Assembly: GCA_007121535.1 (NCBI GenBank)
Contig: SKKK01000094.1
Location: 1-56,710, forward strand
Source of the DNA: Planctomycetaceae bacterium
GTDB lineage: Bacteria > Planctomycetota > Planctomycetia > Pirellulales > Pirellulaceae
Direction: 5' to 3'
Length of the DNA: 56,710 bases
A program made the translations under genes and the position numbers. Of this stretch, positions 1 through 56,710 are shown piece by piece (the first letter of the stretch is position 1; each line of letters begins with the position of its first letter). The notes below the pieces were generated by a model. It did no database searches, had not been told where the DNA came from, and was given only the letters and a program-made list of their open reading frames with translations.

Positions 1-84
1 GCCGCCGAGGAACGTTTCCCCGATTGCGAAGAAGCCAATCAATTGCTGCACTACGAATACCGAGCGCCCTGGAAACTGGGTTGA
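1..84 (+). CDS. C-terminal fragment of an unidentified protein
   Basis: An open frame runs from the first base of the window to a TGA at 82-84 and encodes only the last 27 residues, ending in APWKLG. The start lies outside the window. The stretch is charged and aromatic (HYEYRAPW), which is not enough to assign a family. It is followed within nine bases by the heptamer array at 93, so the array begins in this gene's 3' flank. Confidence 0.4.
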   Translation, partial: AAEERFPDCEEANQLLHYEYRAPWKLG

Positions 85-92
85 CCGGAGTT

Positions 93-134
93 GGTAGACG
101 GTAGGCGGTAGGTGGTAGGTGGTAGACGGTAAGT
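93..134 (+). repeat. Heptamer tandem array GGTAGNN (six units)
   Basis: Six uninterrupted 7-bp units: GGTAGAC, GGTAGGC, GGTAGGT, GGTAGGT, GGTAGAC, GGTAAGT. The array ends 12 bases before the start of the four-helix-bundle gene. A matching array in inverted orientation lies at 528-576, so the two arrays bracket the broken gene. Confidence 0.85.
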
Positions 135-146
135 GGGGGAGAGCAG

Positions 147-354
147 ATGGCGATTGAGAGATTCGAGCAGTTGGAGGTTTGGCAGGTGGCTGACGAAGTC
201 GTATTGGCGGTTTACCGATTGACTTCTGCATTCCCAGACCATGAGCGGTTTGGATTGACTTCGCAGATGCGACGAGCCTCAGTTTTTCATTCCCGCCAAC
301 ATTGCCGAAGGTTTCAAACGACGAGGTTTGCGAGACAAGATACATTTTTCCAAT
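147..354 (+). pseudogene. Four helix bundle (23S rRNA IVP-like) protein, frameshifted and truncated
   Basis: The ATG at 147 opens a typical four helix bundle protein: RFEQLEVWQVADEV followed by FGLTSQMRRAS. These small proteins are named after 23S rRNA intervening sequences and their function is mostly unknown. After RRAS the family continues SIPANIAEGFKRR; here IPANIAEGFKRRGLRDKIHF is found in the +1 frame, so one base has been gained in the T-run at 283-287. After DKIHFSN the homology stops at 354, where a 170-bp inverted-repeat element begins. The gene is therefore broken twice, and only about half of the usual length remains. It is flanked by GGTAGNN heptamer arrays on both sides. The T-run shift could be phase variation or a read error, but the truncation is independent of it. 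Confidence 0.75.
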
Positions 355-524
355 AAGCACCCGGCAAGATATTTCTTGGGGGCATCGGGCGAAGGGGGGC
401 GGGAGTCGTTTTCGGGTGCCCCGCTTCCCATCTGGTAGGTCGTTAACCGAAAACGACTCCCGACCCCGTTGCGTCCCCGTGCAAGGCTACCCTCAATCGG
501 CAAGAAACGTCTGGCCGGGTGCTT
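355..524. mobile_element. 170-bp MITE-like element with terminal inverted repeats
   Basis: The ends 355-378 and 501-524 are inverted copies of each other at 21 of 24 positions, starting AAGCACCCGGC and ending GCCGGGTGCTT. Inside lies a second, perfect 16-bp inverted repeat at 400-415 and 447-462 (CGGGAGTCGTTTTCGG and its complement). No coding frame and no obvious target duplication are visible. It interrupts the four-helix-bundle gene on its left and abuts the heptamer array on its right. The inner arm belongs to a family seen again at 9341-9365, 40548-40571 and 43921-43994. Confidence 0.65.
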
Positions 525-527
525 ACC

Positions 528-576
528 ACCTACCGTCTACCGTCTACTGCCTATCGCCTACTGCCTACCGTCTACC
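528..576 (-). repeat. Heptamer tandem array, inverted copy (seven units)
   Basis: Read on the minus strand this is GGTAGAC, GGTAGGC, AGTAGGC, GATAGGC, AGTAGAC, GGTAGAC, GGTAGGT, in the same 7-bp register as the array at 93-134 but opposite in orientation. Its distal part encodes the last codons of the oxidoreductase at 558-1586, including the stop codon. Confidence 0.85.
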
Positions 577-1586
577 CGCACAATCTGGCCTGTTGCAGCG
601 GAATGCTGCTCGGCCAGCACAAGACGCAGGGAATCGACGGACTGTTCGGGGGTGATGATCTCGGGTACCGACTCACCGCGCACGGCTCGGACGAAATGGG
701 CGATCTCGTTCGAGTACCCGTCGCCGGGAAGGACTTCCGGGCTGAAGGCCTCGCCATCGGCCGGACAGACGCGGAAAGCGGGTTGGCGAGTGCAATCGTA
801 GACGATCGTCGCTTCGGCCAGCACGATGTGAAAACTCATTTGGAACCCGAAACTTGGCGCCATGATCCAGCCACCCTCGGCGGTGATCACCCGATTGTCG
901 CCGTACAGGTACTGGGTGACGATATGATCGTCGCCACCCGACGGTCCCCGCGTTGCCCGGCTGAATACCTGGTCGGCCATACCGAACACGTACTGAACGA
1001 AATCGGCATCGTGGATGTGCAAATCCAACGCCGCGCCGCCGCTCTTGTCCGCCTCTAAAATCCAGTTCTGCCAGGACCAGGTCGGCGTCAGACTCAACCG
1101 CTGGAAGGTCGCCGCGCGCACTTGGCCGTACCGGCCGGAATCGATCAATTCCTTGGCTTTGACGTATTCCGGCCAGAACCGGATGCAATGGCCGACCTGC
1201 AGCCGCCGGCCACTCTGCCGCGCCTGAGCCGCCATCTCACGCCCCTGTTCGAGCGTCGCGGCCATGGGCTTTTCACACAGCACGTGGACTCCGGCCTGCA
1301 GCGCCTGGATCGTGTGGTCTTTGTGCAGGTAGGTCGGCAGAGTGATCGACACCGCGTCCAGTGACGCTTCCGTCAACATCTTGTCGAAGCGGTCGTACAA
1401 CTGGACACCTGTGAAATCCAGCGGTGCTGCGGCGCCCTCGATATTTCCGGCCGTACCCGTGGTGTCCTCGAATTTGGCCGGGTCGGTGTCGCAGATGGCG
1501 ACCACTTGGACGTCCTCCAAGTCCCGGTAGCAACGCAGATGCATCTTGCCCATGAAGCCCAAGCCCGCGATCCCGACGCGAATCAT
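558..1586 (-). CDS. Gfo/Idh/MocA family NAD(P)-dependent oxidoreductase
   Basis: This 342-residue protein has the family's usual length. The N-terminal Rossmann fold starts at once (GIAGLGFMGKMH, residues 5-16) and the diagnostic EKPMA motif follows near residue 106, in the position that carries the catalytic lysine. The C-terminal half is the alpha/beta substrate-binding domain. Family members oxidise or reduce sugars, sugar acids or inositols with a nicotinamide cofactor in the cytoplasm. The ATG at 1586 is preceded by AAAGGAAAC as a ribosome site. Downstream in this set come a sugar-phosphate isomerase and an SDR epimerase on the same strand, which fits a small sugar-catabolism group. The last five residues (VDGRQ) are encoded by the heptamer repeat. 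The exact substrate cannot be told. Confidence 0.9.
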   Translation of the reverse strand: MIRVGIAGLGFMGKMHLRCYRDLEDVQVVAICDTDPAKFEDTTGTAGNIEGAAAPLDFTGVQLYDRFDKMLTEASLDAVSITLPTYLHKDHTIQALQAGVHVLCEKPMAATLEQGREMAAQARQSGRRLQVGHCIRFWPEYVKAKELIDSGRYGQVRAATFQRLSLTPTWSWQNWILEADKSGGAALDLHIHDADFVQYVFGMADQVFSRATRGPSGGDDHIVTQYLYGDNRVITAEGGWIMAPSFGFQMSFHIVLAEATIVYDCTRQPAFRVCPADGEAFSPEVLPGDGYSNEIAHFVRAVRGESVPEIITPEQSVDSLRLVLAEQHSAATGQIVRVDGRQ

Positions 1587-1612
1587 GATCGTTTCCTTTG
1601 CAGCGAGTTAGT

Positions 1613-1707
1613 ACCGTTCGAGAAATAACTGACGCACTTTTTGCCCCCTCACCCTGCCCTCTCCCACGAGGGGCGAGGGGGTACGGGACAGTTATTTCTC
1701 GAACGGT
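1613..1707. repeat. 19-bp perfect inverted repeat with nested GC-rich hairpin
   Basis: ACCGTTCGAGAAATAACTG at 1613-1631 is repeated as an exact inverted copy at 1689-1707. Between them lies a second imperfect stem of CCCCCTCACCC and GGGGCGAGGGGG arms. The 95-bp unit fills the gap between the isomerase and the Gfo/Idh gene. It could form a strong hairpin in the mRNA of the two minus-strand genes, or be a small non-autonomous element. No T-run follows on the minus strand, so a classical terminator is less likely. Confidence 0.7.
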
Positions 1708-1722
1708 GATTACGTTCTTTCC

Positions 1723-2559
1723 CTATTTGAACAGCGTCTTCATGGCGGCAGCCGTTTTTTCCGGCCGACCCGGCTGGAAGGGCAGCATTTCCGCCGTGAT
1801 GTATCCGTCGTAGCCGATGCGAGCTAACGCCTGCTTGACTGTCTGAAAGTCCACGTCGCCTTCCAGCATGTCGACAAAGCCTTCGACGGTGCCTACTGAT
1901 TTCTTGAAGTCTTTGACGTGCACCCGCTTGATCCGCGTACCCAGGATGTCGATCCAGTGTTCCGGATATCCCGTCAGCAACACATTGCCCACGTCGAAAT
2001 AGCTGCCCAGCGCCGGGGAATCGAAGCTGTCGAGGAAATCTCGCATTTCCAGCGGACTGAGCAGGAACTTGTTCCAGACGTTCTCGACGCACAACGCCAC
2101 CTCCAACCTCTCGGCCGTCGGCAGGATCTGTTGAATGGACTCGCGAGCGCGTAGGTAGCACACGTCGTACGGCACGACCGGACTGTTCTCCAAGAAGAAG
2201 ACATCCACCGCTCCGGGTACATACAGATAGGCGTCGACGCCCAACCATTTGGCGACTTGCAACGCCTGCTTTGTGAAATCGACGATCTTGGCTCGCACCG
2301 CAGGATCGTCGTCGGTGGGCGAACACCCCCAACTCTCGCCACTGGCCAAGCTGGCGATCTCGATGCCCAATGAAGCAGCTTGGTCGCGGATCGCCTCGCA
2401 CTGGGCCTGCGTCGCCTCGTGGGTCAAGGCCCCCGTGCTGGCCACGCACAATTCAATGGCGTCCAAGCCCAATTGATGAGCCCGGGCCATCGCGTCCTCC
2501 ACCGGCAACTGGGCCTCCAGACCACCGGGAAACATCCAATAACTGGCGCTGATTTTCAT
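1723..2559 (-). CDS. Sugar phosphate isomerase/epimerase (TIM barrel)
   Basis: The 278 residues fit the xylose-isomerase-like TIM barrel family. Visible marks are the early barrel strand motif LGLDAIELCV (about residues 30-39), the metal-site glutamate in VALCVENVWNKF (about 155), the aspartate in GSYFDVGNVL (about 190), and KRVHVKDFK near residue 213. Family members isomerise or epimerise ketoses, keto-acids or inositol derivatives using a divalent metal. The ATG at 2559 follows GGAG eight bases upstream. It lies between the Gfo/Idh gene and the SDR gene on the same strand, a common planctomycete combination. The inverted repeat at 1613-1707 separates it from the next gene. Confidence 0.88.
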   Translation of the reverse strand: MKISASYWMFPGGLEAQLPVEDAMARAHQLGLDAIELCVASTGALTHEATQAQCEAIRDQAASLGIEIASLASGESWGCSPTDDDPAVRAKIVDFTKQALQVAKWLGVDAYLYVPGAVDVFFLENSPVVPYDVCYLRARESIQQILPTAERLEVALCVENVWNKFLLSPLEMRDFLDSFDSPALGSYFDVGNVLLTGYPEHWIDILGTRIKRVHVKDFKKSVGTVEGFVDMLEGDVDFQTVKQALARIGYDGYITAEMLPFQPGRPEKTAAAMKTLFK

Positions 2560-2609
2560 GGTCTATTATTCTCCTGTGCTACCATCCAAATCCGACATAT
2601 AACCCACGC

Positions 2610-3602
2610 CTAGCCCGGGTACAGGCACGTCGATCGGCTCTTGCCCTCCTTTCGAAATCGTACGGCGTCGTCGACGATACGGAAAATATCCCATTGCGGC
2701 TGGAAGCCCAACACCGACCGGGATTTGCTCATGTCGATGCAAAAGTCGTGGAATTCACCGACCTCGAAGCGAACGACCGGCAGATCCAGTTGCCGAGCCA
2801 CATAATCGGCCAGTACGTCGTAGGCAAACGGCGCCGGCCCGGATACGTTGAAGGCTTGGCCGATCGCCGTCGGGTTTCCGATGGCCAGCATCACCGACTG
2901 GACCACATCCCGGATCCCGACGATCTGCCGCTGGCCCGCGCTGCCATCGGCGTGTACCAGGCAGGCCACCGCGTTCTTGCCCTGCTGGAAGTACGCATGC
3001 TGTTCAGCCGTCGTCGCCCAGTCTCGCCAGACCGGCACGCCCAGGTTGGGCTCCTGCAGCGTTACGTGTGCCAGGATGTCATCTTCGTCATGCACCCACG
3101 AGAACCGCAGGATCGTGATCGGCGTCTGGTACATGATCTGGTACTGTTCGCACATGACCTCTTCCAGCACCTTCGACAGCGGATAATAGCCCGGATAGCC
3201 CGAATGTCGATGGTTTTCGTCGATCGGGATCGGCTGTGGATAATAATAGATCCCGGCCCGAGCATCGGACCCGGCTTGGATAAACTGGCGAACGTGCCCC
3301 GCCTGTTTGCAGGCGTCCAGCAGAAAGAATGTGCCTTTCACGTTGGCGTCCAGGAACAGTTGCTTGTTCTCTTTGACGTTGGCCATGTGGATCACCACGT
3401 CGATGTCTTCGATCAACGACGGCGCCAATTCCGGATCGCGCAGATCACCGACGACCACTTCCACGTTCTTCAGACGTTCGACGTGCAGCCCATCGGTGTA
3501 TTCCAACGCTCGCACCGCGTAGCCCGCCCGGACCAGTTCCGGCAAGAGCGCTCGGCCAATCTTTCCCCCCGCCCCCGTCAGCAAAATGTTCTTCACATCC
3601 AT
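2610..3602 (-). CDS. NAD-dependent epimerase/dehydratase (extended SDR)
   Basis: Read from the ATG at 3602 the protein has 330 residues and opens with the NAD-binding motif LLTGAGGKIGRAL. YYPLSK carries the catalytic Tyr and Lys of the SDR active site. AAAGGGA sits about seven bases before this ATG, so it is preferred over the ATG at 3632, which would add ten residues before the fold. Extended SDRs act on nucleotide sugars or related sugars in the cytoplasm. It is the first gene of the minus-strand sugar set. A palindrome of the GCTAGC family lies just upstream (3665-3746). Confidence 0.85.
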   Translation of the reverse strand: MDVKNILLTGAGGKIGRALLPELVRAGYAVRALEYTDGLHVERLKNVEVVVGDLRDPELAPSLIEDIDVVIHMANVKENKQLFLDANVKGTFFLLDACKQAGHVRQFIQAGSDARAGIYYYPQPIPIDENHRHSGYPGYYPLSKVLEEVMCEQYQIMYQTPITILRFSWVHDEDDILAHVTLQEPNLGVPVWRDWATTAEQHAYFQQGKNAVACLVHADGSAGQRQIVGIRDVVQSVMLAIGNPTAIGQAFNVSGPAPFAYDVLADYVARQLDLPVVRFEVGEFHDFCIDMSKSRSVLGFQPQWDIFRIVDDAVRFRKEGKSRSTCLYPG

Positions 3603-3664
3603 CGATATTCCCTTTTCGCGAAGGCCAAGCAATTCGAGTCTATCAGGACCGGCAAATGCAGGGC

Positions 3665-3746
3665 AGTAGTGAGCGGCACGGCGCTAGCCGCCGATCCGTC
3701 GCCCCCTGGGAACCGGTGGCTAGCGCCATTCCGCTCAGTTACTACT
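3665..3746. repeat. Long imperfect palindrome with GCTAGC cores
   Basis: AGTAGTGAGCGG at 3665 pairs with CCGCTCAGTTACTACT ending at 3746, and the arms carry GGCGCTAGCCGCC and GGTGGCTAGCGCC. The same two half-sites make up the 37-bp tandem array and its inverted end copy at 51684-51939, so this is one dispersed family. It lies in the gap between two divergently oriented genes. Confidence 0.75.
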
Positions 3747-3895
3747 TTGGCGGTCCGTAGAGACGCAATGTACCGTAACGGCCTGGATTTACAAGCCCCT
3801 TGTTCGCAATACGAAGGACGCTGGCGAACCTGAACGCTACAATAGGGCTCTTGGAGATGGGATTGGCAATGGCCGCCGTTCCCGACACCATAGAG

Positions 3896-3965
3896 GAACG
3901 GGGGCTAGCGCCCTGCCGTTCACAGCCGCCTTGAAGAACGGGGGCTAGCGCCCTGCCGCTCACAG
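3896..3965 (+). repeat. Two direct repeats of the GCTAGCGCC family
   Basis: GAACGGGGGCTAGCGCCCTG begins at 3896 and again at 3936; both copies continue CCGTTCACAG or CCGCTCACAG. They share the GCTAGCGCC core with the palindrome at 3665-3746 and with the array near 51.7 kb. The rest of the gap 3603-4034 holds no gene that I can see. Confidence 0.75.
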
Positions 3966-4034
3966 GAAAACGCCACGTTTATTCCGTTGCCGGACCTAAA
4001 CCCTCGGAAACTTACCATACAGGAGCCGATACTG

Positions 4035-5423
4035 ATGAACAGCCGCCAACTCCAGAAATTGGGTGTTCCGTCCGATTGCATCAAGAGTGCCATCACGGCC
4101 ATCCAGAAGGCCACCGGAACGGGCGGGCTGAAAGGCAAACAAGTCAAGCAGGCGATCCAACGCGTACTGGACAGCCCGCAGGATTTCACTGCCGATGAAT
4201 GCTTCGGCGCCTTTGCCAAGGACATCATCGCGGATCGCGAATTTCAGCGCCCCGAGCCGATTTCCTATCGCACCTGGGGCGACGACATCGATGCGGCTTC
4301 GCACGCTCAAATGCAGCAAGCGTGCAAGGTGCCGATGGCCGTTGGCGGGGCCTTGATGCCCGACGCTCACGTCGGCTACGGATTGCCCATCGGCGGCGTG
4401 TTGGCCCTGCAAAATGCCGTAATCCCGTATGCGGTGGGCGTGGACATCGCGTGCCGGATGAAACTGTCAGTCGTGGATTTGCCTGTTTCGACGCTGAAGG
4501 ACGATTTCTCGCGGTACAAGCAGGCCATCGAGGAGGGGACGCGATTCGGGGTGGGGGCAGCCTACAAAAAGCGACAGAACCACCCGGTCATGGACCAGGA
4601 TTGGACGGTCACCAGGATCACTCGCGAGAAAAAGGATCTGGCCTGGTCCCAGTTGGGAACGTCCGGGTCCGGCAACCATTTCGTGGACGTCGGCATCTTG
4701 GACGTACCGCAGCGCGATGAAAACTTGGGGCTCGATGCCGGTCGCTATGTGGCCATCATGAGCCACAGCGGCAGCCGCGGCCCGGGTGCCGCGGTGTGTC
4801 AAACGTACAGCAACATCGCTCGGGCCCGTTTGCCCGCCAAGTACGCCGATCTGGCCTATCTGGCCTGGCTGTCGCTGGACAGCGAAGCGGGGCAGGAGTA
4901 CTGGGCAGCGATGAACTTGATGGGCGACTATGCGGCGGCGAACCACGAGGTGATTCATCGCCGAGTGACGCAACTGCTGGGAGCCCGGGTGCTGGCTGGA
5001 GTGGAGAACCACCATAATTTCGCCTGGAAAGAAGTCCACGGCGGCCAGGAGTTGATCGTCCATCGCAAAGGAGCGACCCCGGCAGGCCAAGGGGTCCCGG
5101 GCGTGATTCCCGGCTCGATGGCCTCGCCCGCCTTCGTGATCCGAGGTCGCGGCAATCCGGACAGCTTGCACTCGGCGTCGCATGGGGCCGGGCGGCGGAT
5201 GTCACGTCGGCAAGCCAAGGACACATACCGTTGGAAGGCCGTCCAGCACGACCTGCTCGCAAAAGGTATCCAAGTGCTGTCGGCCGGCGCGGACGAAGTG
5301 CCCGGAGCGTATAAGGATATCGAACAGGTGATCGGCCAGCAGGCGGATCTGGTCGAGATCGTTGCCCGGTTCGACCCCAAGATCGTCAAAATGTGCGGCG
5401 ACGGCAGCAAGCCCGAGGATTGA
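4035..5423 (+). CDS. rtcB: RtcB-family RNA ligase
   Basis: RtcB joins 2',3'-cyclic phosphate (or 3'-phosphate) and 5'-hydroxyl RNA ends with GTP and manganese, in tRNA splicing or RNA repair. The 462 residues keep the metal and guanylylation ligands: the cysteine in GVDIACRM (family DIGCG), histidines in GSGNHF, SHSGSRGPG and NHHNFAW, and the GMP-accepting histidine in SASHGAGRRMSR near residue 388. PGSMASPAFV is also conserved. The ATG at 4035 follows AGGAG at 4021-4025; the in-frame ATG at 3987 would add 16 residues with no such site. No archease or RtcA gene is adjacent. The DIACRM variant suggests a divergent subfamily, so the partner RNA is unknown. Confidence 0.9.
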   Translation: MNSRQLQKLGVPSDCIKSAITAIQKATGTGGLKGKQVKQAIQRVLDSPQDFTADECFGAFAKDIIADREFQRPEPISYRTWGDDIDAASHAQMQQACKVPMAVGGALMPDAHVGYGLPIGGVLALQNAVIPYAVGVDIACRMKLSVVDLPVSTLKDDFSRYKQAIEEGTRFGVGAAYKKRQNHPVMDQDWTVTRITREKKDLAWSQLGTSGSGNHFVDVGILDVPQRDENLGLDAGRYVAIMSHSGSRGPGAAVCQTYSNIARARLPAKYADLAYLAWLSLDSEAGQEYWAAMNLMGDYAAANHEVIHRRVTQLLGARVLAGVENHHNFAWKEVHGGQELIVHRKGATPAGQGVPGVIPGSMASPAFVIRGRGNPDSLHSASHGAGRRMSRRQAKDTYRWKAVQHDLLAKGIQVLSAGADEVPGAYKDIEQVIGQQADLVEIVARFDPKIVKMCGDGSKPED

Positions 5424-5450
5424 CGCCACAACTTTGCACCAAGCTGCCTT

Positions 5451-5477
5451 GTAGGCCGGATCGGCATTCCGGCCTAC
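5451..5477. terminator. Hairpin between convergent genes
   Basis: GTAGGCCGGA at 5451-5460 and TCCGGCCTAC at 5468-5477 form a perfect 10-bp stem with a 7-base loop. It lies at the meeting point of the RtcB gene and the RND exporter and covers the latter's stop codon. There is no long T-run on either side, so it may be a bidirectional terminator of weak type or a repetitive hairpin. Confidence 0.5.
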
Positions 5478-7816
5478 TCATTGTGCAACGCTGGTGTTGA
5501 CAGGTCGGATTCGCGACTTTGACGTTCCAGACGAGCCGCGACCAGCCAGCGACCCGGGGCCGAGGCCAGCAGCGCGGGCAGCACCAGCAGGTTCGCCGTC
5601 AACGCCGCGAACAACAACGTGAACATCAACCAGCCGAATCGCGCGGCAGGCATGAACGGATTGACCACGAACACCAGCATCCCCAAGCCGCAAATCATCG
5701 AAGTCTGCAGCATCGGCGTGGCACAATGCTGATAGGCCATCCGCAACGCCGCCATCGATCGATGCCCCTCGGCAAACGCTCGCCGATACCAGGTCAAGAA
5801 GTGCGAGGCGTCGTCCACGGCGATCCCCAGGGCGACACAGGCGGTCATCATCGTGCCGACATCCACCGGCATCCCGCCCCAACCCATCAAGCCGAAAATC
5901 AAAGCGACCGGAAAAACGTTGGTGACCATCGCCATCGCGCCGATCGCCAAGCTGCGAGTCAAAACAGTCATCGCGATCGAAATCAACACGAACGCCAACG
6001 CAAAACTCTCGGCCAGATCCACCAACAGCCGCTGTTGAGCCATCGCAACCAGGAACACGCCGCCGCTGATGTTTTCGGTTACCCCCAGACGGCTGGCCGT
6101 TTCATCCTGGTCCAACATCTGCCGCACCCGGGCAGTGAACTCCTTCAGGATGGAACCGTATTCGAGATCGCTGATCGCTTCGATCCTCGCGCTGATCCGC
6201 CACTGCTCCTCCAACAACTCTTGACCTTCGTCGCCGCCGAATTCGTCGTGCAGCATCCCCAAGTCGATAAATTGCTGGCGGTTTTCCAGCAGATGCCGAG
6301 CGATCACCGCCCGCCGACTGACGCTCCGCACCGCGCGGCCGCCCGGGATATCCGGCACAAAACGGCTGGCTGCGATCGTCCCGCCCACCACCGGCATCTC
6401 CTGGATCTGGCGGCGGATACGCTCGACCATCGACACTCGTTCCAGCAGTTCGCGCGGGTCCTCGACATCAGGTTCAGGCACCCGCAGCACCACCTCGATG
6501 GGAATCAGGGGACCGATGTTTTCCTCAAGCCAGGCATAGTCCCGAATCACCTGCGAGTTCGGCGAAAACAGGTCGCGCAGCCCCACCGACGCGCGAAGAC
6601 GCGTAACGCCCAACGACAGGACAACCAGCGATACGGCAACCAGCAGCAAGATCACCGGCCATCCGGATACGGCAACCGCCATGAGCGGTTCCCACCAGGA
6701 GTTCGTTTTCTCCGAGGCGGTTTCCGACCGACGGTCGCCTGCCCCCTTTGGCCGCGCGCGGAATAGACGGCTCAGTATCGAAGGCCACAGCAGCAACAAC
6801 AGACCAAGAGCCAGCAAAGTACCCAAGGCTGCAAAGAAGCCAAACTTCCGGATAGGAATCAACTGGCTGATCATCAGCGACCCCAATCCCAGTGCCGTGG
6901 TCGCTGCCGCGACCGTGCAGGGCGCCCAACCCATCCGCACAGCCGCCGTCACCGGGCAGGGATCCGAGCCCCTTCGCTGGGCTCGACGGTAATAGCCCGT
7001 CATGTGGATCGCCGCAGACACGGCCAATACGTAGACCAGAGCAGGCATCACGGTCAGCACTGCATCCAACTGGGCCCCGAACAACTCGACCGCTGCCAAG
7101 CTGGCAAACCACGCAAAACCTGCGTACAAAAAGACGGCGGCAACCAAGCGGAATGCCCGCAAATAGAACCACGTCATCAGGAAGCCGATCACCGTGCTGG
7201 CCAACGCCAGCGGAACCAGCCATCGCTGACTAACCCGATCGATGGCCACACTGTCGACTGATGGCCCCCCCAAACGAATCGTCTGCGGGTCGATCCCCAC
7301 ATCCCTGGCGGCTTCGACCACCACATCGATGGTTGTGTGGCGGTCCCACCAACCTTCATGACTCAGGAAGCCGACAACGCAAGTCGTCCGGCCATCGGCC
7401 CCAACCAACCAGCCTCGCATCCGATCCAATGCCCTGTCGCGCGGCACTTCCAATGGGGGTTCCAACAAATGACGCAACGTGCTGCGGCCCGTGAAAACGC
7501 GATGAAACAGAGGCCTGGGCTGACCGTCCAAACCAGGACCGCGCAGGTCCAGCATGCTCTGTTCCAATTGGTCCAGTCTGGGATCGTCCAGATCGCAACC
7601 CGGCCAGCTCAGCACCATGATCGCGTCGATGCCGAATCGTTCGTTGAACCAATACAAATCGGCCGTCTGCTGGAACCCCCTCGGCAACCAATCAACCACG
7701 TCGTTACTGCTGTTTTGCATCACTCGATACGACAAGTACAGCAACCCCGGAAAGACCAGGAGGCACAGCAGGCAGATCAGGCGACCGTATCGCAGGTAGA
7801 AGGATCGCTGGAGCAT
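5474..7816 (-). CDS. RND superfamily exporter (MMPL/HAE3-like)
   Basis: A large membrane protein of about 780 residues when started at ATG 7816, just before LYLRYGRL and the first membrane segment. It has the two-fold RND plan: one membrane helix, an external loop, a five-helix block (about residues 200-350), then a second loop and helix block near the C-terminus. The motif VALGIAVDDASHFLTWYRR in the second block is typical of MMPL/HAE3 exporters and contains charged residues in the proton path. Such proteins export lipids, hopanoids or other hydrophobic molecules using the proton gradient. No periplasmic adaptor is adjacent. An in-frame start at 7996 would add 60 hydrophilic residues and looks too long. 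The substrate is unknown. Confidence 0.85.
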   Translation of the reverse strand: MLQRSFYLRYGRLICLLCLLVFPGLLYLSYRVMQNSSNDVVDWLPRGFQQTADLYWFNERFGIDAIMVLSWPGCDLDDPRLDQLEQSMLDLRGPGLDGQPRPLFHRVFTGRSTLRHLLEPPLEVPRDRALDRMRGWLVGADGRTTCVVGFLSHEGWWDRHTTIDVVVEAARDVGIDPQTIRLGGPSVDSVAIDRVSQRWLVPLALASTVIGFLMTWFYLRAFRLVAAVFLYAGFAWFASLAAVELFGAQLDAVLTVMPALVYVLAVSAAIHMTGYYRRAQRRGSDPCPVTAAVRMGWAPCTVAAATTALGLGSLMISQLIPIRKFGFFAALGTLLALGLLLLLWPSILSRLFRARPKGAGDRRSETASEKTNSWWEPLMAVAVSGWPVILLLVAVSLVVLSLGVTRLRASVGLRDLFSPNSQVIRDYAWLEENIGPLIPIEVVLRVPEPDVEDPRELLERVSMVERIRRQIQEMPVVGGTIAASRFVPDIPGGRAVRSVSRRAVIARHLLENRQQFIDLGMLHDEFGGDEGQELLEEQWRISARIEAISDLEYGSILKEFTARVRQMLDQDETASRLGVTENISGGVFLVAMAQQRLLVDLAESFALAFVLISIAMTVLTRSLAIGAMAMVTNVFPVALIFGLMGWGGMPVDVGTMMTACVALGIAVDDASHFLTWYRRAFAEGHRSMAALRMAYQHCATPMLQTSMICGLGMLVFVVNPFMPAARFGWLMFTLLFAALTANLLVLPALLASAPGRWLVAARLERQSRESDLSTPALHNE

Positions 7817-8036
7817 GGGCCGATCATGTGCTGTTACGGTAAACTTCGTTTGTCTTGGTGTGCTGCCATCGCACGAGAAAGTAAGCCGTTGATTATGGTC
7901 ATCGCCCGAGCCATCTTTCCAGCCCCCATGAGGATCCGACGTGACTAGCGAGTCGTCTACGTATGGGATATGATGCGACGGCCTGCTAAGCAACAAACGT
8001 CAATGAGTCTCTGATACTTCCGAGTTTTGGTTTCGC

Positions 8037-9281
8037 GTGGATTACGAGCTGATTACCAACCAACGAGATCTTCATCGGTTGTGCCGATCGCTTGAAGATG
8101 CAACGGCGATTGGTTTTGACACCGAGTTCGTCTCGGAGGACCGCTATCGTCCTGAATTGTGTCTGATCCAGGTGGCTGCTTCCGGGCGGCATGCGATCGT
8201 CGATCCGTTGGCGATCAAGGACCTGAAGCCGTTCTGGCAGTTGCTGTGCGACGAAGAACGGCAGACGATCGTTCACGCGGGGCGTCAGGAATTGATCTTC
8301 TTTCTGGATGCCATGGGCCGGCGGCCTGCCGGTTGGTTCGATACCCAGATCGCCGCCGGATTGATCGGCTTGGAATATCCGGCGTCTTACGGCACGCTGC
8401 TGCAGAAGCTGTTGGGGCAATCCTTGGGCAAGGGGGAAACGCGGACCGACTGGCGTCGTCGGCCGTTGGCGCCGCGTCAAATCGAGTATGCTGTGCTGGA
8501 TGTTCTGCATTTGGAGCCGTTACAAGCCGTTCTGAGCGAACGACTCGAATCCTTGGCCCGAATGCCCTGGCTGGACGAAGAGATGGATCGCTGGCAGACC
8601 CAGGTCGAGAACGCTGAGAACGGCGAACGTTGGCGACGCTTGGCGGGGTTGTCCAGTCTGGCGCCCAAGACGCTGGCGATCGTCCGTGAACTGTGGTTGT
8701 GGCGCGATGCCGAGGCGGAGCGCATCGATCGACCGCCTCGACGCATCCTGCGCGACGATCTGTTGCTGGAGTTAAGCAAACGCGCCACCCCTGACGTCGC
8801 CGCTCTGAAACTGCTGCGAGGCATGAATTATCGCGACAAACAGCGGCACCTGTCTTCGATTTCGGCTTGCATTCAACGAGCCATCAACATGCCCCCCGAC
8901 ACGTGGCCGACGACGGTCCGGCGCAAATCGGGACGCCCGCGTTTGAACCTGCTGGGACAGTTTTTGGCGACGGCCCTCACCAGCGTCTGCCAAGCGCAGC
9001 AAGTTTCCCCCAGCCTGGTCGGCTCGGTGGAAGATGTCCGGGATCTAATCGCCTGGCACTTGAAGTTGGACGGGTTCGTGGACCGCCAGCCACCGCGTCT
9101 GGCGTGCGGATGGCGAGGTGACGTGGTCGGTCGCTCGATCGAGGACGTTTTGTCCGGCAACATGGCCATCCGAGTCAGCAATCCCTTGGGCGATCATCCC
9201 TTGAGCTTCGAACCTTTGTCAGCCACCACTTCGCGGGGGAAGAACCGACCGATTTCTCCAGGCCAGCAGAATAGTGACTGA
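8037..9281 (+). CDS. rnd: Ribonuclease D homologue (DEDD exonuclease plus HRDC)
   Basis: RNase D is a 3'-5' exoribonuclease that trims tRNA precursors. The 414 residues begin at a GTG (8037) with VDYELITNQ. Exo I is present as FDTEF, and Exo III as YAVLDVLHL. Exo II reads VHAGRQELIFF where the well-studied enzyme has HACSEDLEVF, so the metal-binding aspartate appears replaced by glutamate. An HRDC-like region follows (about residues 210-290), then an additional C-terminal stretch with GRPRLNLLGQFL. It is divergent from the RND exporter gene with about 220 bases between. Whether it is catalytically normal is open because of the Exo II change. Confidence 0.85.
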   Translation: MDYELITNQRDLHRLCRSLEDATAIGFDTEFVSEDRYRPELCLIQVAASGRHAIVDPLAIKDLKPFWQLLCDEERQTIVHAGRQELIFFLDAMGRRPAGWFDTQIAAGLIGLEYPASYGTLLQKLLGQSLGKGETRTDWRRRPLAPRQIEYAVLDVLHLEPLQAVLSERLESLARMPWLDEEMDRWQTQVENAENGERWRRLAGLSSLAPKTLAIVRELWLWRDAEAERIDRPPRRILRDDLLLELSKRATPDVAALKLLRGMNYRDKQRHLSSISACIQRAINMPPDTWPTTVRRKSGRPRLNLLGQFLATALTSVCQAQQVSPSLVGSVEDVRDLIAWHLKLDGFVDRQPPRLACGWRGDVVGRSIEDVLSGNMAIRVSNPLGDHPLSFEPLSATTSRGKNRPISPGQQNSD

Positions 9282-9340
9282 GCGCAATGGCGTCGATCGT
9301 CAGCAACCCGGGGAAAGCTGATTCAGCGAGCGATTGAAGA

Positions 9341-9365
9341 CGACTCCCGCCCCGTTGCGTCCCCC
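9341..9365 (+). repeat. Copy of the CGACTCCCGACCCC repeat family
   Basis: CGACTCCCGCCCCGTTGCGT followed by CCCCC matches 454-479 almost base for base, including the GTTGCGTCCCC tail. Only a single arm is present here. It lies in the 100-bp gap between the RNase D gene and rpsT, which are convergent. Confidence 0.6.
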
Positions 9366-9381
9366 AGATTTAGGCTTGTAG

Positions 9382-9681
9382 CTAGACACTAGCCTCCGGT
9401 TCGTCGGTCGCGGCAGGCTGTTTGATCTTCTTGATGGCGTGTTGCAGACGTGATTTCAGCCGCGACGCCTTGTTGGGATGGATCACGCGACTGGCGCCGG
9501 CGCGGTCCAGTTTCTTCGCGGCCACAACAAATTCCTGCTCGGCCTTTTCCCATTGACCGGCTTGCACCGCTTCGCGGACTTTGCGGACTTGCGTACGCAC
9601 CGATGATTTGGCGGATCGACTCCGCAATCGGCGCACGACGTTCTGGCGCAGGCGTTTCTTGGCGCTCGTTGTGTTGGGCAT
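9382..9681 (-). CDS. rpsT: 30S ribosomal protein S20
   Basis: S20 binds 16S rRNA early in assembly of the small subunit. The 99-residue protein starts MPNTTSAKKRLRQN at 9681, the standard S20 opening, and is rich in Lys and Arg throughout, with the helical body SSVRTQVRKVREAV and the conserved HPNKASRLKSRL near residue 70. A longer in-frame start at 9726 would add 15 residues that are not part of the family. The C-terminal tail is acidic (TDEPEASV). It is monocistronic, as in many bacteria. Confidence 0.96.
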   Translation of the reverse strand: MPNTTSAKKRLRQNVVRRLRSRSAKSSVRTQVRKVREAVQAGQWEKAEQEFVVAAKKLDRAGASRVIHPNKASRLKSRLQHAIKKIKQPAATDEPEASV

Positions 9682-9777
9682 GGTCGGTCGTTTTTCTCCA
9701 CAGACAGCAAAACAATACGCTTCCAAATTGGGTGCGGTCGAACCGGGCCATTTACCTGGCCACGAATTTGGCTATCG

Positions 9778-10617
9778 TCACGGTTCGTCCTGCCCCGCCA
9801 CCGTCGGCGGGAAGAACACGTCAGTTTCGTCGATCTCTTTCAATTTGTCCAGACGTGACCCCACATCTTTATACGAAGAATCCACCGCAACCAACGCTTC
9901 CCAATAATCGATCGCGGAATCGTACAACTTCATCTCGCTGGCCAACAGGCCGGCACGGTACAAGGCCTCCTTGCGGACCAGTTCGTTTGGAGGATTGCGC
10001 TCAGCCAGTTGAGCGGACTGGCGATAGCATTGCAGGGCTTTGGGGAATTGGTTGTATCGCTGCAGGATCTCGCCGATTTCCATGGAAGCTTCCGCGCGAT
10101 GTTCGGGAACCTCCAAGCCCGCTTGCAGTGGTTCCAGGGCTTCGCGAAATTCGCCGTGTGCCTTCCAAGCCAATCCCAGCTTGAAACGCAGGGCTTTATC
10201 CTCGGGAGATCGTTCGCTGCGAACTCGAGCCGTTTCGAATTCCAGTTCGCGCAGCTCCTTTTCCAGCTCGTCAGCGATTTCCAACGCCTCGACCGTCCGC
10301 TGTTGATCGGCGTGCTGTCGAGCCGTTTGAGCCTGCTTCCGGGCTCGCATCAGTTTGACATCTTCCAATTTTTCGCGAATCTGGACTTTCGAGGTGACAC
10401 TTAATGCACGGCTGAGCGTTCGCTGAGCTTCATACAAACGCCCCTCGTCCAAGTAAAATTCGGCTAGCCTCAAGTAGTGATCTTCGTCCTCCGGGTGGTC
10501 GATGATCGCTCGCTCCAGGCGTTGCCGTTCGGTCAGTACGAGCGACTTCGGCTGTTCCGGGGGTTGCATATCGTTGGTTGGCTGGTCGGGTTTCCAGGAA
10601 GAAGATGGATCGTTCAT
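9778..10617 (-). CDS. Tetratricopeptide-repeat protein of unknown role
   Basis: A soluble 279-residue protein with several helical TPR-like units: YLRLAEFYLDEGRLYEAQRT near residue 47, LGLAWKAHGEFREALEPL near 150, and ALQCYRQSAQLAERN near 197. A charged coiled region (KLEDVKLMRARKQAQTARQH, about 78-97) lies between. There is no signal peptide. The N-terminus is disordered and proline-rich (PSSSWKPDQPTNDMQPPEQP). TPR proteins serve as binding scaffolds; no enzyme domain is visible. It is divergent from cobA-hemD with only 76 bases between the starts, so the two promoters must lie close together. Confidence 0.8.
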   Translation of the reverse strand: MNDPSSSWKPDQPTNDMQPPEQPKSLVLTERQRLERAIIDHPEDEDHYLRLAEFYLDEGRLYEAQRTLSRALSVTSKVQIREKLEDVKLMRARKQAQTARQHADQQRTVEALEIADELEKELRELEFETARVRSERSPEDKALRFKLGLAWKAHGEFREALEPLQAGLEVPEHRAEASMEIGEILQRYNQFPKALQCYRQSAQLAERNPPNELVRKEALYRAGLLASEMKLYDSAIDYWEALVAVDSSYKDVGSRLDKLKEIDETDVFFPPTVAGQDEP

Positions 10618-10693
10618 GACTAACTATTCTAGCAGGAAAGATTGCGGCGTACCAAGCCTTGCGAAAGTCGCTCTGGCGTAGTTCAATCCTGCT

Positions 10694-12229
10694 ATGGAAA
10701 GCTCGCCAAATCGTCGCCTTGGAAAAGTGTATCTGGTCGGTGCCGGTCCCGGCGATCCGAATCTGATCACGCTGCGCGCCGTGCGCTGTTTGCAACAGGC
10801 CGACTGTGTGCTGGTGGACTACCTGGTCAACCCGCGAATCTTGCGACATGCCCCCCAATCAGCGGAGATCGTCCGCTTGGGAAGACAGCATGGTGAAAGT
10901 CGATGGAGCCAGGAGGAGATCAATCAGGAATTGGTGCGTCGCGGTTCCCTGGGCCAGGTCGTCGTTCGACTCAAAGGGGGCGATCCACTGGTTTTTGGCA
11001 GATTGGCAGAAGAGACCCGCATGTTGGTCGATCGAGGGATACCGTTCGAAATCGTGCCCGGGATCACCGTCGCTTTCGCGGCCGGTGCTTATGCAGGTAT
11101 TCCGGTCACCCATAGCGAACTGGCTTCTGCCGTGGCCTTGATCACCGGTCAGGAACGCTTCGAAAAACCTGATTCTGCGCTGGATTTTCCATCGCTGGCC
11201 CATTTTCCGGGCACCCTGGTTTTCTATATGGGTGTCACCACCGCACAGCAATGGACCACCCGCTTGATCCAGGCGGGCAAAGCACCGGCAACACCTGCGG
11301 CGATCGTTCGTTGTTGTAGCCTTCCCAACCAGCGTACGGTGCGTTGCCGTTTGGATCAGGTCGCAGATCGGTTGGGCGAAACGCCCGATATCCGGCCTCC
11401 CGCTGTCGTGATCGTGGGGCCGGCCGCCGGGGTCGAAGAAGGGTTCACGTGGTTCGAGTACCGTCCGTTGTTCGGCCAGACAATTATCGTGACTCGTCCT
11501 GAACATCAAGCGGATGTCCTGGCGGATCGATTGGCCGACGAAGGTGCCGACGTTTTGATCCAACCGGCGATCGAAATATGCGGTCCGTCGGACCTGGTGG
11601 CCGTGGATCGATCGATCGCGGAGATCGCCGATTACGCATGGGTTGTGTTTTCAAGTGCCAATGGGGTTCGGCACTATCTCGACCGCATGCTGCACTGCGG
11701 CAGAGACTTGCGGGCGCTGGGGGGCGTCAAACTGGCATGCATCGGGCCGGGCACAGCCCAGGCGTTGAGCCGTTATTTCTTGGCGGCCGATCTCATCCCC
11801 GAGCGGTTTCAGGCCGAATCTTTAGCCGAAGCCTTGTCGGAACGGGTGGCGGGGCGTCGAGTGTTGTTGGTGCGAGCCAGCCGCGGACGCGAGGTGTTGG
11901 CTCAGCAACTTGTTGCCGCCGGCGGCCGGGTGGATCAAGTCGTGGCCTACGTCAGCCGGGATGCACAGCAAGTCGATCCCACGATTCGCAAACGGCTGCG
12001 GCAAGGGCAAATCGATTGGGTCACCGTCACCAGCTCGGCCATCGCCCGATCTCTAGCACACCTGTTCGGGGAAGACCTGAGGCACGCCAGGTTGGTTTCG
12101 ATCAGCCCAATCACCACTGCCACCTTAGCGGAACTCGGCTACCAGGTGGCTGCCGAAGCGGATACGTATACCATGGAAGGGGTAGTAAAAGCGATCCTGG
12201 ACCGCTTATCTGCCGATCGTCAAGGGTGA
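10694..12229 (+). CDS. cobA-hemD: CobA-HemD fusion: uroporphyrinogen-III methyltransferase and synthase
   Basis: Two successive tetrapyrrole enzymes in one chain of 511 residues. Residues 10-250 are a SAM-dependent uroporphyrinogen III C-methyltransferase, shown by VYLVGAGPGDPNLIT, GGDPLVFGR and VPGITVAFAAGAYAGIPVTH. From about residue 262 (GQTIIVTRPEHQADVLADRL) to the end is uroporphyrinogen III synthase. The fusion would make uroporphyrinogen III and methylate it towards precorrin-2, the entry to siroheme or cobalamin. Fused forms are known in several bacterial groups. The ATG at 10694 was chosen because the conserved LGKVYLVGAGPG begins a few residues later. rpmE follows 84 bases downstream on the same strand. 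Confidence 0.92.
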   Translation: MESSPNRRLGKVYLVGAGPGDPNLITLRAVRCLQQADCVLVDYLVNPRILRHAPQSAEIVRLGRQHGESRWSQEEINQELVRRGSLGQVVVRLKGGDPLVFGRLAEETRMLVDRGIPFEIVPGITVAFAAGAYAGIPVTHSELASAVALITGQERFEKPDSALDFPSLAHFPGTLVFYMGVTTAQQWTTRLIQAGKAPATPAAIVRCCSLPNQRTVRCRLDQVADRLGETPDIRPPAVVIVGPAAGVEEGFTWFEYRPLFGQTIIVTRPEHQADVLADRLADEGADVLIQPAIEICGPSDLVAVDRSIAEIADYAWVVFSSANGVRHYLDRMLHCGRDLRALGGVKLACIGPGTAQALSRYFLAADLIPERFQAESLAEALSERVAGRRVLLVRASRGREVLAQQLVAAGGRVDQVVAYVSRDAQQVDPTIRKRLRQGQIDWVTVTSSAIARSLAHLFGEDLRHARLVSISPITTATLAELGYQVAAEADTYTMEGVVKAILDRLSADRQG

Positions 12230-12313
12230 AACGGACGCCCCTTGCCGCGTTGGCCGCTGGAGGCTACAATTCCGCGTTTCAGCCACCAGAAAAATCTCAA
12301 GGGATCAACGGAA

Positions 12314-12574
12314 ATGAAAGAAGGCATTCATCCGCAGTATATGGAAACCGTCGTGACCTGCGGGTGCGGGAATACCTTTACCACTCGCAGCACCCGCAAG
12401 GAACTGAAGATCGACATCTGCAACATGTGCCATCCGTTTTACACGGGGCGTTTGAAGTACGTCGACACAGCGGGGCGAATCGAGAAATTCCAAAAGAAGT
12501 TTGCTGCGGGATCTTACAGCAGTCTTCAACAGCAGGCGAAGAAAAAGGCGGGCAAACCCGCGGTGAATGCGTAG
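12314..12574 (+). CDS. rpmE: 50S ribosomal protein L31
   Basis: L31 bridges the ribosomal subunits. From the ATG at 12314 the protein has 86 residues and begins [20 protein letters not shown], the usual start. The four zinc-ligand cysteines of the C+ form are present (CGC and CNMC, followed by HPFYTG). In-frame codons upstream to 12242 do not look like L31. The C-terminal end is extended with a Lys/Ala-rich tail ([13 protein letters not shown]). It lies upstream of prfA and prmC in the common rpmE-prfA-prmC order. Confidence 0.95.
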
Positions 12575-12737
12575 CTGCATCGGGCCATCGCTCCGGCGCC
12601 TGTTGTTCGCCAGTCGAGCTTCGGGCTTTCTTTGCGCCGATCGTTCGATGGAAGGGGCGTCGGCCTCGTCCTCGCAGGCTGCCGATCGAAAGGCGAGACG
12701 TGGGTTTGGGCAGCCGTAGTAGGTGGTTGGTCGAACG

Positions 12738-13808
12738 ATGCGCGACATGCTGGACGAAAAACTAGCTCGGTTCGAAGAACTGGAGCGCCAAATGTCCGAC
12801 CCAGCAGTGCAAGCCGATTCAGGGCGAATCTCTGCGGTGGCCCGCGAGCACGGTTCGTTGGCTCGATTGGCGACGAAGTATCGCCGTTTTCTGGCAATGA
12901 ACGACGAAATCCGTCAGCTCCGCGAGATGCTGGGAAGCGATGATCCCGAAGAGCGGGAAATGGCCGAGCTGGAATTGCCCGAGATGAAGGAACGCCGGGA
13001 AGAGTTGTGGAACGAGCTGCTGGAGCTGACCATCGGCGGCCAGGATGCCAACAGAACGCGATGTGTTTTGGAGATTCGGGCCGGCACCGGGGGCGAAGAG
13101 GCGGCTTTGTTCGCCCGCGATCTGTACGAGATGTACAAGAAGCATGCCGAAACGAAAGGGTGGAAGGTCGAGGTGTTCTACTCGAATCCGACCGAACTGG
13201 GGGGGCTTAAAGAGGTTTCTCTGGCCCTCGAAGGCGAGGGAGTTTACCGCGAACTGCAGTACGAAAGCGGAGGCCATCGCGTGCAGCGCGTTCCCGAGAC
13301 CGAAGCGAAAGGCCGCATCCACACGTCGGCGGCGACCGTCGCTGTGCTGCCCGAGCCGGAAGATGTCGAGATCGACTTGAAACCGGATGATTACCGAAAG
13401 GACATCTACCACGCCAGCGGTCCCGGCGGCCAGCACGTCAATAAAACGGCGTCGGCCGTCAGACTGACCCATCACGAGACGGGGATCATGGTCGCGATGC
13501 AGGACGAAAAGAGTCAACACAAGAATCTGGCCAAGGCGCTCCGGATTCTCAAGTCCCGGCTCTACGATCACTTTCAATCCCGGGAAGAGGCCAAACGGGC
13601 TCAAGAACGCAAGACCATGGTCGGTTCCGGAGACCGCAGCCAGCGGATTCGCACTTACAACTTTCCGGAGAACCGCGTGACCGATCATCGCATCAATCTG
13701 ACGTTGTACAAGCTGGATCAAATCTTGGCCGGGAACGTGCAGTTGCTGACCGACGGTCTGATCGATCACGACCGCGACCAATTGCGGGGTTCGATGGATC
13801 TGGACTGA
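12738..13808 (+). CDS. prfA: Peptide chain release factor 1
   Basis: RF1 reads UAA and UAG stop codons and triggers peptide release. The 356-residue protein has the GGQ motif in [18 protein letters not shown] near residue 226, whose glutamine is methylated by PrmC. The tripeptide anticodon region reads [15 protein letters not shown], the PxT type that marks RF1 rather than RF2. The ATG at 12738 ([14 protein letters not shown]) is preferred; another ATG in frame is at 12723. The stop TGA overlaps the prmC start by one base, so the two genes are translationally coupled, and the modifying enzyme is made together with its substrate. Confidence 0.95.
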
Positions 13809-14719
13809 TGGCAGAAACCGAATCCTGGACGGTCGGACGCTTGCTGACTTGGACCGCTGACTATCTGAAACGTCAGGGGGCGGAGACGCCGCGCTTGGAA
13901 GCTGAGATTTTGCTGGCCACGGCCCGCGGGTGCCAGCGGATCGAACTCTACACGGCATTCAATGAACCGGTGGACGAAACGGTTCGCGCCCTGTTCCGAG
14001 ACTTGGTAAAGAGACGGTCTGCGGGCGAACCGGTCGCGTATCTGGTGGGATTTCGTGAATTCTATTCGCTGAACTTCGAAGTCAATTCGGACGTTCTGAT
14101 CCCCCGGCCCGAGACCGAAGATCTGGTGATGCGAGTGGTGGATCTCTGCCGACAGCAGGCGGACGATCGTCCGCCGATTCGCATCGCCGACGTGGGCACC
14201 GGATCGGGCGCGATCGCGGTCTGCGTCGCGCGGCACGTGCCGCGCAGCCGGATCACCGCCATCGATATCAGTCCGGCGGCGTTGGAAGTCGCCGGTCGCA
14301 ACGCCGTGCGGCACCAGGTCGCCGATCGCATCGAGTTGCTGTGCGGTGATCTATTGGCTCCTTTAGCGTCTGAGGCTCGATTCGATTATATCGTCAGCAA
14401 TCCGCCTTACGTCAGCCGCAACGAGTGGGAAGCCCTGAAGCCCGACATCCGCCAGCACGAACCTCGCGAGGCGTTGGTCGGCGGCGAGACGGGCGTCGAA
14501 ATCATCGAGCGGCTGGTCCCTCAAGCGGCGGACCACTTGGTCGACGGCGGCTGGCTTCTGGTGGAGATCAGCCCGATGATCGTCGACGCCGTCAAGTCGG
14601 TTTTTCAAGCCGGCTCGTGTTTCGAGGCGATTTCGGTTCTGAACGACTCGGCTCAACAGCCGCGAATCGCTCAAGCGCGCCGTGTCTCGCGGCAAGTCAC
14701 GTTGAAGGACTCGGTCTGA
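13808..14719 (+). CDS. prmC: Release factor glutamine methyltransferase
   Basis: PrmC (HemK) methylates the GGQ glutamine of release factors with SAM. The 303 residues show a helical N-terminal domain, then the Rossmann methyltransferase core: IPRPETEDLVMRVVDL, the SAM loop IADVGTGSGAIAVCVA near residue 129, and the catalytic NPPYVSRNEW near 198, which binds the glutamine amide. Start ATG shares its A with the prfA stop. Its own stop TGA overlaps the ATG of a 21-codon frame at 14719. Confidence 0.95.
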   Translation: MAETESWTVGRLLTWTADYLKRQGAETPRLEAEILLATARGCQRIELYTAFNEPVDETVRALFRDLVKRRSAGEPVAYLVGFREFYSLNFEVNSDVLIPRPETEDLVMRVVDLCRQQADDRPPIRIADVGTGSGAIAVCVARHVPRSRITAIDISPAALEVAGRNAVRHQVADRIELLCGDLLAPLASEARFDYIVSNPPYVSRNEWEALKPDIRQHEPREALVGGETGVEIIERLVPQAADHLVDGGWLLVEISPMIVDAVKSVFQAGSCFEAISVLNDSAQQPRIAQARRVSRQVTLKDSV

Positions 14720-14784
14720 TGTGGTTTTTCCTGCGGAGATCGCGACGAACTTCAGATACCCCCAGCGAGCAAAACCCTCTCTGA
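14719..14784 (+). CDS. Possible 21-residue basic peptide coupled to prmC
   Basis: An ATG at 14719 overlaps the prmC TGA in the same TGATG arrangement that joins prfA to prmC. It encodes MWFFLRRSRRTSDTPSEQNP plus Leu and ends at TGA 14784. The hydrophobic-aromatic start followed by Arg residues could mark a small membrane-associated peptide. With so short a frame chance cannot be excluded; the support is only the coupling geometry. The remaining bases to 15018 hold nothing else I recognise. Confidence 0.25.
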   Translation: MWFFLRRSRRTSDTPSEQNPL

Positions 14785-15018
14785 GGGATGACTCCCCAAG
14801 CGATTCGTCCGGATTCGCTCGCACGCGCGTCCCTCGGCTCGTTGACGCGAAGCTCATGGTGGTTCGCACACCGATCCCGCTGAGGCAACGATATCGGCCC
14901 GTTGACAACCGGCCCGGCTTGCCGCAACAATCAATCGGGATGCGGAGAGGCTCGCACGGTGCGCGCATCTTACCGGCCGATTCCACGAGAGTTCTTCGAG
15001 CAAGAGACCGTTGGTTCC

Positions 15019-16059
15019 ATGAAATCATTTCCGTTGACAGGGCTTCGCGCCATGGCACCGATCGATGCCCCGGATCCGAAGATCGAGCATCCAACCGACG
15101 TCGTGGTCCGGATGGGCGCGGTGGGTGTCTGCGGGTCAGACATTCACTACTACACAACCGGCCGAATCGGATCCCAGGTGGTCGAGTTTCCGTTTACGGT
15201 CGGCCACGAATGTGCGGGGACGGTCGAACAAGTGGGCAGCCAGGTGACCCATATCCGCCCGGGCGATCGCGTGGCCATCGAGCCCGCAATGCACTGTGGC
15301 CAGTGCGATCAATGCCTAAGCGGACGCCCCAATACTTGCCGATCCATCCGGTTCCTCGGCTGTCCGGGTCAAGCCGAAGGAAGTATGTCGGAATTTCTCG
15401 TCATGCCCGAAGAGAACTGCTTCAAACTGCCAGACGATATGAGCTTGGAAGCAGCAACCATCTCGGAACCACTGGCGATCGGAATTTACGCCGTCCAGCA
15501 GTCTCGACTGGCGGCAGGCGACAAAATCGGGATCCTGGGCATGGGGCCGATCGGGCGCACGGTCCTGTTGCCCGCCATTCGCGGGGGTTGTGCTGCCAGC
15601 TATGCGACCGACAAGATCGACCCACGTTGCGCTGCCGCAAAATCCGCCGGAGCCACCTGGGTGGGCAATCCTCTGGAGCAGGACGTCGTGGCTGCGATCT
15701 TGGAACGCGAACCTCTAGGGCTGGACATCGTCTTCGAATGCTGCGGCCAGCAGGAAGCGATGGACCAGGCCCTGCAATTGTTGCGCCCCGGGGGAACCTT
15801 GATGCTGATCGGCATCCCCGAGGTCGATCGTGTGAGCTTCGATGCGGAAACGATGCGTCGCCGCGAAATCTCGATCGTCAATGTACGACGCCAGCGCGGT
15901 TGCGTCGAAAGGGCTTTGCAGATGATCGATCAGAATCGCGCCGACATCGAACGATTGATCACGCATCGCTTCCCCTTTTCGGACAGTCGAGTTGCATTCG
16001 ATCTTGTCGCCGATTACCGCGATGGCGTCGTGAAGGCGATGATCGATTTCGCCGACTAA
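15019..16059 (+). CDS. Zinc-dependent medium-chain alcohol dehydrogenase (polyol dehydrogenase-like)
   Basis: From the ATG at 15019 there are 346 residues, typical of sorbitol/xylitol dehydrogenases. The catalytic zinc site is seen as GVCGSDIHYY (Cys near residue 38) and the GHECAGTVE motif. The structural zinc lobe has only part of the usual cysteine set: MHCGQCDQCLSGRPNTC gives four cysteines. The nucleotide fold contains GILGMGPIGRTVLL near residue 168. The enzyme would oxidise a secondary alcohol of a sugar polyol with NAD(P). Upstream in-frame codons to 14902 are Arg-rich and unlike the family. The NUDIX gene follows 40 bases later. Confidence 0.9.
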   Translation: MKSFPLTGLRAMAPIDAPDPKIEHPTDVVVRMGAVGVCGSDIHYYTTGRIGSQVVEFPFTVGHECAGTVEQVGSQVTHIRPGDRVAIEPAMHCGQCDQCLSGRPNTCRSIRFLGCPGQAEGSMSEFLVMPEENCFKLPDDMSLEAATISEPLAIGIYAVQQSRLAAGDKIGILGMGPIGRTVLLPAIRGGCAASYATDKIDPRCAAAKSAGATWVGNPLEQDVVAAILEREPLGLDIVFECCGQQEAMDQALQLLRPGGTLMLIGIPEVDRVSFDAETMRRREISIVNVRRQRGCVERALQMIDQNRADIERLITHRFPFSDSRVAFDLVADYRDGVVKAMIDFAD

Positions 16060-16099
16060 CCGGACACCTCTTGCGCGACTGGCCTCGACAGGAAGATTC

Positions 16100-16723
16100 A
16101 TGCTGGAACAAAGTTGGACGTATCTCGGGAATCAGGACGTTTCTGATTATCGCGTCTTTCGTCTTTGTCGAGACCGGTATCGATTTGAACCGACCGGGCA
16201 GGAACGGGATTATGTCGTGATCGATAGCGCGTCCTGGGTGAACGTCATTCCGATCACCCCTGACGGCAATGTCGTGCTGATTCGCCAGTACCGGCACGGC
16301 ATTCGGGACGTGGTGCTGGAGATACCCGGCGGAATGATCGATGGAGCCGAAGCGCCCGAGGACGCTGCCGTCCGAGAATTGCGGGAAGAAACCGGATACG
16401 AGGCGGGAAGTATCCGGCTGCTGGCTCGCGTTTTGCCCAATCCGGCCGTTCAGAACAATTATCTGTACCTGTTCGCCGCCGAAGGTTGCCGCAATACGGG
16501 CCAGACCGCCCCGGATGCGTTCGAATTGATCGAAGTCTTCGAGCGCCCTCTGGCCGATATTCCGGGGATGATCGCCAGCGGCGAGATCGCTCACAGCCTG
16601 GTGATCACCGCGTTTTCGCTGATCGGTTTGGTCAACCCGACGCTAAAGATATCCGCTCCCGCCATCGAAGCCGCCGTCAACCGATCACCTGTTCTTGAAA
16701 ATCTTTCCGGAGGAGGAAAATAG
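16100..16723 (+). CDS. NUDIX hydrolase
   Basis: The 207 residues include a full NUDIX box, GGMIDGAEAPEDAAVRELRE followed by ETGYEAG (about residues 75-101), which binds the metal and the diphosphate. The N-terminal beta-strands (YRVFRLCRDRYRFEPTGQ, VIPITPDGNVVLIRQYRHG) resemble the ADP-ribose pyrophosphatase subgroup. It would hydrolyse a nucleoside diphosphate linked to another moiety, in the cytoplasm. The stop TAG at 16721-16723 is one base before the next ATG, with the ribosome site of the following gene (GGAGGAGG) lying inside this gene's end, so the two are coupled. Confidence 0.9.
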   Translation: MLEQSWTYLGNQDVSDYRVFRLCRDRYRFEPTGQERDYVVIDSASWVNVIPITPDGNVVLIRQYRHGIRDVVLEIPGGMIDGAEAPEDAAVRELREETGYEAGSIRLLARVLPNPAVQNNYLYLFAAEGCRNTGQTAPDAFELIEVFERPLADIPGMIASGEIAHSLVITAFSLIGLVNPTLKISAPAIEAAVNRSPVLENLSGGGK

Positions 16724-16724
16724 A

Positions 16725-17108
16725 ATGACACTCAGCGAGTACTTTCAACAGGCCGAGGGATTTGGCGTCCTTGCGACGACCGACGCAGCCGGTCAAGTCA
16801 ATCAGGCGATTTACGCCAAACCGTATTTCCTGGACCCCGACGATGATACGACGTGCTGCTTTATCATGGCCGAACGTTTGTCGCATGAAAACGTTTGGCG
16901 CAATCCGAGTGCGTCCTATCTGTTCATCGAAGACGGTGGCGAATTTCAGGGGAAGCGATTGTCGCTGCGAGTCGTCGCGGAGGAGACGGACGCGGAAAAG
17001 ATCCGCGAGGTTCGTCGCGGTTTTGCGCCGCCGATCAGCGAGCAGGAAAGCAAGTACCTGGTCTATTTCCACATTGAGGGTGTTCGCCCTCTGCTGGGAT
17101 CAAGGTGA
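16725..17108 (+). CDS. Pyridoxamine 5'-phosphate oxidase-related flavin-binding protein
   Basis: A 127-residue protein with the split-barrel fold of PNPOx-like proteins: MTLSEYFQQAEGFGVLATTD at the start, AIYAKPYFLD, and SHENVWRNPSASYLFIE, which is typical of the FMN-binding barrel. Such small members reduce flavin or F420-dependent substrates or simply bind FMN. The ATG at 16725 is set by GGAGGAGG seven bases upstream; an earlier in-frame ATG at 16695 lies inside the NUDIX gene. The aldo/keto reductase begins four bases after its stop, so NUDIX, this gene and the reductase form one operon. Confidence 0.85.
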   Translation: MTLSEYFQQAEGFGVLATTDAAGQVNQAIYAKPYFLDPDDDTTCCFIMAERLSHENVWRNPSASYLFIEDGGEFQGKRLSLRVVAEETDAEKIREVRRGFAPPISEQESKYLVYFHIEGVRPLLGSR

Positions 17109-17112
17109 ATCG

Positions 17113-18003
17113 ATGATCAAAAGGAAACTCGGTCGGACCGGCCTGGAAGTCACGGCATTAGGTTACGGGAGCATGGGCCTGCGCGGTCCTCGGACTTGGG
17201 GCGTGCGCGTCGTGAACGATCACGATGCGGAACGCTTTCTGAATCTCGTCCTGGATTCGGGCATCAACTTCATCGATACCTCGCCCGATTACGGCGTCAG
17301 CGAAGAGCGGATCGGCAAGTTCATCAGCGGTCGCCGCGACGAATTCTACTTGGCGACCAAGTGCGGCTGTGTCTATACCCAATGCGAGGACCATTTGGAA
17401 CTCGACCACGTTTGGCGGCCAGACGTCATCCGGCAGAACATAGAGACCAGCCTTCGGCGCTTGAAGACCGATCACTTGGACATCTTGCAATTCCATGGTG
17501 GCGATGCGAAAACGCTGCAGGATCAAGGACTGATCGATCTCTTAATGCAGTTTCGTCAGAAGGGAATCGTCCGGTTCATCGGCGTGTCCAGTTCGCTGCC
17601 CAAACTGCCCGACCTGATTGAGTTGGGCGTGTTCGACACCTTTCAGATCCCCTATTCGTGCTTGGCCCCGGAGCATCATGATTGGATCACCGCAGCGGCC
17701 GAGCGTGGCGCGGGCATCATCATCCGTGGCGGCATCGCCCACGGCGGTCCGGATGCCCAGATCCAACGCCCCGCCTTGAACGAGATCTGGAATCGAGCCG
17801 GCCTGGATCAAATCCTGCCTCAAGGCATGAGCCGCGCCGAATTGATCCTGCGTTACACGTTGGCGCATCCCCATTGCCACACGACCATCGTCGGCACCTG
17901 CGATCCCAACCACCTGGCAGAAAACCTGGCCGCCGTCGACCGCGGTCCACTGCCCACCGATCTGTACCAGGAAATCCGCGCCCGAGTTGCCAACGTCAAC
18001 TAA
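17113..18003 (+). CDS. Aldo/keto reductase
   Basis: The 296-residue protein begins MIKRKLGRTGLEVTALGYGS, the hallmark start of the family. The catalytic aspartate is in NFIDTSPDYGVSEERIG, the lysine in FYLATKCG, and the histidine probably in DILQFHGGD. The C-terminal NADPH segment TTIVGTCDPNHLAENL is also recognisable. It reduces aldehydes or sugar ketones with NADPH. One odd point: FHGGD replaces the more usual LHDxD around the active-site histidine. It is the third gene of the NUDIX operon. A hairpin with a 10-bp stem at 18087-18143 follows and may end transcription. Confidence 0.9.
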   Translation: MIKRKLGRTGLEVTALGYGSMGLRGPRTWGVRVVNDHDAERFLNLVLDSGINFIDTSPDYGVSEERIGKFISGRRDEFYLATKCGCVYTQCEDHLELDHVWRPDVIRQNIETSLRRLKTDHLDILQFHGGDAKTLQDQGLIDLLMQFRQKGIVRFIGVSSSLPKLPDLIELGVFDTFQIPYSCLAPEHHDWITAAAERGAGIIIRGGIAHGGPDAQIQRPALNEIWNRAGLDQILPQGMSRAELILRYTLAHPHCHTTIVGTCDPNHLAENLAAVDRGPLPTDLYQEIRARVANVN

Positions 18004-18086
18004 CCCTAACGCGGTTTTGCCCCCGCAACCCAGGCGCAGCTCTCCTACTCCTACTCGCGCTCGTTACCAATATCGGCCGCGACAAG

Positions 18087-18143
18087 AAAGGTGCCAGCCA
18101 TCTATTTGATCGAAAGCAAACACGGCCCGTGTATGGCACCTTT
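18087..18143. repeat. Hairpin AAAGGTGCCA / TGGCACCTTT, possible terminator or REP
   Basis: A perfect 10-bp stem at 18087-18096 and 18134-18143, ending in a TTTT run, with an inner ACACGG/CCGTGT stem. It lies 84 bases after the aldo/keto reductase stop. Stem ends of this AAGGTGCCA type are common in repeats tied to REP-associated transposases, remnants of which exist in this window; this link is inference. Confidence 0.55.
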
Positions 18144-18209
18144 TGATTGACAGAAAATTTGGGCAGGAAGATGAAAGGCAGGAAAGAAACGAATCTGGCT
18201 GGCAAGAAC

Positions 18210-18554
18210 ATTGGGGCAGGAAAATACTGATCGAGTGGGATTTGAACATCTTCTGCGAACTCATTTTCCTGCCCCAATTTTTCTGCCCGCTCTTACCCGG
18301 AGCCCCCCGATGCCGATCCATTGCCAAATTCCGGTTCACCGTTATACGCCAAGCAGTATTTCCTGGACGTGCTGGTGGCCAGCGGCGGGCTGTTCGAATT
18401 CAAGGCGGTGGAGCGACTGGTAAGACACACGACGCTGCGAGCTTTGCTTTGGATCAATATCGGGCGATCGAAGATCACGTTCACCACGGTAACGCCCTGA
18501 ACGGCTCACGGGAGCAGGCAGGAAGCGGGCAGAAAAATTGGGGCAGAAAAATGA
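18210..18554. repeat. GCAGAAAAAT inverted-repeat cluster around a gene remnant
   Basis: ATTGGGGCAGGAAAAT at 18210-18225 is the exact inverted copy of 18263-18278. The larger unit 18261-18291 (31 bases, TCATTTTCCTGCCCCAATTT and on) recurs inverted at 18524-18554 with one mismatch. The GxxExxY remnant lies between these last two. Degenerate relatives occur at 28224-28313 and 33805-33845. The rest of 18004-18696 shows no gene. Confidence 0.75.
18324..18500 (+). pseudogene. GxxExxY-family protein remnant
   Basis: A 58-codon frame contains YAKQYFLDVLVASGGLFEFK and AVERLVRHTT, which matches the central part of planctomycete GxxExxY-like proteins (LFEFKAVERL is their hallmark, equivalent to the family's VELKA motif). 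There is no start codon with the family's N-terminal half, and after RHTT the family sequence is lost. It sits between 31-bp inverted repeats. The function of the family is unknown. Confidence 0.55.
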
Positions 18555-18696
18555 AATGCCGCGGAGAACTCTTTCTTTTGGAGCGAAAGGGGAATCGTCC
18601 AGAGCACGCGTCGCTAGATCCGGGAAAGCTCCCGTGAAACGCCGGCTCGGAAGACGCCTGTTCTGAATTGCCGATCTTGGGGAAGCGAATGCGGGC

Positions 18697-18912
18697 TCAG
18701 TCGTAGTCCTCCAGGATGCGGTCCAGCCATTGGTCGTCGGTGGGGGGGGGATCGGGTTGGTCCGGCGGTGGCGTGTCGTCGCGCGGGGTGCTTGGTTGCG
18801 GGGCGGCGGGTAAGGTGCCGCCGCAGTGCGGGCAGATGTCGTGCCCGGGGGGTACCGGCTGGCCGCAGTGCGGGCAAGGCACGTGGGATTCAGGCTTGTC
18901 GTCTGCGGCCAT
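18697..18912 (-). CDS. Small zinc-ribbon protein
   Basis: A 71-residue protein with two CPHCG knuckles (VPCPHCGQPVPPGHDICPHC), which together can bind one zinc. A Pro/Asp-rich linker (PPPDQPDPPPTDDQ) follows, then an acidic end WLDRILEDYD. GGGAG precedes the ATG at 18912. It lies 65 bases after the E1 gene on the same strand and is probably cotranscribed with it. Such proteins are often adaptors; no partner can be named. Confidence 0.75.
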   Translation of the reverse strand: MAADDKPESHVPCPHCGQPVPPGHDICPHCGGTLPAAPQPSTPRDDTPPPDQPDPPPTDDQWLDRILEDYD

Positions 18913-18977
18913 CGATAATCTCCCCGGGTCATGTCATTTTGGCGAAGATCGGATCGCGTTGGATCGGGCGAACCGTG

Positions 18978-21452
<2,475 letters not shown>

Positions 21453-21673
21453 TTCAGATTTTCCCCTTGGTGACTGTATTTTTTAACCCAGGTGTCCTCG
21501 GACAACGTTCGTCTCTTTAGCCATCTGGCGGCTTGACGCTTAACAGTCCTACTGTTACGTTCAATCGCTTTCAGGGTGCGGATAGACTAACACGAAACCT
21601 TGGCGGTAATCAATACGGCGACGCCACATCTTGATGGGATTCGTCGGGCCGGTAAAAACGCGGAGAAAAGAGC

Positions 21674-23236
21674 ATGCAATCGTCGATGAACCTTCCCCAG
21701 TTGGCTGCGGACGCAGTGGATGCAACGGTGGTTCGCTGGCTGAAGAAACCGGGTGAGGCGTTTTCTGCTGGCGAAGTCCTGGTGGAATTGGAGTTGGATA
21801 ACGCCTTGGTGCATCTCGAAGCGTCTCAGGCCGGGTCGCTCGAACGCGTCATGGCGTCGGCGGGCCAGACCGTCCGGGTTGGCGGGGCGTTGGCGACGAT
21901 TGCGACGGCGGAGGCGACGGCGGGGGCTTCTGAATCCCCATCGGCCGTGGCCAAACAGACCGAGCCGCCCGCGACGCCCCAATCGAAGCCTTCCGCCACA
22001 CCGGCGGCCACACCGGCGGCCGGCGCGGGCGACCCCGACAAGGCCACACCCATTTTGATGCCGGCGGCCAGCAATACGATGGAAGAAGGCATCCTCGTGT
22101 CCTGGAACGTGGCCGAAGGCGATACGATCGAGGTGGGCCAAGTGATCTGCGAGATCGAGACGGACAAGGCGACGGTCGAATACGAATCGCCCTCGGCAGG
22201 CCGATTGGCTCGCATCATCGCGCACGAAAACGATGCGATCCCGGTCAAGCAACCGATCGCGGTGTTGGCGGATAGTGATGCGGACGCCGACGCGTTCTTG
22301 GCCAAGCTAGGCGATTCGTCTTCAGCGACGGCCTCTTCTGCACCGGTGGCCGTCGCCGCAACAAGCCCGTCATCGGCGCCGCAAGTTTCCACCGCCCCAG
22401 CACCGATGACGGCGGAAGGTCGCGTGAAGGCCTCGCCGGCGGCTCGAAAGATGGCCGCACAACGAGGCGTAGACCTAGCCTTGCTGGGGTCGGGCAGCGG
22501 GCCGGGCGGACGAATTTTGTCGCTGGATGTAGGGCGAGCGGATCTGTCGGCGTTGGCTGCCAGTGATGGAAAGCCCACTCGTCGGCCGATGCCCAAGATG
22601 CGACGCGCCATCGGACTGAACCTGCAGCGATCGAAACAGAATATCCCCCACTTCTATTTGCGTTTGACGATCGAGGCGACGCCTGTGCTGACCTTTTATC
22701 GGCAGCAGAAGCCGTTGACGGGTTGCACGATCAACGACTGCATCGTATTGGGCACCGGGCGTGCGATGGCCGAATTCCCGGCGGTGCGCAGCCAGATCGA
22801 TGGGGACGAGATCGTCGAGTTTCCGCACGCGAACATCGGCATCGCTGTGGGGGTCGAACATGGACTGGTCGTGCCGGTGGTCTGCGGAGTCGACCGGATG
22901 ACACTGCCCCAGTTGGCCGTCGAGGCGAAACGGGTGGTGGAAAACGCGCGGAACGGAAAACTGGATAACGTGGGGCTCGGCAATTTCACGATCACCAACC
23001 TGGGGATGTTCGGTATCGAGGAGTTCGCGGCGATCATCAATCCGCCCGAATCGGGAATTCTGGCGGTCAGTGCGGTTCGCGAATCGGTGATCGTACAGAA
23101 CGGGACGATGCGCCCGGGGCATGTGATGACGATGACACTGAGTGCCGATCATCGCATGGTGGATGGACTGGTGGGCGCCAAGTTCGTGGCTCGGCTGAAA
23201 GAAATCTTAGAGCATCCGAGCGAATCCCTGACGTGA
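21674..23236 (+). CDS. 2-oxoacid dehydrogenase E2 (dihydrolipoyl acyltransferase)
   Basis: The 520 residues hold two lipoyl-type domains, a peripheral subunit-binding domain and the catalytic core. The second lipoyl domain (about 130-205) has EIETDKATVEYESP with the lipoylated lysine. The first (1-75) reads ELELDNALVHLEAS, so asparagine stands where the lysine should be. Ala/Pro-rich linkers separate the parts. VKASPAARKMAAQRGVDLAL near 255 is the E1/E3-binding segment. The active site HRMVDGLVGAKF is near the C-terminus (about 495). GGAGA precedes the ATG. E3 follows 51 bases later; E1 is divergent. The first domain can hardly carry lipoate. Confidence 0.92.
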   Translation: MQSSMNLPQLAADAVDATVVRWLKKPGEAFSAGEVLVELELDNALVHLEASQAGSLERVMASAGQTVRVGGALATIATAEATAGASESPSAVAKQTEPPATPQSKPSATPAATPAAGAGDPDKATPILMPAASNTMEEGILVSWNVAEGDTIEVGQVICEIETDKATVEYESPSAGRLARIIAHENDAIPVKQPIAVLADSDADADAFLAKLGDSSSATASSAPVAVAATSPSSAPQVSTAPAPMTAEGRVKASPAARKMAAQRGVDLALLGSGSGPGGRILSLDVGRADLSALAASDGKPTRRPMPKMRRAIGLNLQRSKQNIPHFYLRLTIEATPVLTFYRQQKPLTGCTINDCIVLGTGRAMAEFPAVRSQIDGDEIVEFPHANIGIAVGVEHGLVVPVVCGVDRMTLPQLAVEAKRVVENARNGKLDNVGLGNFTITNLGMFGIEEFAAIINPPESGILAVSAVRESVIVQNGTMRPGHVMTMTLSADHRMVDGLVGAKFVARLKEILEHPSESLT

Positions 23237-23287
23237 GGCGACTGTCCATCCTGTTCCAGCAACAATCCTCTTTTTGATGAATGACTC

Positions 23288-24709
23288 ATGGCACAGAATC
23301 ACTTCGATATCGTGGTCATCGGCAGTGGTCCCGGAGGCTACATTGCCGGTCTGAAAGCGGCGCAGATGGGAGCCCGAGCGATGGTGATCGAGGATCATCA
23401 TCTGGGCGGAACCTGCCTGAACTACGGGTGCATTCCTTCGAAAGCGCTGCTGTCGTCGGCCGAGGTGCTGCATACGATCCGACATGCCGGCAACTGGGGC
23501 ATCCAGGTCCAGGGTGAAGTGCAATGCGATTGGAAGCAGGTGATCGGTCACAAGGACAGGATCCTGCGTCAACTGCGAGGCGGCATCGCGGCGTTGTTCA
23601 AAGGCCGCGGCGTGGTGCAGGGCGAAGGCCGTGGCAGCGTCGAATCGGCGGGGCGCGTGGTGGTGACGCCCAAAGAGGGTTCGCCCCAAGTCGTGACGGG
23701 CGACAAGGTGATCATCGCGACCGGTTCCGTACCGTCGACGATCCCGGGCTGGCCCGAAGACCCGGCTCGGATCTGCACCTCGGACGAAGCCGTGCATTGG
23801 ACTTCGTTGCCCGAGCGTTTGTTGATCGTCGGCGGCGGCGTGATCGGCAGCGAGTTTGCATGCATGATGCAGGCGTTCGGCGTACAAGTCACCGTGGTCG
23901 AGATGCTGTCCCGGCTGATCCCGACCATGGATGCTGATCTGGGCGACGCCTTGGGCAAGATCTTCAAGCAACGGGGAATCGATTGCCATCTGGAAACGCG
24001 GATCGATTCCGTCCAGATCACAGACCAAGGCACCATACAGGCTCGGTTTTCCGGCGGCGAGACGCGAGAGTTCGACCGAGTGCTGGTCGCGACGGGTCGA
24101 CGGCCCAACACCAAGGGGCTGGGATTGGATCAAGCCGGCATCCGGACTGACGACCGTGGTTTTGTGCCGGTGAACGATCACTTGGAAACCAATCTGCGCG
24201 GCCATTACGCCATCGGCGACGTGAACGGCCGATGCCTGCTGGCTCACGCCGCTTCGGCTCACGCTGCGGCAGCGGTCGAAAACGCATTAGAGCACGGCAA
24301 GCCTTTCAAGTCCCCGATCCCCTCGGCAGTCTATACATTTCCGGAGGTCGCCGCCGTGGGCCTGACCGAACAACAGGCTCGTGAGAAGGGCCTGCCGATC
24401 GCCATCGGCAACTTTCCGATCGGTCGGCTGGGCAAGGCCATGGCGGCCAGGCATACGGAAGGGTTTGTCAAGCTGATTCGGCATCGGGAGACGGGCGAGT
24501 TGCTCGGGGCGCACATGATCGGTGCCCATGCGACCGAGTGCATCGCCGCCGCCACCGGCATGTTGCACCTGAAAGCCTCGATGCACGACGTGGCCGAAGC
24601 CGTGTGGGCGCATCCGACCATCAGCGAGGCGATCAAGGAGTCGGCCGAAGACGCATTGAACATGGGCCTGCATCTGCCGCCACGGAAGATCTTCCGCGTG
24701 GCGGTGTGA
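23288..24709 (+). CDS. lpdA: Dihydrolipoyl dehydrogenase (E3)
   Basis: E3 reoxidises the dihydrolipoyl arm of E2 and passes electrons to NAD through FAD and a disulfide. The 473 residues include the FAD motif VIGSGPGGYIAG (about 9-20), the redox pair in GGTCLNYGCIPSKALL near residue 40, the NAD motif LIVGGGVIGSEFACM near 180, and the C-terminal HAHPTISE-type active site here as WAHPTISEAIKES near 440. It is the usual length. It sits directly after E2, and the two together with the divergent E1 give a complete complex. Confidence 0.95.
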   Translation: MAQNHFDIVVIGSGPGGYIAGLKAAQMGARAMVIEDHHLGGTCLNYGCIPSKALLSSAEVLHTIRHAGNWGIQVQGEVQCDWKQVIGHKDRILRQLRGGIAALFKGRGVVQGEGRGSVESAGRVVVTPKEGSPQVVTGDKVIIATGSVPSTIPGWPEDPARICTSDEAVHWTSLPERLLIVGGGVIGSEFACMMQAFGVQVTVVEMLSRLIPTMDADLGDALGKIFKQRGIDCHLETRIDSVQITDQGTIQARFSGGETREFDRVLVATGRRPNTKGLGLDQAGIRTDDRGFVPVNDHLETNLRGHYAIGDVNGRCLLAHAASAHAAAAVENALEHGKPFKSPIPSAVYTFPEVAAVGLTEQQAREKGLPIAIGNFPIGRLGKAMAARHTEGFVKLIRHRETGELLGAHMIGAHATECIAAATGMLHLKASMHDVAEAVWAHPTISEAIKESAEDALNMGLHLPPRKIFRVAV

Positions 24710-24742
24710 GGTCGACACGAACACGCCAAGGGAGAATTCACA

Positions 24743-26032
24743 ATGAGCCGAAACGTTGCCGACGCACTGGACGCCCTCCGCAGCCTCGGGAGCCCCGAGC
24801 AGATGCGAGCGATCTCGCCCGCGTGGGATGCGACCGCCCCGCCGAGTGTCAACTCGCATATCCATCTGCCGCCCAATTTTTCCGCCTTTGAAAACGTGGA
24901 TCAGGCGATCAAGCTGGCGGCCGAACAAGGGCTGGTCGCGCTGGGCGCCAGCAACTACTACGATTACCAGGTCTATGCCGATTTCGCTCAGGGCTCTCGC
25001 CGGGCCAATATCTTCCCGATATTCGGGATCGAGATCATCTGCCTGGATGAAGAACTGCGAGCGGCCGGGACGAAGATCAACGATCCGGGCAACCCGGGCA
25101 AGATCTACTTCTGCGGCAAAGGCATCACGCGTTTCGACCAGATGACCGACCAGGCGGCTCAGTTGCTTGAAATGATCCGACTGAACGATTCCGCTCGCAT
25201 GGAGCAGATGCTGTTGCGCATGTCCGAGGTCTTCACCGAGCGCGGGTTGGCGACCGACATCGGATCGCGAGACGTCGTGGACATGATCGTCCGGCGACAT
25301 GGCTGTGATGCGGGGACCGTCTGGCTGCAGGAACGGCATCTGTCCCAGGCTTTCCAGGAGTCGCTGTTTCGGCAGGTGCCGCCCGAATCGCGGCTACAGC
25401 AATTGGCCCGGGTGCTGGGCGCCGCAGCCAGCGCGAAGGACCCCGACGATTCGGTCGCGGTCCAGAACGATATCCGTTCGCATCTGATGAAAGCCGGACG
25501 GCCCGCTTTCGTAGAAGAAACGTTCATTGATTTCGAGGACGCCAGGCGGTTGATCCTGGAATTGGGCGGCATCCCCTGCTATCCCGTGGTTGCCGACGGC
25601 GCCTCGCCCATCAGCGACTTCGAGCAGACGGCCGAGCGGCTGATCGCCGAACTTCAGCAACGCAACCTGCATGCGGCCGAGTGGGTTCCGGAACGCAATT
25701 CGCTCCAGTTATTGGGCGATTACGTTCGCGCCATGCGGCAGGCGGGGCTGGTAGTCACCGCCGGTACGGAGCACAATACGTTGGACTTGATCCCCATGCC
25801 ACCGCGTGCGAAGGATGGCGAACTGCCGGAAGATCTGCGAGCGATCTTTTGGGAAGGAGCCTGCGTGATGGCCGCCCATCAGTTCCTGTGCTTGCATGGC
25901 CAATGCGGTTTTGTCGACGACCAGGGGCAACCGAACCCGGCATTCGATTCGGCCGAACAGCGGATCGAGTCTTTTGCCAAACTGGGAGCTGCCGTCATCG
26001 ACCGCTACCGGCAGAGTGAACCATCTTCTTGA
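24743..26032 (+). CDS. PHP-domain-like protein of unknown substrate
   Basis: A cytoplasmic protein of 429 residues. SVNSHIHLPPNFSAF near residue 37 gives the HxH pair that opens PHP metal-dependent phosphoesterases; later GIEIICLDEELR and TAGTEHNTLDLIPMP supply a glutamate and a histidine in the right order. GGGAGAATTC precedes the ATG. It lies 33 bases after lpdA and 29 bases before the aldolase/dehydrogenase, so all are likely one transcript. PHP domains hydrolyse phosphoesters; the natural substrate may be a phosphorylated sugar intermediate handled by its neighbour, which is inference. Confidence 0.7.
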   Translation: MSRNVADALDALRSLGSPEQMRAISPAWDATAPPSVNSHIHLPPNFSAFENVDQAIKLAAEQGLVALGASNYYDYQVYADFAQGSRRANIFPIFGIEIICLDEELRAAGTKINDPGNPGKIYFCGKGITRFDQMTDQAAQLLEMIRLNDSARMEQMLLRMSEVFTERGLATDIGSRDVVDMIVRRHGCDAGTVWLQERHLSQAFQESLFRQVPPESRLQQLARVLGAAASAKDPDDSVAVQNDIRSHLMKAGRPAFVEETFIDFEDARRLILELGGIPCYPVVADGASPISDFEQTAERLIAELQQRNLHAAEWVPERNSLQLLGDYVRAMRQAGLVVTAGTEHNTLDLIPMPPRAKDGELPEDLRAIFWEGACVMAAHQFLCLHGQCGFVDDQGQPNPAFDSAEQRIESFAKLGAAVIDRYRQSEPSS

Positions 26033-26061
26033 ATCCATCAATGCGGCGGGAGAATTGACCA

Positions 26062-28128
26062 GTGACCGTTTCCAACAAGTTGGCTTGGCCCGATTTCCAG
26101 GCGAACGATGATCCGCTGGACGTGATTGTCAAACTGTCTCGTTTCTACGGATCCGATCCATCGATCGTGCTGGCCGGCGGAGGCAACACGTCATGCAAGA
26201 TGGATGACATCCTGTATGTGAAGGGCAGCGGTACGGCACTGGCGACAATGACTCGCGACGGTTTCGTCAAAATGGATCGTCGGAAACTAAGCGACTTGGC
26301 TGGCGCGACGCTGGATGCCGATCCCGTGATCCGCGAACAACAGTACAAACAAGCGATCATGGGCGCTCAATGCGAACCGGAACGAGGGCAGCGACCGTCG
26401 GTCGAGGTGCTGTTGCATCATCTGGTACAGGGCAAGTACGTCGTCCACAGCCACGCGACCATCGTCAATACGCTGACCTGCCACACTCAAGGCCGAGCGC
26501 TGGCCGAAGAGATCTTCGGAGATGATATCGTTTGGGTGCCGTACGTCGATCCCGGTTTCGTTTTGGCCATGACGCTGAAACGGGCCTTGGAAGAACATCA
26601 GTTGCGATCCGGCGGAGCCCGCGTCAAGGCGATTCTGATGGCCAATCACGGTTTGATTGTCGCGGGCGATGATCCGGAACAGGTTCGCGATCACACCGAC
26701 CAGATTTTGCAAGGCATCGCTGCTCGCTTGGGACCCGACTGGCGATCGCAACCTTGGGGCAGCGTCGAACGCCTGGCCGACACCGGACCATTGGTCAAGA
26801 TCATCGGTCCCGCGTTGCGTGGACTGTTGGCCGAATCGCCTGACGGGCCGCTGAAGATCGTCACGTTCGACGATTCGGAAACGGCGATTGGGCTGATCGG
26901 CAGTTCCGCGGCTCAGCAATTGGCCCAGGCCGGACCGCTGACACCGGACCAGATCGTGTATTGCAACAGTTATCCGCTGTGGTTCGAACCTCAGCCGAAC
27001 GAAGACGAAGACACGTTATTGCAGCGATTGCGGGGCGAAATCGATCGCCATACGCAACAGACCGGGTACGCTCCCAAAACCGTGCTGGTCAAGGGCGTGG
27101 GGCTGTTCGGCGTCGGTGACGACTTCAAGCTGGCCAACGCGGCGCGCGAAGTCTACCTGGACGCCATCCAAGTCATGGCCGGAGCGACCTGCTTAGGGGG
27201 CGGCTTGCAAGGCATCCAGTTCATGACCGATGCGCAGCGCGAATTCATCGAACAGTGGGAAGCCGAAGCTTACCGAAAACAAGCCTCGGCTGCCGGGACC
27301 GCCGGTCGGCTGGCAGGCAAGGTGGTCGTGGTCACCGGCGCGGCGCAAGGGTTCGGCTACGAAATCGCGGGCGCCCTGGCCGCGGAAGGTGCCGCCGTGG
27401 TGCTGACCGACATCAACCAATCGGGTGCTGTCGAAGCTGCGGAAAGCTTGCGCAGCAAGTACGGAGCGGGCCGAGCCTTGGGATTGGCCATCGACGTGAC
27501 CGATAGCGATTCGATCGCCGCGTGTGTCCAGCAGATCGTGCGCACGTTCGGCGGATTCGACGTGTTCATCTCCAATGCCGGCGTCTTGAAAGCCGAGTCG
27601 GTCAAGACGCAGAGCGCTCGGGACTTTCGGTTTGTGACGGACGTCAACTACACCGGCTACTTCTTATGCGTACAACATGCCGCGCCCGTGCTGGCCGTTC
27701 AGCACAAGGCCAATCCCGCCTACGCCAGCGACATCATCCAAATCAACTCGAAATCCGGCTTGGTCGGCTCGAACCGCAACGCCGCTTATGCTGGCAGCAA
27801 ATTCGGCGGCATTGGGCTGACCCAGTCGTTCGCCTTGGAATTGGTCAGCGACGGCATCAAAGTCAATTCGATCTGTCCCGGCAACTTCTTCGATGGCCCG
27901 CTGTGGTCTGACCCGGACAACGGACTGTTCGTTCAATACTTGCGGACGGGCAAAGTCGAAGGCGCCAAGACCATCGACGACGTACGGCGAGCCTACGAAG
28001 CCAAAGTCCCACTAGGCCGCGGATGCACGGCAGCCGACGTGGTCAAAGCCATCCTGTACCTGATCGAGCAACAGTACGAAACCGGCCAAGCACTCCCCGT
28101 CACCGGCGGCCAAGTCATGCTAGGTTGA
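26062..28128 (+). CDS. Bifunctional class II aldolase / short-chain dehydrogenase
   Basis: A 688-residue fusion resembling bifunctional rhamnulose-1-phosphate aldolase/alcohol dehydrogenase proteins. Residues 1-410 are the class II aldolase/adducin fold, with AGGGNTSCKM and a zinc HxH in YVVHSHATIVNTL and a further NHGLIVAGDD. Residues 415-688 are an SDR: VVVTGAAQGFGYEIA for the cofactor and YAGSKFGGIGLT for the catalytic Tyr-Lys. It would cleave a deoxy-sugar phosphate to dihydroxyacetone phosphate and lactaldehyde and then oxidise or reduce the latter. The start is GTG at 26062. It ends the E2-E3-PHP operon; no rhamnose kinase or isomerase is near. Confidence 0.88.
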   Translation: MTVSNKLAWPDFQANDDPLDVIVKLSRFYGSDPSIVLAGGGNTSCKMDDILYVKGSGTALATMTRDGFVKMDRRKLSDLAGATLDADPVIREQQYKQAIMGAQCEPERGQRPSVEVLLHHLVQGKYVVHSHATIVNTLTCHTQGRALAEEIFGDDIVWVPYVDPGFVLAMTLKRALEEHQLRSGGARVKAILMANHGLIVAGDDPEQVRDHTDQILQGIAARLGPDWRSQPWGSVERLADTGPLVKIIGPALRGLLAESPDGPLKIVTFDDSETAIGLIGSSAAQQLAQAGPLTPDQIVYCNSYPLWFEPQPNEDEDTLLQRLRGEIDRHTQQTGYAPKTVLVKGVGLFGVGDDFKLANAAREVYLDAIQVMAGATCLGGGLQGIQFMTDAQREFIEQWEAEAYRKQASAAGTAGRLAGKVVVVTGAAQGFGYEIAGALAAEGAAVVLTDINQSGAVEAAESLRSKYGAGRALGLAIDVTDSDSIAACVQQIVRTFGGFDVFISNAGVLKAESVKTQSARDFRFVTDVNYTGYFLCVQHAAPVLAVQHKANPAYASDIIQINSKSGLVGSNRNAAYAGSKFGGIGLTQSFALELVSDGIKVNSICPGNFFDGPLWSDPDNGLFVQYLRTGKVEGAKTIDDVRRAYEAKVPLGRGCTAADVVKAILYLIEQQYETGQALPVTGGQVMLG

Positions 28129-28662
28129 ACAAAAGAGCGGGACAGGTTCGCTTACGCCTAGTCTGTTTGTTCCCGGAGCCAGCAAAGAAGGGCCCGTCCG
28201 TTTCGTTTTTCGTTGATCAAGAGAGTTGATGGCAGAAGCGGCACAGCCCGTTTGATTTGCAGTCATCTTTCAATCATCATCTTTCTGCCATCAATCTTTC
28301 TGCTCGCTTTCCGTTCGTCCCTTTTCAGCAGCCAGACCCGGCCGGTGGGAACGAAAACTGCTCGATTCAAAACGGAACATCGTGAACGAAAAGGCTCGGC
28401 ATTTCTCATGGTGGGCCGGCTGGGCCGAATATGCCTTATTTGGGGAATTTATGGTGAGAATGAAGTCGCGACGGGTCGGGCTTGCCTGTCTGAGACGTCC
28501 TGCGGCAACAGGAATTCCGCGCGGCAAGTGCATGGCGCGGTCTGCTGCCATGTCCCGATGAGTATCGAAACGAGCAGACGAGCGTTCTGAGAGTCACTCT
28601 GAACAGCGACAACAACGATCTGAAGATCGAATGCTGTTGTCTGTTGGGAACCGACCAAGCAG
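28129..28662. other. Gene-free stretch with degenerate repeats
   Basis: About 530 bases between the aldolase operon and the antitoxin. It holds degenerate CATCTTTCTGCCATCAATCT-type repeats (28263-28313). From 28385 to 28560 it carries a sequence related to 34725-34895 (shared blocks such as CATTTCTCATGGTG, GAAGTCGCG and GCGCGGTCTGC). It is the left edge of the accessory island. Confidence 0.6.
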
Positions 28663-28968
28663 TCACGCGGCACGCGTATCGCGGGGCTTTGCCCGGAACT
28701 GGATTTCAACCCCTAGTTCGCGAAGAATCGTTATGAGGCTCGAAAAATCCGGGTTGCCTCGTTCGGACAGCATGTGATGGAGATTCTCACCATTCACCGA
28801 CATACTTTGCGCCAGATGCCCGATACCACCGCAGGCATCAACCACATCCCGGACGGCCAGGAAAAAAACCTCTTCGCCTTCCTCCAATGCGGCGGTCAAG
28901 TATCCCGCCGCATATTCCGAGTCAGTCAGGTCTTCCAATAATCGCTGCCGGTAATCAAGTGTCGGCAT
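28663..28968 (-). CDS. Addiction-module antidote, HigA-like helix-turn-helix
   Basis: A 101-residue antitoxin starting MPTLDYRQRLLEDLTDSEYA at 28968, which follows AGGAG inside the toxin gene. GEEVFFLAVRDVVDACGGIG and MSVNGENLHHMLSERGNPDF form an Xre/HigA-type helix-turn-helix that should bind DNA and repress the operon. Antitoxins of this group often begin with ExxxxLxDxxEAxxYL, present here. The toxin gene precedes it and overlaps by 14 bases, the higBA order. Upstream in-frame codons to 29046 belong to the overlap and were not used. Confidence 0.88.
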   Translation of the reverse strand: MPTLDYRQRLLEDLTDSEYAAGYLTAALEEGEEVFFLAVRDVVDACGGIGHLAQSMSVNGENLHHMLSERGNPDFSSLITILRELGVEIQFRAKPRDTRAA

Positions 28969-29305
28969 CTCTCTTCTCCTCCCGATAAGCCCGCCAACAG
29001 ACTTTCGCGTTCTGAATGTCTCTCGCCTGGCTGCTCTTGTCACCACCCCCCAGCAAGATTACCAACGTCTCGCTGCCGTGTCCGAAATAGATCCGATATC
29101 CTGGTCCGTAGTCAATCTTCAGTTCCTGAACACCGTCGCCAACCGTATTGGTACTCCCAAGGTTGCCCAACCGAACCCGCGCCAACCGAGCCTGAATCCT
29201 CTGTTTCGCTCGGTCGTCACGAAGTGACGAGAAAAACTCGAGGAAGGGACACCGTCCGTTAGCGTCGGTGTAAATCTCAACAGTCTTCTCTCGTGGTTCC
29301 GCCAT
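28955..29305 (-). CDS. Toxin of RelE/HigB-like (Gp49) family
   Basis: A 116-residue basic protein with the RelE-fold signature of the phage-derived Gp49-like group: DANGRCPFLEFFSSLRDD at the start, RVRLGNLGSTNTVGDGVQEL in the middle, and IDYGPGYRIYFGHG then ILLGGGDKSSQARDI. GYRIYF and LLxGGDK are diagnostic. These toxins are ribosome-dependent mRNA endonucleases. It is first in the operon with the antidote overlapping its end by 14 bases. The ATG at 29305 opens MAEPREKTVEIYTD; no strong ribosome site is visible. Confidence 0.88.
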   Translation of the reverse strand: MAEPREKTVEIYTDANGRCPFLEFFSSLRDDRAKQRIQARLARVRLGNLGSTNTVGDGVQELKIDYGPGYRIYFGHGSETLVILLGGGDKSSQARDIQNAKVCWRAYREEKRDADT

Positions 29306-29439
29306 TTTCGCATTTTAGCTCTTGCGAATCTTTCTGGTCAAGTGCGAGATATCCGGCAACTTCAACGTAGTCGGAAAAAACTAGACATCCCCATGACTTC
29401 CGCCTCGTGACGGCTCGGCGGATCGAACCTGCGTGCTCG

Positions 29440-29940
29440 ATATGCCCTACGGAATAGGTATTTCGGGGCTGCAAGTGCGCGGGGCGTTCTGAGCGTGCGA
29501 ACGGTTCGCAGGTGCGGGTGCAAGAAAGGTGGATCCCGATCGGATTCGGGTGGCGGGCGAGTTGCCGTAATCGCTCGCGCTCCGCGCTGAAGTAGCTGCC
29601 CGGCAACCGCGACTTGGCCAACAGCCAACGAATCCGCCGGCCCCACACTTCGGCGCCGTAACGCGACTGTGAAAAGATCCCTTTGCAGTCAAGCCTGTGT
29701 TTCTTCGACGGGCTGCCCGTCTGCCGATTTGGGTGGATAGCCCGGCAATCACGGCTGGACGACATCCTCGGCCGACCAGCCGTTTGCGGCACCCGGTTCC
29801 AAGCGTACCAGTTGCAGGTGGTTGTCCAGGACCGCGAAACCGCAGACAAAGTGATTTCCTGCTTGACTTTTGACCCCAAAAGGTTTAAGACAGATCTACC
29901 TTCCAAGCAAGTACATCGTACCCCATGCGTTGACGAGGTG
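29440..29940 (-). pseudogene. REP-associated (Y1-type) transposase remnant, copy 1
   Basis: On the minus strand around 29770-29850 the frame CGFAVLDNHLQLVRLEPGAA then NGWSAEDVVQP matches the core of planctomycete Y1/REP-associated transposases (VLDNHLHLLVRLDP normally, where HLH is the metal-binding pair). A stop follows. About 100 bases further along, AEVWGRRIRWLLAKSRLPGS and FSAERERLRQLAR match the C-terminal region of the same family. The histidine HUH motif reads HLQ, so the catalytic pair is lost. Frames are broken and the protein is dead. The downstream flank resembles that of the copy at 34.9-35.2 kb. Confidence 0.6.
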
Positions 29941-29951
29941 AAATGAAGAAC

Positions 29952-30359
29952 ATGGCTGACAGGAATCGTAAGACTCAGTCGTACGCAGCGATTCGGGATT
30001 CGAGCAAGACGCTTCCTCGGATCGACGCCTCTGAAGTACAGGACGCCCTGGGTGCGGAAGCCAGCGATCTTGCCGTACGCGGGATCGGCGTGGGACCGCT
30101 TTCCCTTTTCCAGGTGCGGGAAGAGGTCTTTCAGCGTCTGCATTCCACTGGCGGACGACCGGCGTTGACGGGCACGTCTCGCAGAACGAAAATCCCGCTC
30201 AGCGATTGGCAACGAGAGGAACTCGAAAGCATCGCCAGCGAGATCGCTTCGCCCGGTTTCTCCCCGTCGCCGGGGCAAATCGCCAGCGTGCTCATTTCGC
30301 TGTCACTGCGCTCGCTTCGTGAAAACCGCTCAAGAAGCCAATCCTCAGAGCAAGTTTGA
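29952..30359 (+). CDS. Hypothetical protein, 135 residues
   Basis: The frame begins MADRNRKTQSYAAIRDSSKT at 29952 (an ATG at 29943 adds three residues). It is hydrophilic, with TSRRTKIPLSDWQREELESI and PGFSPSPGQIASVLISLSLR near the C-terminus, which reads like a compact helical domain and not a random translation. It is divergent from the transposase remnant and convergent with hicA, whose stop lies four bases beyond. I do not recognise a family. It may belong to the toxin-antitoxin neighbourhood. Confidence 0.6.
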   Translation: MADRNRKTQSYAAIRDSSKTLPRIDASEVQDALGAEASDLAVRGIGVGPLSLFQVREEVFQRLHSTGGRPALTGTSRRTKIPLSDWQREELESIASEIASPGFSPSPGQIASVLISLSLRSLRENRSRSQSSEQV

Positions 30360-30362
30360 AGG

Positions 30363-30569
30363 TCAAAGGTCATCCTCGGTCAATCCGGCGTCCTTCATGA
30401 GTTGACGAAGGAGTCCCCGCTTCAGGTCTCGATTTCCGTGAACAGGCACCGTCAAAATCGCCGGGTTGCCGAGCCGAGTGTAGATGTGGTGAGCTCCCTG
30501 AATGCGCTGCAACACCCAGCCGTGTGCTTCGAGAATCCTGCACAGATGCCTGCCCGATACAGCCTTCAG
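30363..30569 (-). CDS. hicA: HicA-family mRNA interferase toxin, CTG start
   Basis: HicA toxins cleave mRNA using a dsRBD-like fold with one catalytic histidine. The frame reads KAVSGRHLCRILEAHGWVLQ, then RIQGAHHIYTRLGN with the conserved GxHH, and ends GLLRQLMKDAGLTEDDL at TGA 30363. At 68 residues it has full family length, but the codon in the start position is CTG (30567-30569), overlapping the hicB TGA as CTGA, where other loci have ATGA. No ATG or GTG offers a better start before the conserved region. It was missing from ATG-based prediction. The gene may be translated poorly, by coupling to hicB. Confidence 0.8.
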   Translation of the reverse strand: MKAVSGRHLCRILEAHGWVLQRIQGAHHIYTRLGNPAILTVPVHGNRDLKRGLLRQLMKDAGLTEDDL

Positions 30570-30769
30570 AGCTCAATCTCCGCGAGCTGCACGTCGGCAC
30601 TGGCAGCTACACGCTCGCTAGCCACTTCGAGCCAGCCTTCCGCCGCTTCTCGGATGTTCGCAAGCGTTTCGGAAAAAGTTTCACCCTCGGATACGCAACC
30701 GGGCAACGCGGGGATTTCCGCCCAGAAACCGCCTTCTTCTGCCGGATGTACCACAACCGGGAGCTTCAT
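30566..30769 (-). CDS. hicB: HicB-family antitoxin
   Basis: A 67-residue protein of the short HicB type: MKLPVVVHPAEEGGFWAEIP and ALPGCVSEGETFSETLANIR, with the conserved GFWAEIPALPGC and EGETxxE motifs. It forms the partial RNase H-like fold that blocks HicA. This form has no DNA-binding domain, so repression, if any, must come through another route. Order is hicB then hicA with a four-base overlap, the reverse of the commoner hicAB order. GGAG lies about nine bases before the ATG at 30769. Confidence 0.88.
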   Translation of the reverse strand: MKLPVVVHPAEEGGFWAEIPALPGCVSEGETFSETLANIREAAEGWLEVASERVAASADVQLAEIEL

Positions 30770-30797
30770 GGGAACGACTCCATTGGATTCGGATCAA

Positions 30798-31628
30798 TTA
30801 GTACCACCAATAGCATAACATAAGCAGGGATACTTCGCGATGCATTCGGTCACCTCGCAGGCTTTTCCGCCTTGTCGCACGCACGACCAGCGGCGGAAGC
30901 CAGATCGCCGTCCACTCCCGCGCGACCTTCGCAGTATCGATCAATGGTCCCGGCCGGTCAAGCCGGCGATGGCTTTGGACCGTCACGACCAGGATCACCG
31001 GGGCCGCGCCACTGATTGTTTGGCTTGTGAGCCCATGGACCTGTGCCAGATGCTGGCGAATCGCGCCGATCTGCTCCGGGTTGGTCTGGATCAACTTGAT
31101 CACATCCGCGAGATCCTGGGATCTACCGGCGGCCAATTTCAATTCGATCAGGGGCGGCAACCGAAGGTACTTCAAGGCGGTCCCCGATGCGCCGACGCGG
31201 CCGGGATGGGGAATCGTGGTAGGCGCGGGCTTGGAAAGCGTCCCGGGCCGTTGCCCCTCAGGGAGAATATCAACGTCCACTCCGGTCTCGCGATGGAGCA
31301 GTTTGGGCCAGCGCCCCGCTGGAACCGGCAGCACCTGAAAAGCGGCGACACTGGCCGTTCGCAAGAACTCGCCCACGCGCGCGGCGGGCAAAATAATGTC
31401 GACATCCTGCGTTACTCGTCCTACGTAACCGTGCCGCCACACCGCCCAGCCACTGCCGACGACGGACTGGCACCCGATCGCTTCGAGGACATGGTCCAAC
31501 GCTTTGACAACGCGGCCGTAGCGGCCGGGCAAGTCCTGCGGCTCGAACATCGTTGCCCTTCCGACGTGAAGTTGATCGGCCAACGCCAATTGCGAGGTCA
31601 GGAAATCCAGCGTTACCAGTGCCATCAC
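30798..31628 (-). CDS. Nucleotidyltransferase-fold protein (MNT/AbiEii-like), altered C-terminus
   Basis: A 276-residue frame. VVGSGWAVWRHGYVGRVTQD then VDIILP gives the polymerase-beta nucleotidyltransferase pattern GS...DxD, and GVDVDILPEGQRPGT supplies the third aspartate. TALKYLRLPPLIELKLAAGR and DLADVIKLIQTNPEQIGAIR are typical of this planctomycete group. After HLAQVHG (about residue 193) the sequence becomes Arg-rich and unlike the family (LPPLVVRATRRKSLRGDRMH), so an insertion or frameshift may have altered the end. The family includes toxin partners of HEPN proteins and abortive-infection factors. An HEPN-like fragment lies upstream on the same strand. Confidence 0.6.
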   Translation of the reverse strand: MMALVTLDFLTSQLALADQLHVGRATMFEPQDLPGRYGRVVKALDHVLEAIGCQSVVGSGWAVWRHGYVGRVTQDVDIILPAARVGEFLRTASVAAFQVLPVPAGRWPKLLHRETGVDVDILPEGQRPGTLSKPAPTTIPHPGRVGASGTALKYLRLPPLIELKLAAGRSQDLADVIKLIQTNPEQIGAIRQHLAQVHGLTSQTISGAAPVILVVTVQSHRRLDRPGPLIDTAKVAREWTAIWLPPLVVRATRRKSLRGDRMHREVSLLMLCYWWY

Positions 31629-31685
31629 GAGTCACTCAGGAGTTTGTCGATACGTGTTCCAAAGGCCATTCTACACCGTTGCACT

Positions 31686-31895
31686 TTATCGGCCAACACT
31701 GCTCGGCCGACTCCCGATGTCGTGAGTGACCGACTGTTCGGTGATTGCGCACAGTGCGCGACGGGCGGTGTCACTGAATGGCTCGAATTCGATCAGTACG
31801 TTCCCGAAAATGGTGCGTTGGTCGTTGCTACGGTTCGCAACTTGGAACATCATCCTTCCCGGCGCGACTCGTGCTGCTCTGGACACACCTGGCAA
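31686..31895 (-). CDS. Hypothetical 69-residue frame
   Basis: A TTG-initiated frame between the HEPN-like fragment and the nucleotidyltransferase, same strand, containing MMFQVANRSNDQRTIFGNVL and IEFEPFSDTARRALCAITEQ. It looks protein-like but has no family I can name, no ribosome site, and the opposite strand is also open. It may be a decayed part of the neighbouring pair. Confidence 0.2.
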   Translation of the reverse strand: MPGVSRAARVAPGRMMFQVANRSNDQRTIFGNVLIEFEPFSDTARRALCAITEQSVTHDIGSRPSSVGR

Positions 31896-32219
31896 CTACC
31901 ACAAACGTCTGCCCGAGTCAATAATGGGACTTATCCTCTTTTCCCCCTCGGCGACTAAGACTCGGAGGACGCGGTTTTGCTCGCCGCGCTGCAAGCTTTG
32001 GCCAAACGGCAGCAGACTGCAGAAGTGAAGCGTCCTCAGATCACTCCGCTGGGATTGAAGTTGCGCGAGATCCGCGCTCAGTATATTGCCCGTACCTACG
32101 AAATCGCGGGCCAGATGAAAAGCCCCGTAGTAGGCTCGACTCACGGCCGAACGCCACTGGGCTTCGGTAGCACCTCCCGACAGTCGCACGGCGAGATGCA
32201 AGAAATCGCTGCCGCCCAT
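31896..32219 (-). pseudogene. HEPN-domain-like protein, probably C-terminally disrupted
   Basis: From the ATG at 32219 the frame begins MGGSDFLHLAVRLSGGATEA then QWRSAVSRAYYGAFHLARDF, which is the characteristic first helix pair of HEPN proteins (SRAYYAAFH). Those proteins are often RNases paired with nucleotidyltransferases. After DFVGTG the sequence becomes unlike the family (LAQLQSQRSDLRTLHFCSLL) and the usual Rx4-6H catalytic motif and RxxADY end are not seen. So the C-terminal half is likely shifted. The preceding gene ends two bases before its start. A nucleotidyltransferase gene lies 270 bases downstream. Confidence 0.5.
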
Positions 32220-32221
32220 AG

Positions 32222-32569
32222 TTACTCCATCACGATCGACAGTCGGTAGCGTCCCGGAATCCGATCCGCCAGTTGGCAAAGCCGCCGATGCCACTGTTCA
32301 TCCCGTGTCAGCACTTCGTCCGCAGGTCCTTCCGCCGTCACTTCGAATACCTGATAGCGGTCACCGGGGATCTCCGGATCTTCGGCGTCATAGACGCGAA
32401 CTTCACCGGGGAAAATCTCACGGGTCAAGGCCAACACCTGCTGGGTCGTCAGGTCTGACGAAAGGCAGCTCTCGCCCTGACGAAGGTTCACCACAGCCTG
32501 TTCCAGTCCCCGGACTCGCACCTTAATCTCGTCGATCTCCCGTTGTACGTCCGATATCGCGATGGTCAT
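32222..32569 (-). CDS. Hypothetical protein upstream of the HEPN-like frame
   Basis: A 115-residue protein starting MTIAISDVQREIDEIKVRVR at 32569, with a coiled first helix, then RVYDAEDPEIPGDRYQVFEV and TRDEQWHRRLCQLADRIPGR. The longer frame from 32653 adds 28 residues without support. It ends TAA two bases before the HEPN ATG, so it is translationally linked to that frame. I recognise no named family. Its fixed placement suggests a role linked to the HEPN-like protein, which is inference. Confidence 0.65.
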   Translation of the reverse strand: MTIAISDVQREIDEIKVRVRGLEQAVVNLRQGESCLSSDLTTQQVLALTREIFPGEVRVYDAEDPEIPGDRYQVFEVTAEGPADEVLTRDEQWHRRLCQLADRIPGRYRLSIVME

Positions 32570-32759
32570 GCTCGGCTCCCATGCTCCAAAGGAAAAACGA
32601 TGTAGGAATCGCCGCCTCATGTCCCGCACACCGCTACTTGCTCGGCAGTTCACTCCTACTGAAGCCTACACGATGAAGCCACGCCCAGGCAAGCCCCGTG
32701 CCGGGCATGGCCCTGAGATCCGCAGGCCAGCGCGTGCGGCACGGCTGGGAATCGCGGGG

Positions 32760-33430
32760 AAGAAGATGCGGCAGTTATTTCTTTGCCGATCGTTGGCGGC
32801 CGGGAATATCGACCAGCCGACCGTCGACCAGATGCGTTCCTAGCCCCACTTCAGCTTCAGCGTCGACAACAGCATCTACCTGTCCGCTCGCGACACCGCC
32901 GGTTTGGAGCTATTGGCCCAGAGCATCCTAAGTTGTCCGTTCAGCTTGGCCCGCATGGTCCGGCTGACAGACCACTGGTCGGTGCTGTATTGGGCCGATC
33001 AGGACCACTGCCGCCGCTTCCTGGGTGCGGTCAGTGCCGACCGGCGAGGCGGACCGCGCCGGAATTTCCACGTCTTCAGCGCCCTCGATTTCCTGGCCGA
33101 AGTCACGCAACACATCCCCGACAAGGGCGAACACCTCGTCCGTTATTACGGCTGGTACTCGCATCGTCAGCACGACCTGCTGGCAAACTCGCCCTCGGAG
33201 GCCGTTCCGGACAGCGACCCGAAAGCAGTCGACAACTGACGATTGCCGAGTGACAACTGCTCAGATTCTGCGCCACTGCTGCCTTTGGGAGGGCCCGCTC
33301 CACACGCTGGCCAGCGCCCGAGGGCCGCCTGATCGAACGCCACAACTCGCCGACGAGCCACGCGACGTGGAATTGGTGCTGGACCCGAAGTTCGCAGCGG
33401 TCGAGGCGGTCCAGTCAAGAACGCATCGGT
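32760..33430 (+). pseudogene. IS91-type transposase, C-terminal remnant
   Basis: A frame reads AAGNIDQPTVDQMRS, TAG, then HFSFSVDNSIYLSARDTAGL, CPFSLARMVRLTD, GGPRRNFHVFSALDFLAEVT and IPDKGEHLVRYYGWYSHRQH. This is the C-terminal half of the IS91/IS801 transposase (the family has LDFLAELTQHIP and RYYG). The TAG at 32841-32843 likely replaces a tryptophan. After 33239 a further block in another frame, TTAQILRHCCLWEGPLHTLA and so on to about 33430, corresponds to the end of the family (ILRHLGLW). The N-terminal catalytic half is missing. It is an inactive relic and marks transfer history of the island. Confidence 0.72.
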
Positions 33431-33469
33431 CCCGCGAGCTGCAGTTGGTACTCGAAGAGCGAATTCCTG

Positions 33470-33900
33470 TAAGGCAAACAGCGGACCCGACCCCCGGGAT
33501 TTCTTTTGAGCGTTTTCTGCGCCGCCAACCAAGCGAAACGCTCACCGTGCGCGCCAAGATCACAACATTTTCGCGCGTCATTTTCGCGTGTTCGTCGCAA
33601 CAAATGTCGCCCAAGGCGTGGGTTCCAGGGGGCCTCTTCCCTCGAAGGTATCCACGCCGTCTCGTCCCGTAGCGCAAAATCCATCGCGCCATCCGCACTC
33701 CCCGTCCCCGACGATGATTGGACCATTCAAGATACCGGAACACGGCAATACACGCCGCGCACCCTCCCCCGGGACTAGGTTGGTAAAATTAGTAAAAATA
33801 GCAGGAAAGTCAGGAAGAAATGGCAGAAAGCGGCAAGAAACGGGCCAGTAGGGTTGCAATCTTCGCGGACGTCGTCCAAAACTCTCATTAAACACAGCGG
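33470..33900. other. Gene-free stretch before the PD-(D/E)XK gene
   Basis: About 430 bases with no coding frame that I trust. At 33805-33845 a run of AGCAGGAAAGTCAGGAAGAA-like units resembles the GCAGAAAAAT repeats found at 18.2-18.5 kb. No promoter is clear. Confidence 0.5.
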
Positions 33901-33947
33901 TCAGACCTTTGCGTCTGAATGGTGGTGTATTGACAGGGGCGGAAAAA

Positions 33948-34667
33948 ATGAGCAAGTTGCCAATTCGACGCATTGTGAAATTCGCCTCCGAGCACCTCTT
34001 GACCCAGCAAAAGGAGGCGGTTTTCGGGGCCTTGCTAAAGAACTATCTCTTCACCAAAGGATTCGTTGTCGCCACCCCCGAGCCCGATTTGGGAGATGAT
34101 CTATGGATCGCGAAGAAGGATGGACGCGAATTACTACGAGTGCAATTGAAGTCAATCCACACCTCGACTGGAGACGAGCCCGGGTTCGTTCCAGCATATA
34201 ACGCCAGCAATCAGACCAAGCGACTGTTGGAGAAGGTAAATGCACCCGGCTGTGTCTACGTTTTTGGAATGGCGGATTACCGCTTTCACGGCCTTGCCGT
34301 TGGTCGTATTGAAAGACGCGGTGGTACGGATGTCCTCCGAACGGAGCCCACCAGAGTTTTCAAGGAAGCGCCGGCGCCCGAAAAAGTACTCGAGCGGGAC
34401 ACGAAAAGTCATGTTGTTCAGGAATACTCGACCGAAACCCGCGGTTTCCATTTCGGCTGCATCCCAAGCAGCTTTTTCCGTGAACGAACCAAGAAATGGG
34501 TAGGCAAACCTCGCGGTGGCATTTGGATAAAGGTGTTTGACGAGCCGGCAGTTGGGTTGGATTATGTGGAGTCATTCAGGTATGAAATCGACGGCAAGGA
34601 TGTCACCCGATTTTTTGGACAAATCACTGCCGGATGGGAAGAATCAATGAACCTGGGCGACACCTAG
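33948..34667 (+). CDS. Hypothetical protein with a PD-(D/E)XK nuclease-like N-terminus
   Basis: A 239-residue protein from ATG 33948 (MSKLPIRRIVKFASEHLLTQ); an in-frame ATG at 33909 adds 13 residues. PEPDLGDDLWIAKKDGRELL followed by RVQLKSIHTS matches the GxD...(E/D)xK core of DUF4365-like or restriction-type nucleases, where DD and QLK bind metal. The remainder has FVPAYNASNQTKRLLEKVNA, which would be the Pro/Tyr strand, and a C-terminal domain with FHFGCIPSSFFRER. Its base and codon composition look less GC-rich than the core genes, which fits horizontal transfer. No methylase or helicase partner is adjacent. Function is not assigned. Confidence 0.7.
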   Translation: MSKLPIRRIVKFASEHLLTQQKEAVFGALLKNYLFTKGFVVATPEPDLGDDLWIAKKDGRELLRVQLKSIHTSTGDEPGFVPAYNASNQTKRLLEKVNAPGCVYVFGMADYRFHGLAVGRIERRGGTDVLRTEPTRVFKEAPAPEKVLERDTKSHVVQEYSTETRGFHFGCIPSSFFRERTKKWVGKPRGGIWIKVFDEPAVGLDYVESFRYEIDGKDVTRFFGQITAGWEESMNLGDT

Positions 34668-34724
34668 AACGGGGAAGCGGAAACGAGGGATAAGTCCAAG
34701 AAGATGAAAAGGATGAAAAGGACA

Positions 34725-35231
34725 GGCATTTCTCATGGTGATCCGGGTGGGCCGGCCGTGCCTTATTGGGTGGTCTTGTGGTGAGAGTGAAGTCGCGGCA
34801 GGTCAGGCTTGGCTGCCCGAGTTGTTCTGCGGTAGAAATGATTCCGGGCGCCAATTGCGCGGTGCGGTCTGCGGGTGCAGATGGTTTGCGGGTGCGGGTC
34901 CAAGAGAGGTGAAGCCCGATCGGACTGGGGTGGCGGGAGCGGTGGGGAGGAAAAATCCGATGATCGGGCTCAGACAGTCGAGCTGGCCACATTGTCGATT
35001 GTGTGGACGCTGCACTGCCGGGCGAGTTGCCGTAGTCGTTCACGATCCGCGCTGAAATGGCTGCCCAGCAACCGCCACTTGGCCAACAGCCGCCGCAATC
35101 CGCTGGCCCCATACCTCGGCGCTGGTTCCCAAGCGGTCCAGGATCGAGGTCACCTCGCGGCGGATGCGCGTCTTGCCCTGGCGGCACAACCGTCTGGTGT
35201 AGTCGATCAGGGTCGTAGGGCATGCACCGCT
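34725..35231 (-). pseudogene. REP-associated transposase remnant, copy 2, with repeat flank
   Basis: On the minus strand PTTLIDYTRRLCRQGKTRIR, REVTSILDRLGTSAEVWGQR and, after a shift, LLAKWRLLGSHFSADRERLR match the C-terminal region of planctomycete REP-associated transposases. The LAK...GS.FSA.RERLRQLAR block is shared with copy 1 at 29.6 kb. A stop and a frameshift break it. Its downstream flank (34725-34930) is similar to 28385-28560 and 29440-29550. The N-terminal catalytic part is absent. The rest of the stretch holds no gene. Confidence 0.55.
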
Positions 35232-35586
35232 TCATTCGAAGATCGCCTCCTTGTTCTTGATGACCATACCCTGCTCGGTCTCAATTTGGCGCAGCAGTTG
35301 CCGAACTTGCTCTTTGCTCATAACTTGCCTCACCCATAAGCCGCGGAGGATCGCCGGAAGGTCCAAGCAAGGGATCGAACTCTCCCGGCAGAAGTTCCGG
35401 GCGCGCTTGTCATTCGTCAACAGACGCGTGCCGGAACGGTGGAGAGCCCACTTCGACCGCTCGACGCAGCTCATTGAACGTCGCGGGCGTGACGTGCAGT
35501 AGGTTTGACTGGACCAACTGCCGCAGATAATCGATGGCTCCCACCCGCGCGAAAGTCGAAAGAATGTTGGTGTCCGCCACGATCAC
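35232..35586 (-). pseudogene. PIN-domain toxin, frameshifted with internal deletion
   Basis: A GTG at 35586, overlapping the antitoxin's TGA, opens VIVADTNILSTFARVGAIDY, the PIN domain start with its first aspartate. The frame continues VTPATFNELRRAVEVG and then stops at 35410. In another frame LTNDKRARNFCRESSIPCLD and LPAILRGLWVRQVMSKEQVR follow, which is the C-terminal third of the same protein (with the aspartate of LTND). The middle (about 50 residues, including the acidic active-site residues near Glu) is missing. So the toxin is dead while its antitoxin is intact. Confidence 0.75.
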
Positions 35587-35888
35587 GCGTGGGGCTCCCG
35601 CAGGAAATCGGCGAGGGCTTCGTCCAGGTGAGCACGTTCGTCGCACTCAACCTCCAACGGAATCCCGCGATCTTGAAGGAGCCGACGGAACGATTCGAAA
35701 TCTACGCCCGCGATTTCGGCCGCCCGCAGTAGCGACACCGCGCCGGATCGGAACATCTCGATGCCCGCCTCCGTGCGCAAATGCGGCCGAACCGTAAACA
35801 TGGTCTCCACCGCCTCCCGAAACGCGTGCTCGCGATCTCGAAACATCCCCGCACGGATCACGGCGTCCAGTTCTTGATCAACAATCAT
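35583..35888 (-). CDS. UPF0175-family antitoxin
   Basis: A 101-residue protein, start ATG 35888 (MIVDQELDAVIRAGMFRDRE), preceded by GGAG; another ATG at 35900 is also in frame. REAVETMFTVRPHLRTEAGI and GAVSLLRAAEIAGVDFESFR with LLQDRGIPLEV are typical of UPF0175, a helix-turn-helix-like antitoxin that sits before PIN toxins. Its stop TGA overlaps the GTG of the PIN gene. With the toxin broken it is now an orphan antitoxin and could act against other PIN toxins in the genome. Confidence 0.85.
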   Translation of the reverse strand: MIVDQELDAVIRAGMFRDREHAFREAVETMFTVRPHLRTEAGIEMFRSGAVSLLRAAEIAGVDFESFRRLLQDRGIPLEVECDERAHLDEALADFLREPHA

Positions 35889-35959
35889 GGCAATCTCCAT
35901 CCGCAACATGGCTCTTCGGGAAGCCATTTTACCGGCAATCGACGATCGGGAGTAGTAAG

Positions 35960-36170
35960 CGTCAGAAAAGTCGTCAGGAGCCGTTGTTTCGGCTTCTTGG
36001 AAGCAAGATTGTTCGGCCAGTCGTACCACTGCACGGTCTCCTCCAGACGCTGCCCCGTGACCGTTGTGTCAGGCTGCACCACCACCACTCTTCGGCTCGT
36101 TCAACCTGGGTTTGCACACGGCGCACTGCGCTTCACATAGCGGCTGACGGCGTAGAGATGCTCGTCGTCC
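35960..36170 (-). pseudogene. REP-associated transposase remnant of a different subtype
   Basis: On the minus strand DDEHLYAVSRYVKRSAPCAN and, after a frameshift, VERAEEWWWCSLTQRSRGSV match the YVERNALRANLVERAEDWRW...SL segment of Y1 transposases. The segment differs from the copies at 29.6 and 35.1 kb. No catalytic region is left. The surrounding 35889-36256 has no intact gene. Confidence 0.55.
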
Positions 36171-36256
36171 TGAACCGGGAACGAATTCCCGCAGAGGGTT
36201 CAGCAGTACCGTTTTTTACTGCTCCCGGTCCAATCCACGCTCCATCGTGGACGTCG

Positions 36257-36664
36257 TCACGTGAGAATCTCCACCGCGATGGTCGGCAGACTCGCAAGTT
36301 GCGCGTCGTGGGTTAGGAATAAGCCACAGCCGTGCTCGATCGCGGCTGCCAATTGGATACAGTCGGGCAGCTTGAAACGTAGATTCGAGGCAGCCCGAAT
36401 CCGAGCCGCTTGCTCACATACGGCAGCGGTTAGCCGTAAGACCCGGATGCCAGGATCGCGGAAGAATGCCTGGTAGTCTGCCAGGATCGCAGCTTGTTGC
36501 CTGTGCAACGGCCCGACCAAGCACTCTGCTCGCGACAAGTCGGTCACGGCAATCTCGTCCCCCGCCGTACGCAGGGAAGCCAAGCGGGCCGCCACTTTGC
36601 CACCCCAGGTTGGATGCTGCTCGACCAAGTAGATCACGCAGTCCGAATCGAGACAGGCGATCAT
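36257..36664 (-). CDS. PIN-domain toxin (VapC-like)
   Basis: A 135-residue ribonuclease of the PIN fold, start ATG 36664. The first acidic residues are in MIACLDSDCVIYLVEQHP (aspartates 6 and 8), the glutamate in AVTDLSRAECLVGPL, and the last aspartates in FKLPDCIQLAAAIEHGCGLF followed by LTHDAQL. The set is complete. VapC toxins cut tRNA or rRNA. The ATG overlaps the antitoxin stop by four bases (ATGA). A longer frame upstream would run into the antitoxin gene. Confidence 0.88.
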   Translation of the reverse strand: MIACLDSDCVIYLVEQHPTWGGKVAARLASLRTAGDEIAVTDLSRAECLVGPLHRQQAAILADYQAFFRDPGIRVLRLTAAVCEQAARIRAASNLRFKLPDCIQLAAAIEHGCGLFLTHDAQLASLPTIAVEILT

Positions 36665-36984
36665 GTTCCGAGCTCCCTCGCGGCGCGGGCCGCATCCGCC
36701 TCGGCCTGGATCTGCTCGATCCGGCGCATGCGTTCTTCCCATTCATCACGGACCACATCCCGATTCGCTGCAACCTCCGCTGCGCTCGGTGGAACGTGGC
36801 CACGTGCCCGCTGCCCGCTCCAGATCGCCCGCATGCGTTGCCAAAACGGGTCGTCCCGGGGCAATTCCGGCATGGCGACGACGGTCACCTGGACGGGGCC
36901 CGGTGGAATGTCAAGCTTCCCAGGCAATTCAAGTTGGCCGTCCGGCGTTACCAGACCTTCCACAATCACGGCAGAAGGAGTCAT
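36661..36984 (-). CDS. Antitoxin-like protein partnering the PIN toxin
   Basis: A 107-residue protein starting MTPSAVIVEGLVTPDGQLEL at 36984; GAGGTGACGAG precedes it. The N-terminal part resembles an AbrB/SpoVT-type beta segment (VTPDGQLELPGKLDIPPGPV), the rest is charged and helical (DEWEERMRRIEQIQAEADAA), as in toxin-neutralising tails. It ends with a four-base overlap to the toxin. I am confident of its role from position more than from sequence. A ribosome site and a short ORF start at 37026 give an alternative 14-residue extension. Confidence 0.7.
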   Translation of the reverse strand: MTPSAVIVEGLVTPDGQLELPGKLDIPPGPVQVTVVAMPELPRDDPFWQRMRAIWSGQRARGHVPPSAAEVAANRDVVRDEWEERMRRIEQIQAEADAARAARELGT

Positions 36985-37402
36985 CTCGTCACCTCTCTCT
37001 TCCTCCGACAAAAACAAAACGTCCAAAGCAAAACGGGCGAAGCCCTATTCCGGCTCGGCTCCCTGAACCCACCCATGCTCGCCGCAGGCCCCGCCCCCAG
37101 AGCAGGTCTCCCGGCCTTGCCGAAATCGCCGATCGCGGATCCTCACAGCCCGCATTTTATCAGAAATCCGGCCCACGTCACGGCACAACACCCCAATCCC
37201 TCTGCCCGGCGTACCGAGGCGAGCCAGTTCCTTTTCCGCCACCGGAGCAAGCATTGGCCGCTTTGCGATGTTCGAATCACCGTTCGCACAAGAAAGCCCG
37301 CCGCATGCAACGCGGCGATTTTCCAGCCTATTTCCGGCGCCGCTTCCGAAGTGATGCTGATCACCGCGACCGTCGCGTTCATCCTGGCCGGCACCGTTGC
37401 GT
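36985..37402 (+). other. Gene-poor stretch with a possible membrane-protein tail
   Basis: A 418-base gap between the PIN module and the sialidase. A plus-strand frame ending at 37425 contains EVMLITATVAFILAGTVAFS followed by RREYV, a hydrophobic tail like the last helix of ABC permeases. It has no family start and could be a remnant or chance. Nothing else was recognised. Confidence 0.25.
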
Positions 37403-38626
37403 TCAGTCGCCGCGAGTATGTGTGACGGCTGTCGGCCACGCTGGCAGATCGCCGTCGCCGGTCGGCTGGCCGTCTAGCACCCAAGTGAGGTTGAAGCAAG
37501 CCAACTGACAACCGGCGTACTGCTGCGCGCCTTCGCCATGTTCGAACTGCAGGTAGATCCAGCCTTCGCTCGACGTTCCGGGGCGGCCGGCGGCCAGCGA
37601 CGAATAGGCGCTCAATCCTTCATGCACGAGCCGTTTGACGGGCCAGGTCTTTCCGGCATCGAAACTGGCCCAGACGGTCATGCGGATCCGCTCGTGCCCG
37701 TCGTGGTCCGCGTTGCTGTACAGCAGGATGTCGCGTCCCTCGATCGGCAGCCGCGTCAAGCCGTTGAACATGCCGAAGTGGCCGTTGTAGTTGGCTCCGC
37801 GCCGCTCGGCGCCCCGGTACCGCGGGCCGTCGGGGATCGCCCGGGCGTGAAAGGCGTCGCGCCACGTCAAGCCGCCGTCGTCGCTGTAGGCGAACAGCCG
37901 CTCGTGCCGCCACGGCTCGTCGGGGGTGAAGAAGCTCTTGCGCGCCGTGCCGATCAACCGGCCGTCCGACAGCTCGACCAACGCTGCTTCGCCCGTCCCC
38001 AGTTCCGCCAGGGTCTGGCCCGGGCGCCAATTCAAGCCGCCGTCGTCGCTGTAGACCGTCAGCGCGCGGCGCTCGGGTGAATTCCGGTACACCCGCGCCG
38101 CGCGGATCAGGCGTCCGGCGTGCGGGCCGCGCACCAGCGTCGTGCCATGCTCCATCATGTGCAGCGAGGGGATGAACCCGTCCGAGTCCGGGTGGAACGT
38201 GGCATCGGTCGCGTGCCACGTCTTGCCGTGATCCTTGCTGCGGTACACGGTGCGCGGCGCCGTCTGTCCGTCGCGCGGCGGATGCTCGGGATGTGTGAAC
38301 AGCAGCACGTCGCCTCGCCGCTCGTCCACCAACGCTCCGCCGCCATGGATGCCGTCGCCGACCGGAATCTCCGGCCCCCATGTTCTTCCGCCGTCTGCGC
38401 TGCGCCGCACCCGCACCCGCCGGCTGCCCCAGGTGGCCAGCACCGACCCATCCCGCGCGACGACCAGGTTCGGAAATCGCTCGCCGCAGAAAATCGGCTG
38501 CATCTCGAAAGCCGCTTCGCCAAGAAAAGGCGCTAGTCCGCTGTCCACGGATCCAGCCTCCGGCGGTTGCCCGGCCGCGACGGCCGATGCTGCCAGACAA
38601 GCAATCAAAGTCAGTCTCAGGATCAT
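37403..38626 (-). CDS. Exported sialidase-like BNR-repeat protein
   Basis: A 407-residue protein from ATG 38626; AGGAGG sits six bases upstream and MILRLTLIACLAASAVAAG is a signal peptide. Five Asp-box (BNR) motifs are visible: SADGGRTWG, SKDHGKTWH, SDDGGLNWR, SDDGGLTWR, SFDAGKTWP, which mark a six-bladed propeller. Early FPNLVVARDGSVLATWG resembles the RIP region of sialidases, but the complete set of active-site residues was not confirmed. It probably acts on glycans outside the cytoplasm. It lies 38 bases behind the ceramidase-like gene on the same strand. Longer frames from 38641 or 38896 lack the signal sequence at the start. Confidence 0.85.
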   Translation of the reverse strand: MILRLTLIACLAASAVAAGQPPEAGSVDSGLAPFLGEAAFEMQPIFCGERFPNLVVARDGSVLATWGSRRVRVRRSADGGRTWGPEIPVGDGIHGGGALVDERRGDVLLFTHPEHPPRDGQTAPRTVYRSKDHGKTWHATDATFHPDSDGFIPSLHMMEHGTTLVRGPHAGRLIRAARVYRNSPERRALTVYSDDGGLNWRPGQTLAELGTGEAALVELSDGRLIGTARKSFFTPDEPWRHERLFAYSDDGGLTWRDAFHARAIPDGPRYRGAERRGANYNGHFGMFNGLTRLPIEGRDILLYSNADHDGHERIRMTVWASFDAGKTWPVKRLVHEGLSAYSSLAAGRPGTSSEGWIYLQFEHGEGAQQYAGCQLACFNLTWVLDGQPTGDGDLPAWPTAVTHTRGD

Positions 38627-38664
38627 GGGAGCCTCCTTCATCGATGTCGTTGCGGATGCCGTGG

Positions 38665-40113
38665 TCAGTTCGACGGGGCCATTTCGGCGGCCATATCCAG
38701 CAGGTGGTCGAGGATCTTCTTCTCGGCTTGCGGTTCGAGCGAGTTTGTGGCGGGCCAGGTCTCGTAACCGCCCAACTCGAAGTGCCTCATGGGCGGCAGG
38801 TAACCGATGTAGCCGTGGGCCAGTGAGACGACGAACGAGTGGCGCAGCGGGCTGCGCTCTTTGAACGCCAACCCGGTCTCGGCGAACGTTTCGCACGGCG
38901 TGGTGCCGATCGCGACGTCACCGATCCGCACGACCTGCAGCGGCACCAGCGCAGGACCCTCGGCCCGGGCGAGCAACTGGACGCGGCCCGCGTAGCTCAG
39001 CGGCCGGACGAACTCCGGCGTGGTCGCCCATCTGGCGCCCACCGGGATGTTGCCCGTTTCCAGACGCGGCGCACGCTCCTCGACATCCGCCGCCCACTCG
39101 ATCAGTTCCGGCTCGACCGGCCGCCACGCGATCTCCGCCTCGCGGAAACGGGCGTCCAGCGGTGCGCGGTCCTGCCACGTCATATCGTCCAGAACCGAAT
39201 GCACTTTGCCGGCCACGTCCTCCGCCACCTCGCGCATCCGCTGGTAAGGCGGGCGGCTGGGCCGCGGTTTGCGCCGGTCGATGTTGTTGAGGTCACCGCT
39301 GGTGCCGTTGGCCAGCATGGCGACAAACGGCGGGTCCTGATGCTCTTGGCCCAAGAGCCGCGTCAAGATCTCGCAGAACATCCCGAAGTAGTCGGCCGAG
39401 ATATGCGCCGGGCCGGACCCGCCGACGTAGTGCAGCGAATAGGCGCAGTACACCGCGATCAACCGGCCGTCCGGCTCGCGGACGGCAAGGATCGAAACGC
39501 CGGGATCGACCGGCCCGACCGGCTCGATCAGATTCGGGCTGGCAACCGGCGGGTTCATCTGAGCCCGGTCGATTTTGCCGAAGGGATTGGGTGAAACCGA
39601 ACCTTCGCGCATCAACCAGCGGCGGTTATGTACTTGTTCGGGTACGTCCACCGAACCGAAGGCGATCTGGGCCGGCCGCAACAGATTCATCGCCCGCCGG
39701 ACGCCGTCCGCGATTCGTCGCGCCACGAACCGCTGATAGTCGTCCAATTCCTGTTCGTTCGCGTAGCGGTTCTTGCCGAGCGCCGTGCCCGCGGAATGCG
39801 TGTGGGTCGCCGAGATCAAGACGTTCTGCGGCGGAATCCCCGTCGCTTCCTGGATCAACCGCCGCGCCTCGATGCTGACGCTACGGTGCAACCCCAGCAG
39901 GTCGCACACGACCAGCGCGATTTTCGTCGTCCCGTCGTCCAGCACCAGACAGCGCGCGTACAGCTCGTCATGCACGTGCTGGGCCGGGTACGGGGCGAAC
40001 CCGCCCACGATGATCGTGCCCAGATCGGGCGTGATATTGCTGGTCGCCGCACCGGCCTGCAGCGGCGGCGCCCCCGTCACGGCTAAGGCGAGCAATACAC
40101 AAATAGTACTCAT
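38665..40113 (-). CDS. Neutral/alkaline ceramidase N-terminal-domain protein
   Basis: A 482-residue exported protein with a signal peptide (MSTICVLLALAVTGAPPLQA). AATSNITPDLGTIIVGGFAP is the common start of neutral ceramidase-like domains, and VLISATHTHSAGTALGKNR holds the zinc-binding HTHSxG pair. The C-terminal ceramidase domain seen in animal enzymes is lacking, as usual in planctomycete members. Known ceramidases hydrolyse the amide of ceramide; these bacterial relatives may be alkaline hydrolases of other kinds. It is followed after 38 bases by the BNR protein and they are probably cotranscribed. Confidence 0.88.
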   Translation of the reverse strand: MSTICVLLALAVTGAPPLQAGAATSNITPDLGTIIVGGFAPYPAQHVHDELYARCLVLDDGTTKIALVVCDLLGLHRSVSIEARRLIQEATGIPPQNVLISATHTHSAGTALGKNRYANEQELDDYQRFVARRIADGVRRAMNLLRPAQIAFGSVDVPEQVHNRRWLMREGSVSPNPFGKIDRAQMNPPVASPNLIEPVGPVDPGVSILAVREPDGRLIAVYCAYSLHYVGGSGPAHISADYFGMFCEILTRLLGQEHQDPPFVAMLANGTSGDLNNIDRRKPRPSRPPYQRMREVAEDVAGKVHSVLDDMTWQDRAPLDARFREAEIAWRPVEPELIEWAADVEERAPRLETGNIPVGARWATTPEFVRPLSYAGRVQLLARAEGPALVPLQVVRIGDVAIGTTPCETFAETGLAFKERSPLRHSFVVSLAHGYIGYLPPMRHFELGGYETWPATNSLEPQAEKKILDHLLDMAAEMAPSN

Positions 40114-40165
40114 GGTTCATTCTCCTCGATTCAATCGTTTTGGTTGCCAAAACGGAACGGCTTGG

Positions 40166-40534
40166 TCACCGTTTCTGGCTCTCCGCATAACAAGTCACCT
40201 CGCGGTGTGCCCGCCGACGGGTCTGGGTGTCGTAGTGCGAACCGCGGTAGTACATCCGGTACAGGTCGCCGTCGCGAAACACCCAACACGGCACGGCTGG
40301 CAACAACCAGGGCGAACGCAAGGACAACAGCACGTCGTATGGCAGCGTCTCCTGTGAAAAGGTGCATGCTCCAGAAGCCCCATTCTGCCGCGCGCGCCGT
40401 CCGGCGTCCAGTCCCCGGGTGCCTTTGAGCGCCGGACTGACGTGGATTCTTCCTCCCGGAGCGTCCCAGTCCATCCGTCGCAAAGACACCTCCTCGAATG
40501 GCACGATCGTGGCCAGAAATCGGGACCAAGCCAC
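40166..40534 (-). pseudogene. N-terminal fragment of a secreted BNR/GH32-like protein
   Basis: The frame ends VFRDGDLYRMYYRGSHYDTQ and TRRRAHREVTCYAESQKR, then stops at 40166. VFRDGDLYRMYYRG and CYAES are the opening of planctomycete secreted propeller proteins, whose sequence continues DGIHWTKP. Here it is cut just at that place. The upstream part has no signal peptide. It is a truncated relic lying before the racemase gene on the other strand. A copy of the GACTCCCGACCCC repeat (40548-40571) follows directly. Confidence 0.5.
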
Positions 40535-40547
40535 CAGGAACGCTTCG

Positions 40548-40571
40548 CCCGAAAACGACTCGCGACCCCTT
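40548..40571 (+). repeat. Copy of the CCCGAAAACGACTCxCGACCCC repeat
   Basis: CCCGAAAACGACTCGCGACC followed by CCTT repeats the arm of the element at 447-466 with one change. Only one arm is found here. It lies in the gap between the fragment at 40166-40534 and the racemase gene. Confidence 0.6.
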
Positions 40572-40628
40572 CCGTGAAATGCTACACTAATTCGGTCGCC
40601 GGTCCTTCAATGTGGGGAGTGATTCTGT

Positions 40629-42164
40629 ATGCGTATGTTTTCGAAAATCGTTGGGTCGATCAAACAAGGGGTATTGGTCGGCGTTGTGTTGTCCTGGGGC
40701 GGCGCCCTGGCGAACGCCGATCACGATTTGCTTGACGCCCGGCAGACGCGGATTGGCCGAGCCGCTCAGACGGCTCGCCAAGCCCGTGAACAGGCCGGGA
40801 TCGAACCGGGCAAACTGCCGATCGGAGTCTTCGATTCAGGGACGGGTGGTCTGGCCGTGTTGGAAGCCATCTTGACGATCGATGCCTTCGACAACCGAAC
40901 GGGCCAGCCGTTGCCCTCCGGTGACGGTCAACCGGATCTGGCCGGCCAGGCGTTCATCTACTTGGCCGACCAGGCGAACATGCCTTACGGCAACTATCCG
41001 AACGTGGGTCGGCAACCATTCTTGGAAGATCTCATCATTCAAGACGTCCATTTCCTGTTGGGCAACTGCTATTACCCCGACGAACACGGCCCACCAGTCC
41101 ACGACAAATTGCCGGTCAGGGCCGTGGTGATCGCCTGTAATACGGCTACGGCTTACGGTAAACACCACATCGATCAACTGGTGGAAGCCAGCGGCTTAAA
41201 TGTTCCTGTGGTTGGCGTGGTCGACGCTGGCGTGCGCGGCGCGCTGGACCGCTTCGCCGATGGTCGTAGCGGTACCATCGGCGTTCTGGCGACCCGAGCG
41301 ACCGTGCTGGCCGATGCCTACCCGCAGGGAATCGCTGTCGAATTCGACCGTCGAGGTTGGGATCGGAGGCAGCAGAGGATCGACGTTGTCCAACAGGGCT
41401 CGTTGGGCCTGGCCGGGGCGATCGATGGCGCGGAAGAGTTCATCATACACAACGCGTCCTCCCACCAGCCGCGAGACGATTACCAAGGCCCATCGTTCGA
41501 CCATCCGCTGGCCCCCATCGACCCGGAGATCCTGCCGCGCTACGCACTGGATTTCCGGAACCACGGCGTCCTGTTCGACGGCCCGGCAAATCGTCCCACG
41601 ACGCTGCAGTTGAACAGCGTCATGAACTATCTGCGCTACGATCTGGTTACTCTGTTGGAAACGGTTCGCCGATCGCCTGATCCTCAACCCGTCCGTGCCA
41701 TCATCCTGGCCTGTACCCATTTCCCCTACCTGCAAGACGCATTCGAGCAACAGTTGCAGCAGTTGTTCGATTATCAGGAGGACGGCCAGTACATCTACCG
41801 TGATCTGATCGCCCAGCCGGTGGCTTGGATCGACCCGGCCTATTACACCGCGCGCAAGCTGGTCGTACGCATGATCGATCAGCAGCAACTGGCCCTGAAT
41901 CAATGTCCGACCACCTCGGCTGACCGGACACGAGCCGATTTCTACATCACCGTACCGTGCCGCACTTGTCCGCAGATCGAACTCACGACCCAGGGCCATT
42001 TCACGTTCGACTACAAGTACAGTCCCGATCGCCCCAGCCCTGCTGGCGACTATCGAGCGATCCCCCTGCGGCTCGATCATCTGGACCAGGAATCCAGCGA
42101 CCGCCTGCGTCAGCAATCCCCCAGCGTTTGGACCTTGCTGACCGACTTTCAGCAAATCCGCTGA
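40629..42164 (+). CDS. Exported glutamate-racemase homologue, extended
   Basis: A 511-residue protein, about twice the usual length of MurI. The N-terminus (MFSKIVGSIKQGVLVGVVLS, WGGALANADH) looks like a signal peptide. The racemase marks are clear: IGVFDSGTGGLAVLEAIL near residue 65, ACNTATAYGKHH near 167 with the first catalytic cysteine, and ILACTHFPYLQDAF near 360 with the second. Insertions lie between the two halves, and about 120 residues after FPYL extend the end (CRTCPQIELTTQGHFTFDY). MurI makes D-glutamate for peptidoglycan in the cytoplasm; planctomycete walls do contain peptidoglycan, but an exported form has another purpose. The start at 40629 or 40635 is uncertain. Confidence 0.8.
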   Translation: MRMFSKIVGSIKQGVLVGVVLSWGGALANADHDLLDARQTRIGRAAQTARQAREQAGIEPGKLPIGVFDSGTGGLAVLEAILTIDAFDNRTGQPLPSGDGQPDLAGQAFIYLADQANMPYGNYPNVGRQPFLEDLIIQDVHFLLGNCYYPDEHGPPVHDKLPVRAVVIACNTATAYGKHHIDQLVEASGLNVPVVGVVDAGVRGALDRFADGRSGTIGVLATRATVLADAYPQGIAVEFDRRGWDRRQQRIDVVQQGSLGLAGAIDGAEEFIIHNASSHQPRDDYQGPSFDHPLAPIDPEILPRYALDFRNHGVLFDGPANRPTTLQLNSVMNYLRYDLVTLLETVRRSPDPQPVRAIILACTHFPYLQDAFEQQLQQLFDYQEDGQYIYRDLIAQPVAWIDPAYYTARKLVVRMIDQQQLALNQCPTTSADRTRADFYITVPCRTCPQIELTTQGHFTFDYKYSPDRPSPAGDYRAIPLRLDHLDQESSDRLRQQSPSVWTLLTDFQQIR

Positions 42165-42306
42165 ACTGCCAACGGCAATTGCAAGATCTTTCAGTGTTGG
42201 AAAAGGTCGGTATCCCCTTCCGCGCGATTTGCGATTAGATTCGGACCTCGTACCCAGCATCGCGGCATTCGTATCGTAGGAACGGGGTTGTTGTGGCCTA
42301 CGGCGC

Positions 42307-43770
42307 CTAGTATTCGATCAACTCGGGTGTGGCCTGGGGCTGGTCCATTGTGTAGGGCAGCCGATGGACTCGGTCGCCCTGGCGATTGGTGAAGTACAGG
42401 TACGAACGCGTGTAGGTGTACCAGTTACCATCGGCCCACATCGCGTAGAACTCGTCGGCGGCATCGACCGGGCGTCGGACGTAGCTGTGGTTCCGAGGGC
42501 TGTCGCGGGTTACATCACGCGTCTTCATCCACGTTTGGCCTCGGTCCCGGCTGGTCCACACAGCGACCTCGCCACCCGTCCCCCACCGCTGCGGACCCGG
42601 TTCGCTGGGTCCGATGAAGCGCAACGTGCCGTCCGGTTCGACGTACAAGGATCCCATATCATAGTTGTTGGTCGTCGGGGCGATCTCGTGAACCTGCCAA
42701 GCTTGGCCGTCCCAGCGTACCAACGTGAACGAACGCGGGTTCCCATAAGGCCCGGGGCGGTGGTCGGCGGATGTGACCATGACAACGACGGGATGGCCGT
42801 CCGCGTCCAATTGAATATCGTTCACGTAGACCAATCGTCCAGCGGCCTGAAAGTCATGAGCCAGGGCGGCACCGTGGACGTCGTCGTCGGTCAAAGGGAT
42901 CTGGACCGTCTGACCGGCCGCCGTCTGCCAGGTCCGGCCCATGTCGCGGGTCTCCAAGTAATACAGATTGGTCCGCCGGTCGACGTTTCCACCAGGGTGC
43001 CAACTGAAGGCGGTGAAAACGCGATCATCCCGGGCGTTACTGACTTGGTAGTGGCCTCGCATCCCGGCCAGTTTCTGCGGCTGGTTCCAGCTTCGTCCGT
43101 CGGGACTGGTGGCGAAGTACAGTTCTCGGCCGCGGGTATAGCGGGTCTGGAACCACAGGAAGCCCTGTCCCTTGATCCACCACGGTTGCGGGTACGCGAA
43201 CTCGCCCTCGTACAACCGATCGAAGGCGTCGGTGCTGTACGGCTCGACACTGCGATAGATGAATCCCGGTCGATGCCTGCCGCGGCCGGCTACGAAGACC
43301 CACACGTGGCCGTGTTCGTCCAAGGTGATCACCGGATTGTCGTGGGCATCATCCACCCCTTCCTTGTCGTGGACGATCGTCGGCTGGGGCACCATCCCGG
43401 TGCGGTGGTCGAAGTACGAGGCCATCGCCAGCAAGTGCCGTTGGTCCTGCTTGGTTCCGCCGTAGGCGAAAAAAGTCTTCTGCACCTCGGGGGCATAGAT
43501 GGCTCGCGGTATATGCACGGCCTGGTATGTCCCCAAGCCGCCTCCTTGCTTGGGACCGTACTCGTAAGACCGACCCGGGATGATCTCGCCTTTCCAATCG
43601 GGGGTGTGAGAGTACCAGAGGCTCTGATAGCCCGGATACTTCTCGCTTGAGACAATCGGCAGGGGCTGGTCCGACGACTGGTCGGCCGCATCCGCCGCAT
43701 CGGTCGACGCGAGGGTCAGCAACAGCACCGCGAGCAAGCCGGCCACGTATCTGCCGGTACGACAGAACAT
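42307..43770 (-). CDS. Secreted BNR-4 repeat protein, first paralogue
   Basis: From ATG 43770 the protein has 487 residues with a signal peptide MFCRTGRYVAGLLAVLLLTL, Ala-Asp-rich cleavage region. Motifs: YPGYQSLWYSHTPDW, YGPKQGGGLGTYQAVHIPRA, EVQKTFFAYGGT, HDNPVITLDEHGHVWVFVAG and FDRLYEGEFAYPQPWW. These identify BNR-4 propellers, as found near polysaccharide-lyase and sulfatase loci in planctomycetes. The neighbour at 44107 is a close homologue over this region. Longer frames to 44010 run into a repeat element. The substrate is unknown; the fold suggests a glycan-binding or lyase-like activity. Confidence 0.85.
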   Translation of the reverse strand: MFCRTGRYVAGLLAVLLLTLASTDAADAADQSSDQPLPIVSSEKYPGYQSLWYSHTPDWKGEIIPGRSYEYGPKQGGGLGTYQAVHIPRAIYAPEVQKTFFAYGGTKQDQRHLLAMASYFDHRTGMVPQPTIVHDKEGVDDAHDNPVITLDEHGHVWVFVAGRGRHRPGFIYRSVEPYSTDAFDRLYEGEFAYPQPWWIKGQGFLWFQTRYTRGRELYFATSPDGRSWNQPQKLAGMRGHYQVSNARDDRVFTAFSWHPGGNVDRRTNLYYLETRDMGRTWQTAAGQTVQIPLTDDDVHGAALAHDFQAAGRLVYVNDIQLDADGHPVVVMVTSADHRPGPYGNPRSFTLVRWDGQAWQVHEIAPTTNNYDMGSLYVEPDGTLRFIGPSEPGPQRWGTGGEVAVWTSRDRGQTWMKTRDVTRDSPRNHSYVRRPVDAADEFYAMWADGNWYTYTRSYLYFTNRQGDRVHRLPYTMDQPQATPELIEY

Positions 43771-43920
43771 GCGAGGCGTTCCCTGTGGGCATCGGTCTGG
43801 GTGGACGATCATTCTGGCTATCCTTTTCAGAGGCGGTAACAAAACTGGCTTGGGAAACCTTCGGTCGGCGGTTCCGGCGGGGTCAGAGACCCGCGCCGAA
43901 CGGTGCCCCGCGCCGAACGG

Positions 43921-43994
43921 CGGGGTCGGGCGTCGTTTTCGGGGAACGATCAACCATGTAGAAACGAGCTTGCCCGAAAACGACTCCCGACCCC
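43921..43994. repeat. Paired copy of the GTCGTTTTCGG palindrome family
   Basis: CGGGGTCGGGCGTCGTTTTC at 43921 and the inverted CCCGAAAACGACTCCCGACC ending at 43994 form a 22-bp imperfect palindrome about 30 bases apart. This is the same pair of arms as in the element at 355-524, without the outer AAGCACCCGGC ends. It lies between the two BNR paralogues. Confidence 0.7.
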
Positions 43995-44106
43995 TTTCCG
44001 GTTCCGCCAAAATCTACTTGGCCGGATGCACATTGGGATTTGCAAACCAGCAAGCACAAATCCACGGACCGCGCGGGAACAGGCTTGTCCCGCACGGTAT
44101 CCTGAT

Positions 44107-46137
44107 TCAACGGTCCAGCGGTTCGGGACGCGCGAATTCTTCGTCCATCGTGTAGGGAAGCTGCCAGACTCGGTCGCCTTTCTTGTTGGCAAAATACAGG
44201 TAGGACGGCGAGAGTTCATCCGGATTCCCGTCGGCCCAGTAGGCGTAAAAGTCCTCGTGGGCGTTCACGGGACGGCGAACGTAATGATGGTTGGTCGGGC
44301 TATCCCGAGTGACATCACGCTCTTTGGTCCACGAGTTCCCTTGATCTTCGCTTCTCCAGATGGCCACCTCGCCACCGGTACCCCACCGCTGCGGCCCCGT
44401 TTCGGCCGGGGCGAAAACCCGCCACACGTCATCCTCGATGTGGATCGAGCCCACGTCGTAGTTGTGTGTCGTGCGGGTGACCTCGCTGAACTGCCATGCC
44501 TGGCCGTCCCAGCGGGCCACGGTTTGATATCGCGGCTCTCCCGGCGGTCCCGGTTGATACAAGGCCGCGGTGACGTAGAAGATCACCGGATTGCCGTCGG
44601 CGTCCAACTGGGTGTCGTTGATGTAGACCAACCGCCCTTCGGCCTCGTAATTGCGGACCAAAGCAGGAGTCTTCACATCCTCCAGAGGCAGTTCCAGCGG
44701 GGTGCCGTCGACGGTGTGCCAGGTGCGTCCCATGTCGCGCGTTTCGGCGTAGTACAGATCGGTCCGCCGATCGACGCTGCCGTCCGGATGCCTCATAAAG
44801 GCCGTGATGATTCTTTCGCCGAACTGGTTACTCACCTGGTAATGGCCTCGCATTCCGGCCAGCTTCACCGGCTCGTTCCACGTCCGCCCGTCTTCGCTGG
44901 TTTCGAAATACAACTCGCGGCCACGGGTGTACTTCGTGTTCAGGTGAATGAAGCCCTCGCCCTCGACCCACCAGGCTTGAGGGTAAGTGAATTCACCGCG
45001 ATAAATGCGCTCGAAGGCGTCCGTGCTGTAAGGCTCGACGCTACGGTAGATGAACCCCGGCCGGCTGCGTCCTCGACCGCTGATGAAGACCCACAGGTGG
45101 CCGTGTTCATCGATGGTCAGGCTGGGATTGTCGTGCGGGTCGTCGATGCCCTGCTTGTCGTGGACGATCGTCGGTTGCGGGACCTTCCCGGTGCGGTGAT
45201 CGAAGTACGAGGCCATCGCCAGCAGATAACGTTCGCCGCCTCGGCTGCCGCCGTAGACAAAAAAAGTCTTCTCGACCTCGGGAACATGGATGGCGATCGG
45301 AACGTGGTTGGCCGTATACGTTCCCAAGCCACCCGAGTATTTATCGCCGTACTCGCGGAACTGGCCCAGCGTGAACCAGATCCCGCGATAGCCCGGATAA
45401 TTCCGGTCGGCGATCACGGCCTCGCCTTCCTGTCGATACGTGGCCACCGGCGCATTTTCGAAAGCGCCCTGCCAAATCTCTTTGTCCAAGTTCTTGCTCA
45501 GCCAGTGAGCGACAAGCCCGTCCTGCAGCGAAGCGGAGGCATCGCCACGAGCGACCTCGGCTGCCTGGTCGGCGGAAATCGCACGGTTCCAGATACGAAT
45601 GTCTTCCAACTGGCCGTCCAGCACACGCGTATCGGGTCCCAACGCGCCCAGATACAGCGGCGCATCGCTGCGTGGGATGCGACCCGCCGCCGAGGTGGTA
45701 CCGACCAATTCGCCATCCTGGTACAGACGGATCTGCTGCCCGTCGTAGGTGCCCAGGTAATGGACCCAGCGGTTGGCGGGCGGGGCCGGAATATTGGCGT
45801 GGGTGTATCGCCCGTCAGCGTACTCGACCAACATTCGCACGTTGCCATCGAACAAGTACAGCGTGAACAGCCCCCCAGCCGTTCCCCGGTTGACGAACAC
45901 CTGCGAGCCGGATGTGTGACGCATTTTCACCCGGGCGGCAATGCTGAAGGAATCCAGGTCAAACGCTGCCGCGTCTTTGACAACGGCCAGCGAACTGATG
46001 CCGTCGAAAGACACCCCATCCTCCGATGTCGCCCCGTCAGCCAGGGTTCGATCGGTTGCTGCCAGCATTGCGGCCAGCCCCAACACCAAGCTTCCTAGCA
46101 TCGCCAATCGTCTGCTCATCGGCATGTTTCGTGTCAT
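44107..46137 (-). CDS. Secreted LamG-like plus BNR-4 protein, second paralogue
   Basis: The 676-residue protein from ATG 46137 (AGGAG upstream) has a signal peptide with MTRNMPMSRRLAMLGSLVLG. The first part (about 45-215) is a LamG/concanavalin-A-like beta sandwich: FSIAARVKMRHTSGSQVFVN, RWVHYLGTYDGQQIRLYQDG, LEDIRIWNRAIS. The rest is the BNR-4 propeller with YPGYRGIWFTLGQ, EVEKTFFVYGGS, HDNPSLTIDEHGHLWVFISG. It is collinear with the gene at 42307 apart from the added LamG. So a duplication with domain gain or loss is evident. It probably binds or cleaves carbohydrate outside the cell. Confidence 0.87.
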   Translation of the reverse strand: MTRNMPMSRRLAMLGSLVLGLAAMLAATDRTLADGATSEDGVSFDGISSLAVVKDAAAFDLDSFSIAARVKMRHTSGSQVFVNRGTAGGLFTLYLFDGNVRMLVEYADGRYTHANIPAPPANRWVHYLGTYDGQQIRLYQDGELVGTTSAAGRIPRSDAPLYLGALGPDTRVLDGQLEDIRIWNRAISADQAAEVARGDASASLQDGLVAHWLSKNLDKEIWQGAFENAPVATYRQEGEAVIADRNYPGYRGIWFTLGQFREYGDKYSGGLGTYTANHVPIAIHVPEVEKTFFVYGGSRGGERYLLAMASYFDHRTGKVPQPTIVHDKQGIDDPHDNPSLTIDEHGHLWVFISGRGRSRPGFIYRSVEPYSTDAFERIYRGEFTYPQAWWVEGEGFIHLNTKYTRGRELYFETSEDGRTWNEPVKLAGMRGHYQVSNQFGERIITAFMRHPDGSVDRRTDLYYAETRDMGRTWHTVDGTPLELPLEDVKTPALVRNYEAEGRLVYINDTQLDADGNPVIFYVTAALYQPGPPGEPRYQTVARWDGQAWQFSEVTRTTHNYDVGSIHIEDDVWRVFAPAETGPQRWGTGGEVAIWRSEDQGNSWTKERDVTRDSPTNHHYVRRPVNAHEDFYAYWADGNPDELSPSYLYFANKKGDRVWQLPYTMDEEFARPEPLDR

Positions 46138-46320
46138 CGTTGTTGACTCCTTGGTTGGTACGAACAATGAAAGAGCCCCATCCACCGTCTTGGCCGAAAC
46201 GGTGGATGGAGCCGGTTAGTCGCATCGGTGAATGGATAAGCTTCAGCAGATCCTGCTCGATCGCGGAAGCAATCGGCAGCAGCTTAACGAAACCCCGAGC
46301 GTTGGTCGAATTATTTGGCC

Positions 46321-47274
46321 TTACGGCATTTGCACGCTTTCACCGCCCTCGATGGATCCGATCGCCCGCCACACGTCCAGGCCGATCGTCTCGGTCACGA
46401 ACCGAACCGAACCGTCACACAACGCGACTTGCACGCCGCCGGGATGGCGACTGCGCGAGGCGGCCGACTCGTTGTTGCCGTTGATAGGCACGCATGGCAT
46501 GTTCAACTCGGGCTGATTAGCCGCAGCAGGGCATTGCGTCGCCCGAATGTTGTCCGGTACCGGGCTGTTCGGCGTGTTCAACGTGAAGATCCACGATGCT
46601 CCCGGGAAGTCCCGCCAATAGCAACCTCGGAAAGGCCCATCCTCCCTGGCTTCGCGCAACATCTCGCCGAACGCCATGGTATTGCTGGTACCATCCAGGA
46701 TATGCGCAAAGCCGACCGGCCGATAGCCGAAAGCGGCAGGCTCGTGATCAGCACTCATCAGGCGGGTTGCACCCTTATTCAGATTACCGAAAAAGACTGC
46801 GTAGTTCCCCCTTGCGTGAAATCCGTTGCCGCTGCTCTGGATATTGGCTCCCCGGGCGTCGCTTGGACACAACATCGCGGGGACGACATGAGCGGCCGGG
46901 GCATCCCTTGTACCCGCGTTGTCCGGCACGTCCATAATCCTACCGTGAGATGGCTGACTTACAAAATCGAACTGATCGTACGTGGCCTGTTGTTCCAGGT
47001 ACGGATAAAGATGGATGGCCCACGTAAGTCTCGGATAAGCGAATTCGCTTCCCAGGTTGGATTGCAAGACACCCAAGGGAAACACATTGTGCGTGTCGTG
47101 GTAGTTGTGCAACGCCAACCCCAATTGCTTCAGGTTGTTGGTGCACTGGGTACGACGTGCCGCTTCCCGCGCCGCCTGTACCGCCGGCAGCAACAAAGCG
47201 ACCAAGACGCCGATGATCGCAATGACCACCAGCAATTCAACCAATGTAAACCCGACTCGATAACGACGGATCAT
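46321..47274 (-). CDS. DUF1559 protein with prepilin-type N-terminus
   Basis: A 317-residue protein of the large planctomycete DUF1559 group. RVGFTLVELLVVIAIIGVLV is a class III prepilin signal with glutamate at the fifth mature position; AVQAAREAARRTQCTNNLKQ is typical after it. Near the end RHPGGVQVALCDGSVRFVTE has the H-x9-DG tag. AGGAGG sits six bases before this ATG (47274), so it is preferred to the ATG at 47277. These are thought to be type II-like pseudopilins or surface proteins. The lipoprotein gene precedes it by about 76 bases. Confidence 0.92.
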   Translation of the reverse strand: MIRRYRVGFTLVELLVVIAIIGVLVALLLPAVQAAREAARRTQCTNNLKQLGLALHNYHDTHNVFPLGVLQSNLGSEFAYPRLTWAIHLYPYLEQQATYDQFDFVSQPSHGRIMDVPDNAGTRDAPAAHVVPAMLCPSDARGANIQSSGNGFHARGNYAVFFGNLNKGATRLMSADHEPAAFGYRPVGFAHILDGTSNTMAFGEMLREAREDGPFRGCYWRDFPGASWIFTLNTPNSPVPDNIRATQCPAAANQPELNMPCVPINGNNESAASRSRHPGGVQVALCDGSVRFVTETIGLDVWRAIGSIEGGESVQMP

Positions 47275-47350
47275 CATTCACCTCCTAACAAAGAAAAGAA
47301 AAAAGAGAAAACTCCCAAGGCGGCAACAAACCATGCCTCCGCACGCTTCG

Positions 47351-47752
47351 TCACTGCGCCGTCAACTCAAAGTCATGCGACTCGTCACGCTCGGAAATCG
47401 TGATTTCGATCCCCGAGCGATATTGTTCCGGTACGATATCGATGGTCTCCGCATATTCGCCACCCTCGGCCTCGTCGGTCAACATCTTGCCCGTCTCTCT
47501 GGTAGCATGGATTTGGACCAGAACGCGACCCAACGGTACTGCCGACGCCTCGTAACGACCATTTTGGATTTGCGCGGTCGCCGGCATCCCCGCACCAGTT
47601 TCCATGGGGGTAAAACTGATCATTCCCTCCGCGACCGACTCGCCGCCGATCGACACAACGCCTTGGACATTAGCCGTCGGCCCGCCCGAATCACCACATC
47701 CGCCGGCCAACAAGGCAAGCACTGAAAAGATCCCAATTTGCCGATAGATCAT
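47351..47752 (-). CDS. Small lipoprotein with carboxypeptidase-regulatory-like fold
   Basis: A 133-residue lipoprotein from ATG 47752. IYRQIGIFSVLALLAGGC gives a signal ending in the lipobox LAGGC. The mature part VQGVVSIGGESVAEGMISFT and PLGRVLVQIHATRETGK looks like the beta-sandwich of the regulatory domain common in planctomycetes directly upstream of DUF1559 genes. Longer frames to 47863 add no signal. Role unknown; the fixed pairing suggests that it works with the DUF1559 protein. Confidence 0.85.
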   Translation of the reverse strand: MIYRQIGIFSVLALLAGGCGDSGGPTANVQGVVSIGGESVAEGMISFTPMETGAGMPATAQIQNGRYEASAVPLGRVLVQIHATRETGKMLTDEAEGGEYAETIDIVPEQYRSGIEITISERDESHDFELTAQ

Positions 47753-48007
47753 CGTCTGTTGCTCCCAGTTGATCGCAATCGCAGCTTCCAAGAACTCGTC
47801 AAACCAGACCCAGACCCGCGCCAACATCATCATAAGACTCCTAGCCCGACCTGTCAACAACATAGGACGTATTGGGGGATGCCGATTCTGATTTAGAAAC
47901 GGCTCGAACGGTTTCCTGAAAGGCGCGTGCGACGATCAAGCAGCCAGATTTTCATTTCGGCCCTCTTTCGCGAGTGCGCTGCGGCACCCAATATGGACGG
48001 GTATCCG

Positions 48008-48036
48008 CTGACCGAAAGGCATTGGCATGCTATGAT
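48008..48036 (+). promoter_or_regulatory. Possible sigma70-type promoter for the FG-GAP gene
   Basis: CTGACC at 48008-48013 and TATGAT at 48031-48036 are 17 bases apart, and TGC just before the -10 gives an extended -10. The FG-GAP gene starts at 48110. The gap 47753-48109 separates two divergent genes and has no other visible element. Confidence 0.35.
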
Positions 48037-48109
48037 GGGGCTCGACGGTCGGGAGTGTTCGCAGTGATGATCACTCCTTTTGCATTTCTGGCTTGAGTTC
48101 GAGGAGTCG

Positions 48110-49360
48110 ATGAAAATGGTTACACGGTTTTCGCGAGGTGTGTGTCTGCTGGCAGCTTTTTGGTGGGGTGGTACCGTGACGGCGGGTGCCGAGCAGACGC
48201 CCTCGCTGCGATGGACGATGAAGGTGCTGACGGTCGATTCCAACGAGGGGCTGGATCTGGCCGACTTTAATGGGAACGGGCTGCTGGACGTGGTGGCGGG
48301 ACGGAACTGGTACGCCGCTCCGGACTTCGTGCCGCGTCCGGTGCGGACGATCGAGGATTGGAGCGGCTACGTCGAAAGCAACGGGTGCTATGCCTACGAT
48401 GTCGATGGCGACGGGCTGATCGACGTAATCTCCGGATCGTTCCTTCCCACCGAAGTCTACTGGTTCAAGAACCCGGGGCCCGAACTGCTGATGCAAGGCA
48501 AGATGTGGGAGCGTCATCTGTTGGTCGACACCGAAACCAGTTTCAATGAAGGGCAGTTGCTGTACGACCTGGACGGCGACGGCGTCCCGGAATGGATCGT
48601 CAATTCGTGGCAGAAGAACTCGCCGATGCACGTCTGGAAGTTCACGACCGAAGAACGCCAAGTGACCATCCAGGAGGGCAACAAGGAGCGGACGGAGATT
48701 CGTGAAGTGCCGTCGATGAGGAAGATCGTGATCAGCCACGAGGGCAACGCGCATGGGATCGCCGTGGGGGACATCAACAACGACGGCCGGGTGGACATCC
48801 TGACCGGCATGGGTTGGTACGAGGCGCCCGAGAGTGATGCGATGGCAGGCAACTGGACGTTTCACCAGGATTGGGAGATGCAAGGCAGCATCCCGATGAT
48901 CGTGCGCGACTTGGACGGCGACGGCCGCAACGATTTGATCTGGAGTCGAGCCCACGATTTCGGCTTGTACTGGTGGCAGCAACTGCCGCCGGGCGAAGAC
49001 GGCAAGCTGCGATTCAAGGAGCATCTGATCGACGACCAGTGGTCCCAGGCGCACTGCCTGCACATGGCCGATCTGGACGGGGACGGGCAGGAGGAATTGA
49101 TCACCGGCAAGCGGGTATTCGCCCATAACGGTCGCGATCCCGGCGCCTTCGATCCGCCTTGCTTGTACTACTACAAATGGCACCCGGACAGACTGGAGTT
49201 TACGCGGCACGAGATCAACGTCGGCGATGCGGGCGGTGGGTTGCAGATCCGTACCGGCGACCTGAACGGCAATGGCCGTCTGGACGTCGCGGTGGCTGGC
49301 AAGAGCGGCACCTACCTGTTCTTCAACCAGGGGTTTGCCGATTCGCCTGACGCCAATTGA
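48110..49360 (+). CDS. Secreted FG-GAP/VCBS repeat protein
   Basis: A 416-residue exported protein. GAGGAG precedes the ATG at 48110 and MVTRFSRGVCLLAAFWWGGT forms a signal peptide. At least five calcium-binding-like repeats are visible: DLADFNGNGLLDVVAGR, YDVDGDGLIDVISG, YDLDGDGVPEWIVN, GDINNDGRVDILTG, RDLDGDGRNDLIWS, ADLDGDGQEELITG and GDLNGNGRLDVAVA. They build an integrin-like propeller that binds calcium. No enzyme domain is present. Its 3' end overlaps the 3' end of the convergent TRAP permease gene by 38 bases. Confidence 0.88.
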   Translation: MKMVTRFSRGVCLLAAFWWGGTVTAGAEQTPSLRWTMKVLTVDSNEGLDLADFNGNGLLDVVAGRNWYAAPDFVPRPVRTIEDWSGYVESNGCYAYDVDGDGLIDVISGSFLPTEVYWFKNPGPELLMQGKMWERHLLVDTETSFNEGQLLYDLDGDGVPEWIVNSWQKNSPMHVWKFTTEERQVTIQEGNKERTEIREVPSMRKIVISHEGNAHGIAVGDINNDGRVDILTGMGWYEAPESDAMAGNWTFHQDWEMQGSIPMIVRDLDGDGRNDLIWSRAHDFGLYWWQQLPPGEDGKLRFKEHLIDDQWSQAHCLHMADLDGDGQEELITGKRVFAHNGRDPGAFDPPCLYYYKWHPDRLEFTRHEINVGDAGGGLQIRTGDLNGNGRLDVAVAGKSGTYLFFNQGFADSPDAN

Positions 49361-51626
49361 TCGCCAGGATCAACCCGAACAGCACCATGCCGCTGCTGTC
49401 GACGATGCCGCTGAGGTTTTGCCCTGCGATCTCCAGCCTGGGGATCAGCATCAACAAGGCCGCCACGAACGCCAGCGCTCGCATGGGAGCGCTGAGCGTC
49501 GTTTTCAGGTAGCCCGTCAAGCTGGCTGCCAACGCCACGATCCCGGGCACGGCGACGACCAGCGCGACCGCCAGGTCCGGCAGGTCGCCGCGAGTGAACG
49601 GCTGGCCGCCTTCGCTCATCAGCAGCAGCGACGGGCGATAGATGAACATGTACGGCAGGGTAAAGCCGACCAGCGCGAAGCGAAACGCGGCCAGCGAGGC
49701 GGGCATGATCTTGGCGCCGGCGATCGAAGCCGTCGCATAGGCAGCCAGCGATACGGGCGGCGTGACCATCGACATCATGCCGAAATAGAAGATGAACAGA
49801 TGGGCGGCCAGCGGGTCGACGCCCATCTCGCCCAGCAGCGAGCCCATCAGCGTGGCCATCAGCAGGTAGCAGACCACCGAAGGCACGCCCATCCCCAATA
49901 CCAACGAACAGATCATGATTCCGATCAAGGCCAGCAGCAGACTGGATTCCACCACCTGCTTGATCGCCTGGCCAAAGTCATTGGCAATCGGAGTGGTCTG
50001 CACGATGCCGATGATGATGCCCACGCACGCGCTGGCCGCCACCAGCGACACGCCGTTCTGAGCCGCTCGCGTCATGGCCTGCAACATGCCGGGCCGCCAG
50101 TTGGTATGCAGCAGGGCGAAAATCAACATCCCGATCATGCCCAGGATCGAGGAGCTGAGCAGCGAATCGAATACCATACGGCCGGCGACCGTACCTTCGA
50201 CGGGATGACGCCACGAGGGGGCCATCAAAAACTCCAACCAACGGCCTGGCGACGCCGCCGCGGGGACCAACAGGCCAACGGCTTGATGCAACACGACCAC
50301 TGCGGCGAAACAGGTCAATGCCAGCACGCGAGCTTGCATCGGGAGCTGCAGTCGAGGTCGCATGGCGGTCAGCAACAGAATCCAGACCAGCGATCCGGTC
50401 ACGGCTTTGAAAGCCGAAAAACCCAGCAGCAACAGGCCGACCAGGGCGCCCAAGGCACCGAAGAAAACCAGCGCTTCGTACTCCCAGATCCGAGGCCGAG
50501 CCTGTTCGTCCTGGTCCGTCGCGCGAGCACCGATGCGTCGCGAGTACAGATGGACGATCATCCACAACGAGAAGTAATACAGGATGGCGGGGATCAACGC
50601 GGCGCGCGCGATGTCCAGGAACGTCAACTGCGGCTGGCCCGGGCCGCGATCGACGAACTCCAGCATCATGTAGGCGCCCGCGCCCATGATCGGTGGCACC
50701 AGGGTCCCGCCGGAAGCCGCCGCCGCTTCGATGCCCGCCGCCACGTGCCGCTGGAACCCGGCGCTGCGCATCATCGGGATGGTGAACGATCCCGTCGTCA
50801 CCGCGTTGGCCACGGCGCTGCCGGACAACGACCCCATCAGGCCGCTGCTGAGCACCGAGACTTTGGCCGGTCCGCCCGGCGTCCCGCCGAACACCCGTTG
50901 CGAAAAATCGATGATAAATTGCGTGGCGCCGGACATTTCCAGGAACGATCCGAACAGCACGAACAGAAAGACGTACGTGAACATCACCCCGGCGGCCGGA
51001 CCCAGCACGCCCAACGATTGCAGGAAAGTCGATCCGATGATCTGTTGTGTGTCCAGCCCGCGGTGGGGCAGCAGCCAATCGGGCAGATCGGGCGCAAACC
51101 AGGCGTGCAGCACGAAGGCCATGGCCAGCGCCGGAACGATCCAGCCGATACTGCGCCGCGCCGCCTCGAGCACCAAAACCAGACCGATTCCGCCGATGAT
51201 GAAATCCAGCGTTTTCTCCTGGCCGGCGCGATTGCCCAACGATTGGCCGCCCAGCCAGAGATGCTCGCGGAACCAGGGCCAAGGTTCGGTCTGGACGAAA
51301 ACGTAGCCGAAGCAGACCGCGGTCATCGCGGCCAACGCGATGCTGACGATGCGGTCGGCCAGCCAGATCGTATGAGCGCGTCGCCATAGCGGTCGATCCA
51401 ACGGGTCGGCCAAGTCTTCTGGATGCCGGATCGCTCGCCAAGCCGGACAGGTCAGAAAGCACAAGATCATCCCCAACATCACGAAGATGGCCAACGCCGA
51501 CTGCGGTTGCAGCAGGTTGTAGTTCACCGTGATCAAGGTGAAAAAGCACAGGGCCACGCTCAGCGCGGTGACGATCCACCAGCCGCTTTGCTTCGACACC
51601 GATGCCCTCCGTTCGGCTTTTGTCAT
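49323..51626 (-). CDS. TRAP transporter fused permease (DctQ/M type, 4TM/12TM)
   Basis: The 767 residues are strongly hydrophobic with about 18 or more membrane spans. AVCFGYVFVQTEPWPWFREH in the N-terminal block suits the small DctQ-like part. The large part carries FMNxGFP-type loops in altered form, such as GGTPGGPAKVSVLSSGLMGS and SGSAVANAVTTGSFTIPMMR, diagnostic for TRAP 4TM/12TM fusions. These import organic acids with sodium or proton gradients together with a TAXI binding protein, here encoded at 51962. A 37-bp tandem array separates the two. The C-terminal end overlaps the FG-GAP gene. Confidence 0.92.
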   Translation of the reverse strand: MTKAERRASVSKQSGWWIVTALSVALCFFTLITVNYNLLQPQSALAIFVMLGMILCFLTCPAWRAIRHPEDLADPLDRPLWRRAHTIWLADRIVSIALAAMTAVCFGYVFVQTEPWPWFREHLWLGGQSLGNRAGQEKTLDFIIGGIGLVLVLEAARRSIGWIVPALAMAFVLHAWFAPDLPDWLLPHRGLDTQQIIGSTFLQSLGVLGPAAGVMFTYVFLFVLFGSFLEMSGATQFIIDFSQRVFGGTPGGPAKVSVLSSGLMGSLSGSAVANAVTTGSFTIPMMRSAGFQRHVAAGIEAAAASGGTLVPPIMGAGAYMMLEFVDRGPGQPQLTFLDIARAALIPAILYYFSLWMIVHLYSRRIGARATDQDEQARPRIWEYEALVFFGALGALVGLLLLGFSAFKAVTGSLVWILLLTAMRPRLQLPMQARVLALTCFAAVVVLHQAVGLLVPAAASPGRWLEFLMAPSWRHPVEGTVAGRMVFDSLLSSSILGMIGMLIFALLHTNWRPGMLQAMTRAAQNGVSLVAASACVGIIIGIVQTTPIANDFGQAIKQVVESSLLLALIGIMICSLVLGMGVPSVVCYLLMATLMGSLLGEMGVDPLAAHLFIFYFGMMSMVTPPVSLAAYATASIAGAKIMPASLAAFRFALVGFTLPYMFIYRPSLLLMSEGGQPFTRGDLPDLAVALVVAVPGIVALAASLTGYLKTTLSAPMRALAFVAALLMLIPRLEIAGQNLSGIVDSSGMVLFGLILAINWRQANRQTPG

Positions 51627-51683
51627 GTCCAGTCCCCGCCAACACAGCTTAGGATCGTCGCAGAATTAACTGTCGGTTCTTAA

Positions 51684-51939
51684 GTAAGCGGCACGGCGCT
51701 AGCCGCCGGTCAGTTATTGTGTAAGCGGCACGGCGCTAGCCGCCGGTCAGTTATTGCGTAAGCGGCACGGCGCTAGCCGCCGGTCTGTTATTGCGTGAGC
51801 GGCTCGGCGCTAGCCGCCGGTCTGTTATTGCGTGAGCGGCTCGGCGCTAGCCGCCGGTCTGTTATTGCGTGAGCGGCTCGGCGCTAGCCGCCGGTCTGTT
51901 CACTGCACGGGAACCGGTGGCTAGCGCCATTCCGCTCAG
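51684..51939. repeat. Six 37-bp tandem repeats plus inverted end copy
   Basis: Six units start at 51684, 51721, 51758, 51795, 51832 and 51869, all exactly 37 bases apart, with core GCGGCACGGCGCTAGCCGCC and a spacer GGTCAGTTATTG. Units 1-3 have GCGGCAC, 4-6 GCGGCTC; units 1-2 have GTCAG, 3-6 GTCTG. An inverted half-site GGAACCGGTGGCTAGCGCCA to CTCAG ends the array at about 51939. CGGC-GCTA-GCCG can form a 4-bp stem with a tetraloop. It lies between the genes of the TRAP-TAXI operon. There are no unique spacers. Confidence 0.9.
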
Positions 51940-51961
51940 AAAGTCATTATCGACCAACTTC

Positions 51962-53014
51962 TCAGGTTTCCTCGTCGGGCTGTGGCACCGATTCGGACTC
52001 TTCGTCCTGCCAGATGCCGATCTCCCGATAGAAGCGGATCGCCCCCGGGTGGAACGGCGTGCCGGTGAACCGAGCCGCATTCTGTTCGTTGATCGACAAT
52101 CCGGCTCGATGCTGTTTGGCGATCTCTGCGCGATTCTCCCAGATCGTCTTGGTGATCTGGTAGATCAGTTCTTCGTCTTCCGAGGCCGAAGCGATCAGAT
52201 GCATCGACCCGACGTTCATGGCCACAAAGTCCTCGGTCATGCCGCGGTACGTTGGTTTGCCATCGCGCGTCTTGGCCGGGATGATCATTTCCTCGTAGAA
52301 GGGATAATCTGCGATCAACTGTTGTCGGATCGCAGGTTCGTACGGCACGAAAAAGATGTCATGCGTCGTCGTCGCCTGGGTCACAGCCGGTGTCGGGATG
52401 GCGCCGCCCATGAACGCGGCGTCTGCCGCCCCGTCGCCCAACAGCGATACCGCTTCCGAATACGTGGCCTGGATCGGCGTGAATTCCTGTTCGCCATCGC
52501 GATAGGTCACCCCATGCTCGGTCATCAACGGTCCCAGGAACATCTCGAAACCCGCCCCCGGCGGCCCGACGACCACCCGCTTGTTCTTCAAGTCCGCCAG
52601 GGTTCGTATCCCCGAGTCCTTTTGGGTGATGAACAAGCCGACGTTCGGCGCCAATGTCACCACGGCTCGAAGATCGTAAGGCTTTTCCCAGGCGCCTTCG
52701 CCTCGCACCGCGTAGTAGGTGATCGCCGAATTGGACATCGCCAATTGGATCGCCCCGGAATCCAGTTCGCGGATATTCTGCTGCGATCCCATCGTGCCCT
52801 TCGATTGCACTCGCCAAGCACTTTCGCCCCGGAACTCGTTCAACACCGACGCGATGGCATCGCCCACCGGACGGAACGCTCCGCCCGTCGGCGCGGTTCC
52901 CAACGTCACAAACTGACGCCGCTCGGAAGGTCCCCCGCAACCCGACAAGGGCAACAGCAGTCCCACGAATATCAAGAATAGGCCTGTTGCCCACGTCCAA
53001 CCATGCCAGTTCAT
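51962..53014 (-). CDS. TAXI-family TRAP transporter solute-binding lipoprotein
   Basis: The 350-residue protein from ATG 53014 begins with a lipoprotein signal (TGLFLIFVGLLLPLSGCGG, lipobox LSGC). FVTLGTAPTGGAFRPVGDAI and NIRELDSGAIQLAMSNSAIT are typical TAXI motifs. GVGLF-like LAPNVGLFITQKDSGIRTLA and VVVGPPGAGFEMFLGPLM follow. It captures a small organic anion in the periplasm and passes it to the fused permease at 49323. Longer frames to 53113 have no signal. The permease follows 336 bases downstream, past the 37-bp array, which may influence the relative amounts. Confidence 0.9.
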   Translation of the reverse strand: MNWHGWTWATGLFLIFVGLLLPLSGCGGPSERRQFVTLGTAPTGGAFRPVGDAIASVLNEFRGESAWRVQSKGTMGSQQNIRELDSGAIQLAMSNSAITYYAVRGEGAWEKPYDLRAVVTLAPNVGLFITQKDSGIRTLADLKNKRVVVGPPGAGFEMFLGPLMTEHGVTYRDGEQEFTPIQATYSEAVSLLGDGAADAAFMGGAIPTPAVTQATTTHDIFFVPYEPAIRQQLIADYPFYEEMIIPAKTRDGKPTYRGMTEDFVAMNVGSMHLIASASEDEELIYQITKTIWENRAEIAKQHRAGLSINEQNAARFTGTPFHPGAIRFYREIGIWQDEESESVPQPDEET

Positions 53015-53274
53015 CAAATCTTCTCCATTACAGCCAACCGACTTTCGATGTCCGTACGCGTTTGCACCGACGCTCAATCGGTTGATTATAGCAGCCAGTG
53101 AAACGGTGAGCACCTGGGTAGATGTCTTTCGACTGATATGTTGGCGGTGGGGTGATGGCCGTTTTCTGGGATTGCCGGGATAAGCGGCTGGTTGCGAAGC
53201 CGAGCACGTTCCGATATCGTTAGCGATTGATCTTGTTTGCGGGATATTTCGATCACTTCTTGGGAGTTGCAGCG

Positions 53275-54711
53275 ATGAACCGATGGGGCTCGATTTGGGT
53301 CAGGTCCCTGACCCTGGTGGCGGTGTTCTGGACCGTTTCGTCCTGGACAGTTTCGATTTCTGCACAGGTGCGTCTGCCATCGATACTGGGCGATCACATG
53401 GTCCTGCAACGCGAACGCCCCGTTACTCTTTGGGGCTGGGATGATGCTGGCGCTGGCGTGACGGTGACGTTGGGCCAAACCATCGCGAAGGCCACGACCG
53501 ACCAGGATGGGCGGTGGGCGGTGCAATTGCCTGCGATGGCCGCTGGGGGGCCGCATACCATCACGATCGAAGGCACCAGCACCGTGACGCTGAAGGATGT
53601 GCTGGTTGGCGAGGTTTGGTTGTGCTCGGGCCAGTCGAACATGGAGTGGACGGTGCTGCGGTCGGCCAATCCTGAAGAGGAAATCGCTGCAGCCGACCAT
53701 CCGATGATCCGTCACATCAAGGTCGGCCGTGCACCGATGGCGACGCCGCAAGACGACGCACCGGCGGGCGGGTGGCAGGTTTGCAGCCCGGAAACGGCAG
53801 GAAATTTCACCGCCGTCGGTTACTACTTTGCTCGCTATCTGAACGGAGAACTGGATGTTCCTATCGGCTTGATCGGTTCCAATTGGGGCGGGACGCGGAT
53901 CGAGCCGTGGACGCCTCCCGTTGGATTCCAGAGTGTCCCGGCTTTGCAGGAAATCGCCGATGATCTGGAAAACCTGCCCGCAACGAAGGCGGACGGTCAG
54001 GTGAACCGTCAGTCACCCTTGGCGCTGTATAACGGCATGATCCACCCTCTGGTTCCCTTCGTCATTCGCGGAGCGATCTGGTACCAGGGCGAATCCAACA
54101 ACGGCGAAGGCATGTTGTATCACGAGAAAAAGAAGGCCCTGATCCATGGTTGGCGTTCGGTGTGGGACGATCCCGACATGCCGTTCTACTATGTCCAGTT
54201 GGCGCCGTTTCGCTACAAGGTGGATCCCGAGCGGTTACCGGGGATCTGGGAGGCTCAACTCAAAACGCTGGATGTCCCCCGCACCGGAATGGCGGTCACA
54301 GTGGATATCGGTGACGTGACGGACATTCATCCGCTGAACAAGCAGGATGTCGGCAAGCGATTGGCGTTGTGGGCATTGGCCAAGACGTACGGACAATCGG
54401 GCTTGGTCTACTCGGGACCGCTGTACCGGTCCATCGAAATCGAGGGCGACCGAGCTGTCATTTCCTTCGACCACGTGGGCGGCGGACTGGTCTCGCGAGA
54501 CGGTCAGCCGTTGAGCCATTTCCAGGTCGCGGGCGAAGATGGTCGGTTTGTCGAGGCGCAAGCGGAGATCGTCGGGCCAACGGTCGTCGTCTCCGCCGAA
54601 TCGGTGCCACAGCCCGTCGCGGTTCGCTTCGGCTGGCACCAGGAAGCGGAACCGAACCTTTCGAATCGCGAGGGGCTGCCGGCATCGCCCTTCCGGACCG
54701 ATTCCTGGTGA
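53275..54711 (+). CDS. Sialate O-acetylesterase
   Basis: Exported SGNH-type esterase of 478 residues from ATG 53275 (GGGAG upstream). SIWVRSLTLVAVFWTVSSWT and ISAQVRLP form a signal. LCSGQSNMEWTV near residue 120 holds the catalytic serine; IWYQGESNNGEG is block III-like; and DIGDVTDIHPLNKQDVGKRL gives the catalytic Asp-x-x-His dyad. The family removes O-acetyl groups from sialic acids or xylan-like glycans, and planctomycetes have many. The product frame stops 18 bases before the thermonuclease start. Together with the sialidase-like proteins it points to sialylated or acetylated glycan use. Confidence 0.92.
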   Translation: MNRWGSIWVRSLTLVAVFWTVSSWTVSISAQVRLPSILGDHMVLQRERPVTLWGWDDAGAGVTVTLGQTIAKATTDQDGRWAVQLPAMAAGGPHTITIEGTSTVTLKDVLVGEVWLCSGQSNMEWTVLRSANPEEEIAAADHPMIRHIKVGRAPMATPQDDAPAGGWQVCSPETAGNFTAVGYYFARYLNGELDVPIGLIGSNWGGTRIEPWTPPVGFQSVPALQEIADDLENLPATKADGQVNRQSPLALYNGMIHPLVPFVIRGAIWYQGESNNGEGMLYHEKKKALIHGWRSVWDDPDMPFYYVQLAPFRYKVDPERLPGIWEAQLKTLDVPRTGMAVTVDIGDVTDIHPLNKQDVGKRLALWALAKTYGQSGLVYSGPLYRSIEIEGDRAVISFDHVGGGLVSRDGQPLSHFQVAGEDGRFVEAQAEIVGPTVVVSAESVPQPVAVRFGWHQEAEPNLSNREGLPASPFRTDSW

Positions 54712-54729
54712 GCATCACGGAGAGAAATC

Positions 54730-55359
54730 ATGATCCGCCGTTTCAATGGGAACCGTTTGGGACTTCCACCACTACGCGGGTTCGCACTCATCGTCTTGAT
54801 CGCCGGCTGTCTCCAGGCAGCCGAATCGCCTCGCCAGCAAACGCGAACGCATGGCCGTCGGGTTCCGGTTCCTTTGGACGCGATCCGTGTCGAGGATGGG
54901 GATACGATCAGGATCGTCTGGAAAGGAGGGCCGATCGAAGTGGTTCGGATCTTGGGCATCGACACGCCCGAGACGCAGCAAATCGAGCATGATCTGCCGT
55001 TCGACCAACCGTTTGGACCCGAGGCGACGGCGTTCGCTCAAGGCGTCTTCGCGATGGCCGAGCGGGTCGAATTGCTGCGGGCGGCGACCTTGGATCCCTA
55101 CCAACGGACGCTGGGATACGTGTTCGTCAACGATCGAAACTATTCGGTGCTGGTGCTCCGGGCTCGTTTGGCGGTCGAAACGGTTTCCGTCTTCGGTGAC
55201 AACGGATTTCCGCAAGAGGCGGCTGATTGCCTGCGAGCTGCCGAGGCGGCGGGTCCGGTGCCGTTCGAGCCGCCGTACCTGTTCCGCCGCCGCATGCGCG
55301 AGGTCGCTGAGCAGATGCGAGCCGAAAGGCGATTGCCTCCGAAACGCCGCGATCCGTAG
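54730..55359 (+). CDS. Secreted thermonuclease (SNase) family protein
   Basis: The 209 residues start at ATG 54730 with a signal segment (LRGFALIVLIAGCLQAAE); AGC could also be a lipobox. The nuclease core is complete: DGDTI, RILGIDTPE with the catalytic Arg and Glu, and DPYQRTLGYVFV with the second Arg. It cleaves DNA or RNA with calcium outside the cytoplasm. The C-terminal extension is basic (RRRMREVAEQMRAERRLPPK). It is 18 bases after the esterase gene, so the two are likely cotranscribed. The 3' end is ten bases from the convergent glgX. Confidence 0.9.
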   Translation: MIRRFNGNRLGLPPLRGFALIVLIAGCLQAAESPRQQTRTHGRRVPVPLDAIRVEDGDTIRIVWKGGPIEVVRILGIDTPETQQIEHDLPFDQPFGPEATAFAQGVFAMAERVELLRAATLDPYQRTLGYVFVNDRNYSVLVLRARLAVETVSVFGDNGFPQEAADCLRAAEAAGPVPFEPPYLFRRRMREVAEQMRAERRLPPKRRDP

Positions 55360-55369
55360 GATTGGCTTT

Positions 55370-56710
55370 CTAACGGTCCGATCCGGACCGCAGCACGACA
55401 ACCGATTGGGCGGCGACCAGGTACTGCGGCGATCGGATCAATGGTTGCTGGTCGTCCGCATAGATGTCGTCCGGGCTCTCGCGGCTGGTGTCACAGACCA
55501 GATACCAACGGCCGGGTGCGAACGGCTGGATCGTGAACGTGAGGTCTTTTTCGTGAGCATTCATCATCACGTACAAATCGACGTCCTCCTGCGATCGGCC
55601 GTCCAGGAAGAAGGCCAGATGCCGGGAATTGGCTGACATGTCCACGTCGCGGCCCGTCCCGTACCAGCGGACATCGTCACGCCAGAAGCGGCTGCGAGCG
55701 ATCGTGGGATGAGCTTTGCGGAACGCGATCATCAGGCGGAAGAATCGGAAGATGTCGCGATTGGCATCCAAAAGACGCCAGTCCAGCCAAGTCGTCTCGT
55801 TGTCCTGGTTGTACGGGTTGTTATTGCCGTGCTGTGTGTTCAGAAACTCGTCGCCCGCGACGAACATGGGCGTGCCGTTGGAGACCATCAACAAGGCGAA
55901 AAAATTGCGGACCTGGCGTCGCCGCAACGCCAGCACCTCGGGCGGCGCGCCTTCGTCGCCTTCCCAGCCACAGTTCCAACTGAAGTTCTCGTGGTGTCCG
56001 TCGCAATTGTCTTCCCCGTTGGCTTCGTTGTGCCGCACGTTGTACGAGACTTGATCGTACAGTGTAAATCCGTCATGCGAGTTGACGTAATTGACGCTCT
56101 GATAAGGATGATAGGCGTTCATCAGATCATCGGGGAACAGATCGTCGCTGCCGTACAGTCGACACATCACGTACCTGACGAAATCGCTGTCGCCACGCAC
56201 AAAGCGTCGCGTGTCGTCCCGGTACCTGCCGTTCCACTGGAACCATCGTTTTCCGGGAAAGGCCGCGCCCAATTGGATCAACCCGCGCGCATCCCACGGC
56301 TCGGCGATCAGCCGGATCTTCCCTAGAGTCGGATCGGAGCGGATGGCCGAGATGATCGCCGAATCTCCCCAGGAAACCGAACCGTCCGAACGTCGATTGA
56401 AGACCGACGCCAGATCGAACCGGAACCCGTCAACGTGACAACGCTGGACCCAATGCCGCAGGCTGTCCAGCACCATTCTCGCGACGTACCGGTTTGCACA
56501 GTGCAACGTGTTGCCGGTCCCCGAAAAGTTCTGATACGGCCGCTGGGGATCACCGGTTGTCATGTAGTAGGTGCTGTTGTCGATGCCCTTGAAGCTGTAG
56601 CACGGCCCGCGATGATCCCCCTCGGCCGTGTGATTGAAGACGACGTCCAAAATGACCTCGATTCCCGCTTCGTGCAACGCCCGAACCATTTCGCGAAACT
56701 CGTTGTGCGC
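55370..56710 (-). CDS. glgX: Glycogen debranching enzyme GlgX, N-terminus outside the window
   Basis: The open frame continues to the last base of the window, so about 446 C-terminal residues are present. GH13 motifs in order: EVILDVVFNHTAEG, DGFRFDLASVF with the nucleophile aspartate, LIAEPWDARG with the acid glutamate, and VNYVNSHDGFTLYDQVSY with the last catalytic aspartate. SWNCGWEGDEGAPPEV and NGTPMFVAGDEF are typical of isoamylase/GlgX. The enzyme trims limit dextrin branches of glycogen. The C-terminal domain ends DTSRESPDDIYADDQQPLIR. The starting Met and N-terminal CBM48 domain must lie beyond 56710. Confidence 0.95.
   Translation of the reverse strand, partial: AHNEFREMVRALHEAGIEVILDVVFNHTAEGDHRGPCYSFKGIDNSTYYMTTGDPQRPYQNFSGTGNTLHCANRYVARMVLDSLRHWVQRCHVDGFRFDLASVFNRRSDGSVSWGDSAIISAIRSDPTLGKIRLIAEPWDARGLIQLGAAFPGKRWFQWNGRYRDDTRRFVRGDSDFVRYVMCRLYGSDDLFPDDLMNAYHPYQSVNYVNSHDGFTLYDQVSYNVRHNEANGEDNCDGHHENFSWNCGWEGDEGAPPEVLALRRRQVRNFFALLMVSNGTPMFVAGDEFLNTQHGNNNPYNQDNETTWLDWRLLDANRDIFRFFRLMIAFRKAHPTIARSRFWRDDVRWYGTGRDVDMSANSRHLAFFLDGRSQEDVDLYVMMNAHEKDLTFTIQPFAPGRWYLVCDTSRESPDDIYADDQQPLIRSPQYLVAAQSVVVLRSGSDR

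Follow-up and report, generated by a model that had tools for sequence, protein, structure and literature searches.

The DNA analysed here, referred to as the window, is a stretch of 56,710 nucleotides from one contig of a Planctomycetaceae bacterium, whose genome comprises 9.3 Mb in 706 contigs. On its minus strand the gene of a TAXI-family TRAP solute-binding protein is followed by that of a fused TRAP permease, with a tandem array of 37-bp units between them. This order of binding protein, array and permease, proposed in an initial reading made from the letters alone (the sequence-only reading), is confirmed on the minus strand by the open reading frames and by matches to TIGR02122 and TIGR02123. 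The features discussed below are listed here; REP-A denotes the repeat family to which the units belong, and TIR2 one of two longer palindromes described further on.

3680..3727, no strand assigned: another REP-A inverted pair with the same two subtypes as in the array (core search, window)
3897..3952, minus strand: two further REP-A units of the GGCGCTAGCCCCCGTT subtype (core search, window)
49323..51599, minus strand: TRAP fused permease gene, downstream of the array (TIGR02123, PF06808; GTG start after GGAGGG chosen)
51650..51669, plus strand: TIR2 palindrome, left arm, with 4 mismatches to TAGGATCGGCAAAGAAATAA and a distance of 26 bp to the first core that some other copies share
51674..51895, plus strand: six tandem 37-bp units, each a 10-nt flank and a 27-nt REP-A hairpin (Tandem Repeats Finder, core search, sequence reading)
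51869..51939, minus strand: inverted pair formed by unit 6 and the inverted unit (RNA folding)
51913..51939, minus strand: seventh REP-A unit, inverted, CTGAGCGGAATGG..CCACCGG subtype (core at 51913–51928, 1 mismatch)
51962..53014, minus strand: TAXI-family TRAP solute-binding protein gene, upstream of the array (TIGR02122, PF16868; ATG start chosen)

The longest ATG start of the permease gene is at 51626; the gene probably begins at the GTG at 51599, which follows GGAGGG and is the start common to the sister sequences. The gap between the two genes measures 362 nt to this GTG and 335 nt to the upstream ATG, and the six units together with the inverted one occupy most of the 335-nt spacer. The best named relatives of the permease belong to assemblies called Planctomycetaceae and Pirellulaceae.

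Tandem Repeats Finder describes the array at 51684–51900 as 5.9 copies of period 37 with 97% matches, and its score of 371 is the highest of the 14 rows obtained for the window. Short tandem repeats of 7-bp units are also present near the window start, at 92–136 and 524–576. The exact core GGCGCTAGCCGCCGGT occurs in the array six times at a spacing of 37 bp; with up to three mismatches the window contains 14 core matches, compared with a mean of 1.21 in shuffled sequences, and 14 were reached in none of 100 shuffles. Read unit by unit, units 1–3 start with GTAAGCGGCA and units 4–6 with GTGAGCGGCT, and the inter-unit spacers are, in order, CAGTTATTGT, CAGTTATTGC, and CTGTTATTGC. Four sites of the array each change once, in order along the units, so the ordered base changes claimed at the outset are indeed present; they fit the stepwise tandem copying from which such single changes would be expected. 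The six units of exact length reported at the same time were recovered by the core search as six copies 37 bp apart, although in the earlier phase, starting from 51684, the sixth departs after 32 bases. The ten nucleotides left of the first unit (51674–51683) resemble an inter-unit spacer, and GTC recurs 37 bp apart; the copied unit is therefore read as a 10-nt left flank followed by a 27-nt hairpin, a phase that yields six full-length units over 51674–51895, the flank of the first being diverged. In an alignment with the arm of another copy (L099), this flank has the same base at 31 of 42 positions. The range 51684–51939 given earlier does contain the tandem array, but it also covers the seventh, inverted unit, which had not been mentioned, and the cluster pattern is six units forward and one inverted (>>>>>><).

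The predicted REP-A hairpin consists of an outer CGG/CCG stem, a two-base bulge, and an inner YGGC-GCTA-GCCR element, and it is supported by compensatory changes among units with at least 19 of the 27 consensus bases (102 of 105 in the own genome). Pair 11–22 is C-G in 20, T-A in 13, G-C in four, and T-G in one of 40 distinct units, with two unpaired, and pair 7–24 is G-C in 37 of 40 own units and C-G in all six units of genome G013. Pair 11–22 is broken in two of the 40 own units, in two of the six from G013, and in both units from other genomes. A rival register of the hairpin was rejected, as it fails at 6–22 (21/40) and at 7–21 (0/6 in G013). In RNA of the operon strand, unit 6 and the inverted unit fold into one long hairpin of −48.2 kcal/mol (z −8.49); the outer pair of this hairpin, at 51938, follows the TAXI stop codon by 23 nt, and the value for the whole 335-nt spacer is −144.5 (z −3.29). 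Single REP-A units fold unexceptionally (z −0.66 and −1.31; −0.15 for the inverted unit).

Outside the window the unit is dispersed over the whole genome. The REP-A core is found 749 times at up to one mismatch (six times for the core read backwards as a control) and 1006 times at up to two mismatches (control 81), about 8% of the latter being possible chance matches. Its copies are extragenic: in 48 stretches totalling 517,426 bp, 68% of which is coding, none of 56 matches and none of 22 clusters lie inside called genes, and in a wider set of 809,831 bp two of 121 matches lie within them. The 48 stretches were chosen by contig number, except for C690, taken for its length though it carries an unrelated RAYT; 12 further stretches, chosen for REPs or RAYTs, were counted only in the wider set. 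Genes were called with a home-made program based on codon log-odds, which misses short genes. The wider set includes 44 clusters (45, 44, or 43, depending on the joining distance), 11 of them plain inverted pairs and others tandem runs, the period of which differs by locus and is 28 to 45 bp in most; the largest clusters comprise seven units, and the array of the window is among them. The consensus is [GC]TGAGCGG[CA]A[CT]GGCGCTAGCC[GA]CCGG. Among 119 units the foot begins with G in 66% and with C in 23%, followed by T (88%), G (87%), and A (96%), and is mostly GTGA and less often CTGA, the feet in the array being GTAAG/GTGAG. No paper naming the REP-A motif was found in a literature search by motif and among REP papers dealing with Planctomycetes.

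The placement of the clusters is close to that expected from the available space. Eleven are co-directional, two convergent, and three divergent, compared with 10.5, 1.6, and 3.9 expected, with six more at contig ends; this sample shows no excess of REP-A in co-directional or convergent spacers. Relative to transcription, the counts are 21 for the same orientation and 11 for the opposite one, and neither tally is taken as a placement bias. Of the 118 co-directional spacers in the 48 stretches that measure at least 40 nt, 10 carry REP-A, and the wider set gives 20 of 182, so its presence in the TRAP spacer needs no transporter-specific reason: a REP between a binding-protein gene and a permease gene can be expected from the background density. 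The view of the array as a feature of the TRAP operon, from which the sequence-only reading had started, is not supported by these counts.

A profile search of the genome gave 11 Y1_Tnp matches at 10 loci. Only one of these, on contig C550, carries REP-A at up to two mismatches, with nine copies distributed on both sides of the gene, and the other nine loci have none at this threshold. The C550 protein has 158 residues and matches PF01797 with 27.2 bits (cut-off 23); a phmmer search of PDB sequences gave no match up to an E value of 0.1. Across 15 aligned proteins His88, Tyr146, and Gln151, belonging to the HuH and Y----Q motifs, are invariant, and His86 is retained in at least 90%. Homologues occur in 15 of the 40 genomes searched, own included, and five of 30 homologue loci carry REP-A at up to two mismatches: nine copies in the own genome, 24 in G013, two and two in G021, and one, on one side only, in G039. 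The four top-scoring homologue loci are among these five. At the remaining 25 no REP-A was detected at that threshold, and in G012, with 32 core matches, no C550 homologue was found. Five of the other nine Y1_Tnp loci of the own genome were tested; four (L009, L010, L011, and L015) are flanked by different inverted repeats, and one has no inverted repeat of at least 14 nt, which suggests that several pairs of REP and transposase exist side by side in this genome.

The sister genomes G001 and G003 were used to compare orthologous sites. The flanks of 29 REP-A clusters were searched with 29 of 34 fragments, the five dropped being two ATPases, one dehydrogenase-like fragment, one doubtful ORF, and the TRAP one. 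This gave 39 matches, 23 of which were inspected (15 in G001 and eight in G003, representing 16 clusters); the rest were paralogue- or composite-like or had no locus. The reading extended at most 450 nt past each gene and was shorter where a contig ended (80 and 101 nt in the two shortest cases), orthology being taken from the flank match. REP-A is absent from the non-coding DNA at all 23 sites, the one match with three mismatches lying inside a coding stretch. Core counts at up to one mismatch in G001–G003 (4, 9, and 2) are close to those of the backwards control (3, 8, and 5). Taken together, the empty sister sites and the control-level counts make the amplification of REP-A look specific to the host lineage, as judged from these alignments.

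The TAXI–permease spacer of G001 and G003 (permease 92% identical) contains an unrelated palindrome, REP-B (GGCACACGGAGTGTGCC), present at up to two mismatches in four copies at the G001 locus and in one at a contig end of G003; in G002 this spacer has 33 nt and no repeat. The REP-B copies are situated at L028 and L029, at the 5' end of the permease gene strand. Counted in eight of the 40 genomes at up to one mismatch, REP-B has 96 matches in G001, 50 in G003, 31 in G002, and six in the own genome; the more distant G039 has 419. Besides the TRAP spacer, 15 spacers of G001 and eight of G003 that are orthologous to REP-A sites were inspected, and REP-B is present in one of the former and in none of the latter. 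A rule by which different REP families occupy the same spacers was considered and rejected, since one in 15 against a chance of ~0.3 in 15 (estimated from a rough count of ~50 REP-B clusters and ~3,000 spacers) is too few.

Alignment with the sister genomes also reveals that REP-A pairs sit inside longer inserts. Two palindromes are involved: TIR1 (TGCGTTGTCCAGGCGAAA) is 21–22 or 28–30 bp from the core in 27 of the 30 arms found, and TIR2 is 12 or 26–27 bp from it in 10 of 12 arms. At loose limits at least one of the two occurs at 30 of 43 clusters and neither at 13; TIR1 is found on both sides of nine clusters and on any side of 21, TIR2 on both sides of two and on any side of 10. Shuffled queries often match at these limits as well (15–99 against 130, and 10–43 against 63), and it is therefore the fixed distances that carry the argument. 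TIR1 matches the own genome 242 times, compared with once for the control, and five other genomes 0–4 times; TIR2 has 95 matches in the own genome and 41, 18, and 7 in G001–G003. The tetranucleotide CTAG precedes 20 of 27 TIR1 arms and both arms in five of eight complete elements, overlapping in one case (L114) the stop codon of the host gene. This suggests a 4-bp target duplication, although CTAG is its own reverse complement and may thus be part of the repeat. At the array of the window, no significant right TIR2 arm was found. TIR1 and TIR2 palindromes with no REP pair in the middle were seen at L072:5855–5918 and L271:1050–1152. An autonomous DDE transposase with TIR1 or TIR2 was sought through PF01609 and rejected: the genome has two matches to this family, with TIR1 near neither, and the TIR2 palindrome at L271, near one of them, is a separate one.

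REP-A has the general features of REPs and REPINs, namely a short palindromic hairpin, many extragenic copies, inverted pairs, and a link to a Y1/HuH gene, and can be counted as a new family within this known kind of repeat. Class 3 TnpA-Y1 proteins are described, in the part of PMC6006769 used here, as occurring mainly in Planctomycetes, Acidobacteria, and Proteobacteria, with a Y----Q motif, a profile of 155 positions, and a foot CnGA. The C550 protein fits most of these published features, the likeness being one of described features rather than of profile score. It shares with class 3 REPtrons the Y1/HuH domain with Y----Q, a similar length (158 residues versus 155 positions), and flanking hairpins that are repeated many times, whereas the REP-A foot is mostly GTGA and less often CTGA, and that part of the paper makes no mention of REPs nested within TIR palindromes. 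The REPINs of Pseudomonas fluorescens SBW25, as presented in the portion of PMC3116915 considered, likewise form inverted pairs and tandem arrays in repeat groups each beside a RAYT gene; they differ in sequence and foot, and from the REP-A runs in that the periods of the latter vary by locus and that one arm is copied together with its flank. The GTAG and CGTC super-families (PMC3733652, in part) are also short extragenic palindromes, often in opposite pairs, and REPs are reported there from Planctomycetes including R. baltica. REP-A has neither a GTAG nor a CGTC tag, and differs from what is described there in showing no co-directional or convergent excess in our sample. Membership in the GTAG super-family was rejected, since its foot GT[AG]G is at odds with the consensus [GC]TGAG and with GTAAG/GTGAG in the array.

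Other TRAP-TAXI operons were compared at 80 permease loci, 75 of which have a readable TAXI–permease gap. With the own locus included (76), the median gap is 69.5 nt, 30 gaps being at least 100 nt, 15 at least 200 nt, and 36 under 60 nt. In 13 loci (L199, L203, L206, L209, L211–L215, L217, L218, L220, and L236) the two genes share a 4-bp overlap, which suggests translational coupling; 11 of these loci bear acidobacterial names. The unit, for which a search in other TRAP operons had been proposed, is not shared by them: 74 of the 75 other readable spacers have no REP-A at up to three mismatches, and the one match, in L227, is an arm of an inverted pair. There is no tandem REP-A in these 75 spacers and no REP-B at up to two mismatches. 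Other palindromes were seen by eye in L221 and L224, and a terminator-like perfect hairpin with 15-nt arms and A and T runs in L180 and L174. Perfect inverted repeats with arms of at least nine nucleotides are present in 11 of 40 spacers of at least 60 nt, own included, compared with a mean of 2.17 and a maximum of eight in 40 shuffles. Stem-loops recur in the TAXI–permease spacer and are of unlike kinds, and most operons manage without them. In E. coli a REP between malE and malF reportedly places a hairpin after the binding-protein gene and before the permease gene; the likeness lies in that position, whereas element and host are unrelated. The REP analogy drawn from the letters alone was right to the extent that a REP-type element does lie between the two genes.

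The array is very probably a site of a lineage-specific REP/REPIN family, REP-A, that expanded locally in tandem and is likely linked to a RAYT. It looks like a locally multiplied mobile repeat of a known kind and not like a switch built for the transporter. An inverted REP pair would have entered the spacer directly behind the stop codon of the binding-protein gene, and one of its arms, along with the 10 bp to the left, would then have been copied in tandem to six units. The ordered changes point to slippage or unequal exchange across the GTC microhomology as the probable means of copying. The spread of REP-A itself was most likely due to the Y1/HuH protein of C550, an association in the genome that published work on other RAYTs would extend to mobilisation. 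The absence of REP-A from most homologue loci, the core matches in a genome with no homologue found (G012), the breaks at pair 11–22 in some units, the GTGA/CTGA foot in place of GT[AG]G, and the many copies inside longer palindromes, for which a mechanism acting on REPs alone offers no explanation, all speak against this interpretation. In the operon the array would be mainly a hitchhiker. REPs are reported in PMC12306157 to shield mRNA against decay and to serve as attenuators, and we can tentatively speculate that the hairpins retard 3'-to-5' degradation of the mRNA over its binding-protein portion, and may attenuate the permease portion, without having been selected for this effect.

That the array is instead a selected regulator, with a hairpin behind the stop codon shielding the binding-protein mRNA and the number of units setting the ratio of binding protein to permease, seems unlikely. 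Its position and the strong hairpin on the operon strand agree with such a role, as do the excess of inverted repeats over shuffled spacers in relatives, the unrelated REPs in the spacer of G001 and G003, and the REP-A-like pair in L227; yet REP-A occupies other co-directional spacers as well, tandem REP-A is restricted to this one among the readable spacers, the typical gap is short, and beyond the TRAP spacer only one of the 15 G001 spacers inspected has REP-B. Tuning of the ratio by the array is possible, and an operon-specific role for it is unsupported. An intrinsic terminator or attenuator between the genes is a much weaker candidate, to be regarded as improbable: the spacer does hold stable hairpins, and terminator-like ones were seen in L180 and L174, but all three terminator-like sites of the array are on the plus strand, against the operon, and the terminator search gave none on the minus strand in the spacer. 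Least credible, to the point of being negligible, is a simple minisatellite, a CRISPR-like array, or a coding repeat. The head-to-tail units recall all three, while the unit is dispersed genome-wide, the spacers are near-identical, unlike those of a CRISPR, 37 is no multiple of three, and the window has no Rfam family at gathering score.

The palindromes around REP-A raise a different alternative, doubtful in our judgement, by which the mobile unit is a MITE of the DDE type bounded by long terminal inverted repeats, with REP-A a passenger in its loop and the RAYT not the main mover. The fixed core distances, the CTAG before the arms, the near restriction of TIR1 to the own genome, and the occurrence of both palindromes without REP-A argue for it; the lack of an autonomous element at the PF01609 matches of the genome, the 13 clusters with neither TIR at limits where shuffled queries match often, and the missing significant right arm at the array argue against it. 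Somewhat less probable still is a reading of REP-A as a composite parasite, in which a REP pair linked to a class 3 RAYT entered the loops of two unrelated palindromic elements and was spread both by its own enzyme and by theirs; the TRAP-TAXI spacers would then be sites that different REP families settle anew in sister species. Under the preferred reading as a REP/REPIN site, the window gives access to a large REP family, carried by a planctomycete-like genome together with a candidate transposase that fits the little-studied class 3, and sites occupied in this genome and empty of REP-A in the sisters make the insertion boundaries and the enzyme testable. The nesting of REP pairs within longer palindromes would be informative about the way these repeats spread; TIR2 is present across the genus, and TIR1 is nearly private to the own genome.
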